This document shows positions 1 to 55,173 of a stretch of DNA of 55,173 bases, piece by piece. This DNA is from a virus, in the IMG/VR virus record IMGVR_UViG_3300048837_000354, positions 1-55,173 of that record. One strand, given 5' to 3'. Under the pieces are notes generated by a model. The model had not been told where the DNA came from. It ran no database searches and saw only the letters and a list, made by a program, of their open reading frames with translations. A program made the position numbers and the translations under genes. Every line of letters starts with the position of its first letter. Within the stretch, counting starts at the first letter, position 1.

Positions 1-127
1 CCTTTGAGCGACAAAAGCCACGCCGCCTCACTGCCGACGAAGCCGTTGTTGACCGCGATCTGGTAGGCGCTGAGCCCATCCACGCCGTCCTCGCCGTCCG
101 CGCCTGCGTCGCCTTGATCGCCTTTGA
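1..127. repeat. 127-bp contig-end overlap (left copy)
   Basis: These bases are identical to 55047-55173. A 127-bp exact overlap is the usual signature of a circular contig from a k=127 assembly, so I read it as genome closure rather than a biological terminal repeat. The overlap lies inside a gene and keeps its reading frame across the join. Confidence 0.95.
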
Positions 128-239
128 TCGCCGGAGAGAGCAGTACACGAAATTGCGGCGACGGGTCCTTGTTGAGTATCACGACGCCGGCAGAGGTCGT
201 CAGCCGGACAGTGAACAACTTGGCGGAGAGAGTGATCAT
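1..239 (-). CDS. Collagen-like tail fibre protein, N-terminal part (continues at 55046)
   Basis: Start ATG at 237-239, preceded by GAGGAC about 4 bases upstream. The frame runs off the left edge and continues through the circular join to a stop at 54947-54949, giving 112 residues in all. An N-terminal beta-type segment of about 40 residues is followed by Gly-X-Y runs (GDQGDAGADGEDGVDG), the motif SAYQIAVNNGFVGSEAAWL, a second GDQGDAGADG and a C-terminal segment with PPGSPAVGDLWLD. Gly-X-Y stretches with the AYQIAV..GFVGSEAAWL module are common in phage fibres and form trimeric stalks. It sits last but two in the tail/lysis operon. A 34-bp repeat within it makes the copy number at the join uncertain. 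Confidence 0.85.
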   Translation of the reverse strand, partial: MITLSAKLFTVRLTTSAGVVILNKDPSPQFRVLLSPAIKGDQGDAGADGEDGVDGLSAYQIAVNNGFVGSEAAWLLSLK

Positions 240-240
240 C

Positions 241-585
241 TCAGTCCTCCGTGACGCCGGGCACCGTGCGGAAGCCGAAGGTCTCCGTGCGGAACAGTTC
301 GCCCGTCGGAGTCTCGATGCGGATGTCCATCGCCAAGCCTTCGTTCACAGGCCAGTTGGCAGTGGTGGCCGCGTCGAATTTCAGGGAGAACGCGCCCTCG
401 GTTGCGTCCGTCCAGAGGATGTCTGCTTCGCCCAGGGACGGGCCGTACTCCTTGGTCGCCTCGTTGTAGAGACGAACCTGCGCGGTCAGGACGTAGTCGG
501 TGAAGTCGGTGATCCCGGTGCCGCTGATCACACCCAGCCAGGGGATGTCGTCTCCGGGTTTTACTCTCAATGCGGTTGCGCTCAC
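241..585 (-). CDS. Small virion-associated protein, function unknown
   Basis: 114 residues from a GTG start (583-585) with GAGGA 9 bases upstream. The sequence is beta-rich and acidic, with no membrane segment or signal. The N-terminal part (VKPGDDIPWLG) and the layout as one Ig-like sandwich resemble the small proteins that accompany phage fibres or baseplate upper proteins; this is inference from composition. It ends 1 base before the collagen-like fibre gene, and both use a GAGGAC-type ribosome site, so they are probably co-translated. It follows the lysis genes, so it belongs to the late operon. Confidence 0.7.
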   Translation of the reverse strand: MSATALRVKPGDDIPWLGVISGTGITDFTDYVLTAQVRLYNEATKEYGPSLGEADILWTDATEGAFSLKFDAATTANWPVNEGLAMDIRIETPTGELFRTETFGFRTVPGVTED

Positions 586-606
586 GATGCGTGTCCTCGT
601 ATGTGG

Positions 607-966
607 TTACTGTTGGATCAGCCCTTTCTTCTCGGCGTCGTCCAAGCACGTGTGCTCGACCTCTCGCCAGCCGCGCAGCTTGTCCACGACGACCGCCGCC
701 GCCTCCACCCAGAGCGTGTTCTTCTCGCTCGGAACGCAGGCTTCCTTTTTGTCGATCGCGCCCGGAAGGGGCGGGTAACAGGTCACCCACTCGTCGGCGC
801 GCGGCAACGGCGGAAGCTTGGCGTCGTGCGGCTGCTTGCACCGCACTTCGCTAATCGTTCGCTCGATTGACGGCTTCGTCGAGTTGCTGCTGCACGCGCT
901 GGTCGAGAGGGTGAGCACAAGAACCAAAAGAAACGGGAGCACTCGTCGGGCGGTCACGGTAAACAT
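607..966 (-). CDS. Rz1: Rz1-like outer-membrane spanin lipoprotein
   Basis: 119 residues. The N-terminus is a lipoprotein signal with hydrophobic core and lipobox LSTSAC, predicting lipidation at Cys25. The mature part has short proline clusters (KLPPLPR, CYPPLPG) and extra cysteines. O-spanins pair with an i-spanin to fuse inner and outer membranes in the last step of lysis. The ATG at 964-966 has GAGG 9 bases upstream. It overlaps the end of the Rz-like gene by 116 bases in another frame, the classic Rz/Rz1 arrangement. It is longer than lambda Rz1 (60 residues) because it carries an extra C-terminal domain. Confidence 0.88.
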   Translation of the reverse strand: MFTVTARRVLPFLLVLVLTLSTSACSSNSTKPSIERTISEVRCKQPHDAKLPPLPRADEWVTCYPPLPGAIDKKEACVPSEKNTLWVEAAAVVVDKLRGWREVEHTCLDDAEKKGLIQQ

Positions 967-1258
967 AGCGAATTACCTCGGTAGTTTTTTCGGATTCGGC
1001 ATCCGATTCGTCGTTGATTCGAGTAGCGGCGTCGGCTGCTGCTTTGGCGATGTCCGATGCTGCTTTGTTGAGTTCTTCGTTCTCTTTGGATTGCTCCACG
1101 TTCGCCTCGGCGACCGCGTCTCGGTGCTCCTGCTGGCAGAGATCGTAGCCGACGCCCGTGTAGTGGGACGAGAACGCCCACCAGCACGCGGCGATGATGA
1201 TCAGCGCGACAAGCGCCTGACCGAGTTTCGTGTTGAACAACCATGCAAGCACAGCCAT
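851..1258 (-). CDS. Rz: Rz-like inner-membrane spanin
   Basis: 135 residues. One N-terminal membrane segment (about residues 14-31, ending CWWAFSS) is followed by a charged, Ala/Glu/Lys-rich coiled coil (about 45-95) and a Pro/Ser-containing tail. This is the i-spanin topology: N-in, C-out in the periplasm, where it meets the lipidated o-spanin. The start has a strong GGAGG 5 bases upstream. It lies directly after the endolysin and overlaps Rz1 in a different frame, giving the order endolysin-Rz-Rz1. Confidence 0.88.
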   Translation of the reverse strand: MAVLAWLFNTKLGQALVALIIIAACWWAFSSHYTGVGYDLCQQEHRDAVAEANVEQSKENEELNKAASDIAKAAADAATRINDESDAESEKTTEVIRYVYRDRPTSAPVSFGSCAHPLDQRVQQQLDEAVNRAND

Positions 1259-1266
1259 GTCGCCTC

Positions 1267-2172
1267 CTATTGCATTTCGGCCGTGAGAGCTTCCGCTTCA
1301 CGACGTGCGGCCAATCCGCGTTCATTCACCGTGCCGCGCCAGAGGCGCACCATCGCGCGAAGCTTAGCCGCGACACACGGGCCAGGGTTATACAGGTTGA
1401 TGCACTCGTCCTTGATCTCCTTCATCTCTCGCCGAGAGTCACCGACCATCGACGCGCCCCGATTGTAGACCAGGGACACGAGCGCCGCTCTGACGTACTT
1501 ATTGAGAAGCAGATAGCCGGGGCCGAAGGCGCGGGCGGCCAAGCGGTCGTAGTAGAGCAGCGTCCGGGTCTCGAAGACCACGAGGCAGTCGTCGTAGGGC
1601 GTTGTCACGTCCTGCAGGCCGGGGATCAGCTTGCCAGCCGCCGCGCCGCGGACTCCGGCGGTGCCCGCCAGGCGGTCCACGTGAGGGTGGCTGGCCCAGT
1701 CGTCCACGATCACAGCCCGCGTCTGGTGCCCGCCGTCATACCCGACGCACCAGGTCACCCCGGACGCGCCCTTGGGCCAGATGGGGGCCTTGAGCCGCTT
1801 CTCGTAGTAGGCCGGGCTGCTGATCTCCCACCGGACGATCAGGGCCGCCGCAATGGGCATCCACGGCTCTATCGACGGCGGGGGCGCGGCCACCGGAGCT
1901 ATCGACGGCGGGGGCGCGGCCACCGGAGCTATCACCGCCGATACGGCCGCCTGCGCAGCCGCAAGCGGTTCTGCCACGATTACGGCCGCCTGCTCGACCG
2001 CCTGAGGGAGGGGCTGGGCCGCCGTGACCGCTTCCTCGACCGAGACCGGGGCCAGGGCCGGGAGATCGGCGGGGGCCCCGACCGCCGGCTGATCGACCGG
2101 CGGGATGGCCGCCGGCCGCTCGCAGCCCGTGAGGGCCAGCGCGATCCCGAGGAACCACGCCAGGCGCTTCAT
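1267..2172 (-). CDS. Lipoprotein-type endolysin (lysozyme-like)
   Basis: 301 residues from the ATG at 2170-2172, which overlaps the stop of the putative holin by 4 bases. The N-terminus has a lipoprotein signal with lipobox ALTGC (Cys17), then a Pro/Ala-rich linker (about 20-105) that includes two identical IAPVAAPPPS repeats, then a lysozyme-like catalytic domain. Landmarks are Glu116 in IVRWEISSP, the TWCVGYDGGH segment and ALVSLVYNRGASMVGDSRREM, the helix typical of phage lysozymes. It should cut the peptidoglycan glycan strand. The lipobox is unusual: most phage endolysins are soluble or SAR-type, so it may be membrane-tethered or activated late. Family assignment is by motif only. Confidence 0.82.
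   Translation of the reverse strand: MKRLAWFLGIALALTGCERPAAIPPVDQPAVGAPADLPALAPVSVEEAVTAAQPLPQAVEQAAVIVAEPLAAAQAAVSAVIAPVAAPPPSIAPVAAPPPSIEPWMPIAAALIVRWEISSPAYYEKRLKAPIWPKGASGVTWCVGYDGGHQTRAVIVDDWASHPHVDRLAGTAGVRGAAAGKLIPGLQDVTTPYDDCLVVFETRTLLYYDRLAARAFGPGYLLLNKYVRAALVSLVYNRGASMVGDSRREMKEIKDECINLYNPGPCVAAKLRAMVRLWRGTVNERGLAARREAEALTAEMQ
1871..1930. repeat. 30-bp perfect tandem duplication in endolysin linker
   Basis: Two identical 30-bp units (1871-1900 and 1901-1930) encode the two IAPVAAPPPS copies in the endolysin linker. The unit is a multiple of three, so gain or loss of a copy changes linker length without breaking the frame. Confidence 0.95.
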
Positions 2173-2567
2173 CGGGTCAGCCAGTAGGTGACGAAGGCCA
2201 GGATCACGGCCCACTCGATCCTGTCGAAGGCCCGGAGCCAGAAGGCGTGACGGTCTCCCCCCTTGGCCGCGATGAAGAGGTCCAGTTCGGTCCGCGAGTG
2301 GATGTCGAACAGCGCCCGCTTCTTGAACCACCACGAGAACGCGACGATCAGGAACGCGCGTACGAGGTTGAGCATGTAGCCGAAGAGGTCACCGAAGCCT
2401 TCCACGCCGATGCGAGAGTCCAGCGCCTTGAGCGTGACGTAGACGACGAACATCGCCATCACGATCAGCGGCAGTTGCAGCAGCCACACCTGGTTGCTGC
2501 GCCAGAACTCCCACGCGCGAACGCGAAGCGGAAGATCAGTTTGGGGATTCGCTTTTTCCGTCGACAT
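2169..2567 (-). CDS. Putative holin, three membrane segments
   Basis: 132 residues. Three hydrophobic stretches are visible: around residues 28-48 (LLQLPLIVMAMFVVYVTLKA), 62-80 (GYMLNLVRAFLIVAFSWW) and 115-130 (WAVILAFVTYW), separated by basic and acidic loops. Size, topology and position immediately before the endolysin fit a class I holin, which would permeabilise the inner membrane and time lysis. The ATG has AGGA 6 bases upstream and overlaps the end of the preceding coiled-coil membrane gene by 32 bases. No sequence family is recognised, so the function is inferred from topology and neighbours. Confidence 0.65.
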   Translation of the reverse strand: MSTEKANPQTDLPLRVRAWEFWRSNQVWLLQLPLIVMAMFVVYVTLKALDSRIGVEGFGDLFGYMLNLVRAFLIVAFSWWFKKRALFDIHSRTELDLFIAAKGGDRHAFWLRAFDRIEWAVILAFVTYWLTR

Positions 2568-3258
2568 CGTCGTTCCTTTTGTCGGAATTGGAAGGAGCCG
2601 GCAGGCGACCGCCGCGTGCCAGGTAGAGCCTGATCTCGGCCAGTTCGCGCGCGTGGCTTGCGGTCTGGACTTCGAGACTCTTGGTGTCTTTCTCGTTGTC
2701 GTTGAAGCGGTAGTTCAGGTGGTACAGGAACCCGGTGCCGATCATCGCCGCGAGCACGCCGACGCCCGCGCCCCATCCGGTCCAGCGGATCAGCTTCTCG
2801 CGCAGACGGCGGACTTCGACATCCTTGATGTTGCTGATGTCCTTGCGGAGGTCACGAGTGGTGTTCTCGTTGTCAGCCTCGTGCTCCCGCCAGCGCGCGT
2901 CACGGTCCGTCGTGAAAACGTCCCACTTGCGGTCCTGGTCTTTCGCGAAGTCCTTGAACAGTTGCTCCATGCGGAGGCTAACCGTGTCTATCTGCCGACG
3001 CATCACGTCCAGGGTCTCTTTGTTCTGTGCATGGTCCGCCTGGAAAGCCGCCAGTCGTTCGACCGCGTTCATCACACGGTGGACTTCGGACTGCGTCCCC
3101 TCGATGGCCGTGCGCATGCCCTGCAGACCGTTGGTGATCTGCAGCGCGAGCACGTCTTGCCGACCGCTCAATTCCGCCATGCGTACTGCCTGTGCGGAAA
3201 GATCGTTCACTGTCTTGTCGGTCACTCGCCTTCCTTTGTTTTCGGAGTCGTTGGGCAT
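2536..3258 (-). CDS. Coiled-coil protein with one membrane segment
   Basis: 240 residues. A long charged, heptad-like region (about 15-160) precedes one hydrophobic segment (about 163-182, WGAGVGVLAAMIGTGFLYHL), then a polar tail ending in Asp/Ser. The layout recalls DUF-type phage membrane proteins next to lysis genes, possibly an antiholin or holin partner, but nothing in the sequence proves this. The start has GGAG 6 bases upstream and lies 12 bases after the SPRY-domain fibre gene. Confidence 0.65.
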   Translation of the reverse strand: MPNDSENKGRRVTDKTVNDLSAQAVRMAELSGRQDVLALQITNGLQGMRTAIEGTQSEVHRVMNAVERLAAFQADHAQNKETLDVMRRQIDTVSLRMEQLFKDFAKDQDRKWDVFTTDRDARWREHEADNENTTRDLRKDISNIKDVEVRRLREKLIRWTGWGAGVGVLAAMIGTGFLYHLNYRFNDNEKDTKSLEVQTASHARELAEIRLYLARGGRLPAPSNSDKRNDDVDGKSESPN

Positions 3259-3270
3259 TGAGGGCTCCTG

Positions 3271-4506
3271 TCAGGCCCAGTTAGCAGCGGTGAAACCTGA
3301 CGGCGGCGTACCCGTGGTGCTGCCGGCATCTACGTGCAGCGCAACTTGACGACCAGATGGCCCACTGGTGGAAATCCAACCCACCGGGTATATCGCTCCG
3401 GAGCCGCTGAGAGTGACCGTCGGGCTAGTGCCTGCGGCCGGATCACCGCCACCCGCCCACGCCTGCCCATTCTGGCGAATCCAGACCTTGCGCGTGCTCA
3501 CATCGACCGCGAACTCGATGTTGACCGGGTCGTTGGTGATCGTGCCCGGAAGCGTGCCGACGCTTCCGGCATTGTGGAACATAGAACCGTTGGGGCAACC
3601 AACTTCGACACCCATGTTGTCGTAGCCAGGGTAGTTGTTGCTGTTGCGGAGATCGGAGGTCTCGTCGGCGACGCCCGCGCCCGCGACCGATCCCGAACCA
3701 TTCCAGTCTACGGACATGGAGAAGTAGCACAGCCCGGCACAAGGCTTGAGGGCGCGGGCGTTTGCGTAGTTGCCGATACTGGCGAACGACTCGACCGCGT
3801 TGTCAGCGGGGTAGTAGCACGCCAGCGTGCAGTAGTACGGGTCGAGCACCTGAACGTCCGGGTCTATCTCGGGGAAGCCGGCAGTGAATCCCGATGCCGC
3901 CGAGTAGTCATGCTCCGCCGGGTCCGTCCGCAGGCGGACAGCGCCTCCCGAAGCAGAATTGCCGTAAGGGTTCGCAGCAAGACACATCGGGATGTTTGGC
4001 GAGAAGGTGATCATGGCTCCTGTTCCTGCTGCCGGATCGCCGGAGATCGCCGTGCCGTTCTTAGCGAACCACGCCTTGCCGGCGTCGTAGTCGATGTGCA
4101 TACCAACGACATCGCCGGTCGTGTAGGGAGTCGGCGGGGTCCAAGAGTTAATCGCGGACCCTAGGTGGAACGCGCGCACTTGACTGCTGTAGTTTCCGAA
4201 CAACGAGAAACTATACATACCTGCGCCAAGGTACGGCGCGATGGCCGCGACTCGCGATGCGAATCCGACACCCAGGCTGTTGACGAAATTCTCGATGACG
4301 AACTCGACGTACCACTTGCCTCGTGCGCGCGCCGTGATCGACCGCAGAGGCGCGACCGCGACTCCGGTGCCCGTAGCTACCTTGTCAGAGTCGGACAGCG
4401 TGATGCCTGCCGGCTTGTCGGTCGGGCTCCAATACGCGTACGAGCCTCCGGGCCCCGGACCGGGGGCCACGACACCTACTCCTGCGAACATGCCCAGCGG
4501 GATCAC
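3271..4506 (-). CDS. Tail fibre protein with two SPRY-like domains
   Basis: 411 residues from a GTG at 4504-4506 that overlaps the stop of the preceding gene (GTGA) and has GGAG 8 bases upstream; the open frame extends further but without a ribosome site. A Gly/Pro-rich lead (GPGPGGSYAYWSP) is followed by two SPRY/B30.2-like units: one at about 50-165 (KWYVEFVIEN, VVGMHIDYDAGKAWFAKNG, then DPAAGTG) and a second, more divergent, at about 215-395 (FAVDVSTRKVWIRQNGQAW, DPAAGTS). SPRY domains in phage fibres are taken to bind host surface glycans or proteins, so this is a candidate receptor-binding protein. Confidence 0.8.
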   Translation of the reverse strand: MIPLGMFAGVGVVAPGPGPGGSYAYWSPTDKPAGITLSDSDKVATGTGVAVAPLRSITARARGKWYVEFVIENFVNSLGVGFASRVAAIAPYLGAGMYSFSLFGNYSSQVRAFHLGSAINSWTPPTPYTTGDVVGMHIDYDAGKAWFAKNGTAISGDPAAGTGAMITFSPNIPMCLAANPYGNSASGGAVRLRTDPAEHDYSAASGFTAGFPEIDPDVQVLDPYYCTLACYYPADNAVESFASIGNYANARALKPCAGLCYFSMSVDWNGSGSVAGAGVADETSDLRNSNNYPGYDNMGVEVGCPNGSMFHNAGSVGTLPGTITNDPVNIEFAVDVSTRKVWIRQNGQAWAGGGDPAAGTSPTVTLSGSGAIYPVGWISTSGPSGRQVALHVDAGSTTGTPPSGFTAANWA

Positions 4507-4964
4507 GGCGCAGGCTCCATGCGGCCAACGAGCAGCCATTCGTCCGCCGCGACCTGCAGCAGGGAACACGCGGCGTACTGCTCCGCCAGCCCGAGGGTGT
4601 CGGTCGCCGGGTAACGGATCGAGACCGCGCCGTCTTCCGGCGCGATGCTCGTCTGCCCTGCGCCGAACTGCGCCAGGTCGACACGGTAGCCGACGGGAAG
4701 CGCCGTGGTGGCGTTCTTCGGGATGGTGACCATGTTGGCGCTGCCGTTGTTCATGGCCACCATCTTGAACGCGTCTGACAGCGAGAGCGTGTAACTCGTG
4801 CCAGTCTGCACGTTGATTCGGTACAGCAGCGCGAAGAACCGCAGCAGCAACAGCGTGATCTTGCCACTCGTGTTGGTCGGCGTCGTACCCTGCTCGACCT
4901 CCATCAAGTCTGTGTCGTCGAGCGCCGCTGCGTCGGTGAGGTCGGAAATCAGATCGTCAGCCAT
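4503..4964 (-). CDS. Tail tip or fibre-attachment protein
   Basis: 153 residues, soluble. The N-terminus has the pattern ISDLTDAAALDDTDLMEV..G, which is common at the N-terminus of phage fibre proteins that dock onto the tail tip. The rest looks beta-structured (GYRVDLAQFGAG, VSIRYPATDTLG). AAGGA lies 9 bases before the ATG. It sits between the gpJ-like protein and the SPRY fibre and is probably translationally coupled to the latter through a GTGA overlap. Confidence 0.7.
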   Translation of the reverse strand: MADDLISDLTDAAALDDTDLMEVEQGTTPTNTSGKITLLLLRFFALLYRINVQTGTSYTLSLSDAFKMVAMNNGSANMVTIPKNATTALPVGYRVDLAQFGAGQTSIAPEDGAVSIRYPATDTLGLAEQYAACSLLQVAADEWLLVGRMEPAP

Positions 4965-4969
4965 GACTT

Positions 4970-7681
4970 TTAATCCTTGGTAGCGCGAGTGTTACCGCCA
5001 ACGACGATGCGGCGATTGCCGCCAACGACGATGCGGGTGTCGTGAGGTTCTACCACGTAGTTGAATTCCGCCACGGCCGCTTGCCAGCTAAGCAGGCCGT
5101 CGCGTTCGCTTTCTACTTCGACTCTTGCGACGCCATCGCCGCCCAACGTGAATGGTGTCCCCGACGTGCCGACGATGCCGAGTTCTTCGGCCTCGAAAAC
5201 GTCGTCGAGGTAGTATCGCAGGTTGTAGACGGTCCCATCTTCCGGGCCAACGTCGCTGTCACCTTCGGGGACCAACTGGTCTGCCTGCAGCAAGCGGTCG
5301 CGGTGCGCCCAGGTCACGGTAAGTTCGCCCTGCGCGCTGGCCGGATAAGCGGCGTCGGTGTCGACGGCGTCGGTGATGCGCAGCTTGCCCGGCGGGTACG
5401 GCCGCGCTTGCCGCGAGTCCATCTCCACCAGTACGGTCGGGGCCGAAGCCTCGGCAAGCTGATCCGCGCCTGTGCGAGTGAGCGCCTTGGCTTGGATTTC
5501 TTCGCCGGTCGCATACTCTTTGTTGTCGGTGCCGTACCAGTCGCCGATGAACCAAATGCGCTCACCGTCCGCATGGTCTTTCGGCGTGGTGTCGCCGCAG
5601 CCGCGAGCCAGCGTCATCGTATCCGCGTCGGTGTCGATGGCATCGACGCGAACGATCTCGTCGCCCCAGAGCGCCCAGGTGCCCAAGACCACGTTCTCAA
5701 GCTGGACACCATTGGTGTACGCGATCACGGTCTCCGGCACGTCGAACAGGGGCGACGCCGCCAGTAGAGCAGAAGGCGTCCAGTCGGCGTTGCCTGAGAC
5801 CTCGAAGGGGTTGCCCGAGATAGCCGTTGCCAAGCCGTAGTTGATGCTGCCGGCAGGGCGCACGGCACCGACTTGCAGGTACGCCGAATCTTCGGTAAGC
5901 GCATCACGGTCCGCAGACGAAAGCGCCGACGCCAACTCCACGTACGGGGACTCGATGGCGATGGTCTCCGGCGACGCGATAGCCCCGCCGTTCGGCGGAT
6001 CATCCAGGCTGTCTTGCGGCGTGACGAAGACGGCGTCGGCAAGCGAGATCACGTCCTGCATCGCGCTGATCTGGATCGCGCCATTGGCGAAGTTGCCGAA
6101 GTTGATCTCGCTGACGATGCACACCATGTCCGCGAATCCGCGCTTGGGTGCCATCAACCGGAAGTAGCGACCGGGGCGACGCAGCGACAGCGCGCGTCGA
6201 TTGGCGAGAATTTGGAACCGCCAGTAAGGGGACGCCCCCGCACGCAAGTCGCGGTCGGCCACGCGCAGGGCCAACGGCTCGTACGGAATCTCGTAGTATT
6301 CGCGCACTTCGGGGATGACGCCGCCCGCGCTCTCGATAGCCCCGAGGGACTGTACAGGCGTGGTGACGCGAGACTCAACCTTCTCCGGGTCGTACCAGGC
6401 CACCGACAGGTGATTGATCGCGCCGGTAAGGTCGTTAGCCTCGGCCCTGAACTCGTAGATGTCATCATCGGTGATGATCGGGAGGTCGTCGAGTATGTAG
6501 TCGCCGCGCAGCATGTCGATGTAATACTCGCCATCGAGCACGTCCTGCGACACGTTCCAACCGACGACGTTGCAGATGCGTTGCTGGAACTGCTCTGCAC
6601 TCTCTCCGCCGCGCCAGGTGGTGCAGAGTCCGAAGCCTTCGCTGTACGCCTGGTCCGCCGCTGCCTCGAAGCTGGCCTCGTTGATCCGACCGACGGGTTC
6701 GCCCATGCCGCCGTTCTCTTTGCGCGACGTGATCGAGTCGTAAAGGATGTGCGCCGGATTGATGCCGATCAGTTCGTTCGACAGCGTACCCGCCGTACGG
6801 AGTTCAGCCGTGCAGGTAAACGTGTTAGGCCGTGCATCGTCGATCATGGCGACGTAGCACTTCGTGGTGACCGCCGGCTCGCTGGTGCCTCGATCATACG
6901 TCTGCGACGGAAGCCCATCGAAGATGGGGCCGATCAGGTCGGACCGCCCCAGTGCGAAGAGCAGCGCATCTAGCGCCGACTGGTCGGCCGGAAGACCGTA
7001 CCAGCCGGAGTCCCACACGGGGGCTCCGTCGACCGAGAAGATGTGGCGGCGCGGATAGGTGGAGTCTTCGTACGTCTCGGGCAGCGGCAGAGTGACGAAC
7101 AGCAAGAACGGGTGGCCGTCGAAGTCTCCCCAGTCGAAGACGAAGAACGAGTTGTCGTATTCCTGCAACGACGGGACAGACGCACCACCGTTTGCGCCAC
7201 CGTTCTGGCCGATGTAAAGGCTGTCGTCACCAGGCGTTCCGCTCAGCGTGATCGCCGCCTTCTCGGGATACCAACACACGTCATCGTCCCAACCTTTCAG
7301 GATGCGACGGAACTTCCACGACATCGCTTTCGGGTACGGGTTTCCCGCGCCGATCTTCGCGCCGCGCAGGATGCCAGTGAGCTTGCCGCGATTGGCCGAC
7401 TGCAGCGCGCCGAAGATGCCGGCGAGATAGCTGCTCGGCATCTGGGTCTGCTCGCCCATCAAAAGCTCGAAGTCACCGACGACGCCGCCTTCCGCGCTTT
7501 CGCCGCCATAGAGATCGGGCTTGTTGACGGAGATGATCCCGCTAGTCTCCTGCACGCCTTTCCAGATTACGCGGTCTCCGCCTCGCCATTCGAGCATCGC
7601 GTCGACCGGGCCCTTCGCGAATCCGAAGTGCGCGACAAGCTTGTACCAGTAGCTTACGGTTACTTTCTTAGAGCTTCCCAT
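4970..7681 (-). CDS. gpJ-like tail tip / host specificity protein
   Basis: 903 residues from the ATG at 7679-7681, which has GGAG 7 bases upstream and overlaps the preceding gene by 14 bases; longer readings lack a ribosome site. The N-terminal region (VSYWYKLVAHFGFAKGPVDA) and middle (AEQFQQRICNVVGWNVSQD, GRYFRLMAPKRGFADMVCIV) match the general layout of siphophage central tail-hub proteins (Phage-tail_3 type). Such proteins close the tail tube, hold the fibres and help recognise the receptor. The C-terminus has a fibronectin-like stretch, then two RIVVGGN repeats from a 24-bp DNA duplication. Confidence 0.82.
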   Translation of the reverse strand: MGSSKKVTVSYWYKLVAHFGFAKGPVDAMLEWRGGDRVIWKGVQETSGIISVNKPDLYGGESAEGGVVGDFELLMGEQTQMPSSYLAGIFGALQSANRGKLTGILRGAKIGAGNPYPKAMSWKFRRILKGWDDDVCWYPEKAAITLSGTPGDDSLYIGQNGGANGGASVPSLQEYDNSFFVFDWGDFDGHPFLLFVTLPLPETYEDSTYPRRHIFSVDGAPVWDSGWYGLPADQSALDALLFALGRSDLIGPIFDGLPSQTYDRGTSEPAVTTKCYVAMIDDARPNTFTCTAELRTAGTLSNELIGINPAHILYDSITSRKENGGMGEPVGRINEASFEAAADQAYSEGFGLCTTWRGGESAEQFQQRICNVVGWNVSQDVLDGEYYIDMLRGDYILDDLPIITDDDIYEFRAEANDLTGAINHLSVAWYDPEKVESRVTTPVQSLGAIESAGGVIPEVREYYEIPYEPLALRVADRDLRAGASPYWRFQILANRRALSLRRPGRYFRLMAPKRGFADMVCIVSEINFGNFANGAIQISAMQDVISLADAVFVTPQDSLDDPPNGGAIASPETIAIESPYVELASALSSADRDALTEDSAYLQVGAVRPAGSINYGLATAISGNPFEVSGNADWTPSALLAASPLFDVPETVIAYTNGVQLENVVLGTWALWGDEIVRVDAIDTDADTMTLARGCGDTTPKDHADGERIWFIGDWYGTDNKEYATGEEIQAKALTRTGADQLAEASAPTVLVEMDSRQARPYPPGKLRITDAVDTDAAYPASAQGELTVTWAHRDRLLQADQLVPEGDSDVGPEDGTVYNLRYYLDDVFEAEELGIVGTSGTPFTLGGDGVARVEVESERDGLLSWQAAVAEFNYVVEPHDTRIVVGGNRRIVVGGNTRATKD
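4992..5039. repeat. 24-bp near-perfect tandem repeat at the 3' end of the tail-tip gene
   Basis: Two 24-bp units (about 4992-5015 and 5016-5039) share a 17-base core and encode two copies of RIVVGGN just before the C-terminus of the tail-tip protein. The frame is kept. Confidence 0.85.
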
Positions 7682-7874
7682 GCGCTTGCTCCACGACTGC
7701 AACGGCAAACGCATCCCCGGTCGACAGCAGCACTTCTTCGTCGATGCCGTTCTTGAGGAAGTCGGAGTAGTCCAGGTTGTACTTCTTGAACCAGGCGCGC
7801 GTACCGCGAGCGCACAGGCCGACGCGGCGCGAGAAGCCGGTAGTCTTGCGCACGTGTTGCATGGTGATGATCAC
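7668..7874 (-). CDS. Small tail-assembly-region protein, unknown
   Basis: 68 residues from a GTG at 7872-7874 that overlaps the upstream stop (GTGA) and has a G-rich Shine-Dalgarno sequence 6 bases away; an in-frame ATG lies at 7860-7862. Segments such as GFSRRVGLCARGTRAWFKKY and DFLKNGIDEEVLLSTGDAF look like a small helical protein that recurs next to tail-tip genes in other phages, from memory. Its position corresponds to lambda K/I, so a role in tip assembly is plausible but unproven. Confidence 0.7.
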   Translation of the reverse strand: MIITMQHVRKTTGFSRRVGLCARGTRAWFKKYNLDYSDFLKNGIDEEVLLSTGDAFAVAVVEQAHGKL

Positions 7875-8110
7875 TTCTTGCCCCCCTTCCGGATCGGCAC
7901 AGGGGGCAACGGCTTCCACGCGAGGACCTGCGAATCGGGCACCCAGACCGTCCCGTAAATCTTTCGGATGATCGTGCCGTCGGCCGCCTCGGGCACACGG
8001 CCCTCCTGGGGCTTCGCACCTTCGCCGCCAGGGCGCGGCGCGAGCAGAGACGAGACGACGGAGAGCGCGACCGCCCAGAGTGCTTGCACGAGCCATACGG
8101 GCCAGACCAT
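7871..8110 (-). CDS. Small protein with N-terminal membrane segment, tail region
   Basis: 79 residues. Hydrophobic residues 2-23 (VWPVWLVQALWAVALSVVSSLL) could be a membrane anchor or hydrophobic tail-tip segment, followed by APRPGGEG and a basic C-terminus ending PIRKGGKK. GAGGA lies 6 bases before the ATG. The gene sits between the gpL-like and gpJ-like genes and overlaps its downstream neighbour by 4 bases. No function recognised. Confidence 0.65.
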   Translation of the reverse strand: MVWPVWLVQALWAVALSVVSSLLAPRPGGEGAKPQEGRVPEAADGTIIRKIYGTVWVPDSQVLAWKPLPPVPIRKGGKK

Positions 8111-8119
8111 GACGTGTCC

Positions 8120-8947
8120 TCAGAAGACCGGGTTGCCGTTGAAGGGGGACCGCTCCGGCGAGTAGAGATCACCGCCGTAGTTCGGGAGATTGTCGTGGAA
8201 CTCGTCACAGTCTGTCGCGTCGTGACGGCAACCGGGGTACGCGGTGACCACCACGCCCGGTGGGAACGTCGCGCCGTAGAACAGCGTCACGGTCGTTCCG
8301 GACTGCGAGACGATGGTGCGGCGGTCCAGCCAACCTTCGGCGGTCATCCACTCGACGTAGCCGCCTGCAAGCTTGCTGCCGGTTGCGTAGACGCTGAACT
8401 CGGCCACGGTGATGTTGCGACCGGACTGCGCCGTGATCTCGCCCTCGACCTTCTTGCTGTCCTTGTCCGCGTTGCACAGACCGTCGCCCTGTTTGTAGAG
8501 GACGTGCGGGCAACCGCGCTGCCAGCATTGAGCCAGTCCGGACCTCTCGGCCGTGGTCGTCGTGGGCTCGCCCTGGAACAGGACTTCGGACGCCGTGATC
8601 GGCGCAGCGACGATGCGGCCGATCCAGCAGACGATGGAATCTGTCTCGCCGTCGTGCGACTCGTAGATCGTCAACCCGATGGTCGCGGTCGGCGGGTAAG
8701 GCCGCCAGTTGTCCATCACGGAGATGTCGACCGGGGCCGACACTTCGAGCGTCAGCTTGTTGCGCTCGATGCCGCGCTGCAGATCGCCGTGGGAGATCGG
8801 AGCCGGGAGCCAGTCGAGCCCGTCACCGTCTCGCTCACGAAGTCGGTCGGAAGAGTTGTAGCGCCAGTGCGTCGTGCCGCGAACGAAGTCGTAGTAGAAG
8901 ATCGGATCGCCGTCTTCCCAACTCTGGCTGCGATCAATCGACGACAT
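8120..8947 (-). CDS. gpL-like tail tip protein (DUF2163/BR0599 type)
   Basis: 275 residues. The N-terminal half has the DUF2163 feel (THWRYNSSDR, IERNKLTLEVS). The C-terminal half holds the BR0599 cysteine pattern: CWQRGCPHVLY, then GLCN, then GCRHDATDCDEF followed by NYGGDLYSPERSPF. In lambda gpL and relatives the cysteines bind an iron-sulfur cluster; the same count here suggests a metal site. It would form the ring between tape measure and tail hub. The preceding gene ends 12 bases upstream. Confidence 0.82.
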   Translation of the reverse strand: MSSIDRSQSWEDGDPIFYYDFVRGTTHWRYNSSDRLRERDGDGLDWLPAPISHGDLQRGIERNKLTLEVSAPVDISVMDNWRPYPPTATIGLTIYESHDGETDSIVCWIGRIVAAPITASEVLFQGEPTTTTAERSGLAQCWQRGCPHVLYKQGDGLCNADKDSKKVEGEITAQSGRNITVAEFSVYATGSKLAGGYVEWMTAEGWLDRRTIVSQSGTTVTLFYGATFPPGVVVTAYPGCRHDATDCDEFHDNLPNYGGDLYSPERSPFNGNPVF

Positions 8948-8959
8948 GCGGAGACTCCG

Positions 8960-10168
8960 TCAGGGTGGGGCTACGACACCTTCAAAAGCGAACGAGGCAA
9001 CGGTCACGCCGGCAGCGTCAGTAAGATGGTCGAACATCACCGAGTCGGTAGCCAACTCGGACAAGACCATGAAACTGATCCGCTTTACTTGCGAGGGCAC
9101 GACCTCAACTCCAAGGGAAGCGTTGATCGTCAGTACCTCGTTCGCCCCGGCTTCCGCCTCGGCGGTCACGCGGCGATAGTAGACGCTTCCGTCGTAAAGC
9201 TCAATCCGGAGGTCCCGGCGGCTTTCCTGGTGCTTCCCGAAGACCGTATAGCCGCACCACTGCACGGTCATGGCCGTGCTGCCAGAACCCAGGGTAGAGG
9301 CCAGCTTGAGGTCCTGCAGGTACGACGGCACCCAGATCGAGTGCTGCTTCCCGCGCAGAGCGTAGAAGACCGAACGCTGCAACGCGTGGTCGGTACGGTT
9401 GCGTGCCGTCCACTTGATGCTGGTCATCCGGAACGAGGTATCAGGGAAATCGAAGACCACCGGGATAGACGTGTCGTTGTCGACGATAGTGTTGATGCGG
9501 TCGAAAGATTGCGGGCGCGTCGAAGACCAGTCCGGCTTCACGTCCCACACCGGATAGCCCAGGTACTCGTCGGCGAACGTGTGCGCGGCCCAGTCACACG
9601 GTTCGCTGATCTCGAACGATACGAGCTTCGTACCCACGTCATCCGTGAGCAGCGTGGTGGACGGCGACACCAGCAGTCGACCGCGACGAAGCGGATAGAG
9701 GCGCGTGCCTTTCGGCCACGTGGACACGGTCGCCGCACCGAGGGTGATCTCGTCCGCCGCGATGCTCGTGATCTCGACGACCTCGAAGTTGAACTGGTTG
9801 AGGTCACCGCTTCGCAGCACGGCGTACTGGCCGAAGTCCCGGTTGACGGTGTCGCACGGAATCTCCGTCGACCCGGAAGCGAGCGTCGCCGAGAGGGATT
9901 GGCGGTCATGCCAGATCGGCAGCATGTACTCACGTGCGCCCCGGTCGTTCTCGATGTTGTCCATCAAGCGGCGGCCCGCACCGTGCGGGTGGACGGTGAA
10001 CTCGAACGCGCGGCGAGGCGACGTGCGGCGAGCGCGCTTCTGGCGAACACCCGTCAGCGACGGCCCACCGCCGATCACTTCGGTCTTGCACGTCAGGCTC
10101 TCGCGCACGCCGTTCTTCCAGTTCGGCAACAGAGGCCACACCACGAAACCGTCTTCCACGTAGGACAT
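8960..10168 (-). CDS. Distal tail structural protein
   Basis: 402 residues, soluble, mixed beta. The N-terminus (WPLLPNWKNGVRESLTCKTEV) leads into a repeated beta-type pattern, with a second half from about residue 205 (SFRMTSIKWTARNRTDHALQ). It lies between the tape measure and the gpL-like protein, where lambda has gpM, but is far longer than gpM (109 residues). It probably combines gpM and extra tail-tip functions. Family not recognised with certainty. Confidence 0.7.
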   Translation of the reverse strand: MSYVEDGFVVWPLLPNWKNGVRESLTCKTEVIGGGPSLTGVRQKRARRTSPRRAFEFTVHPHGAGRRLMDNIENDRGAREYMLPIWHDRQSLSATLASGSTEIPCDTVNRDFGQYAVLRSGDLNQFNFEVVEITSIAADEITLGAATVSTWPKGTRLYPLRRGRLLVSPSTTLLTDDVGTKLVSFEISEPCDWAAHTFADEYLGYPVWDVKPDWSSTRPQSFDRINTIVDNDTSIPVVFDFPDTSFRMTSIKWTARNRTDHALQRSVFYALRGKQHSIWVPSYLQDLKLASTLGSGSTAMTVQWCGYTVFGKHQESRRDLRIELYDGSVYYRRVTAEAEAGANEVLTINASLGVEVVPSQVKRISFMVLSELATDSVMFDHLTDAAGVTVASFAFEGVVAPP

Positions 10169-10171
10169 CTT

Positions 10172-13100
10172 TTAGCTCCGGAGGCGTTGCTTGACGGCGG
10201 TGGCGTTCTTGCTGATCGCGTTGACCACGGCAGGCCCGAAGGCGGCGCTCTGCAGCACCATGCCCGCGACCTCGTTTTTGTCGAAGGTGTTGACGTTGGT
10301 GAGCTTGATGACCGGCGTACCGCCGCCACCGTTGTTGACGTGGCGCGGATCGTTCTCGGTGAGCACTTCCTCTCCTTTCTCAAGAATCGTCGCGACTTCG
10401 TTGCTCTTGACGCCGGCAACACCGCCGTCGTGGTGGCGCTTCGCGTTCTTCCAGGCGTCGGCCGGATACCAGCCAACGGCACCGTCGCGGCCGACGATAC
10501 CGCCGTCGTGGTTCTTGACACCCAGCGCACCAGCCACCGCAGCGCCGAAGCCACCTTTAGTGCCGTTGATCGCGTTCATTATCGCCTGCAGGATGATCGC
10601 CTGCAGAATCGCCTGCGCGATGCCCGCGAGGAAGTTCGACAGGAACGAGCGGAACGAGTTGAGCGCGTTGGTGAACGCGTCCTCGACACTGCCGACGCCC
10701 AGGATCAGATCGCCGAGGCCCTGCCCCAGAAGCACGATGGCGTCAGCCGCGCCGGACGCGAACTCGCCGCCCAGCTTCTCGCCGATCATCGACAGTTCGG
10801 ACTTGAGGGTCGTCGCTTCGAGCTTGGCGCTTTGCAGATCGAGGATCAGCTTCGGCACACCCAGGCGCGCGGAGATGTCGGGTGGCAGCGCCTCCAACAG
10901 TGCGATCAGCGCGTCGATGTTCTCGGCGATGCGCGCAGAGTATTGCTCCTGCACGGCCATCGCTTCGCGGCGCGCTTCGACTTCCGTCAGCAGGCCGAGT
11001 TGCTGCTTCGTGTTGATCGCGGCGATCTTCGCATCGCGTTCGTCGATCAGGTCATTGACGGACTTTTCGGCGATCTGCATTTCCTGCAGAAGAGAAGTTT
11101 CGTACGCGCGCTGGTTCAGCACCGACCGCAGCAAGTCCAACTTCTGCTGGGCTTCGGCGATGCCTGCGAGATCGGCCGCCGACGCCGTACCGCCGCCCGC
11201 CGTCGCGGAGTTCTGCGCCAAGCGGTCCAGTTCAAGTTGCTTCTCCGCGATCTGCGACTCGATGTTGCGGATCATCAGGTTGTAGTTGCGGTCGACTTCT
11301 TCCGCCGTTCGCGCTTCACCCTGCACGCGTGCGTCGTAAAGCTGCTGATCCAGGTCGAGCAGTTCTTTCTGCACCGCGCGTGCAGCGTTCGCCCGCGCGT
11401 TGGCGCTGGACTCTTCGCGCTTACGCGCGGCTTCCGCGTCACGCGCGGCCTTGCCGGGGTCCTCTTCGTCTTCGGTGCCGCTGCCACTGCCTGCCGCCGC
11501 TTTCGCTGCCGCAGCGTCTTCCTCTGCGCGCTTGCGTTCGGCTTCTGCTTCTTGCTCCGAAAGGCGTACACGCTTGGCCGCAGCAGCGTTGATCGTGTTC
11601 TGCAGCGCCGCTTGCTTGGACTTCTCTTCGGTGATCCGCTCTTCGACCATCTCCATCGTGTAGATGTTGTCCACGAACGCTTCGACGGGCGCGACGAGGT
11701 TCTTGTCGACGAAGCTACCTTTGGTCAGGCGGTCCCGAAGCGCGATCATGTCCTGCAGCGACTTGTTCGTCACTTCGAGTTGCGCCTCGGCTTCGCTGAC
11801 CGCGATGTCGAGATCGAAGGTGTCCGAAGCTTTCTCCACTTTGCTGAGCGTGTCGAGGAAAATCTCAGCCCGCTCGTTGGCCTTGTCCGCCGCGCGAGCA
11901 AGGCCCAGAAGCGCGCCGGCTGCGATACCCAGGGCGACGCCTACCGGGCCCAAGAGAAGGAGCAAGCCTCGCTGCGTGAGCGTGAGGGCTTTACCTGCCG
12001 TGTTGGCGGCTACCGTCGAGACGGTAAACGCTTTCATAAACTTCGTAGACGTGATCAGGCTCTTCGTGACTTGCCCGAACGCAACGGCGATACCGAAGAG
12101 CCCCTTGGCAACTTGCAGGCCGATGAACAACTTGGTCACCAGCACGAATTCGTCGAAGTAGGTGATCACGATCTGCAGCGCCTTGATCACCGTGGCGAAC
12201 GCGTCGCCAAGGTCGCGCGCAAACTTCGCGCCCTGCTCACCCTTGAGCGCGTCGGTCAGTTGCCGCACTGCCGTCTGCAGGGCTTCGGACGATCCGCTCT
12301 CCGCCACGAGCACGAGGAAGTCGTTGTACGCGGTCTTGAGCCGGTTGATGTCCGCGAAGAGCGTCTTCGAGCCTGCCTCGACGGACCCCTTCACGGTGTC
12401 CGCGTACTCCTTGAGGAAGTTCAGGAAGGACTGGACGTTGCCCTGCCCCTTCTTGAGGTACTCGTCGAGGTCGGAAAGCGCGAGGTCGTTGGCCTTGGCG
12501 AACGCCGCCACAGCGCCAGGGAGTCGGTCGCCCAACTGGCCGCGCAGTTCTTCGGCCTGCACTCGGGCCTTCGACATGATCTGCACGAACGCGCGGAACA
12601 CACCGTCTGCGTCTTCCGCCGTCAGCCGCATGCCGACGATGATCTCGGACGCCTGGGTGAAGGCTTCCTTGATGCCGTTGCTGCTGATACCGGCGGCCTT
12701 GCCGGAGATCGCGAAGTTGGCGAACTTCTTGGCGAGATCGTCGTACACCAGACCAAGGCGCTCGGCTTCGGCGCGGAGGAACCGCTGATCCTCGGCCGTG
12801 CGACGGAGGTCACCGCCATTCACCGTGCCGAGTTGCGCGTTGAGCGACGCACGCGTCTGCTGGGCCGTCATCGCCGACCCGAGAAGCCGCACGCCCTCGT
12901 AGAGGCCGACGTAGGCGGCTGCGACCTGCAACACCTGTCCACGGAGGCGCTGGTAGACGGACAGCGACTTACGGCCCGTGTCGGCGAAGAAGCCCTGTTC
13001 CTTGGACGCGCGCTGGACTTCGTTGCCGTAGCGACGGGTGGCGCTTGCCGCCGCGTTCGCCGCCGGCACCGTCTGCTGCAGCGTGCGGGTGTACCGCTCG

Positions 13101-13888
13101 TTGCCCGGACGGCTCAGGACCGCGTCGAGGCGCGCGGCGCGGTTGATCGACTCCTGCATCGCGGCGTTGCGCGCGTTGATCAGGTTGCGTTCTTTCGTGT
13201 AGTTGTCGAGGTTGGCGAAACCGGCGACCGCGTCCGCACGCCGCGCCGTCTGCCGCTGCGCCTGCTCGTTCGCGAACCGCTGCGCTTCGGCCAGTTTGCG
13301 TGCCGAGGCTGCAGCCTGGTCGCTCGCCGCGCCGAGGCGGTTGATCTGACCCACCTGGTCGATGGTCGCGGCCTGCGCCTTATTGAGCGTGGCCGAGACT
13401 TCGGAGAGTGCGGAGTCGAGCTTGTTGGTGTCGACGCCCAATTCGGTGAGCGAGGCCCCCAGCTTCTCGACTTGCGTGTCGGTGCGCTTGAAATCTTTTT
13501 CCGCCGCCGACAGTTCGGTGCGGACGTTCTTGATGGCCTTGTCGATGTCGCCGAGGAACGTGCCTCGGGTTTTCTCCTGCAGCAGGCCCGCAAGCTCCTT
13601 CCGGATCGCGTTGATCCGGTTCTTGGTGGCCGCGAGTTCGTTCTGCTTTCCGATCAGGTTCTCGATCACGTTGCGGCGACGGGTGAGGTCGCTCGTGATC
13701 TTCGCGAGTTCGCGCTGCTCGGCGTTGAGGTCTTTGAGGCTGCGCGTCGCGAGAGCGGAGGCGTCAGCCTGCCGCTCCTGCGTCTTGGTCAGCGCGTCGA
13801 GTTCCGCGTTGATGTCGCGGATGTCTTTGGACGCGCCCTGGTTCTTCGAGCGAATCCGAAGTTCGACATCACTGTTGCGCTTAGCCAT
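10172..13888 (-). CDS. Tape measure protein
   Basis: 1238 residues. The first 300 residues are coiled coil rich in Lys/Glu/Ala/Gln; hydrophobic stretches lie around 580-650 (LITSTKFMKAFTVSTVAANT, LLLLLGPVGVALGIAAGALL); a second coiled coil with RKREESSANARANA follows; the C-terminus has HDGGIVGRDGAVG and NEVATILEKGEEVLTEND, typical of tape measures. It sets tail length and is ejected with DNA. Using the usual 0.15 nm per residue, the tail would be near 180 nm. It starts 7 bases inside the end of the G-T frame. Confidence 0.95.
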   Translation of the reverse strand: MAKRNSDVELRIRSKNQGASKDIRDINAELDALTKTQERQADASALATRSLKDLNAEQRELAKITSDLTRRRNVIENLIGKQNELAATKNRINAIRKELAGLLQEKTRGTFLGDIDKAIKNVRTELSAAEKDFKRTDTQVEKLGASLTELGVDTNKLDSALSEVSATLNKAQAATIDQVGQINRLGAASDQAAASARKLAEAQRFANEQAQRQTARRADAVAGFANLDNYTKERNLINARNAAMQESINRAARLDAVLSRPGNERYTRTLQQTVPAANAAASATRRYGNEVQRASKEQGFFADTGRKSLSVYQRLRGQVLQVAAAYVGLYEGVRLLGSAMTAQQTRASLNAQLGTVNGGDLRRTAEDQRFLRAEAERLGLVYDDLAKKFANFAISGKAAGISSNGIKEAFTQASEIIVGMRLTAEDADGVFRAFVQIMSKARVQAEELRGQLGDRLPGAVAAFAKANDLALSDLDEYLKKGQGNVQSFLNFLKEYADTVKGSVEAGSKTLFADINRLKTAYNDFLVLVAESGSSEALQTAVRQLTDALKGEQGAKFARDLGDAFATVIKALQIVITYFDEFVLVTKLFIGLQVAKGLFGIAVAFGQVTKSLITSTKFMKAFTVSTVAANTAGKALTLTQRGLLLLLGPVGVALGIAAGALLGLARAADKANERAEIFLDTLSKVEKASDTFDLDIAVSEAEAQLEVTNKSLQDMIALRDRLTKGSFVDKNLVAPVEAFVDNIYTMEMVEERITEEKSKQAALQNTINAAAAKRVRLSEQEAEAERKRAEEDAAAAKAAAGSGSGTEDEEDPGKAARDAEAARKREESSANARANAARAVQKELLDLDQQLYDARVQGEARTAEEVDRNYNLMIRNIESQIAEKQLELDRLAQNSATAGGGTASAADLAGIAEAQQKLDLLRSVLNQRAYETSLLQEMQIAEKSVNDLIDERDAKIAAINTKQQLGLLTEVEARREAMAVQEQYSARIAENIDALIALLEALPPDISARLGVPKLILDLQSAKLEATTLKSELSMIGEKLGGEFASGAADAIVLLGQGLGDLILGVGSVEDAFTNALNSFRSFLSNFLAGIAQAILQAIILQAIMNAINGTKGGFGAAVAGALGVKNHDGGIVGRDGAVGWYPADAWKNAKRHHDGGVAGVKSNEVATILEKGEEVLTENDPRHVNNGGGGTPVIKLTNVNTFDKNEVAGMVLQSAAFGPAVVNAISKNATAVKQRLRS

Positions 13889-14623
13889 CGGATAGACCCT
13901 TCAAGAAGTCGGAAAACATCTTGCCGGCTTTTTGGGCGGCCGACTTAGCCTTCTTGCCTTGCTTCGGTGTAGCGGCTATCGCAACGACGAACCGGGAGAT
14001 GGTCTGGCGTGTAAGCTCCCGGTCCATCAACTTCTTTGCTACCGCAGCTTCGCTCCACACGTACCAGACCGGATAGAAGTCTGCGTTGACGTGGCCTCGC
14101 GATTTCAGCAGCGAGACCGTCTCGGGTAGATGCCTCAACCAGCCGAGGCGTTCTTGCCGGGAAGGCGCTGGCCGGTCTTGCTCTGCCCGACCAGCGCCAT
14201 CACGTTTCCCAGGAAGCGCCGGAACGCGGGCGGGTCCACGAACGTCATCCGGGCGATCTCCTGCACGATCTCGAACTGCAGGGGGATGACGAAGTTGTCC
14301 CGCACGTGCTGCCAGCTTTCGGGAGAATCGCACGCCACCGCCACCACTTTCGCGATCAGGTCCGGAACCTTCATCACGATCTGGCCGAACGAAGCCATGT
14401 CGCTCTGCAGAGCATCGGCCACGGCATCCGCCGTGACCGCGCCCGTCTCAGCGACGGCTCCCGCTTTCTCCGCGAGCGACGACAGGACAGTGTCCGCGTC
14501 GACCGGGTTCTCAGCGATGACCTTGATGATGTCATGCGGCGTGAGGCCCCGCACGACACACACCGACTGGTCCTGCCAGGTGATTTCTTTCCGTTCAAGT
14601 ACGAAGCTGGTATTGATGGACAT
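13881..14623 (-). CDS. G-T tail assembly chaperone, made by -1 frameshift
   Basis: Fusion of the G-like protein (140 residues up to the slip) with 107 residues of the -1 frame, about 247 in total. The slip site is GGGAAAC at 14204-14210, in the zero frame as G GGA AAC. The T part continues RDGAGRAEQDRP and ends FSDFLKGLSDG, with a Lys-rich segment (KQGKKAKSAAQKAGK) that could contact the tail tube. In lambda the G:G-T ratio is essential for tail assembly, with T recruiting the tube protein. The T frame has no start codon with a ribosome site of its own. Confidence 0.88.
14135..14623 (-). CDS. G-like tail assembly chaperone
   Basis: 162 residues, acidic and helical, ending VGQSKTGQRLPGKNASAG. 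It lies between the tail tube and tape measure genes, as lambda G does. It should coat the tape measure during tail assembly. A slippery heptamer near its 3' end makes a longer product. The N-terminus (FVLERKEITWQDQSVCVVRG) is the usual beta-hairpin start of phage tail chaperones. The ATG is at 14621-14623. Confidence 0.88.
   Translation of the reverse strand: MSINTSFVLERKEITWQDQSVCVVRGLTPHDIIKVIAENPVDADTVLSSLAEKAGAVAETGAVTADAVADALQSDMASFGQIVMKVPDLIAKVVAVACDSPESWQHVRDNFVIPLQFEIVQEIARMTFVDPPAFRRFLGNVMALVGQSKTGQRLPGKNASAG
14204..14210 (-). other. GGGAAAC -1 ribosomal frameshift site
   Basis: Read on the minus strand in the G frame the bases split as G GGA AAC, a perfect X XXY YYZ slippery heptamer and one base different from lambda's GGGAAAG. 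It lies 70 bases before the G stop codon, and a shift here enters the T frame without meeting a stop. Confidence 0.9.
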
Positions 14624-14659
14624 GCGATTCTTCCCTAGGTTTCACAGGTGAGCGGAGGC

Positions 14660-15445
14660 TTAGATGCCTTCGCCCGGCCGACCGTTGATGTAGACGGCCG
14701 GGGTGTTGTCGTCGAGCTTGAGAATCTCGAACGAGAACGGCAGTTCCTGCCACTCTTCGCCCTTCATCTCGAAGTCGCCGTCCGGACGAATCTGGACGTA
14801 CGGCATGAAGTAGTCCTGCTTGAGGCCCTTCGCGTTGTTGGACTTGAGGTACAGCGCGCCGTAGATTTCCGCGTTGTCCGAGGACACGACGCGGTTGTAC
14901 GAGGTCGCGACCAGGTCGTACTCGACATCGACATCGTCGCCGTCGGCGATGGTGCCGCCTTCGAGGATGATCAGGCCGCCGTCCGTCAGGTCGACGGTGT
15001 AGTCGACGCCCGCCGTCTTCGCCACGGTGGCGACTTCGACGACGACGTTCGCCAGGCCGCGCACGCCGGCCGGGACCGAGGGGGTCGCGCCGATCTGGTA
15101 ACGGCGACCCTTCTGCGCGTCGGTGATCGCGTAGGTCAGACCGGCGGAGCCGCCCTGCACCACGACGGAGTCCTCGCCCAGGAAGAAGAGGGCCAGGTTC
15201 TCGGGGGAGATGTGATCGGTGGTGAACGAGCCGTTGCGGTTGAGTTCGAGCACGACGGAGTCATCCTTGGTGCGGATGCCGTTGTCGGCGTCGAAGTGGT
15301 CGAGGGTTTCCGACTCCGAGTTCTTGCTCAGCGCCGGCGTGTTGCCGAAGTAACGCTGGCCGGTGCCGACCTTGGTGCCGGCGGCGAACTTGTCGAAGAA
15401 AACCTTGTAGCTGCCGAGGGTGTAGTTCTTTTCGGGGAAAGCCAT
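14660..15445 (-). CDS. Major tail tube protein (gpV-like)
   Basis: 261 residues, soluble, beta-rich, with GQRYFGNTPALSKNSESETL and DVDVEYDLVATSYNRVVSSD. Features are those of phage major tail tube proteins: acidic, with a conserved GTKVGTGQRYFGNTP-type N-terminal loop and repeated beta strands. Hexamers stack to form the tube. It is followed directly by the G chaperone gene and preceded by the terminator protein, the lambda order. The size is close to lambda gpV (246). Confidence 0.88.
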   Translation of the reverse strand: MAFPEKNYTLGSYKVFFDKFAAGTKVGTGQRYFGNTPALSKNSESETLDHFDADNGIRTKDDSVVLELNRNGSFTTDHISPENLALFFLGEDSVVVQGGSAGLTYAITDAQKGRRYQIGATPSVPAGVRGLANVVVEVATVAKTAGVDYTVDLTDGGLIILEGGTIADGDDVDVEYDLVATSYNRVVSSDNAEIYGALYLKSNNAKGLKQDYFMPYVQIRPDGDFEMKGEEWQELPFSFEILKLDDNTPAVYINGRPGEGI

Positions 15446-15487
15446 GATGGTGCTCCTGTTGTCTGGCCTTGACCTTGTTGCGTTTCG

Positions 15488-16018
15488 TCAGCGACGGTCA
15501 AAGGGGTCGCTGACGTTCTCAGTGAACTTGAGGATGACACGCATCCAAAAGTAAGCAAGCGACGAGTTCTCGTCCGGCGGACGAACCGTACCGGGCTCGA
15601 ACTCGATGCCAGCGATCAGCCCATCCAGCATGTAGTTTGCATGCACGGACTGGTCCGCGTCCATCGGGTGCGGGCCTTGGCCGATTTTAGCCAGGGCCTT
15701 CTTCACGTCGGCCATAAGCTGCTCGGCTGGATCAGTGGGGTTGACCTTGTCGTCCTTGGCCCAGCCATTGATCAGCAGAATCCAGTTCGACTTGGCTTCG
15801 CCGTCGCCCGTGTCTTCGTTGCCGGCGCGAACCGGGAAACGGTCAGAGTTGATGTTGTCGAGGATCGAGACGCACGGGACCGGGTCGTCCTTGTCGAAGA
15901 ACATGCGGCCACGGAACACCGCGCCTGCCAGGTCGTGCTGGTAGTCGTTGGCGACGGCCACTTCGTCGCTCAGGTGTTGCGTCAGGGCTTTCAATGTTGC
16001 GAGGCGCTTACTGTCCAC
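15488..16018 (-). CDS. Tail terminator protein (gpU-like)
   Basis: 176 residues. It has the pattern of phage tail terminators: an N-terminal helix (RLATLKALTQHLSDEV), a beta strand with PCVSILDN, then WILLINGWAKDD, a helix with QLMADVKKALAKIG and a C-terminal beta hairpin (FWMRVILKFTENV). It caps the tail tube and joins it to the head. The gene overlaps the upstream Z-like gene by 11 bases. Assigned by pattern and position. Confidence 0.8.
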   Translation of the reverse strand: MDSKRLATLKALTQHLSDEVAVANDYQHDLAGAVFRGRMFFDKDDPVPCVSILDNINSDRFPVRAGNEDTGDGEAKSNWILLINGWAKDDKVNPTDPAEQLMADVKKALAKIGQGPHPMDADQSVHANYMLDGLIAGIEFEPGTVRPPDENSSLAYFWMRVILKFTENVSDPFDRR

Positions 16019-16640
16019 GGCTCAACCTCTCGAATTGACGGACGAAGTCGGAAGCCAGCTTGTCGCTGACCTCGGCCAACATCTCCACGGCGACATCGTC
16101 GAATACCTGCGCCACCGACGGCCCGTAGAGCAGATACAGGTTGCCGCCGATGTTGCGCATGCGCTTCTTGTTCTCGATCCTCTCGCCTTTGCGAAGACGG
16201 ATCGCGAGGCCGACGTTATAGTTCTCGCCCGTGATGTCGCTGTTGCCACGGCGAAGCTTCATAAAGAACGCACGTGGCATCGCCTTCGTGCTTCCCGGCG
16301 ACACCTTGACGCGCACACCCCCGCGACGCCGGCCGAACGTCGGCTGCGTCGTCGCGAAGCGGGCGAGAGAGGTTGGCATCTCGCGCGCCCGGAGCACGGC
16401 GTCGTCTTCGCCGGTCTTGGCGTACTTCGAGATGGCGAGCGCGCCGTCGTCGCTGTCGTCGCTGCCCAGGTAGCCGGCTTTGAAGTTCACCTGAGACCGG
16501 ACTCGCTTAGAGCCAGTGCGACGGGCAAAGCGGATCGTGTCGTTGATAGAGAGGCGAGCAGCTTCGTCAGCGATCTCGGGCATCTGCTCGAACATCGCGC
16601 GAAGCGCATCCAGTCCTCGGGCTTCGACCGTGAGCGTCAC
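16008..16640 (-). CDS. gpZ-like minor tail / head-tail joining protein
   Basis: 210 residues, strongly basic. The N-terminal helix-rich half (ALRAMFEQMPEIADEAARLS, FARRTGSKRVRSQVNF) and the following beta segments (GGVRVKVSPGST, RAFFMKLRRGNSD) match prophage minor tail protein Z. In lambda gpZ acts at the head-tail joint. It overlaps FII-like by 4 bases and the terminator by 11. Confidence 0.82.
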   Translation of the reverse strand: MTLTVEARGLDALRAMFEQMPEIADEAARLSINDTIRFARRTGSKRVRSQVNFKAGYLGSDDSDDGALAISKYAKTGEDDAVLRAREMPTSLARFATTQPTFGRRRGGVRVKVSPGSTKAMPRAFFMKLRRGNSDITGENYNVGLAIRLRKGERIENKKRMRNIGGNLYLLYGPSVAQVFDDVAVEMLAEVSDKLASDFVRQFERLSRGQ

Positions 16641-16993
16641 TGCTGCGTTACCTCAGTGCGGATGTAGCGATTGCCGTCAGCCGCCGTGACATTGACCACG
16701 TCGTACTTGCGGACTTGACCGACAATCGGCTCGTGCAAATTGTTCACTGCGAAGTCAAGCACGCCACCCTTCTTAGGCACGACTTCCGTGCTGTCAAAGA
16801 TGGCCTGGTTGACTTCCTCGAATCGCTTGGCGTAGCCCTCGCGATCAAGGTCTCCGTAGACTTCGAGCTTGTTGTGCAGGCGAACCCACACGTTCGTCGT
16901 CGTCACTCCGTCAGGAGCGGTGTAGATCGCCGGATAGCGGAACATGTTGTGGACGATGTCTCGCGACCGCGCCCTCGTTGCGTTCCAGTCCAT
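16637..16993 (-). CDS. FII-like head-tail attachment protein
   Basis: 118 residues, almost the same length as lambda gpFII (117). It starts with a helix (DWNATRARSRDIVHNMF) followed by beta strands (VWVRLHNKLEVYGDLDR, GQVRKYDVVNVTAADGNRY). FII forms the collar to which finished tails bind. Its place between the FI-like and Z-like genes supports the assignment; direct sequence similarity is weak. Confidence 0.72.
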   Translation of the reverse strand: MDWNATRARSRDIVHNMFRYPAIYTAPDGVTTTNVWVRLHNKLEVYGDLDREGYAKRFEEVNQAIFDSTEVVPKKGGVLDFAVNNLHEPIVGQVRKYDVVNVTAADGNRYIRTEVTQQ

Positions 16994-17025
16994 CCGGCGA
17001 TCTCCCTTTCAGCAGTTGCGGTTGA

Positions 17026-17406
17026 TTACTTCTTGCCGCCGGCCTTGCCGTCGGTCTTGCCGTCGTCTGCCGCACCATCGGTGATGGTCTTGATCGTCTC
17101 GGCCTTCTGGTCGGCATCGGGCGCGTTCGGATCGGAGACGACCGCTCCGGCGCTCGCGACACCCACGGCGTAGCCTGCCGGCGACACCGGCTTGCCATCA
17201 GCATCGACGGCGGGCTTGAACTTCTTGGGCGGGTTCACCGGGCGGATCGCGCCCTGGGCGAGCAGCGACTTGACCAGGTCGGCGTTGTCGCTGTCGAACG
17301 TCTGGCCGGGCTTGACCTCGACCGAAGGACCGGGCTTGCCGTCCTTCTTCGGGCCGTCGACCACAAGCACGTTGACGGCGATGAAGCGGTCTTTCTGCGT
17401 GGACAT
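17026..17406 (-). CDS. Small acidic protein in FI position
   Basis: 126 residues, against 132 for lambda FI, and in the same slot between major capsid and FII. The N-terminal half (IAVNVLVVDGPKKDG, VEVKPGQTFDSDNADLV, GAIRPV) has the look of small phage domains with a V-x-G-x-x-PGE layout. The C-terminal half is low complexity, rich in Asp, Lys, Ala and Gly. A role in DNA packaging or head completion is inferred from position only. Confidence 0.7.
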   Translation of the reverse strand: MSTQKDRFIAVNVLVVDGPKKDGKPGPSVEVKPGQTFDSDNADLVKSLLAQGAIRPVNPPKKFKPAVDADGKPVSPAGYAVGVASAGAVVSDPNAPDADQKAETIKTITDGAADDGKTDGKAGGKK

Positions 17407-17485
17407 GATGCGTGTACTCCGTGAAAGGTAGGGACTGTTGTCAGAGTCCCGCCGCCCATACGAGCGGCGGGACGGCCGAAGCCGA

Positions 17486-18523
17486 TTACGCCAGGTTGTT
17501 GACGGTGGCCTTGAGGGTGGCGTCCGGGCGCATCGGGATCATCAGCGGCGCGGACTGGGTCATCAGGAACAGACCCGACGGGTCTTCCTGCTCCCACATC
17601 TTCGGGAAGATGGGGGTCGGCGACCAGTTGGCCTTGCGGTCCATGATGGCACCGAAGGCGCGCACGCCCTGCACGGCCGGCGAGGTCAGGACCACATCGT
17701 CGGTGGACATGAACGCGACGTTCGCGCCGTTGTTGTCCTCGTAGATGTCGTTGTAGGTCCAGACTTCCAGGCCGTTGCTGGTGAGCGTGCCACGGTACTG
17801 CGCGGCCTGCCCGTTGCCGGGGCCGGTTTCCAGGCGGTTCTCGGAACCACGGCGGGTTTCGAGCATCAACTGGACATCGGCGTGGCGGTAGAACGAACGC
17901 CACGCGGCCAGGCCCATCGTGATGCGCGTCACGATGCTGCCGGTGCGCTGGTGGACTTCCGTCATCCAGTTGTCCAGGTCGACGAGCGGGGTGCCCGTGG
18001 ACTGCGACCAGCGCGCCGTGCCCGTCAGGTTCTTGGTGTGATCGGCGTGACGGCCGAAGCCCACCTGGACGCGCGGGTAGTTCTCGCCCTGGATGATCAC
18101 GGAGCCGTCGATGATCGCGCGGGCGGCCATCCACTCCCAGCGGCGATAGATGCCGTTGCGGTGTTCGAGCAGGATGTCCGCGATGATCGCGTCCTCGCGC
18201 TGCTTCGGCGACATCTCGCCGCCCAGGCGCTCGCCGGCCATGCGCTGCAGCAGACGCGCCGGGTCGATGGGGTCCTTGGGCTTGATGTACGACGGCTTGA
18301 ACTTGCGGATGGACGTGCCGCGCTGGACCATCGGCTGGCCCTGCACGTTGGGCGCGACGAACGGGGCCAGACGGCGGCCCTTGTCGACCAGGTCGAAGTC
18401 GATGAACTCCGACTCCGACAGGTGCTCACGCGGGAAGCAGAGCGACAGCCAGTAGTCGGGGACCGGGTGGAACGTGTTGACCACGCCGATGAGGTCGTGG
18501 GTTTCGACGATCTCGAAAGCCAT
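17486..18523 (-). CDS. Major capsid protein (gpE-like)
   Basis: 345 residues, against 341 for lambda gpE. It begins with VETHDLIGVVNTF..VPDYWL and contains FDLVDKGRRLAPFVAPNVQG, typical of the lambda E family (HK97 fold). The central part (RGSENRLETGPGNG, GLEVWTYNDIYEDNNG) and the C-terminal QSAPLMIPMRPDATLKATV also fit. It forms the icosahedral shell, stabilised by the upstream-encoded gpD-like protein. Confidence 0.93.
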   Translation of the reverse strand: MAFEIVETHDLIGVVNTFHPVPDYWLSLCFPREHLSESEFIDFDLVDKGRRLAPFVAPNVQGQPMVQRGTSIRKFKPSYIKPKDPIDPARLLQRMAGERLGGEMSPKQREDAIIADILLEHRNGIYRRWEWMAARAIIDGSVIIQGENYPRVQVGFGRHADHTKNLTGTARWSQSTGTPLVDLDNWMTEVHQRTGSIVTRITMGLAAWRSFYRHADVQLMLETRRGSENRLETGPGNGQAAQYRGTLTSNGLEVWTYNDIYEDNNGANVAFMSTDDVVLTSPAVQGVRAFGAIMDRKANWSPTPIFPKMWEQEDPSGLFLMTQSAPLMIPMRPDATLKATVNNLA

Positions 18524-18583
18524 TTGAATCTCTCCTGTGTTGCGAAGGGTGGGGTGTTCTCGTAGCTAGGCTTCGAGAGCGGA

Positions 18584-19033
18584 TCAGTCCGCGACTTCCG
18601 GCGGGGCTTCCGCACCGACACGAAGGCCGGTCTGCAGCACACGCGAACCGCTGTAGAGCAGCTTGCGGAAGGTGATGTTCGAGTTGGCACCCGCGATGTT
18701 GCAGGCCAGGTCGACCTGTTCCTCGCTGGTGCTGGCCGGCCAGGCGATGGCGTCGATGTTGAAGCAGCCGCCGGTGTAGAGCGCGGCACGCTGCGGCACG
18801 GCGAGGTCGGGGATCGCATACGCGGTGATCGCCGAGATCGGGTCGCCCGGAGCCCACGCCTTGTAGAGGCCGTCGGCTTCGTCGAACGACAGCGGCACGT
18901 ACTGCGCGAACGCGCCCTGCGACGCCGGGAAGTGCTTGTCCAGGGTGGCGACGGCCGGAACGTCACCCGCGAAAAGCTGCGGGACCGTGATGTCTTCCGC
19001 GCCGGGACCCTGCGCGATGTGGATGGTGGACAT
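18584..19033 (-). CDS. Head decoration protein (gpD-like)
   Basis: 149 residues. The pattern GDPISAITAYAIP...RAALYTGGCFNIDAIAWP is the hallmark of lambda gpD-type decoration proteins, which trim the capsid three-fold axes and brace it against packaged DNA. It is somewhat longer than gpD (110). It lies between the protease/scaffold and the capsid gene, as in lambda. Confidence 0.9.
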   Translation of the reverse strand: MSTIHIAQGPGAEDITVPQLFAGDVPAVATLDKHFPASQGAFAQYVPLSFDEADGLYKAWAPGDPISAITAYAIPDLAVPQRAALYTGGCFNIDAIAWPASTSEEQVDLACNIAGANSNITFRKLLYSGSRVLQTGLRVGAEAPPEVAD

Positions 19034-19091
19034 ATTCTTTTCTCCAAAACGGGTTGAGGGGTTTTACTACTGCGGTAGCCGCCGGCCGAAG

Positions 19092-19556
19092 TCAGCCCTT
19101 GCGCGCCTCCCGCTTGTGCATGTTGTTCGTCGCGGCGTGGTAGTTGCCGGCGATACGTTCGCCGACGGACACGGTGCGCTCGCCTTCACCGCCATCGGTC
19201 GCACCGACGTTCGGATGCTCACCGTTGTTCATGGCGGCGGTGAACGCGTCGGCGGGCTTGGCGGCAGCGGCCTTCGGCGCGACGCCGAGGACCTTCTTCG
19301 CATCGTCCACCGACATCTCGGTGTTGAAGGCGAGATGGTTGGCGAGTTCTTCGCGGCCCTTCGCCTCGTCGCACGTCTGGATGCCGGCGATGCGCGTCTT
19401 CTGGTCCACCGGAGCCGCAGCGGCTTCCGGAGCAGAGGGGGCGGCAGCGACCGGCGCAGCGGCTTCGGGAGCAGCAGGCGCGTTGGCAGCAGGAGCGGCG
19501 ACGGGGGCAGCGGCGTTCTCGCCACCCGCACCGGGGGTTTCGACATTCTTGGACAT
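19092..19556 (-). CDS. Nested in-frame scaffold protein (Nu3-like)
   Basis: 154 residues from the in-frame ATG at 19554-19556 within the protease gene. GGGAG lies 8 bases upstream, a strong ribosome site that the protease itself does not need, and the protein begins MSKNVETPGAGG exactly where the protease fold ends. Lambda makes Nu3 from gene C in the same way. The product is Ala/Pro-rich followed by a charged helical part, typical of scaffolds. Confidence 0.82.
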   Translation of the reverse strand: MSKNVETPGAGGENAAAPVAAPAANAPAAPEAAAPVAAAPSAPEAAAAPVDQKTRIAGIQTCDEAKGREELANHLAFNTEMSVDDAKKVLGVAPKAAAAKPADAFTAAMNNGEHPNVGATDGGEGERTVSVGERIAGNYHAATNNMHKREARKG

Positions 19557-20501
19557 GGATGAAGCTCCCTGTTGGGGACTGGTGGAAGAGCCGGAAAGCT
19601 CTTTGCGGAACGTCGCCAGCGCCTCTTGCGGAGACTGGATGGCGTCGATCAATCCGAGGGACAGCGCCTCGACTGCGTCGTAGCACAACGCTTCGGTGGC
19701 GCGGACGGCCTCGATGGAGAGACCCCGGTTGCGGGCAACCAGGGTGGTGAACTTGTCGTAGGACCGCTCGACGGACGCCTGGTAACGCTTGCGAACGTCG
19801 TCGGGCAACTTCTGGAACATATTGCCGTCGACCTTGTGCGCGCCAGCATGGATGAAGGTGATCTCGATGCCCCACTCCTTCACCATCTTCTCGATGCTGG
19901 CGTGCATCATCACGACGCCGATGCTGCCGACGCCGCCGGACTGCGTCACGACGATGCGGTCTGCCGCCGAGGAAAGCGAGTACCCGCCGGAGTAGCACAT
20001 CGAGTCGACGATGGCGATGGAGGGCTTCTTCTTGCGGCCGTTGTAGATGTCCTCGGCCAACTCGAAGTTGCCGGCGACATGGCCGCCCGGCGAGTCCACG
20101 TCGAACACGATGCCCTGCACATCCGGGTCCATGACGGCGGCCTCGTAGCAGCGCCGGATGTAGTCGTAGCCGGTGGCATAGGAGTCACACCACGAATCGC
20201 GGTGGAGCAGCGAGCCCCACATCGGGATGATCGCGAGACCGTCGGTGAAGATGAAAGGCTTGTTGCGGTCGGTGATCTGCACGCCCAGGGCGGCGCACAC
20301 CGTATCCGCGCTCGACACACCTTCCTCGCGTGCCTGTCGCGCCGACATGCCGAGAGATTCGGTCAGCGTGCGGCCGAGGGAAGCGATCAGCCCTTCGTTC
20401 TGCTGTTCGGCCAGAACGCGAAGGCGACCGACGTGATTCGGCGAAACGAGCGAAGGCTCGTCCGAGAAAGTCTGCAACAGGTGTCGTCCGTACTTGCGCA
20501 T
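19092..20501 (-). CDS. S49-family capsid protease with C-terminal scaffold (gpC-like)
   Basis: 469 residues. The protease domain (about 75-290) has the SppA/gpC landmarks: GIVFDVDSPGGHVAG, the nucleophile region SMCYSGGYSLSSAADRI with the catalytic Ser, and a downstream Lys in HAGAHKVDGN. The C-terminal third is Ala/Pro/Glu-rich and then helical, as expected for scaffold. It cleaves scaffold and portal during prohead maturation. An internal start at 19556 should make the scaffold alone. The gene ends 3 bases before the portal gene in the transcription direction upstream. Confidence 0.92.
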   Translation of the reverse strand: MRKYGRHLLQTFSDEPSLVSPNHVGRLRVLAEQQNEGLIASLGRTLTESLGMSARQAREEGVSSADTVCAALGVQITDRNKPFIFTDGLAIIPMWGSLLHRDSWCDSYATGYDYIRRCYEAAVMDPDVQGIVFDVDSPGGHVAGNFELAEDIYNGRKKKPSIAIVDSMCYSGGYSLSSAADRIVVTQSGGVGSIGVVMMHASIEKMVKEWGIEITFIHAGAHKVDGNMFQKLPDDVRKRYQASVERSYDKFTTLVARNRGLSIEAVRATEALCYDAVEALSLGLIDAIQSPQEALATFRKELSGSSTSPQQGASSMSKNVETPGAGGENAAAPVAAPAANAPAAPEAAAPVAAAPSAPEAAAAPVDQKTRIAGIQTCDEAKGREELANHLAFNTEMSVDDAKKVLGVAPKAAAAKPADAFTAAMNNGEHPNVGATDGGEGERTVSVGERIAGNYHAATNNMHKREARKG

Positions 20502-20504
20502 GGG

Positions 20505-22172
20505 TCAGTCCTTGGTTTTCGGGGCAGGCTTGTTGTCGTCGGCGGCGTCGCCGTCTTCGTTGCCGGCGTCGTTGGTGACAGAGCCGCCCTTGGCCGGGTC
20601 GAAGTTGAGCGTGACCCCGAGTTCATTGGCCGCTTCCTGCTCGGTCGCAAGCTGTTCAAGAAGCTCGCGCCAGTCGTGGCCCAGCTTCGCCGCTTCGTAC
20701 GCGAGCGTGGACAGGCCCGCCTTGATGCGCATGACGGCCGCCTGGGTCTCCTTGAGTTCGTCGACCTGACCGCGCGACGCGCCAATCCACGAGCAGTTGC
20801 AGATGGCGTCCTTGTTCTGGCCTTCGTACAGGTTGAAGCCTTGGGGCAGCGACTTGATCTCGCCCTTGTTGATCGCCTCTTCGAGCCAGAGGGAGTAGGC
20901 AATCGTGGCGTAGCGGTCGGCGACGATCTTCTTGCGCGACTGCATGAACTTCCACGTCTCGTTCATCGACGCCCGCGCCGACGAGTAGTTCGTCTTCGTG
21001 TAGTCCCGCGAGAACTGCTCGTAGCTCAGGCCCAGGGCCGAGGCGACGTAACGCAGCAGGCTTTGCTCGAACCCCTCGCCCACGCCGCCGATGCTGCCGG
21101 CGGGCTTGAGGTTGAGCTTGGTGCCGGGGTACAGGTGCGGAATCTTCGCGCCGTCCATCGTCAGGTTGCGCGCCTTGGACGAATACTCGGCCATCGCCAT
21201 CATCAGGCTTTGCGCGTACGTGAGTCGGGCGTCGCCCTTGGTGACGCCGACGGACTCGAACGCCATGTCCGGCGGCATGTCCGACTCGATGGTGGCCGCA
21301 TAGCTCGCGTTGACGATGGCGTTCTGCAACGTCACGTCATGGAACTTGCGGGTCATCTGCATCTCTTTGAGGACCGACACCATCGCGGCGACGCCGCGCG
21401 TCTGGTCCGGACGGTCCTGCTCGATCAGGTGGATCACCTGCAGGCGTCCCCACGGCTTGCGCACCGGCACGTACTTCCACCGGAACTGATCGACGAACGC
21501 CGTCTGGTCTTTCGGGTGGGCCATGCGGATGTGGTAGCCCTGCGGAGCGCCGTACTGGTTTCGCAGCACGCCGCGCCGCAGGCGATCAGTGTCTTCCAGG
21601 TCGTTCGGATTGCTCAGGCGATCCGGGTCGATCATCTGCAGCGCCGTGTTGAACGGGCGGCCGGAGTCACGCAGCCACTCGACGGTGGCGAGCACTTCGC
21701 CGCCGGAGAAGTAGCCGGCGATGGCGAGGCGGACCTGCATCGTCAGACTGTTCATGCGCGCGGCGTCGAGCCAGTTGTCTTGCGACTCGGCGTAGAGGGT
21801 GAACTTGGCTTCGACTTCGCGGGCGAACTCTTCGGCCCACTTCTTCGTCTGCCCCAGTAGCAGGTACTTCGGCTCTGCGTTGAGGCGGTAGTAGCCGCCG
21901 ACGATGGAGTCCTTGTGGATCGCCGACGCGCCCATCATCAGTCCGGAGTTTCGGACCAGGTCGCGACCGCGTGCGTCGAGAATCATCTTGTCGCGGTTGA
22001 TCTCGGCGTCCGGCGGCTTCATCACCGGGCTCCACGTCGCCAGTTCGCGGCTGACGCGGTCCGCACCTTCGTAGGCTCCGCCCATCGCGTGTTCCAAAGG
22101 ACCAGATGCGTCGACGCCCGGCGATCCTGCCGGGCGTTCGTTGGTGGCGTCAGTGACAGTGCGTTCGGTCAT
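20505..22172 (-). CDS. Portal protein (lambda gpB-like)
   Basis: 555 residues from the ATG at 22170-22172, which overlaps the gpW stop (ATGA) and has GGAG 10 bases upstream. Segments such as RDLVRNSGLMMGASAIHKDS, QMIDPDRLSNPND, RGVLRNQYGAPQGYHI and SALGLSYEQFSRDYTKTNYS are diagnostic of lambda-type portals. The dodecamer forms the DNA channel and docks the terminase. The C-terminus is acidic and low complexity and may be trimmed by the protease. Confidence 0.95.
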   Translation of the reverse strand: MTERTVTDATNERPAGSPGVDASGPLEHAMGGAYEGADRVSRELATWSPVMKPPDAEINRDKMILDARGRDLVRNSGLMMGASAIHKDSIVGGYYRLNAEPKYLLLGQTKKWAEEFAREVEAKFTLYAESQDNWLDAARMNSLTMQVRLAIAGYFSGGEVLATVEWLRDSGRPFNTALQMIDPDRLSNPNDLEDTDRLRRGVLRNQYGAPQGYHIRMAHPKDQTAFVDQFRWKYVPVRKPWGRLQVIHLIEQDRPDQTRGVAAMVSVLKEMQMTRKFHDVTLQNAIVNASYAATIESDMPPDMAFESVGVTKGDARLTYAQSLMMAMAEYSSKARNLTMDGAKIPHLYPGTKLNLKPAGSIGGVGEGFEQSLLRYVASALGLSYEQFSRDYTKTNYSSARASMNETWKFMQSRKKIVADRYATIAYSLWLEEAINKGEIKSLPQGFNLYEGQNKDAICNCSWIGASRGQVDELKETQAAVMRIKAGLSTLAYEAAKLGHDWRELLEQLATEQEAANELGVTLNFDPAKGGSVTNDAGNEDGDAADDNKPAPKTKD

Positions 22173-22390
22173 CAGAAGATCACTCCACCGGGTCGTGCGA
22201 CGCACGTGATCCCGAGTTCGTAACGGAGCCAGAGGATGTACTTGTTGAGCCGGTCGGCGTTGGCGGCGGTGAACTCGACACGCTCACCATTCTGATCGAC
22301 GGTGACGCGGACTGAGCCGCCGATCATCAGGCTGTTGTACGCCTCTTCGGCCGATGCCAACCACGCCTGCATCTGTGCTTCCGTCGCCAT
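22172..22390 (-). CDS. gpW-like head-tail joining protein
   Basis: 72 residues, against 68 for lambda gpW. Two helices (QMQAWLASAEEAYNSLMIG and ADRLNKYILWLRYELG) flank a short beta hairpin (VRVTVDQNGERVEF), the gpW fold. It binds under the portal after packaging and gives the platform for FII. Its stop overlaps the portal start. Confidence 0.9.
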   Translation of the reverse strand: MATEAQMQAWLASAEEAYNSLMIGGSVRVTVDQNGERVEFTAANADRLNKYILWLRYELGITCVARPGGVIF

Positions 22391-22394
22391 GTGG

Positions 22395-24491
22395 TCAGCC
22401 TAGCAGTTCGCCCAATTGAGCCAAACCATAGTTGCTTTCCTCTTTTTCTGCAATCGGGGTGGTTTTGGCCGGCTTTTCCCGCTCTACCATCGGGTTGTCG
22501 TCCCACTCGGCCAGCCAAGACGGCGGCGCAGTCCAATCGACGTTTTCCACGTGGCGGATAACGCAAGCGCCGATGTGGTAGTACAACAAGTCCCACGATT
22601 CGTTGCGGCGCTTGAGTGGGTTCTCCCACCCTTTCTGCGTGCGAACCTCGGCGGTAAGTTCGTCGAAGAACCGCTCCTGATCGCTGCCCTTCTCGCCCAG
22701 CCAGTTCGGAAAGATGATGCGGCAGTCTCCGCTCTCGTTCCGGTCCAACATGCCGTTGAGCGTGTCCTTGAGGATGTTGGAGTTGAGGAAGAGCACAGGC
22801 ACTTCGCCGCGCGCCTGGGCGAAGCGGTCCTTGCGACCGGAATCCGGGTAGTCGATGTGTGCTCGCGGTGCGTTCGGCTTGGGGTCACCCTTGACCAGGA
22901 GGAAGCGGTGCTCGTTGCCGTCCTTCTTGAGTCGGCGGTAGAAGTCGTACGCGTTCGTCGTGGTGCCGGACTTACCGCCGGAGTCGCAGAACGTCATGTT
23001 GATCGCCATCGTGCCCGACAGGTCCGACAGCGGGTAGGTCTTGTCCATGACTTCGGTCTTGATCAAGTCCCAATCCTCGGGGAAGTCCGACGGCTTCACA
23101 TACTTGCGCTCGCCGTCTTCATCGCGACGCTCGGACTTGAGAATCGTGAAGCGGTCGATCACGTAAATCTTGTACGGCTGGCCTTCGGCGATGCCATGTA
23201 CCTGCACGACAAACGCGTTCTTCTGCACGTCGACCTCGGCGAACAGCGCCCGCACTTCCGGTGGGATGTGACGCGGCGGCAGTTCGACCGCCTGGTCTTT
23301 CAGGTCCTCGGGCAGACGCGACGACTCCAACGACTTCGGCAAGTAGGGCTCGCCTTGGTCCGTGGTGATCGTCGCCTTCAACGCTTCCTCGGCTCCGGTG
23401 CGCGTGTACTCTTCGAGCGCGTTCAAGTATTTCATCACGAGCGTCTGCCACGTGATAAACGCAGCGGCCACACCCTTGAGCCAGAACGACGCCATTTCGG
23501 ACACGACGGCCTTGCCGCCGCGCTCACCATTGACGTTGATCGTCTCGCCTTCGCGCAGCCACACGCCCGCACGGTTCATCTCGAACCGCGACTCGGGCTT
23601 GATCACGCAGCCGTTCTTCGGGCAGACCATGATTACGGTCTTGGCACTTTCCAGTGCGTCGCCCTTGTCCTCGTAGATCAGGTCAGAAAAGTTGCCCTCG
23701 AAGAACTCGCGGCAGTGCGGGCACGGCCAATACCAGCGACGGCGGTCGCCACGGTTGTAAAGCGCGAGGATGCCTTCGCACGGCGGAGCCTGGTGCGGCG
23801 TGGACCGCTGCCACTTCGCGTCGGTGATCTCCTTGCCGGGCGAAGACTCCGCCATCGTCATGCCGAAACTCTTGAACGACGTGGTGCGCTTCTGCGCCAG
23901 ATCGAACGGTGAGCCTTCGCCGTCCACGTCCATCGGCATGCGGTCGTAGTCAGTGAGGCCGGTGCGCGGGATCGGCTTGCCGGACATCTCGTTGATCGAC
24001 GGCCACGACATCGAGAAGATCATGCCGCTGCGGTAGTTCTTGTCGTAGGTGTTGTCGTTGTGTCTGCCGGGGATCAATTGCTCGCCGACGGGCTTGGAGT
24101 GACGGTGCATACGGTCGACGCGGCGCTTGGAGAAGTCGCGTGACGACGCCTGCGACGGCGAATAGAGGATCGTGTCGGCCGGGTCGCAGATCACGGTGTA
24201 GCAGAGGGTGTTGAGCACCAGCGACTCGGTCTTGGCGCTCTGCGCAGGACCGACGAACACCAGGCCGTTGTGGTAGCGACTGGTGAACATGTCCTGCGGC
24301 TCCACCATGTACGGGGTGGTCTCGTTCTTCCACGGGCCGATGTAAGCAGGCGGGTTGTTGAGCCAGCGGTACTTCGCCGCCGCTTCCGACACCGACAGTC
24401 GCTCCGGTGGCAGGAAGATCGCTGCGCCGTCTACCAGGATGTCGCCCAGCGTGCGGAAGCCAGCCGACGGTTTTTCACTCCCACTCTGCAT
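22395..24491 (-). CDS. terL: Terminase large subunit (GpA family)
   Basis: 698 residues from the ATG at 24489-24491, which has GGAGG 6 bases upstream; the open frame extends 12 codons further, but that ATG sits on the ribosome site. The ATPase has the Walker A-like GPAQSAKTE at about 81-89. A cysteine cluster (CPHCREFF, later CPKNGCV) may bind zinc. The nuclease domain follows (FAEVDVQKNAFVVQVHG, FCDSGGKSGTTTNAYDF). GpA-type terminases pump and cut DNA at the portal. It overlaps the small subunit by 17 bases. Confidence 0.95.
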   Translation of the reverse strand: MQSGSEKPSAGFRTLGDILVDGAAIFLPPERLSVSEAAAKYRWLNNPPAYIGPWKNETTPYMVEPQDMFTSRYHNGLVFVGPAQSAKTESLVLNTLCYTVICDPADTILYSPSQASSRDFSKRRVDRMHRHSKPVGEQLIPGRHNDNTYDKNYRSGMIFSMSWPSINEMSGKPIPRTGLTDYDRMPMDVDGEGSPFDLAQKRTTSFKSFGMTMAESSPGKEITDAKWQRSTPHQAPPCEGILALYNRGDRRRWYWPCPHCREFFEGNFSDLIYEDKGDALESAKTVIMVCPKNGCVIKPESRFEMNRAGVWLREGETINVNGERGGKAVVSEMASFWLKGVAAAFITWQTLVMKYLNALEEYTRTGAEEALKATITTDQGEPYLPKSLESSRLPEDLKDQAVELPPRHIPPEVRALFAEVDVQKNAFVVQVHGIAEGQPYKIYVIDRFTILKSERRDEDGERKYVKPSDFPEDWDLIKTEVMDKTYPLSDLSGTMAINMTFCDSGGKSGTTTNAYDFYRRLKKDGNEHRFLLVKGDPKPNAPRAHIDYPDSGRKDRFAQARGEVPVLFLNSNILKDTLNGMLDRNESGDCRIIFPNWLGEKGSDQERFFDELTAEVRTQKGWENPLKRRNESWDLLYYHIGACVIRHVENVDWTAPPSWLAEWDDNPMVEREKPAKTTPIAEKEESNYGLAQLGELLG

Positions 24492-25092
24492 CTTCATCCT
24501 CCGCCTTGATGGCCCCGGCGTCGACACTGACCGGGTCGGAGAGTTCGCCGCTCAGCGACTTGCCGTGCTCGTCGTCGGCCGGCGTGTAGTCCTTGAACGA
24601 CTCGACCAGGGATGTGTTGAGGCTTTCCAGCAGTCCGTCGGTGAGCATCTGCAGAATCTCGCGCTGCTTATCCGACAACTCGGTCTGCTGCGAGATGTTG
24701 TCGCCGAACATCAGGATCGTCAGGCGCACGACCTTGAACGCTCCGGTGATGGCCTCGTAGACGCGTGCCGTGCGCCACAAGTCGCCTTTGTTCTCTTCGT
24801 ACTTCTGCCGAGACAACTGCGCTTTCCAGAACGCGTCCTGCAGCGCCGGGGGCAGCTTCGACGGGCTGAGCGCCTTGAGGTATTCCTCGGGATCGACCTT
24901 CATGTCGACCAGCCACGGGGCGGCGTCCTTGATCTTGTACTTGACGTATTTCCCGCTCGTGTTCGGCGTGACCTTGCCGACGAGGCGCTTGTTGACCTCC
25001 TTGTGGTCCATGCCGAATATCTGCGCCAACGTCGTGACGGTTACGCCGTTGAAGATGAAGCTCAGGTCTTGCTCAGGTGTGGCCTTGCTCAC
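24475..25092 (-). CDS. terS: Terminase small subunit (DUF1441/Nu1-like)
   Basis: 205 residues. The N-terminal part (VTVTTLAQIFGMDHKEVNKR) is a winged-HTH-like DNA-binding segment, followed by KLPPALQDAFWKAQLSRQKY and a helical core (VYEAITGAFKVVRLTILMFG) that would form the oligomer. The acidic C-terminus (DEDAEWE) could contact the large subunit. It recognises the packaging site. GTGA-type coupling with the upstream helicase gene places packaging at the end of the replication operon. Confidence 0.85.
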   Translation of the reverse strand: MSKATPEQDLSFIFNGVTVTTLAQIFGMDHKEVNKRLVGKVTPNTSGKYVKYKIKDAAPWLVDMKVDPEEYLKALSPSKLPPALQDAFWKAQLSRQKYEENKGDLWRTARVYEAITGAFKVVRLTILMFGDNISQQTELSDKQREILQMLTDGLLESLNTSLVESFKDYTPADDEHGKSLSGELSDPVSVDAGAIKAEDEDAEWE

Positions 25093-26468
25093 GGGTTTAC
25101 CTCTAGCTCGTCACGAATCTGCCGGCGCAGCGCGTTCAGCAGTGAACTTTGGACTTCGTCTTTGCCTTGCAACGACGCCATAACATCTTCGTCGATGGTA
25201 CCTTCGCAAATCAAGTGGTGAATCACAGTGGTCTTGGTCTGGCCCTTTCGGTGCAGACGCTTGTTGAACTGCTGGTAGTCTTCGAGCGACCAGGTCAGAC
25301 CGTACCACACGGCGATGCTGCCGCCGTCCTGCAGGTTGAGACCATGGCCCGCGCTCTTGGGGTGTGCGATCAACATCTGGATCAAGCCAGCGTTCCAATC
25401 CTTGATGACTTGAACGTCGTTCTTGCCGGTCATTACGACTGCGTGCGGGAAGGCTTCCTTGAGCGCGGTGATGTCGGTGATGAAGCTGTAGGCGACGAAC
25501 ACCGAGTGCCCGTTGGCCTCTTCGACGATCTCCTTCAAAGCCTCGATCTTCGCCTTGTGGAAGAAGTTGGCCTTGCGGTCTTTGTCGTAGACCACGCCGT
25601 TCGCCAACTGCAGCAGCTTGGTCGTGAGCGCCGCGCCGTTGATCGCCTTGATGTTCGCACCGTCTTCAAGCTCCAAAATAAGCGTGCGGCGGAATCGCTT
25701 GTACTGCTTCATCACATCTTCATCAAGTTGAATCTTGACGATGTTGTCGATGCGCGGCGGAAGTTCCGCGTAGTCGGCGTCGCGCAGCGTGAAGCAGATG
25801 TCCTCGATCTGGTCCTTGATCTGCTGCTCGGCCCAGTCCGTAGGCCGATAGCTGGACTCCCCGTAGTTCGTCTCGAACCAGCGGTTGCGGAAGTCCGTGA
25901 TCGTGTGGCCCAGGCGCTTGCCTCGATCAAGCAAGAACATCTGCGCCCAGAGATCGTGCAGGCCGTTGGCGGCCGGCGTGCCGGTCAGCAGGATCACATA
26001 CCTCGCACGCTTGACCATGCGTGCTGCTGCCTTGAACCGCTTAGTCGAGTCGGTCTTGAAGCTTGAAGACTCGTCGATCACGATCACGTCGTAGTCATGG
26101 TCGTCGCCCACCAGGGAGTCGAGCCAGTAGAGGTTGTCTCGGCTGATCAGGTGTATCTCGGTGGCCTCCGTCATTCGCCGCATGCGGCGCTGCGGTGTGC
26201 CGTCGATGTTGGTGAAGGTGAAATTGCGGGTGTGCTCCCACAAACGGATTTCATCGGGCCACGTACTGCGAACGACGCGCGGAGGCCCGACGATCAGGAT
26301 GCGGCCTATCTCGAAGTCGTCAGAGAGTGCGCGCAGGATCGTGAGCACGGACACGGTCTTACCGAGGCCCATGTCGATGAAAAGTGCGCACCGCTTCACT
26401 TCGGCGATGAACTCGCCGGCCGCGTGCTGGAACCGCCGCATCAGTTTCTTGGCTAAGGTCTTCGCCAC
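25089..26468 (-). CDS. SNF2-family DNA helicase / ATPase
   Basis: 459 residues from a GTG at 26466-26468, one base past the nuclease stop, with GGAG 10 bases upstream; an ATG at 26490-26492 is an alternative. Motif Q/I region CALFIDMGLGKTVSVLTIL, motif II VIVIDESSSFK, motif III YVILLTGTPAANGLHDLW, and C-terminal helicase motifs MLIAHPKSAGHGLNLQDGG (V) and QQFNKRLHRKGQTK (VI). Phage SNF2 proteins of this size are common in replication modules with VRR-NUC and family A polymerase, probably acting in fork remodelling or recombination. Confidence 0.93.
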   Translation of the reverse strand: MAKTLAKKLMRRFQHAAGEFIAEVKRCALFIDMGLGKTVSVLTILRALSDDFEIGRILIVGPPRVVRSTWPDEIRLWEHTRNFTFTNIDGTPQRRMRRMTEATEIHLISRDNLYWLDSLVGDDHDYDVIVIDESSSFKTDSTKRFKAAARMVKRARYVILLTGTPAANGLHDLWAQMFLLDRGKRLGHTITDFRNRWFETNYGESSYRPTDWAEQQIKDQIEDICFTLRDADYAELPPRIDNIVKIQLDEDVMKQYKRFRRTLILELEDGANIKAINGAALTTKLLQLANGVVYDKDRKANFFHKAKIEALKEIVEEANGHSVFVAYSFITDITALKEAFPHAVVMTGKNDVQVIKDWNAGLIQMLIAHPKSAGHGLNLQDGGSIAVWYGLTWSLEDYQQFNKRLHRKGQTKTTVIHHLICEGTIDEDVMASLQGKDEVQSSLLNALRRQIRDELEVNP

Positions 26469-26469
26469 G

Positions 26470-26829
26470 TTACGCCCACTCCGCTTCTGCATTGAGTCGG
26501 TCAATTAGCGCCTTGCCGTCTTTCACGTTGTCGATCACGTACACCGCCAGCCCGGCTTCCCGCATCTCTTTGTGTTCGTCTTGCTGAGCCTTGGTCGGCT
26601 TCTCTCCTTTGCGCTTGAACTCGATAAAGAACGCAGGCACGCCCTTCTTCGCCAACACGTCGTCAGGCACGCTTCGGTGAGCCTTGCTTACGAACTTGCG
26701 CACCCAGAAGCCGTTGTCGCGAGCGTATTGCTTCACGGGCTTCTCTATCTCGGACTCCAACGGGTTGCGATTGGCTTCCTTCTCTGCGGCCTTGACGGCG
26801 CGAGCCTTTAATTCTTCGAGCGAAAGCAT
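26470..26829 (-). CDS. VRR-NUC domain nuclease
   Basis: 119 residues from the ATG at 26827-26829, with AAGGA 7 bases upstream inside the end of the polymerase gene. The nuclease core shows the catalytic Glu in SEIEKPVKQYARDNG, then VPDDVLAKKGVPAFFIEFKRKGEKPTKA split over two strands, giving the D...E-x-K signature (Glu and Lys in FIEFKRKG). Stand-alone VRR-NUC proteins resolve branched DNA such as Holliday junctions. It lies between polymerase and SNF2 helicase, a frequent phage trio. Confidence 0.92.
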   Translation of the reverse strand: MLSLEELKARAVKAAEKEANRNPLESEIEKPVKQYARDNGFWVRKFVSKAHRSVPDDVLAKKGVPAFFIEFKRKGEKPTKAQQDEHKEMREAGLAVYVIDNVKDGKALIDRLNAEAEWA

Positions 26830-26831
26830 CG

Positions 26832-28964
26832 TCAATCCTTTTTGTAGAAGTCGCTGCGGAAGCCGTGCGCCGACAGCGGGCAACCTTCGGCCCACGGGGG
26901 TACGACAGACATGCACGCTTCAAGCGCCTGGGTCGACAGAGAGTCGTCGTCGATGTCGTCTAGCGAGATGATTTCGTCGTGGACGTGCCCGATGATGTTG
27001 TAGCCGGCCTCGCGCGCCTTGAGCATGCCGTACACCAGGATATCGCGAGCAATGGCCTGCACCAGGTTCTCGATGATCTTGCCGCCGTGGGTGTCCATGC
27101 GCACCCACTTCTTCGAGGTCTGATGAACGCCCTCGTAGCTGATCTCCCACTTCTCCTGTTCGTCCCAGATCGGCTCGCCGGTCTTGTCGTCGACCGCCTG
27201 GATAAACTGGCCGTACTCGTTCTCGCGCGGGTGGCCGTGCTCGTCTATCTCCCACACCGGCCAAAGCTTCACGATCTTCTTGACCGCCGGACGGCAGTAG
27301 AACAGGTGGCGACCGGACGGAAGACGGATGCGCAGGAACGGCGGCTTGATGTCGAAGAGGAACATACCGACACGACGCGGCTCCTTGTCGCGGATGCAGT
27401 CTCGCATCGCGTTCTCAAGGTCGTACCACATCTGCTTCACTTCGGGAGAAAGGTTGCGGTAGATAGCGACCGCCTTGTGAGAAGCTTCGCGCGACAGCTT
27501 GACGCCCATGCTCTCCGCGTAGGCCCAAAGGCCCGTCTTCTTCTGGTCCGGATACTCGCCGACCAGATCGCCGCCGCCGAGACGATAGCCGCAGCCCAGC
27601 GCGGCGGGCTTGCACTCGTTGCGCTCGTCCTTGGTGATCTCGTCATATGGCTTGACCAGGTAGTGAACGCCGAACGCCTTGTACGGATCGAGCTTCTTCT
27701 CCAACACGTCAAGCCAGAACTTGCACCCGGTGATCCACGCAATCACGCACAGTTCGATAGCCGAGAGGTCGCAGACGTTCAAGACCTTGCCGGCCGGCGC
27801 GATGAACGCGGAGCGGATCGACGACACGAGCACGTCTAGCACGTTGCCGAACAGGAACTCCAACGTCTCGAAGTCCCGGTCGCGGATCAACTGCCGCACG
27901 TAGCCCAGGTGCGGCTCCACGCGCTTCACGGGGCGCGGGAGATTCTGCAACTGCACAACCCGGCCCGCCCAGCGTCCAGTGCGCCCAGCGCCGCAGAACT
28001 GCATCGTGTAGCGCAGGATGCCGTCGTCCGCGACAGCACGCAGCATGGCGTCGAACTTCTTGAGGCTGGTCTTCGTCGACGCGGTGCGCAGCGCGAGGAA
28101 GTCCTTGGCCTCCTTGGTGATCTTGTCGCCGAAGTCAGCGAGCGCCAGCTTCACGCGGTCCTTGCGCAGGCTCTCGAACGGGTAGCCGCGCGCTGCAAGC
28201 CACGGTTGTGCCTGCTGCGTTGAGTTCGGATTCTTGAGACCGGAAACCTTGATCATCTCGGCCTTGAACATCGCGGCCCACTGCTTCGCCATTGCGATAG
28301 CGCCGTGAACCAACTCAAGGTCTACCGGATAGCCTTCGTCGTTGATGTCCTGATCGAACGCCCAAAGCTCGAACACTTCACCGAAGTTCGGAAAGAACTG
28401 CCGCAGCACGCGGAACACCTTGTCTTCGGCGACCACGTCCTGTCGGCCGTAGCCGCAGAACTCGGCCCACTCCGCCGGGTGGCTATCCCAGTCGTTGAAC
28501 TCGCGCGGATTCTTCGCGGTGACGTGGTTCTTCGGTCGAGGCTTGCAGAAGAGATTGATCAGCGCCTTGCCGCGCGGGTCCTTCTGGTAGTCCTTGTGCA
28601 GGCGCAGTGCATCGCGCGTCAACTGGTCCAGGTTGCCAGGCAAAGCCAGCGAGAAGGCCATCGCCATTGTGCAGATGAAACGCGACGCCGGAAGATCAAT
28701 CTTTAGCACGTGCTTGAGAATCAGACGCTCGAACGCCGCGTTGTGCGCGACAATCTTTATGTTGGGGTCGAGCAGCCACGCGCGCAGCTTCGCCGGCATG
28801 TCCGGGCGAAGGTGCGGATACCAGACCAGCGGTTCACCGTCGTCGAGCTTGACCCAGAGCATCAACACGCGCGTCGATGGGTCGCGCGCATACACGTCGA
28901 CGCCACACATTTTCAGGTCGACCTTGGACCGCGTCTCGAAGTCGGTGTGCAGGAGTTGAGTCAC
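26832..28964 (-). CDS. Family A DNA polymerase with 3'-5' exonuclease
   Basis: 710 residues from GTG at 28962-28964. Exonuclease: HTDFETRS (Asp8, Glu10), VAHNAAFE (about 73-79) and CGYGRQDVVAE (near 180). Polymerase: motif A NVCDLSAIELCVIAWITG, motif B around KDERNECKPAALGCGYRLGG, and motif C NIIGHVHDEII near 660. No 5'-3' exonuclease domain. It should be the phage replicase. The start overlaps, as GTGA, the stop of the alternate methyltransferase frame at 28961, which supports that frame as the true gene end. Confidence 0.95.
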   Translation of the reverse strand: MTQLLHTDFETRSKVDLKMCGVDVYARDPSTRVLMLWVKLDDGEPLVWYPHLRPDMPAKLRAWLLDPNIKIVAHNAAFERLILKHVLKIDLPASRFICTMAMAFSLALPGNLDQLTRDALRLHKDYQKDPRGKALINLFCKPRPKNHVTAKNPREFNDWDSHPAEWAEFCGYGRQDVVAEDKVFRVLRQFFPNFGEVFELWAFDQDINDEGYPVDLELVHGAIAMAKQWAAMFKAEMIKVSGLKNPNSTQQAQPWLAARGYPFESLRKDRVKLALADFGDKITKEAKDFLALRTASTKTSLKKFDAMLRAVADDGILRYTMQFCGAGRTGRWAGRVVQLQNLPRPVKRVEPHLGYVRQLIRDRDFETLEFLFGNVLDVLVSSIRSAFIAPAGKVLNVCDLSAIELCVIAWITGCKFWLDVLEKKLDPYKAFGVHYLVKPYDEITKDERNECKPAALGCGYRLGGGDLVGEYPDQKKTGLWAYAESMGVKLSREASHKAVAIYRNLSPEVKQMWYDLENAMRDCIRDKEPRRVGMFLFDIKPPFLRIRLPSGRHLFYCRPAVKKIVKLWPVWEIDEHGHPRENEYGQFIQAVDDKTGEPIWDEQEKWEISYEGVHQTSKKWVRMDTHGGKIIENLVQAIARDILVYGMLKAREAGYNIIGHVHDEIISLDDIDDDSLSTQALEACMSVVPPWAEGCPLSAHGFRSDFYKKD

Positions 28965-29281
28965 GGGCGTACGTCCATCCAGGCTTTGATCACTTCGGCG
29001 AAGAGCGGCGGGACGATGGCATTACCGTAGGCGCGCAGTCTTCCCACTCGGGAGGGAACCCCATCAGCCAGCAGACGAACTCCGAGGCCAACGCGCCGGG
29101 CTTTTCCGTCGTGGCCGAGAATCCAGCGGGAGTCATCCCACATTCCGCGAGCAATTCCGGAACCGTGACTATCTGCGTCGCCAATGTCCACTGGCCGCGC
29201 GGATGCAGCCTCTCCGCTTCTTTCACTTGTGCCGCTACGCTCGCTGCACTCACCGACGCATTGTGAGTCGGAGTCGCCCAA
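28961..29281 (-). pseudogene. Displaced C-terminal part of the cytosine methyltransferase (motif X frame)
   Basis: This frame has no convincing ribosome site but carries the conserved C-terminal end of a phage cytosine methyltransferase: DDSRWILGHDGKARRVGLG, then LLADGVPSRVGRLRAYGNA and IVPPLFAEVIKAWM. Motif X (GNAIVP) helps form the AdoMet pocket. Its stop overlaps the polymerase start by GTGA, the junction style used across this genome. It is joined to the N-terminal part if one GA unit is removed at 29333-29342. Confidence 0.75.
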
Positions 29282-29901
29282 AGTGCCGCGTAGACCTGTC
29301 GCGGCAACTGATCCACTCTGGTCCGCCCTGCTTCTCTCTCTCCCGAGACATGCCCGGCGTGTCTTTGTAGTCCCGCGCCGACGCCGTCACCCACAACGCA
29401 CTTTCCAGCGGCGAAGGCGATGCGGTCGCGACGGTGAGGCGCGTTGACGGCACAAGCTGGTAGTACGGCCGACCCGCAGGCGTAGCCGATGCCTTCCAGG
29501 TCAGCAAACACTCGATCGAGCCAATTTTTTCTAATCGCTGCTGCAACCTGCTCTCCCATGCAAACGGCGGGTCGGCAAGCGGCGATAAGGCGGAAGTAGT
29601 GTGGCCATAGGTCCCGTTCGTCGTCGGTGCCGAGTTGCTTGCCAGCGACGCTATACGGCTGGCACGGCGCACTGCCCGTCCAGAGTTCGCGACCATCGGG
29701 CCAGCCGGCGAGACGTGCAGCAAGACTCCACCCAGCAATGCCAGCGAAGAAGTGGCACTGTGTGAAGAACTCAAGGTCTTCTGGTTGAACTTCCGTGATG
29801 CTGCGTTCATCCACTTCTCCGTCAGGAATGTGACCGGCTTTGATCAAGTTGCGAATCCACTGCGCGGCGTACGGCTCAAATTCGTTGTAGTAGTTCGACA
29901 T
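28990..29901 (-). CDS. C5-cytosine DNA methyltransferase, frame broken near residue 190
   Basis: 303 residues as it stands; the ATG (29899-29901) has GAGG 7 bases upstream. Motif I FFAGIAGWSLAARLAGW, motif IV with the catalytic Cys GSAPCQPYS, motif VI GEQV (usually ENV) and motif VIII HRRDRIAFA are present. The chain then changes character after RHAGHVSGEREAGRT and ends MPSSRRSSPK without motif X. Motif X (LRAYGNAIVP) is encoded just downstream in another frame ending at 28961. The frame switch coincides with a (GA)5 tract; with one unit fewer, a 312-residue enzyme with all motifs would result. As read, the enzyme is probably inactive. The role would be to modify phage DNA against restriction. 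Confidence 0.85.
   Translation of the reverse strand: MSNYYNEFEPYAAQWIRNLIKAGHIPDGEVDERSITEVQPEDLEFFTQCHFFAGIAGWSLAARLAGWPDGRELWTGSAPCQPYSVAGKQLGTDDERDLWPHYFRLIAACRPAVCMGEQVAAAIRKNWLDRVFADLEGIGYACGSAVLPACAVNAPHRRDRIAFAAGKCVVGDGVGAGLQRHAGHVSGEREAGRTRVDQLPRQVYAALWATPTHNASVSAASVAAQVKEAERLHPRGQWTLATQIVTVPELLAECGMTPAGFSATTEKPGALASEFVCWLMGFPPEWEDCAPTVMPSSRRSSPK
29250..29810 (-). CDS. Overprinted ORF inside the methyltransferase gene (truncated by the same shift)
   Basis: 186 residues in a second frame of the methyltransferase gene. The ATG (29808-29810) has GGAG 6 bases upstream, a good ribosome site. The sequence has order rather than shadow-like randomness: LLGGVLLHVSPAGPMVANSG, ESRLQQRLEKIGSIECLLTW, KASATPAGRPYYQLVPSTR, ARDYKDTPGMSRERE. 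From memory these motifs recur in a phage protein of unknown function that accompanies Dcm-type enzymes and normally continues into RVDQLPRQV...WLMGFPPEWEDCAPTVM, which here sits in the methyltransferase frame. Deleting one GA unit at 29333-29342 would give an uninterrupted 272-residue protein ending at 28990. Confidence 0.6.
   Translation of the reverse strand: MNAASRKFNQKTLSSSHSATSSLALLGGVLLHVSPAGPMVANSGRAVRRASRIASLASNSAPTTNGTYGHTTSALSPLADPPFAWESRLQQRLEKIGSIECLLTWKASATPAGRPYYQLVPSTRLTVATASPSPLESALWVTASARDYKDTPGMSREREKQGGPEWISCRDRSTRHFGRLRLTMRR
29333..29342 (-). repeat. (GA)5 dinucleotide tract at the frame switch
   Basis: On the plus strand this is (TC)5. Both overlapping frames change identity exactly here. 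Going from five to four units shifts both in the restoring direction, so the tract is either a slippage hot spot, a phase-variation switch, or a sequencing/assembly error. Confidence 0.85.
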
Positions 29902-29917
29902 GCGCGTGCCTCAAAAA

Positions 29918-29950
29918 CGAAAAACCCCGGCTACCTTGCGATAGCCGGGG
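29918..29950 (-). terminator. Intrinsic terminator upstream of the methyltransferase
   Basis: Perfect 9-bp stem CCCCGGCTA/TAGCCGGGG (29925-29933 with 29942-29950), 8-base loop, followed on the minus strand by TTTTTCGTTTTTG. It lies only 17 bases before the methyltransferase start, leaving no room for a promoter between them, so downstream genes need read-through, antitermination or attenuation. Confidence 0.9.
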
Positions 29951-29965
29951 TGGACCCTAGGGAGG

Positions 29966-30007
29966 GCTGTGCAGAGTCATCGGGGACGAACCCCTCTCCT
30001 GCACGGC
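29966..30007 (-). ncRNA. 42-nt structured leader before the terminator
   Basis: A 9-bp stem (GCTGTGCAG with CTGCACGGC, one G-U pair) encloses a second hairpin GGGG-ACGAA-CCCC. It lies between the DUF2815 stop and the terminator. It is not a tRNA (no D or anticodon arm). It may be an RNA signal acting on the terminator; this is inference. Confidence 0.5.
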
Positions 30008-30044
30008 TAACCCTACGGAACGGCTCCCGGCCTGTCAACCGAGA

Positions 30045-30632
30045 TCAGTTGTCCCAGTCCGAGTCGTCGCCCGCGCCTTCCTTGAACTCGGGCTCGACGG
30101 TCTCGAAGCCTTCGGCCGTGTCCGGACGCTCGGTGCCGAAGCGCGTGCCCTCGCCGACGTACTGCACGGCCAGGAGGTTCGCGTTGACCTTCTTGCCCCA
30201 GGAGTTGTCCTGCTTCCACGGCTTGATCTTGATGTTGACGATGCAGCCGGCGTAGAGGATGCCGTCCTTGGGGTTGATCGGCGACATATCACGGTTGAAA
30301 ACGTCGGGCTTGTTGTCGACGTTCTCGGACGCCGAGATCACCCAGTGGCCTTCCTGCTCGGCCTTGCCGCTGTCGTTGCCGTTGCGCAGGAACAGGTTGG
30401 CCGTGCCGACCTTCGCCTTGAAGTATTCCATCTGCAGTTCGCTCAGACGGCCCTTGAGGTACTTGATCGCCTCGGCGTGCGTGGTCTCGGGCAACAGGCC
30501 CTTGCACGAATACTTCAACTTTTCCTTCTCCGGGTTCTTCGCCCACGGCTCGAAGACGTGCGGGTAGGAGAGGACGACGTTCTTGACGATGATGCTGCCG
30601 TCTTCGCAGACGGTGATGTTCTTGATGGACAT
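30045..30632 (-). CDS. DUF2815 ssDNA-binding-like protein
   Basis: 195 residues. The N-terminus (IIVKNVVLSYPHVFEPW), middle (YFKAKVGTANLFLRNGNDSG, HWVISASENVDNKPDVFN) and YAGCIVNIKIKPWKQDNSWG match DUF2815, which has an OB-like fold and is taken as the phage single-stranded DNA-binding protein. The acidic tail ends DDSDWDN, as in SSBs that recruit partners through the C-terminus. It is paired with DUF2800 upstream, as in many phage replication modules. Confidence 0.9.
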   Translation of the reverse strand: MSIKNITVCEDGSIIVKNVVLSYPHVFEPWAKNPEKEKLKYSCKGLLPETTHAEAIKYLKGRLSELQMEYFKAKVGTANLFLRNGNDSGKAEQEGHWVISASENVDNKPDVFNRDMSPINPKDGILYAGCIVNIKIKPWKQDNSWGKKVNANLLAVQYVGEGTRFGTERPDTAEGFETVEPEFKEGAGDDSDWDN

Positions 30633-30655
30633 GTTTGATTACTCGCTTTGTCGGT

Positions 30656-31942
30656 TTACTCGCTGTCCCACTCGGCCTCTTCATCGTCGAGGTTGTCGAA
30701 CCCGTCGATGCCAATGGGGTTTCCCTTGTACGGAGGACGCTTGTCGCTTTCGTCCACAATACACGGACCGCCGGGAGGCTTTATGATCATCCCGGCTAGT
30801 TCTTTCCGCTGATCCTTGGTGATCAACTTCATCGCCTGGTTCGGCGACACCATCTTCTTGACGTACACCTTTTCCACTTCAAGATCGCAGTCCAGACGCA
30901 GGAACAACTCGGCCTGACGTTTGTCGGCGAACTTCCGGTGCTTGTCGATCTCAACCAGTTTGACGCCGGGCAGCGCGTGACCGTGACCCATCATCCGCAG
31001 CATCTCACGCGCGATAGCTGTCGCGCGATTGTTGATCATCGGAATCTTGCGCCAGGCGTCGACCAGTTCTTCGTCGGACAGCAGCACCGGGTCGACGTAC
31101 TGCAACTCGGTCTCGCCGTCGAAGCCTGTCTCGATGACCTCGAAGCCCAACGCGCGGCCCTTCGACAGGTACTCCGCTTGCGCGCGGCAGCGGCCGGACA
31201 CCTTGCAGAACCGACACGCCTTCTCGGTCGGGCCGAAGGGCGGGTTTGGCTGCAGCGCACGCTCGTTCTGGCGCTTGATGTGCGCGCAGAGGTCGAGTAG
31301 TTCTTGCCGCGAGATCGTCCACACGTCGCGGTGGTTGAGGCGCGGCTGGCAAATGCGGATGTGGATCGTATGGACATCGTCGAACGGGTCCACGTGCTTG
31401 AGCGAGCCCGAGGCGTAATTGACGCCCTGTAGGTTGTTCTTCGCGAACACCTGAACGCCTTTGCCATACTTGAGGTCGGTGACCCACATCTCGCCCTGGT
31501 GTACGGCAATGTGGTCAGACGTGCCGCCCTGCGGCTCCAACGGGAAACCGTCTTCGTCTTCATCGGGGCACAGATGTGAGATGTCCACGCGGACCTCGAC
31601 GAAGTGATCGCCGGGCAACTCGTTGCACCAGTCGACGTACTCCTGCACGGCCACGACCATTTCGTCGTCGACCTCGAACGCCCAGCCCTCGCCTTCTGCC
31701 GGCGCAGGACGCTTCTCGTGGACGAAGTACGTGTCGCCCTTGAGCGTCACGCCCAGCGTGCAGCCTTCGTACTTCGATGCACGGGCTTTCTTCTGCAGGC
31801 ACAGTTCGCCCAGGTGGTGCGCTGCGGTTCCGTGCGCTGCGTCGCGCGACGGCTGATCGGGTTCTCGCTCGTTCAGCAGCAGCGACGCCGGGCAATCGGC
31901 GACGCGCTGGGAAGAGGATGGTGCGAAGCGGGAGTGCGCCAT
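30656..31942 (-). CDS. DUF2800 nuclease (PD-(D/E)XK type)
   Basis: 428 residues. DUF2800 hallmarks are visible: the N-terminal HSRFAPSSSQRVADCPASL, AHGTAAHHLGELCL, a catalytic strand in MWVTDLKYGKGVQVFAKNN (Asp and Lys of the D-E-x-K site), and cysteines KACRFCKVSGRCRAQAEY that could hold an iron-sulfur cluster, as in Cas4/AddB-like nucleases. It probably processes DNA ends during recombination-dependent replication, together with DUF2815. Confidence 0.9.
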   Translation of the reverse strand: MAHSRFAPSSSQRVADCPASLLLNEREPDQPSRDAAHGTAAHHLGELCLQKKARASKYEGCTLGVTLKGDTYFVHEKRPAPAEGEGWAFEVDDEMVVAVQEYVDWCNELPGDHFVEVRVDISHLCPDEDEDGFPLEPQGGTSDHIAVHQGEMWVTDLKYGKGVQVFAKNNLQGVNYASGSLKHVDPFDDVHTIHIRICQPRLNHRDVWTISRQELLDLCAHIKRQNERALQPNPPFGPTEKACRFCKVSGRCRAQAEYLSKGRALGFEVIETGFDGETELQYVDPVLLSDEELVDAWRKIPMINNRATAIAREMLRMMGHGHALPGVKLVEIDKHRKFADKRQAELFLRLDCDLEVEKVYVKKMVSPNQAMKLITKDQRKELAGMIIKPPGGPCIVDESDKRPPYKGNPIGIDGFDNLDDEEAEWDSE

Positions 31943-31945
31943 AGG

Positions 31946-32179
31946 TCAGACCAACATCAGCGCGCTTTGCACGAAGTTCAACTTCATGTTCGGCGTGAAC
32001 TCGACAGTGACGTGGACGCCTTTCCTCGACAGCGTCATCGCAACCACTTCGCCGGGCTTGACCTTCTGCACGAGTCGCATGTCTGACGCCCACTTCGGCG
32101 CGCGTTCGTCCTGCGTCGCAATGTATTCCTCGGTGACGCGCACTTTGTCGCCGAGTTCAAAGCGGAAATCTGCGTACAT
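31946..32179 (-). CDS. Small unknown protein
   Basis: 77 residues, beta-rich: FRFELGDKVRVTEEYIATQD then VKPGEVVAMTLSRKGVHVTV and EFTPNMKLNF. The pattern GDKVRV...V.PGEV suggests a small SH3-like barrel. It sits 3 bases before DUF2800 in the same operon and after an intrinsic terminator at 32236-32262, so its expression may be reduced relative to the first gene. Function unknown. Confidence 0.7.
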   Translation of the reverse strand: MYADFRFELGDKVRVTEEYIATQDERAPKWASDMRLVQKVKPGEVVAMTLSRKGVHVTVEFTPNMKLNFVQSALMLV

Positions 32180-32235
32180 GGGTTGCTCCGATCAGTTCGG
32201 TCTGGCGTCTCGCAAAACGGCACACCGAAGCCTCT

Positions 32236-32262
32236 GGAAAAGATGGCGGCCCGGAGGCCGCC
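32236..32262 (-). terminator. Intrinsic terminator between first and second gene of the operon
   Basis: GGCGGCC-CGGA-GGCCGCC stem (32245-32262) followed on the minus strand by ATCTTTTCC. The short, interrupted T tract suggests partial termination. Confidence 0.7.
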
Positions 32263-32287
32263 ACCCTAGTTCAACGCACCAGGCCGA

Positions 32288-32758
32288 TTAGGCCAGCGCC
32301 GCGTCGCAGAGCTTGACGGCCTTCTCGTACTGCTCGGGCTTGATCTCGCTCGGCGTCTTGACGCCCAGCTTCGCCATGATCGACTTGGCCTCGTCGACGT
32401 TCTTCTTCTCGCCGCCCTTGTCGCGGACCTTGAGGATCGCGTCGCGCACGTCCTCGGCCGTCAGCGCCTTGGCCGGGGTCGCCGGGCTGTCGCCCCAGTC
32501 GTCGCCGTCGTCACCGCCGGCTTCGGCTTCGGCCGCAGCCTTCGCCGCCGCCGCCGCCGCTTCTGCCGCCGCCTTGATCTCGGCCTTGGTGGGCTTCTTG
32601 CCTTCGGTGGCGGCCGGCGTCGCGGCCCCGGCGTCGTTGCGCGTGATCTGCACGCCGTTCGCGTTGATGTCCTTGAGCACCTGGGTCTGCACGTTGATGG
32701 CATCGGTGTAGCCGACCAGGGCTTTTGCGAGGTTGTCGAGGGTCTGTTCGATGGACAT
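32288..32758 (-). CDS. Ala-rich acidic protein, first gene of the leftward replication operon
   Basis: 156 residues. A helical N-terminus (IEQTLDNLAKALVGYTDAIN) is followed by a low-complexity Ala/Lys/Glu helix (about 60-95), an acidic patch (GGDDGDDWGD) and a C-terminal helical domain (LTAEDVRDAILKVRDKGGEK). AAGAAGG lies before the start. From memory, proteins of this layout occur at the head of DUF2815/DUF2800 operons in other phages, without known function. Being first in the operon suggests a high expression level. Confidence 0.7.
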   Translation of the reverse strand: MSIEQTLDNLAKALVGYTDAINVQTQVLKDINANGVQITRNDAGAATPAATEGKKPTKAEIKAAAEAAAAAAKAAAEAEAGGDDGDDWGDSPATPAKALTAEDVRDAILKVRDKGGEKKNVDEAKSIMAKLGVKTPSEIKPEQYEKAVKLCDAALA

Positions 32759-32845
32759 GTTGATTGCCTTCTTTGGTAGGTAGGGTTAACGGACGCCGCC
32801 GATGGTGGTGCCTTTCGTTCTCACGGAGCGAGACGGTCAGGGCAG

Positions 32846-32875
32846 TTGCGTTTGGCGGTTCCGTGGGACTACTAT
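32846..32875 (+). promoter_or_regulatory. Sigma70-like promoter for the rightward primase operon
   Basis: TTGCGT (32846-32851), 18-base spacer, TACTAT (32870-32875). Transcription would start near the inverted repeat at 32880-32904. Confidence 0.6.
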
Positions 32876-32879
32876 GGGG

Positions 32880-32904
32880 CCTAGTAATTGCTATGTCAAC
32901 TAGG
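32880..32904. promoter_or_regulatory. Operator-like inverted repeat CCTAGT-N13-ACTAGG
   Basis: Six-base arms at 32880-32885 and 32899-32904 with centre-to-centre spacing of about two helical turns. It overlaps the predicted transcription start and the ribosome site of the Cro-like gene, so that protein may bind here and control itself. Inference from position. Confidence 0.55.
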
Positions 32905-32912
32905 GGTCACCG

Positions 32913-33176
32913 ATGGAACCAATCAAGCCGCGTAGCCAGATGACTCGCCAAGAGATCGTCTCCGTGATCCTCCGTTCGTGCGCGTTGCTCGTCGATCCTC
33001 GCAACGGCCACCTTCGTTCACTGGCTACCGCGTTGGAGCTTCACGAAGTCACGCTGAGCAACTGGATCGCACAAGGCTTCGTGCCGGAGTTCCAGGTGCA
33101 GAAGTTGCAACGCAAGTTCGGTAGCCAAGCCGCCCCGCTCGATGACCTGTGCCCGGTCGAGAACCGCCGCGCGTAA
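32913..33176 (+). CDS. Cro/YdaS-like HTH DNA-binding protein
   Basis: 87 residues. Helix-turn-helix at about 35-58: LRSLATALELHEVTLSNWIA, followed by VPEFQVQKLQRKFGSQ, the layout of Cro/YdaS-like phage regulators, in which the third helix is followed by a short C-terminal helix. It opens the rightward primase operon, directly after a promoter and an operator-like repeat, and likely controls the divergent early promoters. AGGGG lies 6 bases before the ATG. Confidence 0.8.
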   Translation: MEPIKPRSQMTRQEIVSVILRSCALLVDPRNGHLRSLATALELHEVTLSNWIAQGFVPEFQVQKLQRKFGSQAAPLDDLCPVENRRA

Positions 33177-33203
33177 TCAACGTCTCGACTCGGGGAAATA
33201 AAA

Positions 33204-35762
33204 ATGTCGCAAGAAGATTTCACCCCACGGGCGCTTGCCCTCGTAGCCAACGGCTACCGCATCATTCCGCTCAACGGGAAAGTCCCCAACGCCGGCAAAG
33301 ACTGGCAAGACATCGTCGCTACTGACGCGACGGTGCATGCGTGGGGTCGCGCCATGCCGCACGCCAACATCGGCATCCTCACCGAACTCACGCCCGCCGT
33401 CGACATCGACATCTACGACGCCGCCGTAGCGGAGCGCATGGAGGCGTGGATCGTCGCCAACGTCGAAGGCGCGGCTCTCGCACCACGACGTGTCGGCCAA
33501 GCGCCCAAGCGCCTGCTGCTCTTCCGCGCAGACGAGAATTTCCGCAAGGTGGACGCAGGCGTGTTCGTCGACCCCCAGGGTGTGAAGCACAAGGTCGAAA
33601 TCCTGTCCAAGGGGCAGCAGTTCGCCGCGTTCGGCATCCACCCGGATACGAAGCAGCCGTTCCGCTGGACCTCGATGGAAGACCCGCTCGATCTCCCGTT
33701 CGACGAACTGCCGGTCCTGACCGTCGAAGACGCGCAGCGCATCGCCGAACAGTTCCGCGCGATCTGCGAAGAACTCGGATGGAAGCGCAAGGGCAAGTCG
33801 ACCAGTGTTGCGTTGTCGCGCCCCGCGCAAGGCGAGGTCAACGGTCTTGAAGGTCACAAGCGCAAGCTCAAGACCACGACCGAGGAAATCCGCGACGCGC
33901 TGAACGTGCTCGATCCCGACACCGGCTACGACTTCTGGCGCGAAGTCGGCATGGCGCTGCATCACCAGTTCGACGGCAGCGACGAGGGCCTTGAGTTGTG
34001 GGACGAGTGGAGCCAGTCGTCGATCAGCTACAGCAACGACGAGATCGTTGAGAAGTGGCCCTCGTTCTCGATCACGCCGGACGGCCGCGCGCCGGTCACG
34101 CTGGCGACGGTCTTCAAGTACGCCAACGACGCGAAGCACCAAGAAGCCGAGGAAGACTTCGAGCGTGTGCTCAATGTCGTGCGCACGTGTACGGACCAGA
34201 GCCAGTTGTTCAAGGACGTGGCGAAGCAGGTAGCCAAGGCGATCACGCAAGAATTCCAGTTCGACGTGGCTGCGAAGAAAATGCAGGACCGCGCGAAAGA
34301 ACTGACCGGCGTGTCGCCGCGCATCGACACCGTGCGCAAGGCCATCTTCAACTACCGCACGCGCGCCGAAGAGACTGGCAACCGCACCCCCGATTGGTGC
34401 GTGGACTGGGTCTACATCGAGAACGGCGACCGCTTTTTCAGCCTGGAGTCGAAGCAGGAACTCACTGAAAAGGGTTTCAACGCCAAGTTCGACCGCTTCG
34501 TGATCTCCGACGAAGACCGCGCCCTCGGCGTGGCATCGCCCGACGCGCACGCGGCGCAGAAGGCCCTCAACGTCTACACCATCCCCACCGTCTACTCGAC
34601 CGTCTACCTGCCGGGCCATCCGCGCATCGTGGAGGTTCTGGGCCGCACGCGGGCGAACACCTACGACGAGACCTCGATTCCCGAGAGCAAGCCCGTGGAG
34701 ACTGACGAAGAGCACGAGGCCGTCCGCCTGGTGCAGCAGCACTTCGAGATCACGTTCCCCGACAAGCGGGAGCGGACTATCGTGATGGACTACCTCGCCT
34801 ACAACATCCAGTTCCCCACCGAGAAGATCGCGTGGGCGCTGTTGATCCAGGGCGCGGAAGGCACCGGCAAGACGTGGATTCTCAAGTTCATGCAGATGAT
34901 GCTCGGCCCGCAGAACGTGTCGCCGCTGTCAGCCGCCGCGCTGCAGGAGCCCACCAACAACGCGTGGGCCGAAGGCGCGAAGATGCTCTTCATCGAGGAA
35001 ATCCGCCTGCACGGCTCGAATCGCTACGAAGTGCTCGACAAGCTCAAAGAGCCGGTGTCGAACGAAGACATCACCATCCGCCGCATGAACCGTGACCGCT
35101 ACACGATCCCCAACGTGACCAACTACGGCGCGTTCACGAACTACTGGGACGCACTGCCGGTCTCGAAGAACAACCGGCGCTACTTCGTCGTTGCAACCCA
35201 ACTGCAGAGCGAGGAAGACGTGATTGCGTTCAACGAACGCTACCCGGACTACTTCACCGACCTGTTCAACGCGATCTACGCACACCCGGCCGCGCTGCGT
35301 GGCTGGATGATGGCGCGCAAGCTGTCGCACTGGTTTGAGCCGAAGAAGCCGGCCCCGGACACCGTCGCCCGCGCGAAGATGGCCGACATGTCGGAAGTGT
35401 CCGAAGAGAACGACGTGCTCACGACGCTGTTGGAGGATTCCACGTCCCCCCTGGTGTGCGACCAGTTGCTCTCGCTCGACGCGCTGGAAGACGCGGCCAA
35501 CAGTGCCGGCGAGATGCTGCCGAAGGGACGCCCGCTGCTGGTGATGCTTGCCAAGGCCGGCTTCCACATGATCGGCCGGATGTCGCTGCAGGAAGGCGGA
35601 CGGAAGACGCGCGTGTTCACGCGCAAGCCCGGCCTATTCGACATGGGCGACACCGACAAGCGGGTTGTCCAGGTGCGACAACTGGTCGCCGGGCACGCGC
35701 TCACGAAGAAGCCGCTGCACCTGGGCTTCGACAAGATCGAGGATGAAGACGAATGGAACTGA
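33204..35762 (+). CDS. Bifunctional Prim-Pol / superfamily III helicase (DUF5906-like)
   Basis: 852 residues. N-terminal Prim-Pol domain (about 1-220): RALALVANGYRIIPLNGK, catalytic acidic triplet in AVDIDIYD (about 65-71), and a GIHPDTKQPFRW motif. A PriCT-2-like linker lies at 230-290 (DYDFWREVGMALHHQFDG region). The C-terminal helicase has Walker A GAEGTGKTW (about 550-558), Walker B MLFIEEI, sensor region ITIRRMNRDRYTIPN and arginine finger in VSKNNRRYFVV. It should prime and unwind at the origin and partner the family A polymerase. The stop overlaps the next gene. Confidence 0.93.
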   Translation: MSQEDFTPRALALVANGYRIIPLNGKVPNAGKDWQDIVATDATVHAWGRAMPHANIGILTELTPAVDIDIYDAAVAERMEAWIVANVEGAALAPRRVGQAPKRLLLFRADENFRKVDAGVFVDPQGVKHKVEILSKGQQFAAFGIHPDTKQPFRWTSMEDPLDLPFDELPVLTVEDAQRIAEQFRAICEELGWKRKGKSTSVALSRPAQGEVNGLEGHKRKLKTTTEEIRDALNVLDPDTGYDFWREVGMALHHQFDGSDEGLELWDEWSQSSISYSNDEIVEKWPSFSITPDGRAPVTLATVFKYANDAKHQEAEEDFERVLNVVRTCTDQSQLFKDVAKQVAKAITQEFQFDVAAKKMQDRAKELTGVSPRIDTVRKAIFNYRTRAEETGNRTPDWCVDWVYIENGDRFFSLESKQELTEKGFNAKFDRFVISDEDRALGVASPDAHAAQKALNVYTIPTVYSTVYLPGHPRIVEVLGRTRANTYDETSIPESKPVETDEEHEAVRLVQQHFEITFPDKRERTIVMDYLAYNIQFPTEKIAWALLIQGAEGTGKTWILKFMQMMLGPQNVSPLSAAALQEPTNNAWAEGAKMLFIEEIRLHGSNRYEVLDKLKEPVSNEDITIRRMNRDRYTIPNVTNYGAFTNYWDALPVSKNNRRYFVVATQLQSEEDVIAFNERYPDYFTDLFNAIYAHPAALRGWMMARKLSHWFEPKKPAPDTVARAKMADMSEVSEENDVLTTLLEDSTSPLVCDQLLSLDALEDAANSAGEMLPKGRPLLVMLAKAGFHMIGRMSLQEGGRKTRVFTRKPGLFDMGDTDKRVVQVRQLVAGHALTKKPLHLGFDKIEDEDEWN

Positions 35763-36301
35763 CCAAGGTAGGTCCCGGCCACTTCTACGCGGGTGTTGGT
35801 TCGCGCGAGACGCCGGAAGACGTGCGGCGGCTGATGACGAAGATCGCGCGCTCGCTGGCGGAAGCCGGATGGCTCCTGCGCTCCGGCGGTCAGCCGAAGG
35901 GTGCAGACTCCGCGTTCGAGGAAGGGGCTTACACGCTCAGCGGACCGTTCAAGCTCACTAGCACCACGAAAGAAATCTGGTTGCCGTGGCTGGGCGCTTT
36001 CGGTCACACGTCGCAACTGACGCCGACGAAAGAGCACTACGAAGCCGCAGCGCACTACCACCCGAACTGGAACGCGTGCGACAAGTACGCGCGTGATCTG
36101 CACGCCCGCAACGCGCCCGTCGTTCTCGGCGCTGATCTACGCACGCCGGTCAAGTTCGTCGTGTGCTGGACGAAGGACGGTCTAGGCGGTGGTGGCACCG
36201 GCCAGGCGATCCGCATCGCCCGCGCCAACAAGATTCCCGTCTACGATCTCGCGATCCCCGGCACCGGGAAGCTGCTCAAGGCTTTCGTGTCGTCGTCGTG
36301 A
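35753..36301 (+). CDS. SLOG/DprA-like Rossmann-fold protein
   Basis: 182 residues. The Rossmann pattern is clear: FYAGVGSRETPEDV, LLRSGGQPKGADSAFEEGA (the SGG..GAD nucleotide-binding loop of SLOG domains), KFVVCWTKDG, GGGTGQAIRIARANKIPVYD. SLOG domains bind nucleotide-derived ligands and include DprA and the sensor domains of several defence systems. In phages a single-domain version of this length is recurrent but uncharacterised. It starts 10 bases inside the primase gene, so is tightly coupled to replication. It could act as a recombination mediator or as a sponge for signalling nucleotides; both are inference. Confidence 0.8.
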   Translation: MELTKVGPGHFYAGVGSRETPEDVRRLMTKIARSLAEAGWLLRSGGQPKGADSAFEEGAYTLSGPFKLTSTTKEIWLPWLGAFGHTSQLTPTKEHYEAAAHYHPNWNACDKYARDLHARNAPVVLGADLRTPVKFVVCWTKDGLGGGGTGQAIRIARANKIPVYDLAIPGTGKLLKAFVSSS

Positions 36302-36612
36302 AACGGCGCAGGCGCATCGGAGAGGTCGTATGTCGGTGTGGGCGCTACAAGTTCCCACATCGCATGCTCGGAGGCGCGTGTAACGGTGGCGCGTTCGTCG
36401 ACGCCTACTTCGAGACCAACATCTACGGCGACTGCCGCGACTGTCCGCTGATCGAGACCGATGACGAGGGCGTCGTGCGCTGCCAGGTGTTGAACGGGCA
36501 AGAGCCCGCGCTGCAGTGCCCCGCGTTGATCGAGTACGTGCGCTTCGAGGGCATCAAGCTCTACGGCGAGAACAAACCGCCAGAGCGCGGACCGTTGCGG
36601 TTCCGCCGATAA
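36298..36612 (+). CDS. Cys-rich small protein, possible zinc binding
   Basis: 104 residues from a GTG that overlaps the previous stop (GTGA). Cysteine pairs VCRCGRYKFPH, GDCRDCPL, VRCQVL and LQCPALI suggest one or two zinc sites. The N-terminus (KRRRRIGE) and C-terminus (RGPLRFRR) are basic, consistent with nucleic-acid binding. It ends the rightward primase operon just before a GC-rich hairpin. Unknown function. Confidence 0.7.
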   Translation: MKRRRRIGEVVCRCGRYKFPHRMLGGACNGGAFVDAYFETNIYGDCRDCPLIETDDEGVVRCQVLNGQEPALQCPALIEYVRFEGIKLYGENKPPERGPLRFRR

Positions 36613-36649
36613 AAGAAGGGCCGCCGAGGATTGCCCTGGGCGGCCCTTC
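36609..36649 (-). terminator. Intrinsic terminator for the leftward tRNA transcript
   Basis: Perfect 11-bp stem GAAGGGCCGCC/GGCGGCCCTTC (36615-36625 with 36639-36649) followed on the minus strand by TTTTAT. On the plus strand no T tract follows, so it mainly ends leftward transcription. Confidence 0.8.
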
Positions 36650-36727
36650 AAGCTCCCTGACCGGAGTGTGCCCCGTGAAGGCCACGGTGCTATCTCACAT
36701 GCTTTCGCCGGAGATGTCAAACAGGCC

Positions 36728-36806
36728 GCAGCAACGCGCCTCTCCATGTCCGTCAGCCACGTAGGCCCCAGGCTTGGGGTAACGATCCCCGCTGACGCGT
36801 TGCTGC
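36728..36806 (-). ncRNA. 79-nt structured element downstream of the tRNAs
   Basis: Perfect 11-bp outer stem (GCAGCAACGCG at 36728-36738 with its complement at 36796-36806) and a second 7-bp stem CGTCAGC/GCTGACG (36751-36757 with 36791-36797), with inner G/C-rich hairpins (CCCC/GGGG). On the minus strand it follows the tRNA-like element by 8 bases and precedes a terminator, so it would be at the 3' end of the tRNA transcript. Not a recognisable RNA family. An antisense reading frame on the plus strand looks vaguely HTH-like but overlaps both tRNAs. Confidence 0.45.
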
Positions 36807-36814
36807 GATTTCGT

Positions 36815-36883
36815 GGGCGGCGGCGGGGTTTGAACCCGCATCTACGACTTTGGGTCGACGGCCTTAGCTTAGACGACACCACC
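36815..36883 (-). tRNA. Degenerate tRNA-like element
   Basis: A 7-bp acceptor stem (GGTGGTG with CGCCGCC, two G-U pairs) and a perfect T arm (GCGGG-TTCAAAC-CCCGC) are present, but the D loop is only 6 bases, the anticodon stem keeps 3 of 5 pairs, position 33 would be C rather than U, the variable loop is 3 bases and CCA is not encoded. The loop would read CAA (Leu). It may be a decaying tRNA or a tRNA mimic. A G at position -1 opposite C73 resembles tRNA-His, but the anticodon does not. Confidence 0.5.
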
Positions 36884-36889
36884 CGCATT

Positions 36890-36966
36890 TGGCGACCAGG
36901 GTAGGAGTTGAACCTACAACCGGCGGCTTTGGAGGCCGCTGCTCTGCCGGATTGAGCTACCTAGCC
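36890..36966 (-). tRNA. tRNA-Trp (anticodon CCA)
   Basis: 77 bases including an encoded CCA. Cloverleaf: acceptor GGCTAGG/CCTGGTC with two G-U pairs, D arm GCTC/GAGC, anticodon stem-loop with CTCCAAA (CCA at 34-36; pair 27-43 is a G-G mismatch), variable loop of 5, T arm GTAGG-TTCAACT-CCTAC. Carried on the minus strand downstream of the AT-hook gene. Confidence 0.92.
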
Positions 36967-37177
36967 GAATAAGTCGGAGCGGGTATCCTCCGCTCCTGCG
37001 CCCGCGCTTTTCACGAGGCTCTGGGTTGGTCTCTAAGGCGGCCTGCCAGCGCGCCCTTATCCGTCCCTGCGCTGCGCCGCGGCCTTGCCGTTCGCTTGCG
37101 CCCTTTCAGCACCTACCAAGGCGTACATCCCTGGGCCCGCCGTTCGAGTGCAGATTACGACGGCTCCGCAACCCGTG
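36967..37177. other. Short non-coding gap between tRNA-Trp and the AT-hook gene
   Basis: 211 bp. I see a 7-bp hairpin (GGAGCGG...CCGCTCC) near 36975-36995 that could mark tRNA processing, and no gene with a ribosome site. The plus-strand open frames here lack ribosome sites and antisense the tRNAs. Confidence 0.6.
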
Positions 37178-37801
37178 TCAACTCCACTCGCTTTCCGGGT
37201 CTACGGCCTTGTTCAACGCGTCGATCACCGCCTTCGGCCTGGTAGGCGAGAAGGAGAAGCCGTCGGGCATCGGCCATGCTTCGCTCTCAGGGCGCGGTGG
37301 TTCCTTCGGCTTGTTCTTGCTGCCAGCCGGGCGACCGGGGCCACGCTTCACGCCTGCCTCGAAAGCCGCACGCTTGCGATCCGGAGAGCGGTGCGAACAG
37401 TAAACCGCTTCGGGTTCATCGTTGAACATCTGGCGGATCAACGCCTCGACGCGTTTGTCGTTGAGGTCCCGCACGAGTTCGGCCTCGACCTGGTCGATGA
37501 CCGCGCCGTACTTGGCGAAGTTCTCGCGGATGATCTGGACCGGGAGTAGCGCAGCGTCGAGCGCGTATTCCGCGTAGAGGTCCTGCACCTTCTGAGATCG
37601 CTGGTAGACCATGCCCCGCGCGCGATTGGAAAGGCCGTAGACCGCTGACCCCGCCCGGCCCCACTTGAAGGCGAGGAACGACGTGCGGACGCCGTTGAGG
37701 ACTTGCTTGAGCGTCAGCAAGCCCAGGAGCCGGTCGGCGGCCTGCTGTTGGCGCTGCGTGCCTAGAAGCTGGTTTGCGTAGTACAGACGGGGCTTGGTCA
37801 C
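37178..37801 (-). CDS. AT-hook protein next to the AT-rich island
   Basis: 207 residues from a GTG at 37799-37801 with GGAGG 8 bases upstream. The body is helical (QQQAADRLLGLLTLKQVLNG, YAEYALDAALLPVQIIRENF). Near the C-terminus VKRGPGRPAGSKNKPKE is a textbook AT-hook (GRP core flanked by basic residues), which binds the minor groove of AT-rich DNA. The gene is the nearest to the AT-rich, iteron-flanked island at 37.93-38.19 kb and its promoter lies inside the first repeat array, suggesting it binds and regulates that region. Function otherwise unknown. Confidence 0.78.
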   Translation of the reverse strand: MTKPRLYYANQLLGTQRQQQAADRLLGLLTLKQVLNGVRTSFLAFKWGRAGSAVYGLSNRARGMVYQRSQKVQDLYAEYALDAALLPVQIIRENFAKYGAVIDQVEAELVRDLNDKRVEALIRQMFNDEPEAVYCSHRSPDRKRAAFEAGVKRGPGRPAGSKNKPKEPPRPESEAWPMPDGFSFSPTRPKAVIDALNKAVDPESEWS

Positions 37802-37852
37802 GGGGTGTTCCTCCAAAAAGTCGTCAGCGAGAAAAGCGCTCGGCGGAGCCAG

Positions 37853-37880
37853 AATATAGGGGGTCGAGGCAAATTGTCAA
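37853..37880 (-). promoter_or_regulatory. Strong leftward promoter embedded in the iteron array
   Basis: On the minus strand: TTGACA (37875-37880), 16-base spacer, TATATT (37853-37858). One AGGCAA/TTGCCT repeat lies in the spacer and the next just upstream of the -35, so a repeat-binding protein would block or modulate it. It serves the AT-hook gene and the tRNAs. Confidence 0.8.
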
Positions 37881-37927
37881 ATCTAGTTTGCCTCGATGTT
37901 GCCTAAGCCTTGCCTTGACTGTTGCCT
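37864..37927. repeat. Left TTGCCT iteron array
   Basis: One AGGCAA (37867) then TTGCCT at 37888, 37899, 37910 and 37922, spaced 11, 11 and 12 bp, i.e. on one face of the helix. The first two form a perfect 10-bp inverted repeat TCGAGGCAAA-N13-TTTGCCTCGA (37864-37896). Extended unit TTGCCT(C/T)GACTC. Confidence 0.88.
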
Positions 37928-38193
37928 TGACTCTCTAAGTGTTTGATTTATATGTGTAAATTATAACTAATATATCTAGAACAACGAAACATTACTTGAT
38001 ACGCACATACGGGAGGAAGGTATATAACCTATCTGCATGACTTTATGTATATGTATTCACTTTCGGAACATAAGATCGCACGGGCATATTCTTCCAGAGC
38101 CGCCGCCAGGATATTGCCATTTGCTTTGACTGAATTATTATTTTGAAAATTCTTCAACCCGCTCAGTGGGTTGGCGACTCAATGCAAGAGTCG
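37928..38193. other. AT-rich island, candidate replication origin or partition region
   Basis: About 265 bp of clearly AT-rich DNA in a GC-rich genome, with stretches such as TATATGTGTAAATTATAACT and ATTATTATTTTGAAAATT. No gene with a ribosome site. It is flanked on both sides by TTGCCT arrays in mirror orientation, as in iteron origins with a DNA-unwinding element. Confidence 0.65.
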
Positions 38194-38242
38194 AGGCAAT
38201 GCTTAGGCAATAGTGAGGCAACAATATTTTTCAAACTTGCCT
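38194..38242. repeat. Right (mirror-image) TTGCCT iteron array
   Basis: AGGCAA at 38194, 38205 and 38216 (11-bp spacing) then TTGCCT at 38237. The order and orientation mirror the left array across the AT-rich island, and a roughly 33-bp block is an imperfect inverted copy of the left array. Confidence 0.88.
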
Positions 38243-38820
38243 TGAGTCGGTATTTCTGCCCCCCGCTGCAGGAGGGCCCGTCGACCTCGCGCGGCCGGAG
38301 AGCCTTTGCCGGCGCGGCTCTGAGCCTAGGTCGGATTATCCGGGGATCGGGGTGGGTCAGGTGTAGATACGCGGGCATACGAGCTAGGGGCGGCCCAGAA
38401 GCCAGGAAAATTGCGGGAAACCGGGCTCAGCGCCACCCCCGGACACCACCCCCCAGGCCAGAGGGACCCATTCTCACTCACGCATGACACAAAGACAGGC
38501 ACCCCGCGCACCCCTTCCCCGCTCACCAGGTGACCGCATGACATAGGCACAGGCACACGCATGCACGCCCATGCACGCCCACGCATAGGGGCAGGCAAGG
38601 CACACGGGCACACGCTAGGGCAGGCACACAGGCACACGCAGCCAACCCGCCATACAGGCAGGAAGGGGCGCGGGCTGGGGTAGGGGAGGCTTACGGATTC
38701 AAGGCCAATGCGCGCACGCAATGCGCACGCGTAACGCGCCCGCGCGTATCACAGGACGTTGCCCCCATTCAAGGGCCTAGGCATAGCCACTAGGCGGCCC
38801 ACGTAGGGCAGGGGAGCGGA
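38243..38820. other. Gene-free GC-rich region with short repeats
   Basis: No supported gene. It contains many GGCACAC/GCACACG words and a tandem ATGCACGCCC pair (38561-38580), plus alternating purine-pyrimidine stretches near 38705-38745. The open frames across it on both strands are low-complexity Pro/Arg/Cys-rich readings without ribosome sites. It may be part of a replication or packaging region. Confidence 0.55.
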
Positions 38821-38825
38821 CAAAC

Positions 38826-38849
38826 AAAAACCCCGCCACGTGGGCGGGG
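38826..38849 (-). terminator. Intrinsic terminator of the leftward small-gene operon
   Basis: CCCCGCC-ACGTG-GGCGGGG stem (38831-38849) followed on the minus strand by TTTTTGTTTG. It ends the 43566-38899 operon before the repeat region. Confidence 0.9.
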
Positions 38850-38898
38850 TTGAAGGGTAGCGCATGGCCTAGGCGTCTAGGCGGGCTCGATCCACGGG

Positions 38899-39060
38899 CT
38901 AGGCCGTCTCGCTTGAGCCTGCCGCCACGATCACCACAAGTAGGAAGATCACCAGCAAGGCCGCGCCCGGCATGTCCCCCTTGGACAAGGTCACCACGAT
39001 AGGCGGGCCTAGCAGGATCACGGCAGACACACGGAACAGGAAGACCATAAAGGCGTTCAT
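38899..39060 (-). CDS. Small membrane protein
   Basis: 53 residues. Two hydrophobic segments: FMVFLFRVSAVILLGPPIVV and ALLVIFLLVVIVAAG. The ATG (39058-39060) overlaps the upstream stop (ATGA). A longer open frame exists but lacks a ribosome site. Last gene of the operon. Function unknown; such small phage membrane proteins are often superinfection or host-takeover factors (inference). Confidence 0.65.
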   Translation of the reverse strand: MNAFMVFLFRVSAVILLGPPIVVTLSKGDMPGAALLVIFLLVVIVAAGSSETA

Positions 39061-39275
39061 CGCTTGGCCTCCAAGCGGCTCAGTATCCAATTCTTCATCG
39101 CGCGTTGTGTGTTGAAGTCGCCCCCATCCACGAGGCCAGACCACTGCATGCGTTGGATGTAGTTATTGAACGCCTTGATCCCGATAGGGCCAACGCCTTC
39201 AACGTCAAAGGTGCCGTTAAGCCATGTGCCGCGCGATTGCTTGACTACGTGGGTAGCGAATTCGTCGGGAGTCAT
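39057..39275 (-). CDS. Small unknown protein
   Basis: 72 residues from the ATG at 39273-39275, with GGGGG 6 bases upstream and a one-base overlap with the preceding stop. Helical: DEFATHVVKQSRGTWLNG, then GIKAFNNYIQRMQWSGLVDG and NTQRAMKNWILSRLEAKR. The pattern of two helices and a basic C-terminal helix could fit a small DNA-binding fold. Not recognised. Confidence 0.65.
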   Translation of the reverse strand: MTPDEFATHVVKQSRGTWLNGTFDVEGVGPIGIKAFNNYIQRMQWSGLVDGGDFNTQRAMKNWILSRLEAKR

Positions 39276-39499
39276 CACTTACCCCCGACCAGGGCCGCGC
39301 GCACACCGTTGACCACGTTTTGCGCGGCCCTGAACTTGTCAAAGGTCAGGTCTGACAGCGGCCAATAATCGGCAAGGGCCGCGCACGGCAGAAAAACGAT
39401 TCGGTAATTCTGCCCCATGACGCCGCGATTGCAGGCGACATAGACAACGCGCGCGGCTTCGCGCTTGCCGATTTTCTTAGGTGTCTTCTTAGTGGCCAT
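39275..39499 (-). CDS. Small basic unknown protein
   Basis: 74 residues from the ATG at 39497-39499, with GGAGG 8 bases upstream. The N-terminus is Lys-rich (TKKTPKKIGKREAARV), followed by VVYVACNRGVMGQNYRIVF and DLTFDKFRAAQNVVNGV. Coupled to both neighbours. Unknown. Confidence 0.65.
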   Translation of the reverse strand: MATKKTPKKIGKREAARVVYVACNRGVMGQNYRIVFLPCAALADYWPLSDLTFDKFRAAQNVVNGVRAALVGGK

Positions 39500-39501
39500 G
39501 T

Positions 39502-39711
39502 TCACTTGCCTCCGGTCAGGGGGATAGTCGTGATAGGGACGTTCGATTGCGCGAACTTCTCACGCTCGATTGAACGCGCGCCTGCATGCAGTGCGCGTGC
39601 CAGGCTGCGCGCTTCCTTGGCGGTCAGGTATTGCGTATCACCATCGCAGCCAAGGAAAGCAACGGCCACTGAGTCACAGAAACGGTAGGTGTAAACGCTT
39701 GTGGCTTTCAT
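39502..39711 (-). CDS. Small unknown protein
   Basis: 69 residues. SVAVAFLGCDGDTQYLTAKE then ARSLARALHAGARSIEREKF. The beta-strand plus C-terminal helix with DTQYLT...EARSLARAL recurs in small phage proteins of unknown role (from memory). The start overlaps the upstream stop by 4 bases (ATGA). Confidence 0.65.
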   Translation of the reverse strand: MKATSVYTYRFCDSVAVAFLGCDGDTQYLTAKEARSLARALHAGARSIEREKFAQSNVPITTIPLTGGK

Positions 39712-40097
39712 GCTTCATTCTCCAGGTTAACGAACATCACCACGCAATCACCACGCGGCCGGAATTCCAACGCGTCCCCGAAGTCATCCGAGCGACCCTT
39801 GACTCCGGTATAGCCTGCCAACGCTTTCGCGCGGCGCATGATTTCCCGATCACTGGCCTTCTTAGGCGCGCGGAACGCGTAACGCCTCACCCACGCGTAG
39901 TTAGCCTCCCCGCCGTAGGTGTCGGTAACTTCAACCCGCCAGAGGAAAGAATCCTCCAGGGCGCGTTGCATGCGTGCGGCCATCCGCTGCGCGTTGGTAC
40001 GCGTGGAACAGGTCGCGACACGCTCCTTTATGTCTCCCGTGTGAATCGAGCGAGTGACAACGTCGGGACCAAAAGCGGAATAACGATAATCAGCCAT
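39708..40097 (-). CDS. Unknown protein
   Basis: 129 residues from the ATG at 40095-40097, with AGGA upstream; the longer frame has no ribosome site. It contains ATCSTRTNAQRMAARMQRAL, YAWVRRYAFRAPKKASDREI and a C-terminus EFRPRGDCVVMFVNLENEA. Basic middle and acidic end. No family recognised. Confidence 0.65.
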   Translation of the reverse strand: MADYRYSAFGPDVVTRSIHTGDIKERVATCSTRTNAQRMAARMQRALEDSFLWRVEVTDTYGGEANYAWVRRYAFRAPKKASDREIMRRAKALAGYTGVKGRSDDFGDALEFRPRGDCVVMFVNLENEA

Positions 40098-40111
40098 TGC
40101 TTGATCCTCGA

Positions 40112-40840
40112 TTAGTCGCGGACGCGGATGCGGGCCGCGCCTTGCGTGATGAACTTTCGATTGTTGGCGCGCGAAGGCTTGCCATTGCGCCATGCCGTGA
40201 CCAGGCCGAAGCGTGAGGCAAGTTCGTGTGCCATGTCTTCGCCATATTCGGCCGCGATGCTTTCGGGCGTGTCGTTATCCGAGTAGCAAACCCCGCCAAG
40301 GTATTCCGCTTCCCCGTCTACCGTCTCCCCGTCCACGTCGCACAATTCAACCTTGAGGCAGTGATAGGCCCATTCATCGCGAACCCAGCCGCGCACGTGC
40401 TCGAAGTCCAGGCGGGCCGCTTCGGCCGCAATCTCGCCTTTCGTGGGCTCCCGCATGAATTCGGAAACCGGGCGCGGAATGAACTTGCCTCCGGCATTGT
40501 TGCGCGTGCGCGCGTCCAAGAACATCGCCTTTTCTGCGATACGCTCCCGCAGTGCGGCTAGTTTGTCATCCGACAAACCCCATTCCGCGCGCGCGGTCTT
40601 CGTCGCGGCCTGAACGTCATACGCGTAGATCGTCGCGTAGCGTTCACCGCTTGAAAAGGCAATCTCCCCCGGACCTTTGCCCATGTTGCGATAGTGCCCG
40701 TTGCTTGAGTAGCCCGCGCGGCAAAGTTCACGAACGGGCCCGTGCCCGTCTTCCTCTTCCCAGGGTGCCCCGTGGTCCGTGTCCTGTTCCGAAGTCAGGA
40801 GGAAGGTCAAGCCAAGATAGGTAAACGTATGGTCTTGCAT
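40112..40840 (-). CDS. Unknown protein with a substrate-like conserved C-terminus
   Basis: 242 residues from the ATG at 40838-40840, with GGAG 7 bases upstream (another ATG two codons earlier overlaps the preceding stop). N-terminal beta part (TFTYLGLTFLLTSEQDTDHG, YATIYAYDVQAATKTA) and a C-terminal part with VRDEWAYHCLKVELCDVDGE, YLGGVCYSDNDTPESIAAEY and ASRFGLVTAWRNG. The C-terminal block is, from memory, seen in several unrelated large phages and plasmids, with unknown function. Confidence 0.65.
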   Translation of the reverse strand: MQDHTFTYLGLTFLLTSEQDTDHGAPWEEEDGHGPVRELCRAGYSSNGHYRNMGKGPGEIAFSSGERYATIYAYDVQAATKTARAEWGLSDDKLAALRERIAEKAMFLDARTRNNAGGKFIPRPVSEFMREPTKGEIAAEAARLDFEHVRGWVRDEWAYHCLKVELCDVDGETVDGEAEYLGGVCYSDNDTPESIAAEYGEDMAHELASRFGLVTAWRNGKPSRANNRKFITQGAARIRVRD

Positions 40841-40842
40841 GG

Positions 40843-41004
40843 TCATTCTCCGTCTTCGTCTTTGCACGCGTCGCACGCGTTGCAGGACCAGCAATACCGA
40901 CATCCACAATCGTGGCCTCCACAATCGCAGCAGTTAAACATCCGCTCACACGTATGGGCGTTGTGTTCGATTTCCAGGCGTTCGCATTTTTCGTTAGCAG
41001 CCAT
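40843..41004 (-). CDS. 53-residue cysteine-rich protein
   Basis: ATG at 41002-41004 with GGAGG 7 bases upstream; stop overlaps the next gene. Eleven of 53 residues are Cys, mostly between 25 and 47: NCCDCGG, DCGCRYCWSC, ACDACKDEDGE. Such spacing predicts two or more zinc sites, or a redox or metal-storage role. Phage proteins of this size with this density are rare. Function unknown. Confidence 0.75.
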   Translation of the reverse strand: MAANEKCERLEIEHNAHTCERMFNCCDCGGHDCGCRYCWSCNACDACKDEDGE

Positions 41005-41006
41005 GA

Positions 41007-41969
41007 TCACGCCTCCTTGTATTCAGGCAGGCCGAACGTGGGCGCGATGCGCGCAAGCTCGGAGAATTCCAGCACGTGACAGCCCACGACCAAACCGCCG
41101 TCCGCGCGAATCTCCCGCAAGGTGAAGTCACCCACGGAAGCGAAGCCGGAGCCGCGTTCCGTGCTCACGGACTGCAACGCTTCACCCTTGCGCCTGCAAT
41201 TGCACGCGGCCTGCCACAAACCAGGCGCAACGGAAACAGGCACGGACGCGCCGCGCGATGTCTCGATCATGCCGCCTTTCACGCGTAGCAGCGTGACCGC
41301 GCCCGCGCGATACGGAAGCGTAACGGCCGCGCCACTGAGCCATGCGGCCTCCTTGGCGGCATAGTCCAAGGATTCCAGGCGCGTACGTTCCGCGCGTTCG
41401 GCCTTGCGCGCGGCCGATTCTTTCGCTCGCTCCTTGCTTGCCTTGTCGGCCTTGGCTTTCGCTTCGGCGAGTAGCGCGGGGGTTACCGGCTCGATCACGG
41501 GCGCGGGAAGATTGAAAGTCTGCGCGTAAACGCGCGCACCGTGGGCGAGTGTTTCCGCTACATCCAGCAGCCACGCGGCATTACTGCGCGCGCGGGAGGC
41601 TTTCACGATTGCAGCATCGCGACGCGTGAGCATGTCGGCGACGTTGCGCGCGTGGGCGTCCGCCTCCTCCGCCAGCACGTCGGGCACGTTGAAAATGTAA
41701 ACGTTGTCCGGAATGGCATGCCTTGCGTAGTTCAAATGTTTGGCGGTCGCGTTGGAATAGGTGTCCGTAGTGAACAGGCACACATGCATGGTCCGGAACG
41801 GGCCGGGAGCGGCTCCCACGTTGGCATAAACGCCTTCCGGCATCATGTGTGCGATTGGGAAATGCGGCCCGTAGGAATAGATTACAGGGCCTTCAAAGTA
41901 GAAGTTAGAACCGCGTGCCGCGTTGCGGGATTGTGCGGCCCAAAGGTGGGCGACGTTGGTATTGTTCAT
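41007..41969 (-). CDS. Unknown protein with basic coiled-coil centre
   Basis: 320 residues. N-terminal domain (about 1-80): VAHLWAAQSRNAARGSNFYF, EGPVIYSYGPHFPIAHMM, TDTYSNATAKHLNYARHA. A Lys/Ala/Glu coiled coil lies at about 165-205 and a C-terminal domain contains GSGFASVGDFTLREI and GGLVVGCHVLEFSELARIAP. From memory the N-terminal domain recurs in phages and plasmids as a protein of unknown function. GGAG lies before the ATG. It is the largest gene of this operon and a candidate anti-defence factor by context only. Confidence 0.7.
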   Translation of the reverse strand: MNNTNVAHLWAAQSRNAARGSNFYFEGPVIYSYGPHFPIAHMMPEGVYANVGAAPGPFRTMHVCLFTTDTYSNATAKHLNYARHAIPDNVYIFNVPDVLAEEADAHARNVADMLTRRDAAIVKASRARSNAAWLLDVAETLAHGARVYAQTFNLPAPVIEPVTPALLAEAKAKADKASKERAKESAARKAERAERTRLESLDYAAKEAAWLSGAAVTLPYRAGAVTLLRVKGGMIETSRGASVPVSVAPGLWQAACNCRRKGEALQSVSTERGSGFASVGDFTLREIRADGGLVVGCHVLEFSELARIAPTFGLPEYKEA

Positions 41970-41993
41970 TTGTTATTCTCCGGTCAGGAAGGG

Positions 41994-42164
41994 TTAGCGA
42001 TGACGGAAATAGAAAGCGGACAGCGTAGCGACCGCGTAGAAAACGCCAGCCGCAATCAAACCGGCCGGGCCTATGAACTTGTAAATGCCGCTCACTGCCG
42101 CGACCGCCACAAGAAACGCGGCACCAGTGAGGATGAAACAGGCGTCAAGGTCTCGCTGGGTCAC
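41994..42164 (-). CDS. Small membrane protein, 56 residues
   Basis: GTG start at 42162-42164 overlapping the upstream stop (GTGA), with GGAG 8 bases upstream. Two hydrophobic segments: ACFILTGAAFLVAVAAVSGI and GPAGLIAAGVFYAVATLSAF, with basic ends FYFRHR. Unknown. Confidence 0.65.
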   Translation of the reverse strand: MTQRDLDACFILTGAAFLVAVAAVSGIYKFIGPAGLIAAGVFYAVATLSAFYFRHR

Positions 42165-42481
42165 TTCACGGTCTCCAATTGCCGAGCGGAAAAGAAAGCG
42201 GACGCGCTAGCCTCTTCGGCGACCGCGATAGCTGAAATGTAGCGCGCGGCAGGCGGCAGGCCGTCGGCCGCAATCATCGCGCGTTCGCAAATTTCCGCGT
42301 CGCGGATGATCAACGCGCGCAGATGTTCGCGCTTCGCTTCTTGCTGCGCGTTGAAGTCTGCCAACGCTTCACGGGCCGCGATGATAGACACGGCACGAAC
42401 ACTGCGAATTGTGCCGCCCGGCTTGTCTACGTCGCCGACAATGGCGCGCAACGCGTTTGCGAGCTTGGTTTCAGTATTCAC
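42161..42481 (-). CDS. Small helical unknown protein
   Basis: 106 residues from a GTG (42479-42481) that overlaps the upstream stop and has GGAG 8 bases upstream. Helical with TKLANALRAIVGDVDK, AREALADFNAQQEAKREHL and EEASASAFFSARQLETVK. Probably all-alpha. Unknown function. Confidence 0.65.
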   Translation of the reverse strand: MNTETKLANALRAIVGDVDKPGGTIRSVRAVSIIAAREALADFNAQQEAKREHLRALIIRDAEICERAMIAADGLPPAARYISAIAVAEEASASAFFSARQLETVK

Positions 42482-43221
42482 GCCGTACGCTCCCGCATCG
42501 CGTCCCAACGCGTGATGAACTCGCCGAGCCATACACCGTGTACGGCCCGCTGTTCGCCCGTGAGGATCACAGACAATTCATCTGCGGACATGGCCGGCAG
42601 TCCGTGCCCGTCACAATAGGCGACGTATTCCGCGACAAGGTCCGGCTCCGATTCTGCGACCGGGCCGCCAAGGAGCGGGTTAGCCATGTCCCACGCCTTA
42701 TTCCAAAGTTCCACGGCCGCATCCGTCATGCCGGCTTCAAGGTCGGGCAACGCCTCCTTGCCTTCATGCTTAAACGCGGCGGCCATCGCCATGTTCGCGT
42801 CGCAGTACTCGTGTTCCGCATTGCGGCCCGGTTCGGCCGCGTTCAATGCGCGCATTTCCTGCCATTCGGAAGGCGTGAGCCATTCTTGCAGCACGCGCGC
42901 GAACGTGACCGCGATTTGTGCCGCGTCCGCGTCTTCCGGCTTGGCATCGTGGTAGAACTCGCACGACGCCCATGCGTACAGGTGGAGTTCCAATTCTGCA
43001 AGGCGGGCGCGCGGCATGATCCAATCTTCACGGCCCAGCAGCAGATAAACCGTCTCGCCGTTGTCTTCAATGTAGAGACTCCCGTCATCGTACACAAAAC
43101 CGGCTTGTGGCTCCGTGCGGTCTTCAAGGCCCGCGCAGTAATCGAAGCCCGACACCTTGGAGAATTCCAGCAGGTCGGGAACGTGGCGACGCGTGGCTTG
43201 GAAAGCGGCAAAGTTTTTCAT
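42478..43221 (-). CDS. Acidic unknown protein
   Basis: 247 residues from the ATG at 43219-43221, with GGAG 9 bases upstream; an earlier ATG has no ribosome site. Strongly acidic with segments VPDLLEFSKVSGFDYCAG, GSLYIEDNGETVYLLLGRE, ALNAAEPGRNAEHEYCDAN and FITRWDAMRERTA. The high negative charge could be DNA mimicry, as in some anti-restriction proteins, but the sequence does not prove it. Confidence 0.65.
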   Translation of the reverse strand: MKNFAAFQATRRHVPDLLEFSKVSGFDYCAGLEDRTEPQAGFVYDDGSLYIEDNGETVYLLLGREDWIMPRARLAELELHLYAWASCEFYHDAKPEDADAAQIAVTFARVLQEWLTPSEWQEMRALNAAEPGRNAEHEYCDANMAMAAAFKHEGKEALPDLEAGMTDAAVELWNKAWDMANPLLGGPVAESEPDLVAEYVAYCDGHGLPAMSADELSVILTGEQRAVHGVWLGEFITRWDAMRERTA

Positions 43222-43222
43222 G

Positions 43223-43309
43223 TCAAAACGCTCCATTGGTGAGATACAGGAAGGCGACCGCGACGAACGCGATAAGAATTTCGATTAGATCAAACCGGAT
43301 GCGGCGCAT
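43223..43309 (-). CDS. 28-residue membrane peptide
   Basis: ATG (43307-43309) shares a base with the upstream stop (TAATG), giving translational coupling without its own ribosome site. Basic start (MRRIRFDLIE) then one hydrophobic segment (ILIAFVAVAFLYLTNGAF). Small size limits confidence. Confidence 0.4.
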   Translation of the reverse strand: MRRIRFDLIEILIAFVAVAFLYLTNGAF

Positions 43310-43566
43310 TAGAAAATCGCCTTACCCGTGATGCCGCTATTGTCGGCGAAGACTTCGCAACGGATGCGACGCGCGGACAATTCACGCTTGGCCGCAATCG
43401 CGGGCGATTCAAACGTGACGCGGGACGGGGAAGCGAAGACCGCGCGGTTAAGACGCTCGCGCCACGTGCCGCCCTTGGCACGCGTGCCAACGTCGCAACG
43501 CGCCACAACGAGCGCGGCTTGCTGCGGGAAGTGTTCGGCGAGAAAAGCGGCGATGAAGTGAAACAT
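43309..43566 (-). CDS. First gene of the leftward small-gene operon, unknown
   Basis: 85 residues from the ATG at 43564-43566, with GGAG 8 bases upstream. N-terminal helix FHFIAAFLAEHFPQQAALVV, then a basic part (KGGTWRERLNRAVFASPSRV, SARRIRCEVFADNSGITG). It lies just downstream of a TTGACA promoter. Unknown; first-position early genes often encode host-takeover proteins. Confidence 0.65.
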   Translation of the reverse strand: MFHFIAAFLAEHFPQQAALVVARCDVGTRAKGGTWRERLNRAVFASPSRVTFESPAIAAKRELSARRIRCEVFADNSGITGKAIF

Positions 43567-43627
43567 GGCGCGGTCTCCTTGAGTGATTGGGGCCGCCGTG
43601 CTGGCCGGTCCCCTTTGGTGGGGAAAC

Positions 43628-43655
43628 ATTCTCACGGCAGGCCCTAGGGTGTCAA
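43628..43655 (-). promoter_or_regulatory. Leftward promoter for the 43566-38899 operon
   Basis: TTGACA on the minus strand (43650-43655), 16 bases, then GAGAAT (43628-43633). The -35 is perfect and the -10 weak, so an activator may be involved. Confidence 0.55.
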
Positions 43656-43725
43656 GCATTGCGTTAGGCGCTATTTAACCCCCGTTTAGGAAGACCGGAA
43701 ACCCCTTGTTTTCTAGTGCCTAGCG

Positions 43726-43823
43726 ATAGGTCAGGCAGGCCCGCCCAGGCGGCACACCCCTAGCCCGACACCCCGCCACGGGCAAACCGCGCAAGGCGGG
43801 ATTGCCTGCCAATAGGTCAGGCA
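43726..43823. repeat. 12-bp direct repeat ATAGGTCAGGCA
   Basis: Exact copies at 43726-43737 and 43812-43823, 86 bp apart, in the gap upstream of the leftward promoter. Possible protein-binding sites. Confidence 0.7.
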
Positions 43824-44023
43824 CACGATTACCAGGAGCGAAGGAAGGCACCCCGCGCGGCCCACGGCAGGCCGATAGCCCGACACGCGCGGACGCCCAC
43901 GGGCAACGCTTGGCCGCGACCACGGGCCGCGCCTTGAGCCTAGACGGGCACACCCCGGACGGCAGGCGCGCGCGCGTTGCGACGTGGCCGGAAACCGGAC
44001 ACATATAGGCGTGTCGCGGTGAT

Positions 44024-44080
44024 CGTGAAACATTCACCTGTGGAACCGTGGAACAACTACAGGTGTAGTTCGTGAAACAT
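44024..44080. repeat. CGTGAAACAT pair around a palindrome
   Basis: Direct copies at 44024-44033 and 44071-44080, 47 bp apart. A 16-bp near-palindrome AACTACA-GG-TGTAGTT (44055-44070) lies between them, with an adjacent GTGGAAC pair. This has the make-up of a phage operator region. Confidence 0.75.
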
Positions 44081-44159
44081 CCCGGTTTCGGTTGCGCCCT
44101 GGATGCAACCCCGCCTGGCCTGGGGCCTCAGTAGCCCGCGCCCTGGCGCTCAGTAGGCG

Positions 44160-44430
44160 GGACTTCGGGGACTTCGCAAGACCCCCAAGACCCCTGGCAC
44201 CGGGCGGACTTCGGCGACCTCGCGAGACCCCTCCCTGGGGGCTTGCGACGCGGACGCAAAACGTCGCTCGCCCTGGGCGCACGGGACTTCGGGGGTGCCG
44301 CGAGACCTCTGGACTTCGGGACCCTGGCGAGACCCCGCCTGGCGCGAGCGAAGAAAGTTGTTGACAACGTCGCAAACTGGCGTACATTACGTCAGGCACA
44401 ACCTCTCAACCCACACACCAAGGACTTCGG
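44160..44430. repeat. GGACTTCGG repeat series
   Basis: GGACTTCGG at 44160, 44206, 44284, 44311 and 44422, the first four followed by variants of GCGAGACC(C/T)C. The fifth copy ends directly at the start codon of the first rightward gene, where it takes the place of a ribosome site. The copies straddle the rightward promoter. Confidence 0.7.
44361..44388 (+). promoter_or_regulatory. Rightward promoter P1
   Basis: TTGACA (44361-44366), 16-base spacer, TACATT (44383-44388). The 11-base word ACGTCGCAAAC directly follows the -35 and is repeated in the second rightward promoter at 51783-51793. Confidence 0.72.
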
Positions 44431-44769
44431 ATGCACAGCAAGACCCCCGGCAAGAAGACGGTCAAGACCGCAAACCAGCCCCGCCGAGGCCGCGTCACCG
44501 GCTCGACCACGGAACAGATCGACCGGCTGCAGCCCGGCGAGTCGATCAGCGTCACGCAACGGTTCGAGGTCGGCAACCCCGCCCACGGTGGCGACGACAT
44601 CAAGGCCGCCGCCGTCACGATGCGCTCGACGCTGGGCTCCTACGTCCAGCGGGTGATGGCCGACGGCGACGGCCTGGACATGCGTGAGTACCGCACCGAG
44701 AGCGGGACGTTCGTGACCGACGACAAGACCGGCATCATGTTGGTCGTGGTGCTCACCCGGATTTCGTAA
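44431..44769 (+). CDS. First gene of the rightward small-gene operon, unknown
   Basis: 112 residues. Basic N-terminus (KTPGKKTVKTANQPRRGRV) then a mixed domain: QIDRLQPGESISVTQRFEVG, AAAVTMRSTLGSYVQRVMAD, GTFVTDDKTGIMLVVVLTR. It is preceded by promoter P1 and a GGACTTCGG copy in place of a ribosome site. The fold resembles nothing I can name. As the promoter-proximal gene it is likely expressed first after infection. Confidence 0.7.
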   Translation: MHSKTPGKKTVKTANQPRRGRVTGSTTEQIDRLQPGESISVTQRFEVGNPAHGGDDIKAAAVTMRSTLGSYVQRVMADGDGLDMREYRTESGTFVTDDKTGIMLVVVLTRIS

Positions 44770-44869
44770 GGCACTTGCGCTCAGGCCGCAAACGTGAAAA
44801 TGTTTGACCCTGACGTTTAGGCGATTTTGAAAAGGCCGTACCACCCTAATTCCCTGACCGGAGATTTCC

Positions 44870-45106
44870 ATGTTCGAGCCCGTACGCCGCCCGATCTACC
44901 AGGCGATCACCAGTTTTGAAGAACTGCGCGCTGCGCGAGACGCCCACAAGGCCATCGAGTGTCGGTTGCGCACACCGCTGATGGGTGCATCCGGAGACTG
45001 GAACCGGAGCGGGCACTCCGGAGACCGCTTGTCGCGAATCCCCGTGTGCGACGAACTTCTGCGTTCGGACTTCCGGGCGTTGGAGTACCGCGTGGTGGTT
45101 GAGTGA
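44870..45106 (+). CDS. Small unknown protein
   Basis: 78 residues with GGAG 7 bases before the ATG. Residues PIYQAITSFEELRAARDAHK and SRIPVCDELLRSDFRALEYR; basic and helical. The 100-bp gap before it has no clear promoter; one short inverted repeat (CAAAC/GTTTG) is visible. The stop shares a base with a tiny following ORF. Confidence 0.65.
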   Translation: MFEPVRRPIYQAITSFEELRAARDAHKAIECRLRTPLMGASGDWNRSGHSGDRLSRIPVCDELLRSDFRALEYRVVVE

Positions 45107-45171
45107 TGGCGAAGCACCGCGACCAGAAGAGCCCGTTCCCCCCGCCGCACGTTGCCGGTGCAATACGGTGA
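45106..45171 (+). CDS. Possible 21-residue peptide
   Basis: ATG overlaps the preceding stop (TGATG) and the ORF MAKHRDQKSPFPPPHVAGAI ends at 45171, overlapping the next gene. It may be a translational bridge rather than a functional product. Confidence 0.3.
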   Translation: MAKHRDQKSPFPPPHVAGAIR

Positions 45172-45520
45172 CGACCTGCAGCCGACGATGCCAGCGGAAG
45201 TGGAGCGGATTCTCAGCAGCAAGTACGAGCCGGACCTGCCTGTCGTGTCCACCTGGGAAGATCGAGCGGGTAGGAAGGTAGACGTTGGAGTGCTCGACTG
45301 GATCAGGGAGGAACTGCTGCAGTTCAAGGCCCCGCCGAGCAAAGGATTGCGGATCGTCTACGGCCCTTCGTTTGTGTACGGGGTAGCGCGCGTCCTCAAG
45401 ATCGAACCGCAGGAAGCGTTCGACCTGTTGCAGATCGTGTACCCGAAAGGCGAATACCTCGGACCCGTTCGCTACGTCGATGCGATTCCGTTTGACCCAA
45501 CCGTTTCGCCCACTGTGTAA
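45152..45520 (+). CDS. Unknown protein
   Basis: 122 residues if the TTG at 45152 is used; GTG at 45158 and ATG at 45188 are alternatives, and none has a clear ribosome site. Contents: MPAEVERILSSKYEPDLPVV, VDVGVLDWIREELLQFK, YGPSFVYGVARVLKIEPQEA, FDLLQIVYPKGEYLGPVRY. The segment ARVLKIEPQEAFDLLQIVYP is consistent with an EF-hand-less helical pair. Function unknown. Confidence 0.6.
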   Translation: MPVQYGDDLQPTMPAEVERILSSKYEPDLPVVSTWEDRAGRKVDVGVLDWIREELLQFKAPPSKGLRIVYGPSFVYGVARVLKIEPQEAFDLLQIVYPKGEYLGPVRYVDAIPFDPTVSPTV

Positions 45521-45544
45521 GCGCGTACCACCCTGGAGCGCACC

Positions 45545-45823
45545 ATGCCGACGATCCCGCACAACGAAGAGAACAGCGCCAAGATGCGAGCAGTCGCCGA
45601 GTATCTGACCGGCACGTGCCAATCGCTCGACGCCGCGTTGGAGGGAGAGTTCGGCGAAGACGTAAGCCTCACCGACTTCGACACCACGCTGCTGCACGAA
45701 CTCGACGACATGACGATGGTGTGCGAAGACTGCATCTGGTGGTACGAGACTCACGAACTCAACGATGACCAGAAGTGCAGTGATTGCGCGCCTTCCGAAG
45801 ACGACGACGAAAACGAAGACTGA
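45545..45823 (+). CDS. Acidic protein with C-terminal zinc-ribbon-like motif
   Basis: 92 residues. N-terminal helical part (KMRAVAEYLTGTCQSLDAAL), then VCEDCIWWYETHELNDDQKC followed by SDC: two CxxC pairs separated by about 17 residues, a likely zinc ribbon. The C-terminus is a poly-Asp/Glu tail (DDDENED). Acidity and zinc ribbon suggest protein-protein contact with host transcription or defence proteins (inference). Confidence 0.68.
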   Translation: MPTIPHNEENSAKMRAVAEYLTGTCQSLDAALEGEFGEDVSLTDFDTTLLHELDDMTMVCEDCIWWYETHELNDDQKCSDCAPSEDDDENED

Positions 45824-45846
45824 TCAACCCTGACCCGGACACCCGA

Positions 45847-46146
45847 ATGAACAAGACCATTAGCATCGGCGACATCTTCACCGAGCAAGACCTGACCAAG
45901 GCCGCCGAGATCATGGGCGAGGCCGAACTGCACGACGTGGCCCGCCGCATCGACGAGGAAGTCGTGACGCCGGTCCTGCCGCGCATCGACGAAAAGACCG
46001 GCCAGAAGAACCACGCCCGCTACTGGGCGTACGCGCTGATCCACGTGATCACCGAGTACGCCGGGCACATGGAGAAGAGCGACGACCCGAATTACAGCGA
46101 CGGCGTCTTCTCGGTCCACGATCACAGCGACGCCACCCGCCACTGA
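45847..46146 (+). CDS. Small unknown protein
   Basis: 99 residues from the ATG at 45847. SIGDIFTEQDLTKAAEIMGE, ELHDVARRIDEEVVTPVLPR, RYWAYALIHVITEYAGHME and a His-rich end (SVHDHSDATRH). All-helical by appearance. The upstream extension of the frame is Arg-rich and lacks a ribosome site. Confidence 0.65.
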   Translation: MNKTISIGDIFTEQDLTKAAEIMGEAELHDVARRIDEEVVTPVLPRIDEKTGQKNHARYWAYALIHVITEYAGHMEKSDDPNYSDGVFSVHDHSDATRH

Positions 46147-46159
46147 CCCGGAGAACAAC

Positions 46160-47050
46160 ATGAAAGCTGGCATCTACCGCACACCCAACGGCAACCTGAT
46201 CTACGTTGCCAAGGACCGCACCATCAAGGCCAACACGCTGTCCCCGTCGTCGTGGCCCGGCACCAAAGTCAAAACGGAAGCCAACGGCGCACGCGTGGTC
46301 GTAGATGTCGGCGGCAGCGACCACGTGTGTCACCGCGTCGCCGACGTGCCGAACGGCTGCACCGATCCGCAGGCCGCGCTCACCGCCTACCTGGTCGAAG
46401 TGGAGCGGGAGATCGTGGCGATCTTCGGCGAGGGAGAAGACACGCCCGAGACGCTGGCCTTGCGAGACAAGATCGAGAAGATCAAGCGTGCGGAAGACCC
46501 CGACAAGCCGCGCATCTCCGGTTGCGCGGCGCAACTCCTGCTGCAAGAGGGAAAGGCCGAAGAGATGATCGAAGCGATCCACGCCAACCTGATCGCCCGA
46601 GGCGCGGTCCACGTGGCGCACGGCGAATACATGCTGCCGAAGGGTGCCGGCAAGTCGGGCTTCGCGACCGGCGGCCCCGTTGGCATCAAGGACAACGAAG
46701 TGCCGGCGATCCTGTCGCGCGGCCAGTGCATCCCGGCCACCGACCGCACCGAAGAGAAGACGGCCCGCCTCTCGGCCGGCGCGGAGTCGGGCGTCCCCGA
46801 GGCGTGGCGCAACGTCAAGAACGCAGACCAGTACAAGGACCTGCAGTTCGAGATGGAACGCGTCGCGATGCAGGCCAGGGGTTTTCGCCTCTGCCACGCC
46901 AAGAGCGCCCGCAAGCACAAGAAGAACGGCGACGACGTTCGCCCGTCTGGGCACAAGCCGGGTGCGTATTACTGGCGGGCGAAGCCGACGCAGCGCACCG
47001 TGCTCGTCAAACACCGCTTCGGAACGTCCGAACTTCCCGAAGCGATCTGA
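46160..47050 (+). CDS. Unknown protein with a tape-measure-like C-terminal motif
   Basis: 296 residues, start preceded by CCGGAGAAC. N-terminal domain GIYRTPNGNLIYVAKD; middle CAAQLLLQEGKAEEMIEAIH; then GFATGGPVGIKDNEVPAILS followed by RGQ, a motif otherwise typical of tape measure C-termini (compare NEVATILEKGE in this genome's tape measure). The C-terminus is basic with a beta end (GAYYWRAKPTQRTVLVKHRF). The gene is early-side, so it is not a tail gene by position. Function unknown. Confidence 0.7.
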   Translation: MKAGIYRTPNGNLIYVAKDRTIKANTLSPSSWPGTKVKTEANGARVVVDVGGSDHVCHRVADVPNGCTDPQAALTAYLVEVEREIVAIFGEGEDTPETLALRDKIEKIKRAEDPDKPRISGCAAQLLLQEGKAEEMIEAIHANLIARGAVHVAHGEYMLPKGAGKSGFATGGPVGIKDNEVPAILSRGQCIPATDRTEEKTARLSAGAESGVPEAWRNVKNADQYKDLQFEMERVAMQARGFRLCHAKSARKHKKNGDDVRPSGHKPGAYYWRAKPTQRTVLVKHRFGTSELPEAI

Positions 47051-47073
47051 TCCACCACCCAAGGAGAATCACC

Positions 47074-47301
47074 ATGCCTCAGCAGTACAGCTTTGAAGTG
47101 TTCCTCGGTAAGCCGAAGAAGGGCCAGCGCACGCAGACCTACTTCCGCATCCGTCACCCCAACGGCCAGGTCGTCGCGCAGAGCGAGGGCTACAACAACA
47201 CGAACGACGCCTGCGACACCATCACCGGGATCGTCAAGAACATCGGCACCGCGAAGATCGTGCTGATGGGCGAACTGGGTAAGCAGAAGGAGGACGCGTA
47301 A
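47074..47301 (+). CDS. YegP-like (DUF1508) small protein
   Basis: 75 residues with AAGGAG 8 bases upstream. SFEVFLGKPKKGQRTQTYFR, IRHPNGQVVAQSEGYNNTND and GIVKNIGTAKIVLMGELG follow the DUF1508 pattern F-x-x-x-NG-x-(I/V)-(I/V)-x-(S/Q)-E-G-Y. This fold is common in bacteria and phages and its role is unclear. Confidence 0.75.
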   Translation: MPQQYSFEVFLGKPKKGQRTQTYFRIRHPNGQVVAQSEGYNNTNDACDTITGIVKNIGTAKIVLMGELGKQKEDA

Positions 47302-47493
47302 ATGAACTGGGCGCGAGCGGTCCTGCACGCGGTCGGCCGGATGCTGCTGGGCCTACTGGTGCCCCTCGCTACCCTTTCTCTCCTGGGCGCGGCGCTTTGG
47401 TTGGTTGGTCTTCGCCGCGCCTTTACTCGCGATAGTCGCGGTCGCGTTGGGCTTCGTGATCCAAGAAGCCCGCGAGATAAAACAGCGCCTTGA
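47302..47493 (+). CDS. Small membrane protein, apparently frameshifted at (TTGG)3
   Basis: 63 residues. Up to ALWLV it is a good membrane protein (MLLGLLVPLATLSLLGAALW). It then turns into an Arg-rich stretch unlike its neighbours. The +1 frame continues as a second hydrophobic segment (FAAPLLAIVAVALGFVIQEA) and a normal basic end (REIKQRLDQKSQRNRYPEKP). The switch lies at (TTGG)3, 47397-47408; one unit less would restore a two-segment protein. The start follows the previous stop directly. Confidence 0.6.
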   Translation: MNWARAVLHAVGRMLLGLLVPLATLSLLGAALWLVGLRRAFTRDSRGRVGLRDPRSPRDKTAP

Positions 47494-47532
47494 CCAGAAA
47501 TCCCAACGAAACCGTTACCCGGAGAAACCACT

Positions 47533-47721
47533 ATGAACTGGCCCGTTCTCAACGGCATAGGCATCTCGCCCACGGGCGACGGCCTGGAAGCTGCAGAAGC
47601 CGCCGCCCGCGCCTTCTGGCAAAGCCGCGCTACGATCAACGGCATCGCACCGCCGCTGCCCGACCTCGTCGATGTCCCTGCCTTGGCGCGTGAAGTGCGC
47701 GCCACCTGGAGCGTCGCATGA
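47533..47721 (+). CDS. Small unknown protein
   Basis: 62 residues with CCGGAG upstream. GIGISPTGDGLEAAEAAARA then FWQSRATINGIAPPLPDLVD. Helical then extended, ending EVRATWSVA. Overlaps the next gene by 4 bases. Unknown. Confidence 0.65.
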   Translation: MNWPVLNGIGISPTGDGLEAAEAAARAFWQSRATINGIAPPLPDLVDVPALAREVRATWSVA

Positions 47722-47903
47722 TCACGGCTACGGCTATCATCTGCATCATCGTCGGCCTGCTGATGTCCCTGGTCGCGCTGGTAATCGACGAAGGCAATAA
47801 TGGAGCCTACGCGGCGGCGGCGACTGGCGTGCTGTTGTTCTTCGCCGGTTGGGGCGCGCTGTTCCTACTGTTCCTGCGGTGGATCGTGGGGTGGGCACCA
47901 TGA
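47718..47903 (+). CDS. Small two-segment membrane protein
   Basis: 61 residues. TAIICIIVGLLMSLVALVID and AAAATGVLLFFAGWGALFLL are hydrophobic, separated by DEGNNGAY. ATGA overlaps at both ends. Unknown; candidates include superinfection exclusion. Confidence 0.65.
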   Translation: MITATAIICIIVGLLMSLVALVIDEGNNGAYAAAATGVLLFFAGWGALFLLFLRWIVGWAP

Positions 47904-48100
47904 AACCCTGGACGCCCGTGCAACTGGCAGAGTTCGACAAGCTGACGAAAGCGGCTAGCGCGCCAGGGGTGCAGCTTGGCTACGCTCGAAACCTCGCGCG
48001 GATACAACTCAACGCGTTCGAGAAGGAACACGGCACGGAGTTGTGCCAGGCGATGTTTGACTACCTGAAAGAGCGCGACAAGAAGAGAGGCCGCAGATGA
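47900..48100 (+). CDS. Small helical unknown protein
   Basis: 66 residues from the ATG at 47900, overlapping the previous stop. KPWTPVQLAEFDKLTKAAS then YARNLARIQLNAFEKEHGTE and a very basic end (KERDKKRGRR). Could bind nucleic acid. Unknown. Confidence 0.65.
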   Translation: MKPWTPVQLAEFDKLTKAASAPGVQLGYARNLARIQLNAFEKEHGTELCQAMFDYLKERDKKRGRR

Positions 48101-48420
48101 CCAGCCAATCGCCTTACCGAGCGCCACGCCGCGAGTCACCGGCCAAGCTGCAGCCGGGCGACGTGGTCGATGTGACCCTCTCTCCTAGCGGGCAGACGCA
48201 CCGGCGCAAGTACCGCGTTTTCGCGCACATGACCGTGCTCTCGGTCGACGGCGACACGGTAACAGCGAGCGGCAAGGGTGTCGGCTCTGCACGCTTCACG
48301 TGGGGCCCTAACCCTTGGTCCTGCTCCCTCGTCGACTTCGGCTACCAAGGGCGCAGCCTCGACGGACGGTATATGTTCTGGTTCCATTCTCGGCCTGTCG
48401 ACGCCGCCGCAACTCCGTGA
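48097..48420 (+). CDS. Small beta-rich unknown protein
   Basis: 107 residues. KLQPGDVVDVTLSPSGQTHR, YRVFAHMTVLSVDGDTVTAS and PWSCSLVDFGYQGRSLDGRY. An SH3-like barrel is plausible from the GDVVDV...VLSVDGDTV pattern. Overlaps the previous gene by 4 bases. Confidence 0.65.
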   Translation: MTSQSPYRAPRRESPAKLQPGDVVDVTLSPSGQTHRRKYRVFAHMTVLSVDGDTVTASGKGVGSARFTWGPNPWSCSLVDFGYQGRSLDGRYMFWFHSRPVDAAATP

Positions 48421-48459
48421 TATAAGTCTTCTCACCCCACCGCAACCCGAGGTAACCGC

Positions 48460-49065
48460 ATGCGCATCGTTGATCGAAAGGAAGTCGGAGCCGCCCTTGA
48501 GGCGTTCTGCGACAAGTTCGAGACCTACAAGGAGGCCGCGAAGAAGCTGGGCATCACCCTGTCCCAGTTGTCGGCCGCCCGCAACAAGCCAAAGTCGGTG
48601 GTGCCGGCGAAGGCGCTCAAGAAGCTGGGCTTCGAGTTCAAGGCCGTGTACCTCGCCAAGGACCTCCCGCCGGCCAAGAAACACGTACCGAGCGCGATCA
48701 CCCGCGCACTGGTAGCCGCTTCAAAGGCTAAGCCGAGGAAGGCCAAAGGCCCCACGGCGCGTCACGGGCCAAACGCAGACGACGCAGTGCGCGATGCCCT
48801 CAAGGCTGCGAAGCCTCGTGTTCGCAAGCCGAAACCCGCGCCGCCGATGCGCGACATCGCAGGCGGCATGACTCGCGATCCGTACCTCGAAGGCATCGAC
48901 AACCGCAACGCCGTCGACAACTCGGTGATCGAGTCCGTGGTCGACGTGTCGGTCGATTCGCCTGACATGGCCGATCTGCGCGACAACCTGTACGCCGACA
49001 ACGAGCCCGAGAACCCGGACATCTACATCCCCGATGACAACGGCGACAACATCACCATCAACTGA
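48460..49065 (+). CDS. HTH-like DNA-binding protein with basic linker and acidic tail
   Basis: 201 residues, GAGG 7 bases before the ATG. The N-terminus is a helix-turn-helix (YKEAAKKLGITLSQLSAARN, then VPAKALKKLGFEFKAVYLAK), the layout of small phage and plasmid regulators. A Lys/Pro/Arg-rich linker (residues about 85-130) and an acidic C-terminus (NEPENPDIYIPDDNGDN) follow. It could regulate this operon or the transition to late genes (inference). Confidence 0.72.
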   Translation: MRIVDRKEVGAALEAFCDKFETYKEAAKKLGITLSQLSAARNKPKSVVPAKALKKLGFEFKAVYLAKDLPPAKKHVPSAITRALVAASKAKPRKAKGPTARHGPNADDAVRDALKAAKPRVRKPKPAPPMRDIAGGMTRDPYLEGIDNRNAVDNSVIESVVDVSVDSPDMADLRDNLYADNEPENPDIYIPDDNGDNITIN

Positions 49066-49077
49066 CCGGAGCAACCC

Positions 49078-49296
49078 ATGCACTTGAACAGAGGTCTACT
49101 CGCTGCTGCGCTGACGATGGTTATCGGCGCGACGGCAGGAGTCAACGAGCCCGTCGAAGAGCGTCGGCGCAGTTCGTTCCCCCGCTACACCGGACGCACC
49201 AAGGGCCTGACGCCCGAACAGGTGAAGGCCAAGCGCGCGAACCGCAAGAAGAACAAGGCCGCCGGCAAGTCCCGCGTCAAGAACAAGGGGCGCTGA
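49078..49296 (+). CDS. Small basic protein with N-terminal hydrophobic segment
   Basis: 72 residues. A short signal-like start (LNRGLLAAALTMVIGATAGV) is followed by a very basic tail (KAKRANRKKNKAAGKSRVKN). Such a tail would bind DNA or RNA. Unknown. Confidence 0.65.
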   Translation: MHLNRGLLAAALTMVIGATAGVNEPVEERRRSSFPRYTGRTKGLTPEQVKAKRANRKKNKAAGKSRVKNKGR

Positions 49297-49297
49297 C

Positions 49298-49786
49298 ATG
49301 GCCGACAACTACCAGGCCCGCAAGGTGAAGGTCTCGATCCCGTCGAACATCATCCAAGAGATCGAGTATCGCGGCTACCGCATCATCCAGACCGACGACA
49401 AGGACTGGGTTGCCAGCGGCCAGGACGCCTACGGCTTCACCAACACGCGGGTCTTCGTGATCTTCGACGAGTTCGACGAGCCCGCGATGCCGGTCGGCAT
49501 GATGGCGCACTGGACCGTCCACGAGGCCATCGCGGCTATCGAGATGAAAGACACCGTGCTGCCGGTGATCACCGCCGGCAAGTGGGCGACTTCGGCGCTG
49601 TACGAGTTCAACCTGATGCGTGCCCGGCGACGCCACGCTTGGAAGACCCACGCGTCTCTGGCCACGATCAAGAAGCTCTGCACCGACGCCCAGGCTTTCG
49701 ACGACAACCCGACCGCCGACATCCTCGCTGAACTCGACAACCTTTCTTCCTTCTTCAACGTGCAAGCCACCCAAGCACACACCTGA
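49298..49786 (+). CDS. Unknown protein
   Basis: 162 residues starting 1 base after the previous stop. VKVSIPSNIIQEIEYRGYRI, FVIFDEFDEPAMPVGMMAHW, RRRHAWKTHASLATIKKLC. It looks globular and mixed alpha/beta. The central FDEFDEPAMPVGMMAHWTVHE has an acidic-His pattern but no motif I can assign. Confidence 0.65.
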   Translation: MADNYQARKVKVSIPSNIIQEIEYRGYRIIQTDDKDWVASGQDAYGFTNTRVFVIFDEFDEPAMPVGMMAHWTVHEAIAAIEMKDTVLPVITAGKWATSALYEFNLMRARRRHAWKTHASLATIKKLCTDAQAFDDNPTADILAELDNLSSFFNVQATQAHT

Positions 49787-49802
49787 CCCTCGGAGAACAC
49801 CA

Positions 49803-50471
49803 ATGATCGCTTTCTTCAAGAACCTCGACTTCGGCCCGCGCATCCTCCTGCTGCTCGCCTCCACCATCGTCATCAACTTCTTCGGCCTGGGATTCGCCAC
49901 GCGCGAACTGCCGTGGGCGAACCAGCACGTCGTGATCTTCCTGCTCCTGCACACCCTGTTCGTCGGCGTCGCCGTGTTCGTCGGCGTCCGCATTACCACG
50001 GAACACGCTCTGTCGATCATCAAGGAAGTGCGCGACGCCTACGCTTTGCCTCCGGTCGGCGGCAACACGCGCCCGGCCTCGTCGCAGGAAGAACTGCTGC
50101 AGCAGGGGAGCGAACTGCTCAAGCAAGACGCCCAGGAGTGGCGCGAAGGCCAGGGGCTTCCGCTGTCGGGCCTGCCGCACCGTCTGCCCGATGCCGACTC
50201 CGAAGAGGCGATGCCGGAGCCCGCGATGTTCGTCGCTGATGATCCGGACCACGAAGGCCCCGGCGAAGAGGATGGCCCGTGGGCCGAAGGTTACGACGAG
50301 CGCCGCGACGGCACGCACGACGGCGAGGACTTCGGTTTGCTTGACACTTACGCCCCCGTCACTGGCATCGTGATCGACGCCGCTGACAAGGCCATCGACC
50401 CGTCGACCGCCGACGGCCCGTTCGCCTCGGGCACCACGGAAGAAGGCCGCTTCGGCACGAGGACCTGGTGA
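49803..50471 (+). CDS. Membrane protein with long acidic cytoplasmic tail
   Basis: 222 residues. Two hydrophobic segments (ILLLLASTIVINFFGLGFA and VVIFLLLHTLFVGVAVFVGV), then a long hydrophilic part ending in an acidic, Asp/Glu/Gly-rich stretch (VADDPDHEGPGEEDGPWAEG). It overlaps the next gene by one base (TGATG). Unknown. Confidence 0.65.
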   Translation: MIAFFKNLDFGPRILLLLASTIVINFFGLGFATRELPWANQHVVIFLLLHTLFVGVAVFVGVRITTEHALSIIKEVRDAYALPPVGGNTRPASSQEELLQQGSELLKQDAQEWREGQGLPLSGLPHRLPDADSEEAMPEPAMFVADDPDHEGPGEEDGPWAEGYDERRDGTHDGEDFGLLDTYAPVTGIVIDAADKAIDPSTADGPFASGTTEEGRFGTRTW

Positions 50472-51496
50472 TGTCCGCCACGGGTGATACGAAGGAACAG
50501 GGGTTGCCGGAGTTGCCGCAGAACGTGACTGAAGATCAGCGCCGTGCCATCCAGGCGTTTGTTCACAGCGCGATAGTCCCGCTGATCGAGGATGTGATCG
50601 TCAAGAAGCTTGGGCAGGCAGCGATAGTCCTGCGCGATGAGTTGGCTGGCGGGCAAGCTGCGGACAAGCCGCGTGACCGCGAAGCCGACCGGGCGCGATT
50701 CCCTGACGCCGACTTCAACCGCTGGCTGGACGAAGGCATCAGCGATTGCGGGCATATTGTCTGGCACACCGTTGGCGATGTTGCGGACGCATGGGCGGCC
50801 TGGGACTCGCGCCCGCACTACGCCCTCGCCGCCCTCGCCTCCGATACGGGCGGGCGTGGGGTGGTTGGTGGTTGGGCGGAAGCCGGCCGAGAACTTTATG
50901 AAGCGGAGATTGAACACGACGAGGCCGACCGCGAGCGCGATAAGCGTTCCAGCCTACTCGCGCAAAAGTGGACCAATCCGGGCTATGCAAAGACCGAAGC
51001 GGAGCGCGAATCAATCGAGGCGGCCAACAAGGCGCTGCATGAAGCTGCCGGCGTGGCTAGCGGCAGGCACAACAAGGCCGCGTATCGTCGGGCCATTGCT
51101 CGCGAACGTTGCGCCGCCCTCCGCGCCCAGCCTGCGGGCGGTAAGAGTTGCGGGACATGCGGCGCACCCGTTGGTGAGCGTGGTGAGTACGCCGTGCAGA
51201 GCGAAAAAGCATGGGCCGAGGGCTATAGGTCCGGAGTAGACGACGAACGCATGAGTGAAGCGAATATCGGGATCGCTGGATTTGACGCCAAAGTCGAGCC
51301 TGCGCGAGTCAACCCGTACCGTCGCACCCCGCCCGAGTCCGGCGGGCAGGGGGATGCGGTGGCTACGGTGTGCCTGCGTGGCGACACCTACGGCAGCGGA
51401 AACTTCATGGAGTTGCAGGTACAGGTGAAGCCGGGAACCAGCCTGCCCATCGGCACCAAGCTCTACACCCACCCCCGCCCAAGGAGCAGACCGTGA
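50471..51496 (+). CDS. Unknown protein with central CxxC and phage-type C-terminus
   Basis: 341 residues; a GTG one codon earlier also overlaps the preceding stop. Helical N-terminal half (QRRAIQAFVHSAIVPLIEDV), acidic middle (RELYEAEIEHDEADRERDKR), one CxxC (GKSCGTCGAPVGERG), then a beta C-terminus AVATVCLRGDTYGSGNF...GTKLYTHP. The C-terminal YTHP ending is frequent in unrelated phage proteins of unknown function. Confidence 0.65.
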   Translation: MSATGDTKEQGLPELPQNVTEDQRRAIQAFVHSAIVPLIEDVIVKKLGQAAIVLRDELAGGQAADKPRDREADRARFPDADFNRWLDEGISDCGHIVWHTVGDVADAWAAWDSRPHYALAALASDTGGRGVVGGWAEAGRELYEAEIEHDEADRERDKRSSLLAQKWTNPGYAKTEAERESIEAANKALHEAAGVASGRHNKAAYRRAIARERCAALRAQPAGGKSCGTCGAPVGERGEYAVQSEKAWAEGYRSGVDDERMSEANIGIAGFDAKVEPARVNPYRRTPPESGGQGDAVATVCLRGDTYGSGNFMELQVQVKPGTSLPIGTKLYTHPRPRSRP

Positions 51497-51774
51497 CCGA
51501 TAAGCCGCTCAGCGCCGCCAAGGCCCGTAGCCTCACGTGCGGCCGTAAGCCCGTCAGCGACCGCAGCCCGCCTAAGAAGTACACGCTGACGATGGACGGC
51601 GTTATCGTCCTCAAGGACGCTACGCTGGGCCAGATCAAGGTGTTCTTGCCCAACACGGCGGAGCATCTGCTCACGAAGCGTCTGGCCGCAGGGGAACGGG
51701 ACGTGCGACGCCTCGCCCGGAAGCCGGACAAGAAGGGCGGCCAGAACAGGCCCGGACCCCCGTTCAAGAAGTAG
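51493..51774 (+). CDS. Small basic unknown protein
   Basis: 93 residues from a GTG overlapping the previous stop (GTGA), GGAG 6 bases upstream. PLSAAKARSLTCGRKPVSDR, TMDGVIVLKDATLGQIKVFL and a basic end (RKPDKKGGQNRPGPPFKK). A second promoter follows directly, so this is the end of the first half of the operon. Unknown. Confidence 0.65.
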   Translation: MTDKPLSAAKARSLTCGRKPVSDRSPPKKYTLTMDGVIVLKDATLGQIKVFLPNTAEHLLTKRLAAGERDVRRLARKPDKKGGQNRPGPPFKK

Positions 51775-51803
51775 TTGCGGCCACGTCGCAAACCGTGTAA
51801 CGT
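51775..51803 (+). promoter_or_regulatory. Rightward promoter P2 sharing a word with P1
   Basis: TTGCGG (51775-51780), 17-base spacer, TAACGT (51798-51803). The word ACGTCGCAAAC (51783-51793) is identical to the one in P1, and both are followed by CGTCAGG 17-24 bases on. The shared spacer word suggests a common phage or host activator. Confidence 0.62.
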
Positions 51804-51825
51804 CATTTCCGTCAGGGAGAGAACC

Positions 51826-52014
51826 GTGGAAAAGTGTGGACTCAAGCAGCGCAAAGACGACACCCCCAAGAAGAAGGGGGAAAAAGTCTGGGCCTGCGAC
51901 GTGTGTGGCTCCTTGGTATTCAACCCGACCAAGCCCGTTTGTTCGCGCGTCCGCTGGGAAGAAGCACAAGCCCAGGTGGACGTTGACCTGATCCTTCACC
52001 CGAGGAATCCGTGA
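51826..52014 (+). CDS. Small zinc-ribbon-like protein
   Basis: 62 residues from a GTG at 51826 with GGGAG 6 bases upstream; the upstream extension has no ribosome site and lies over the promoter. WACDVCGSLVFNPTKPVCSR gives CxxC plus a third Cys, after a basic N-terminus (KQRKDDTPKKKGEK). Unknown. Confidence 0.62.
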   Translation: MEKCGLKQRKDDTPKKKGEKVWACDVCGSLVFNPTKPVCSRVRWEEAQAQVDVDLILHPRNP

Positions 52015-52130
52015 TGGAAATCCGCCCCAACCTGCTGACCGCGTCGATCCAAGTTGCACTCCACATGCAGTACGACTACTTCGTCGCCTGCGTCAATGCC
52101 TCTCTCGCCAAGAAGGAAGCCAAGCCGTGA
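52014..52130 (+). CDS. 38-residue protein
   Basis: ATG at 52014-52016 overlaps the previous stop by one base and the next gene by 4. MEIRPNLLTASIQVALHMQY then FVACVNASLAKKEAKP. Small but fully coupled. Unknown. Confidence 0.55.
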   Translation: MEIRPNLLTASIQVALHMQYDYFVACVNASLAKKEAKP

Positions 52131-52780
52131 ACCCGAACAGCCCCGTGAAGGCCGTCTCCTACAACCAACTGCTGCGCAAGGCCGGCGAAGCCGTCGAGCG
52201 TTTCGGACATGCGCACGTCGCGGCTGACGCACGCGCTTTCCCGTCGGCGTGCCGCGCCCATTCGTCTTCGGCGTTGTCGAGCCTTCTCTACATGCTGAGC
52301 GCCGAAGAACGCCTGGACCTGTACCACAAGTGGCAGCTTGATCTCGATCACGCCCGCGAGAAGGCGCGCGCCGTTGCCGGCAAGCCGCCCTCGAACAATC
52401 CGAAGATCGCGGCCGTCCGTGCAGCGCCCCGCTACTACAAGAAGTGCCCGATTAACCTGTCGCCGCCCTCTGCCCCGCGTCCGATGAAGAACCGCATCTT
52501 CCGCTTCACCGACATCGCCGGCCAGTTGCAGACGGCCGGCTATCGGTCTCGCGTGCGTCTCGACGATGGCACGGTCGCCGTGGTCGCTTCGTTCGAGAAG
52601 GATGACAACGGCCTCACGCGCATGGTGCTGGTGTGCGAGGACGGCACCACGCTGATCCTGACGCCGCACACCGGGTTCCCCTTCACCGATCTGCTCGACA
52701 TCTACGTCGACCGCGTGGAGCCGAAGCCGCGCCACGCGTCCCCGCAGACGTGGACCGCCCCCCTCAACTACGGGAACTGA
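52127..52780 (+). CDS. Unknown two-part protein
   Basis: 217 residues from a GTG overlapping the previous stop. N-terminal helical part (YNQLLRKAGEAVERFGHAHV, LLYMLSAEERLDLYHKWQLD) and a C-terminal beta part (FRFTDIAGQLQTAGYRSRVR, MVLVCEDGTTLILTPHTGF). The two halves look like separate domains joined by a Pro-rich linker. Unknown. Confidence 0.65.
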   Translation: MNPNSPVKAVSYNQLLRKAGEAVERFGHAHVAADARAFPSACRAHSSSALSSLLYMLSAEERLDLYHKWQLDLDHAREKARAVAGKPPSNNPKIAAVRAAPRYYKKCPINLSPPSAPRPMKNRIFRFTDIAGQLQTAGYRSRVRLDDGTVAVVASFEKDDNGLTRMVLVCEDGTTLILTPHTGFPFTDLLDIYVDRVEPKPRHASPQTWTAPLNYGN

Positions 52781-52781
52781 C

Positions 52782-52943
52782 ATGTTCCTATACCTTGCTT
52801 CTTTCCTCGGCGTGCTGATCGGTATTCTGTTCGGCACGTTCCTCGACTGGCTGATGGGGCCGTGGTCGGTCCCGTTCCTGATCCTGCTCACCCTTTACCT
52901 CGTCGACCTCCGTCGACGCCAAAACAACCCGAAGAGAGACTGA
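52782..52943 (+). CDS. Small two-segment membrane protein
   Basis: 53 residues. YLASFLGVLIGILFGTFLDW and GPWSVPFLILLTLYLVDLRR are hydrophobic; basic end (RRRQNNPKRD). Starts 1 base after the previous stop and ends 1 base before the MazG-like gene. Unknown. Confidence 0.65.
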   Translation: MFLYLASFLGVLIGILFGTFLDWLMGPWSVPFLILLTLYLVDLRRRQNNPKRD

Positions 52944-52944
52944 C

Positions 52945-53511
52945 ATGCTCACCCAACTCTACAACGAATACTCCGACTTCACCGACACCGTCGCCCGCTA
53001 CCCGACGCAGTACGAACTCCCCTACGTCGCGCTGGGCCTGGTCGACGAAGCCGCTGACGAACTGCAGCGCGCGTTCGACGCGATGGACAACGAGGCGTTG
53101 TTCCTCGAACTGGGTGACGCGCAGTGGTACGCCTGCCGCCTGTGCAAAGTCTACGGCTTCAAGTTCAACGACATCGTGTGCGAAGCCAAGGTCGCCTACT
53201 GCCCGTCGCAGAACCGCAGCCTGGGTATCGAAGTCCGGGCCGTCGGCATTACCGCCGCCGGCATCGCGGGCCGCGTCAAGAAAGACCTCCGTGACTCGCA
53301 CGCCTGGGCCATCGAGCAGCGGTTGGCCTTCAACAAGAACATGCGCGAGCGCCTGGTGACCTTCGTCGTCCAGAGCTACCACGTGCTCGACTCCATCTGG
53401 CACGGCAACGTGCTGATCGGCAACTACGACTCGTGCCTGCGCAAGAACGTCGAGAAGCTGGGCGGCCGGCTGGCGCGCGGTACGCTGCACGGCGATGGGG
53501 ACGAGCGATGA
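52945..53511 (+). CDS. MazG-like NTP pyrophosphohydrolase
   Basis: 188 residues. The MazG signature is visible: ALGLVDEAADELQRAFD then ALFLELGDAQWYACRLC, giving the E-x(2)-E...ELGD(A)xWY metal-binding pattern. The chain is longer than minimal MazG (about 110), with a C-terminal helical extension. Phage MazG proteins are thought to lower host ppGpp or adjust nucleotide pools. It ends with ATGA into the last gene. Confidence 0.82.
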   Translation: MLTQLYNEYSDFTDTVARYPTQYELPYVALGLVDEAADELQRAFDAMDNEALFLELGDAQWYACRLCKVYGFKFNDIVCEAKVAYCPSQNRSLGIEVRAVGITAAGIAGRVKKDLRDSHAWAIEQRLAFNKNMRERLVTFVVQSYHVLDSIWHGNVLIGNYDSCLRKNVEKLGGRLARGTLHGDGDER

Positions 53512-53753
53512 AAACCTACACCCGCAACATCTTCCGCGACCCCGACATCGGCGACACGATCCTCACGCACGACGGCGTCCTGCGGGTGGTCCGCGTGCAG
53601 CACATACCGGGCACCGAGTCGCGCGTCCACGTACGCGTAGGCGACGACACGACGCACGTTCGTACGATGTTCTTGCACACATGGCGCGAGTACGACGGCG
53701 CGTGCGAGGTCATCGTTGACGGCGGCAAGCGAGAAGGGTTCACCGCCGGCTGA
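53508..53753 (+). CDS. Small unknown protein, last gene of the rightward operon
   Basis: 81 residues from the ATG at 53508, overlapping the MazG stop (ATGA). IFRDPDIGDTILTHDGVLRV then RVQHIPGTESRVHVRVGDDT. A beta-barrel layout with GDTI...GVLRVVRV is plausible. A terminator follows 27 bases later. Unknown. Confidence 0.65.
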   Translation: MKTYTRNIFRDPDIGDTILTHDGVLRVVRVQHIPGTESRVHVRVGDDTTHVRTMFLHTWREYDGACEVIVDGGKREGFTAG

Positions 53754-53779
53754 TTTACGGTCAAGAGCGCAAAAGAAAA

Positions 53780-53804
53780 CCCCCGGATCGCTCCGGGGGT
53801 TTTT
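53780..53804. terminator. Bidirectional terminator between converging late and early operons
   Basis: CCCCCGGA-TCGC-TCCGGGGG (53780-53799) followed by TTTTTG on the plus strand and TTTTCTTTT on the minus strand. It ends the rightward small-gene operon and, from the other side, the leftward late operon. Confidence 0.92.
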
Positions 53805-53876
53805 GCGTAACGGCTCGTCGTCTGGGGAGAAGGTTGGTCCGTCGCGAGATCAGACTAACGCAAGGCTACGCCAACG

Positions 53877-54116
53877 TCAACTCGCCTCCCAGGCCGACCC
53901 TGTCCAGTGTTTCAAGGGCTTCGCCAGCCACGCGGAGCCATTCCACCACTTCAAGAACTTGGCGACCCAATTACTGCCGTCCCAGAACTTGAGTCTGCCA
54001 GCGGGATTTTCCGAACCGAAGAACTCGGCCGTAAGCAACACGCCGCCCGCTTCCGAGTCCCACGCGTCTGAGCCGCCTCGCGGGTTACGTTCCAGATCAG
54101 ACAGGCGATCAGCCAT
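53877..54116 (-). CDS. Trp-rich repeat protein, last gene of the tail operon
   Basis: 79 residues. The C-terminal half has three imperfect 12-residue repeats with Trp at fixed positions: LKFWDGSNWVAK, FLKWWNGSAWLAK, PLKHWTGSAWEAS. This K-x-W-x-GS-x-W pattern is a typical phage beta-hairpin repeat in fibre- or head-binding proteins. The start overlaps the preceding gene's end by 8 bases. A minor virion protein is the best guess. Confidence 0.75.
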   Translation of the reverse strand: MADRLSDLERNPRGGSDAWDSEAGGVLLTAEFFGSENPAGRLKFWDGSNWVAKFLKWWNGSAWLAKPLKHWTGSAWEAS

Positions 54117-54945
54117 GTGCGATCTTCCCTTGGCCGCGCACCGTGCCCGTGCTCGTACCGATGCACAGCACGACCGGCACTAGGCAGGAGTCGTTGGCGA
54201 CCTCCGGCAGTCCGAGGAAGGCCCAATCCCCTACCTCGCTCTTGTTGGCCAGATAGCTCGGCAGCGCCGCGCGCGTGCGCGTGCAAGTGAATCCGAAGTT
54301 GCCGGCCGTGCCAGTGGACGCCGACAGCGTAACGGAGTTGATACCCTTGATGTTCAAGCCCTGCTGCGCGGAGGTTCGCAGGATGTCCAGAGGAATCATG
54401 CGGCCCACTGCGAGCGTGCCGCCGACGGCCACGACGCCCAGGTTGCCGGTGCTGTTGTCGTCGAAGGTCACGTTGACGGTGGCGTTGGACGCCGTTGCGC
54501 CGCCGTTTCCGTAGACCTCTAGCCACCACTGCACGTCGCCGAAGTTGGCCTCGCCGTAACGAGCCGCCGGCACGCCGAGAGTATCCAACTGGAGCGGCAG
54601 ATTCGTGGTCTGAGGACTGGTGCTGTTGAACACCAGCCCGCCCATGTGTGCGAGGCGGTCGTGGATTTCGAGCGTGGCACCCGCGATGCTGCCGGCGAAC
54701 GTCAGGTAGGCCAGGTAACTACTGGCGGGAGGCGTCTGGTTCGCAAACCCGATGCTGCCCAGCGTGGTGCTGTCCGGACTGGCAGCGGTCGTCGGGATCG
54801 CACCTTGCCCCGGCTGCCCCGTGGCACGCCACATGGACGAGTACCCACCCGCTGCCTGAGAGGCGACGGTCGCCTTGTCGAGGATGAATCGGCTGGCGTT
54901 GTTGGCCAGGGCGTTGATCAGTTGGTCGCGCGATGTGATGGCCAT
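54109..54945 (-). CDS. Virion structural protein, probable fibre or head decoration
   Basis: 278 residues. N-terminal helix (SRDQLINALANNASRFILDK) then beta-rich Thr/Ala/Gly sequence (YLAYLTFAGSIAGATLEIHD, DVQWWLEVYGNGGATASNAT, NSVTLSASTGTAGNFGF). No enzyme motif. It lies between two fibre-type genes. The N-terminal motif MAITSRDQLINALAN is, from memory, common at the start of phage minor capsid or decoration proteins. Confidence 0.75.
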   Translation of the reverse strand: MAITSRDQLINALANNASRFILDKATVASQAAGGYSSMWRATGQPGQGAIPTTAASPDSTTLGSIGFANQTPPASSYLAYLTFAGSIAGATLEIHDRLAHMGGLVFNSTSPQTTNLPLQLDTLGVPAARYGEANFGDVQWWLEVYGNGGATASNATVNVTFDDNSTGNLGVVAVGGTLAVGRMIPLDILRTSAQQGLNIKGINSVTLSASTGTAGNFGFTCTRTRAALPSYLANKSEVGDWAFLGLPEVANDSCLVPVVLCIGTSTGTVRGQGKIAHG

Positions 54946-54946
54946 A

Positions 54947-55173
54947 TCAGTTGGTGTCCAGCCAGAGGTCGCCGACGGCGGGACTGCCGGGCGGCGTTGT
55001 TCCTACGTGAATCATCGTACCGTCCGCGCCTGCGTCGCCTTGATCGCCTTTGAGCGACAAAAGCCACGCCGCCTCACTGCCGACGAAGCCGTTGTTGACC
55101 GCGATCTGGTAGGCGCTGAGCCCATCCACGCCGTCCTCGCCGTCCGCGCCTGCGTCGCCTTGATCGCCTTTGA
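54947..55173 (-). CDS. Collagen-like tail fibre protein, C-terminal part (continues at position 1)
   Basis: The rest of the gene that begins at 239. The stop is TCA on the plus strand at 54947-54949. This part holds the AYQIAVNNGFVGSEAAWL module, a GDQGDAGADG stretch and the C-terminal TMIHVGTTPPGSPAVGDLWL. Bases 55047-55173 duplicate 1-127, so this piece should be joined at 55046 when the genome is circularised. Confidence 0.85.
   Translation of the reverse strand, partial: KGDQGDAGADGEDGVDGLSAYQIAVNNGFVGSEAAWLLSLKGDQGDAGADGTMIHVGTTPPGSPAVGDLWLDTN
55020..55053. repeat. 34-bp repeat of the collagen-like stretch
   Basis: Identical to 94-127 (and so to 55140-55173). Adjacent copies are 120 bp apart, i.e. 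a 40-codon unit that includes the Gly-X-Y stretch and the AYQIAV module. The contig break falls at the end of one copy, so longer arrays may have been collapsed. Confidence 0.85.
55047..55173. repeat. 127-bp contig-end overlap (right copy)
   Basis: Identical to 1-127; remove one copy to circularise. The reading frame of the collagen-like gene is intact across the join only when this copy is removed. Confidence 0.95.

Follow-up and report, generated by a model that had tools for sequence, protein, structure and literature searches.

The small subunit of the methyltransferase M.EcoHK31I, in work attributed to Lee et al. in 1995, is said to be read from an alternative frame inside the large-subunit gene. 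M.EcoHK31I is a C5-methyltransferase made of two polypeptides; motifs I-VIII and X are in the large subunit, motif IX alone is in the small one, and the predicted target-recognition domain (TRD) has been placed in its alpha polypeptide (PMC3404938). Descriptions of this layout so far concern one or two bacterial enzymes; among phages, a pair of coliphage K1H has already been deposited as overlapping ORFs, and the protein family phrog_1008 already exists. A search of the literature, with most subscription journals outside its reach, returned no description of the phage alpha/beta overlap analysed here, and the out-of-frame HNH gene reported in 2025 within a phage methylase (PMC11855218) is a different phenomenon.

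The window that was analysed is the entire IMG/VR record IMGVR_UViG_3300048837_000354, a stretch of 55,173 bases in which siphovirus-type head, tail and replication genes are present. Elsewhere in it, a gene for a DprA-like recombination mediator (phrog_768, 35753-36301) adjoins a large primase gene (33204-35762). At positions 28961-29901 of the minus strand, directly upstream of the gene for a family A DNA polymerase (26832-28964, minus strand; phrog_17, PF00476), three frames overlap. Frame a (28990-29901) encodes methyltransferase motifs I-VIII and then runs past a (GA)5 tract at 29333-29342 into WLMGFPPEWEDCAPT at its end, frame b starts with an ATG at 29810, and frame c (28961-29281) carries the sequence LRAYGNAIVP (29009-29038), which corresponds to motif X and lies within the phrog_363 match. 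The polymerase start lies within the stop at the end of frame c, the two overlapping as GTGA. All of the sequence elements on which a preliminary description of the locus was built are present, namely the three frames, the ATG at 29810 with its GGAG, motif X, the GTGA overlap and the tract, and the lengths of 312 and 272 residues that it predicted for the two rejoined proteins follow arithmetically.

The N-terminal part of the first protein, the alpha subunit of a C5-methyltransferase with motifs I, IV, VI and VIII, lies in frame a at 29350-29901 of the minus strand (PF00145, E 4.8e-17; phrog_363, E 2.4e-62), and its C-terminal part with motif X lies in frame c at 28961-29338 (phrog_363 positions 249-315). 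The second protein, the putative beta subunit, begins in frame b, +1 relative to alpha, at 29328-29810 (phrog_1008, E 6.6e-13) and ends in frame a at 28990-29358 (phrog_1008 positions 256-284) with a predicted motif IX, whose core WLMGFPPEW (29044-29070) falls on a conservation peak. When profiles built from relatives were compared with the window, the alpha profile matched frame a at 29350-29901 (model positions 31-211, E 6e-101) and frame c at 28970-29338 (model positions 212-321, E 7e-26), with the break between 29350 and 29338 and the model positions 211 and 212 consecutive across it. The beta profile matched frame b at 29328-29810 (model positions 1-155, E 1e-42) and frame a at 28996-29358 (model positions 143-261, E 2e-25), with the break inside 29328-29358. 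Each profile independently placed its switch on the tract, and the PHROGs families gave the same partition, phrog_363 joining the N-terminal part of frame a to frame c and phrog_1008 joining frame b to the C-terminal part of frame a. A single insertion or deletion at the (GA)5 tract shifts the reading frame of alpha and that of beta at one position, in agreement with the proposal in the preliminary description that one event had broken both frames.

The coding status of the +1 frame was analysed in 160 loci with alpha relatives gathered from viral and bacterial contigs, together with named phages. Alpha was contained in a single frame in 166 of the 169 scorable loci, and motif X was likewise in one frame. 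After clustering of the relatives at 75% identity into 132 clusters, most of the +1 frame was open in every cluster (less than 75% identity; median 89% of alpha), including those from hosts with a GC3 of 0.40-0.55. In 86% of the clusters this frame surpassed shuffles of the synonymous codons at p<=0.05, compared with 1.5% for the +2 frame. Shuffling the synonymous codons of alpha in low-GC3 genomes left only about 70-150 open codons. Unrelated control genes from the same loci reached p<=0.05 in 4% of cases and had a median open fraction of 25%, and a frame open over at least three quarters of the length was present in 96% of the alpha genes versus 1% of the control genes.

A pairwise resampling test placed both the +1 and the +2 frame above the shuffle null, the latter less so; such a +2 excess is expected with fixed wobble bases, and this test alone is not decisive. 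Because it was positive for both frames, it was replaced by a per-column synonymous analysis in which the alpha N terminus, outside the overlap, served as internal control. Where sequences shared the alpha residue, the observed/expected ratio of codon identity was 1.0-1.15 in columns 1-84, rose to 1.3-1.9 in columns 85-168 and to 2.25 at WPTPT, peaked at 2.87 at the beta motif PAHSRWLMGLPP and fell to 1.05 at the end. The synonymous sites of alpha are free of constraint over roughly the first 84 codons and strongly constrained beyond them, and the constraint stops where beta stops. In columns 193-204 and 241-252 the beta residues are better conserved than those of alpha; conservation at the PAHSRWLMGLPP motif is 0.81 for beta versus 0.70 for the overlapped alpha residues, and at WPTPT it is 0.57 versus 0.37. 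Over residues 1 to about 60 of beta the frame is open, with little constraint or conservation. A search with the beta profile retrieved 78 further loci, in 78 of which alpha overlapped beta in the same phase, and beta was never found alone. Taken together, these results indicate that the dual coding of alpha and beta is real and general across the family. The earlier suggestion that two long proteins are normally made from overlapping frames of this locus is borne out, since relatives of the 272-residue frame occur in intact pairs both in the 132 divergent lineages and in the additional loci.

The start of beta is also conserved. Among the 122 clusters having a VDERSI-like motif in alpha, there is an in-phase ATG in 115, either at site A inside VDE, which is the site of the ATG at 29810 in the window, or at site B just past RSI. 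Beta starts are usually accompanied by a Shine-Dalgarno-like sequence; in the window this is probably the GGAG at 29817-29820, with a 6-nt spacer to the type A start, and site B mostly has AGGAG upstream. The arginine codon AGG, which makes this AGGAG, accounts for 35% of the arginines at site B versus 9.6% at other arginines, and a Shine-Dalgarno sequence at B correlates with a missing ATG at A (Fisher p=5e-5). Because the start sites are conserved and the Shine-Dalgarno sequence at B goes together with the loss of the ATG at A, beta is likely to be expressed by internal initiation rather than by frameshifting.

The preliminary description did not recognize that the second protein is probably the subunit of this enzyme that carries motif IX and target recognition. 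Columns 125-252 of beta match residues 227-352 of gp76 (E 1.3e-7), a single-frame methyltransferase of mycobacteriophage Rita, and the matching region lies between motifs VIII and X and extends through motif IX (WMMGWPAGW), to which the beta sequence LNPxxSRWLMGLPPEW is aligned. The first half of beta, a helix and a hairpin (LTWK..TP.G), has no counterpart in this fused enzyme. Alpha keeps motifs I-VIII and X and is devoid of motif IX, its Pfam match ending before the motif IX region. Sequence searches of PDB, Pfam and NCBIfam gave no relative of beta. Because the AlphaFold model of beta alone was poor (mean pLDDT 60, pTM 0.30) and a Foldseek search with it found no match in the PDB (best E 0.35), the fold assignment of beta is based on its sequence. 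The match to Rita gp76, the motif set of alpha, the division of motifs as in M.EcoHK31I and the constant presence of an overlapping alpha wherever beta was found suggest that the two proteins are subunits of one enzyme, in which beta would provide target recognition and motif IX and would be required for activity.

Two other explanations of the second frame were considered. Beta could be a genuine overprinted protein that is translated separately and is no methyltransferase subunit, such as a regulator or an anti-restriction factor, which would fit its absence from Pfam and NCBIfam, the lack of a solved relative and the unmatched first half. However, its second half corresponds to the part of a fused methyltransferase that contains the TRD and motif IX, alpha has no motif IX of its own, and all 78 loci found through beta were paired with alpha, and we regard this explanation as unlikely. 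That the second frame has no coding role and is open because the methyltransferase gene is conserved and rich in GC has a probability close to nil. It is true that +1 frames are often open in GC-rich genomes and that 14% of the clusters did not reach p<=0.05 against the shuffles, but the frame is also open at a GC3 of 0.40-0.55, the control genes were negative, the synonymous constraint peaks on beta motifs where beta is conserved above alpha, and the beta start sites are conserved; the open-frame tests, the controls, the constraint and the start sites refute this explanation at the level of the family.

The (GA)5 tract itself raised a question about the state of the locus in the window. No other (GA)5 occurs in the contig, and the frame break coincides exactly with this one; the sole other five-unit dinucleotide tracts are the (CG)5/(GC)5 repeats at 40586-40595 and 43966-43975. 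The preliminary description had suggested a phase-variation switch, which would turn both subunits on and off, and the tract is the one positive point in its favor. This suggestion was not upheld, because long dinucleotide tracts in the relatives are at chance level: one of the 132 alpha genes has a tract of at least five units (0.8 expected) and eight have one of at least four (9.9 expected), so that a conserved or over-represented slippage tract, as in phase-variable genes, is absent from these relatives. Moreover, five units are short for slippage, and nine relatives have the homologous beta stretch (GM..DQLPRQ across the break) in one frame and free of repeats. A contig search found no other viral contig with this tract and its flanks, and hence no second one with a different tract length, and a search for near relatives of the polymerase of the window found none. 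We consider a switch very improbable, and a version of it in which slippage would alternate between the two-polypeptide enzyme and one chain fusing motifs I-VIII to TRD/motif IX, changing activity or specificity within the population, deserves hardly any credence. It is likewise extremely unlikely that the frame state of the window is itself functional, yielding one 303-residue chain with motifs I-VIII and TRD/motif IX like the single-frame phage enzymes. The 303-residue frame aligns to phrog_116 in one stretch, and fused enzymes such as Rita gp76 exist, but this chain would leave motif X behind in a separate frame, the arrangement is seen in none of the relatives examined, and both profiles break cleanly. 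Because the pieces on both sides of the tract are otherwise intact, the frame break is most likely an isolated event, either a mutation that arose recently or an error in the consensus or assembly, and not a switch.

Our preferred interpretation, which we hold to be highly probable, is that the locus represents a two-polypeptide cytosine-5 DNA methyltransferase made by dual coding, whose subunits would join into one enzyme that modifies the phage DNA. Alpha, read from the ATG at 29901, would form the domain for catalysis and cofactor binding, in which motifs I-VIII and X lie, and beta, begun inside the alpha gene at its own Shine-Dalgarno-like sequence and ATG in the +1 frame, would contribute motif IX and the region that recognizes the target. 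Both chains would then assemble into a single active enzyme, and the modification of the phage DNA would most likely serve as protection from host restriction. At the level of sequence comparison, the dual coding, the conservation of the start sites, the domain assignment and the strict co-occurrence of both proteins are established.

No model of Pfam or NCBIfam covers beta, and in PHROGs both phrog_363 and phrog_1008 are named "DNA methyltransferase". Because the E. coli RefSeq records inspected annotate alpha alone and beta has no NCBIfam or Pfam model, half of the enzyme goes unannotated. In Escherichia phage Delraymugoa, a T4-like Krischvirus (L258:1498-2337), alpha alone is annotated, and a long unannotated +1 beta frame with a CWLMGYPQQWDDC motif is present in AT-richer DNA. 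The Escherichia coli Ec1117 prophage (L172:2863-4032) has alpha annotated as two pseudogene fragments, beside a frameshifted MT-A70 methylase, and beta unannotated. In Pseudomonas phage PMG1 (L005:1480-2390) the alpha frame is apparently interrupted around residue 36, ahead of the greater part of beta, which is intact and is the sole annotated one of the two. Cyanophage Cy-LDV1 (L003:1480-2620) has an intact beta frame and an alpha end without the motif X sequence (LRAGDDAAQGEVEM), and its annotation also calls an ORF on the opposite strand at the locus. Two more distant methyltransferases (L254:1109-2900 and L255, minus strand), with ENV in motif VI and LRLLGNGVVP as motif X, contain a +1 frame of some 495 codons that resembles beta and ends in KLNPRWVETLMG.PIGW, and on this account the two-frame layout reaches beyond phrog_363.

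What appears to be new in these data is how widely the dual coding occurs and how strongly it is supported, the layout appearing far more widespread than in the literature searched. An arrangement like that of M.EcoHK31I seems to be the rule for the phage and prophage cytosine methyltransferases of one large family, which ranges over coliphages, T4-like phages, Rhodobacter-group phages and Paenibacillus phages, and alpha/beta is an unusually well-supported case of a long same-strand dual-coding overlap in double-stranded DNA phages. Most of the TRD-like region evolves under a second frame, which makes specificity change under dual coding directly testable.

Among the known systems, M.AquI and the gp79/gp78 pair of mycobacteriophage Twister resemble the pair in the window as two-polypeptide C5 enzymes whose second chain holds motif IX, but they are tandem splits with a short overlap whose second protein carries motifs IX and X together, whereas here motif X is in the alpha frame and motif IX in the beta frame. 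The AquI-like annotation of Twister (L256:1306-2299) as two genes recurs in many other mycobacteriophages. Paenibacillus phage DevRi has a nested +1 pair, gp56/gp57, both annotated as cytosine methyltransferase, with a homologous beta (E 9.5e-19), but its alpha is more distant and its host is Gram-positive. Closer is the ORF29/ORF28 pair of Kagunavirus K1H, assigned to phrog_363 and phrog_1008, nested in the same phase and deposited as two overlapping genes; its frames are intact, and both genes were deposited merely as "DNA methyltransferase" with no mechanism proposed. No E. coli genome or plasmid match could be identified as EcoHK31I or EaeI, and M.EcoHK31I (YGGCCR) was compared by its published motif distribution, which shows the same division of motifs between the large and small subunits. 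As in that enzyme, the large subunit has motifs I-VIII and X, motif IX is found only in the small one, and the small one, as is said of M.EcoHK31I, is read in another frame within the large-subunit gene, an arrangement seen in the 132 clusters and the 78 beta-found loci, with both frames shifted at the tract in the window itself. In contrast, M.EcoHK31I belongs to a bacterial restriction-modification system and its TRD is predicted in alpha, whereas the pair of the window lies in a phage replication cluster and the conserved TRD-like stretch is in beta, the matching stretch of alpha being barely conserved.
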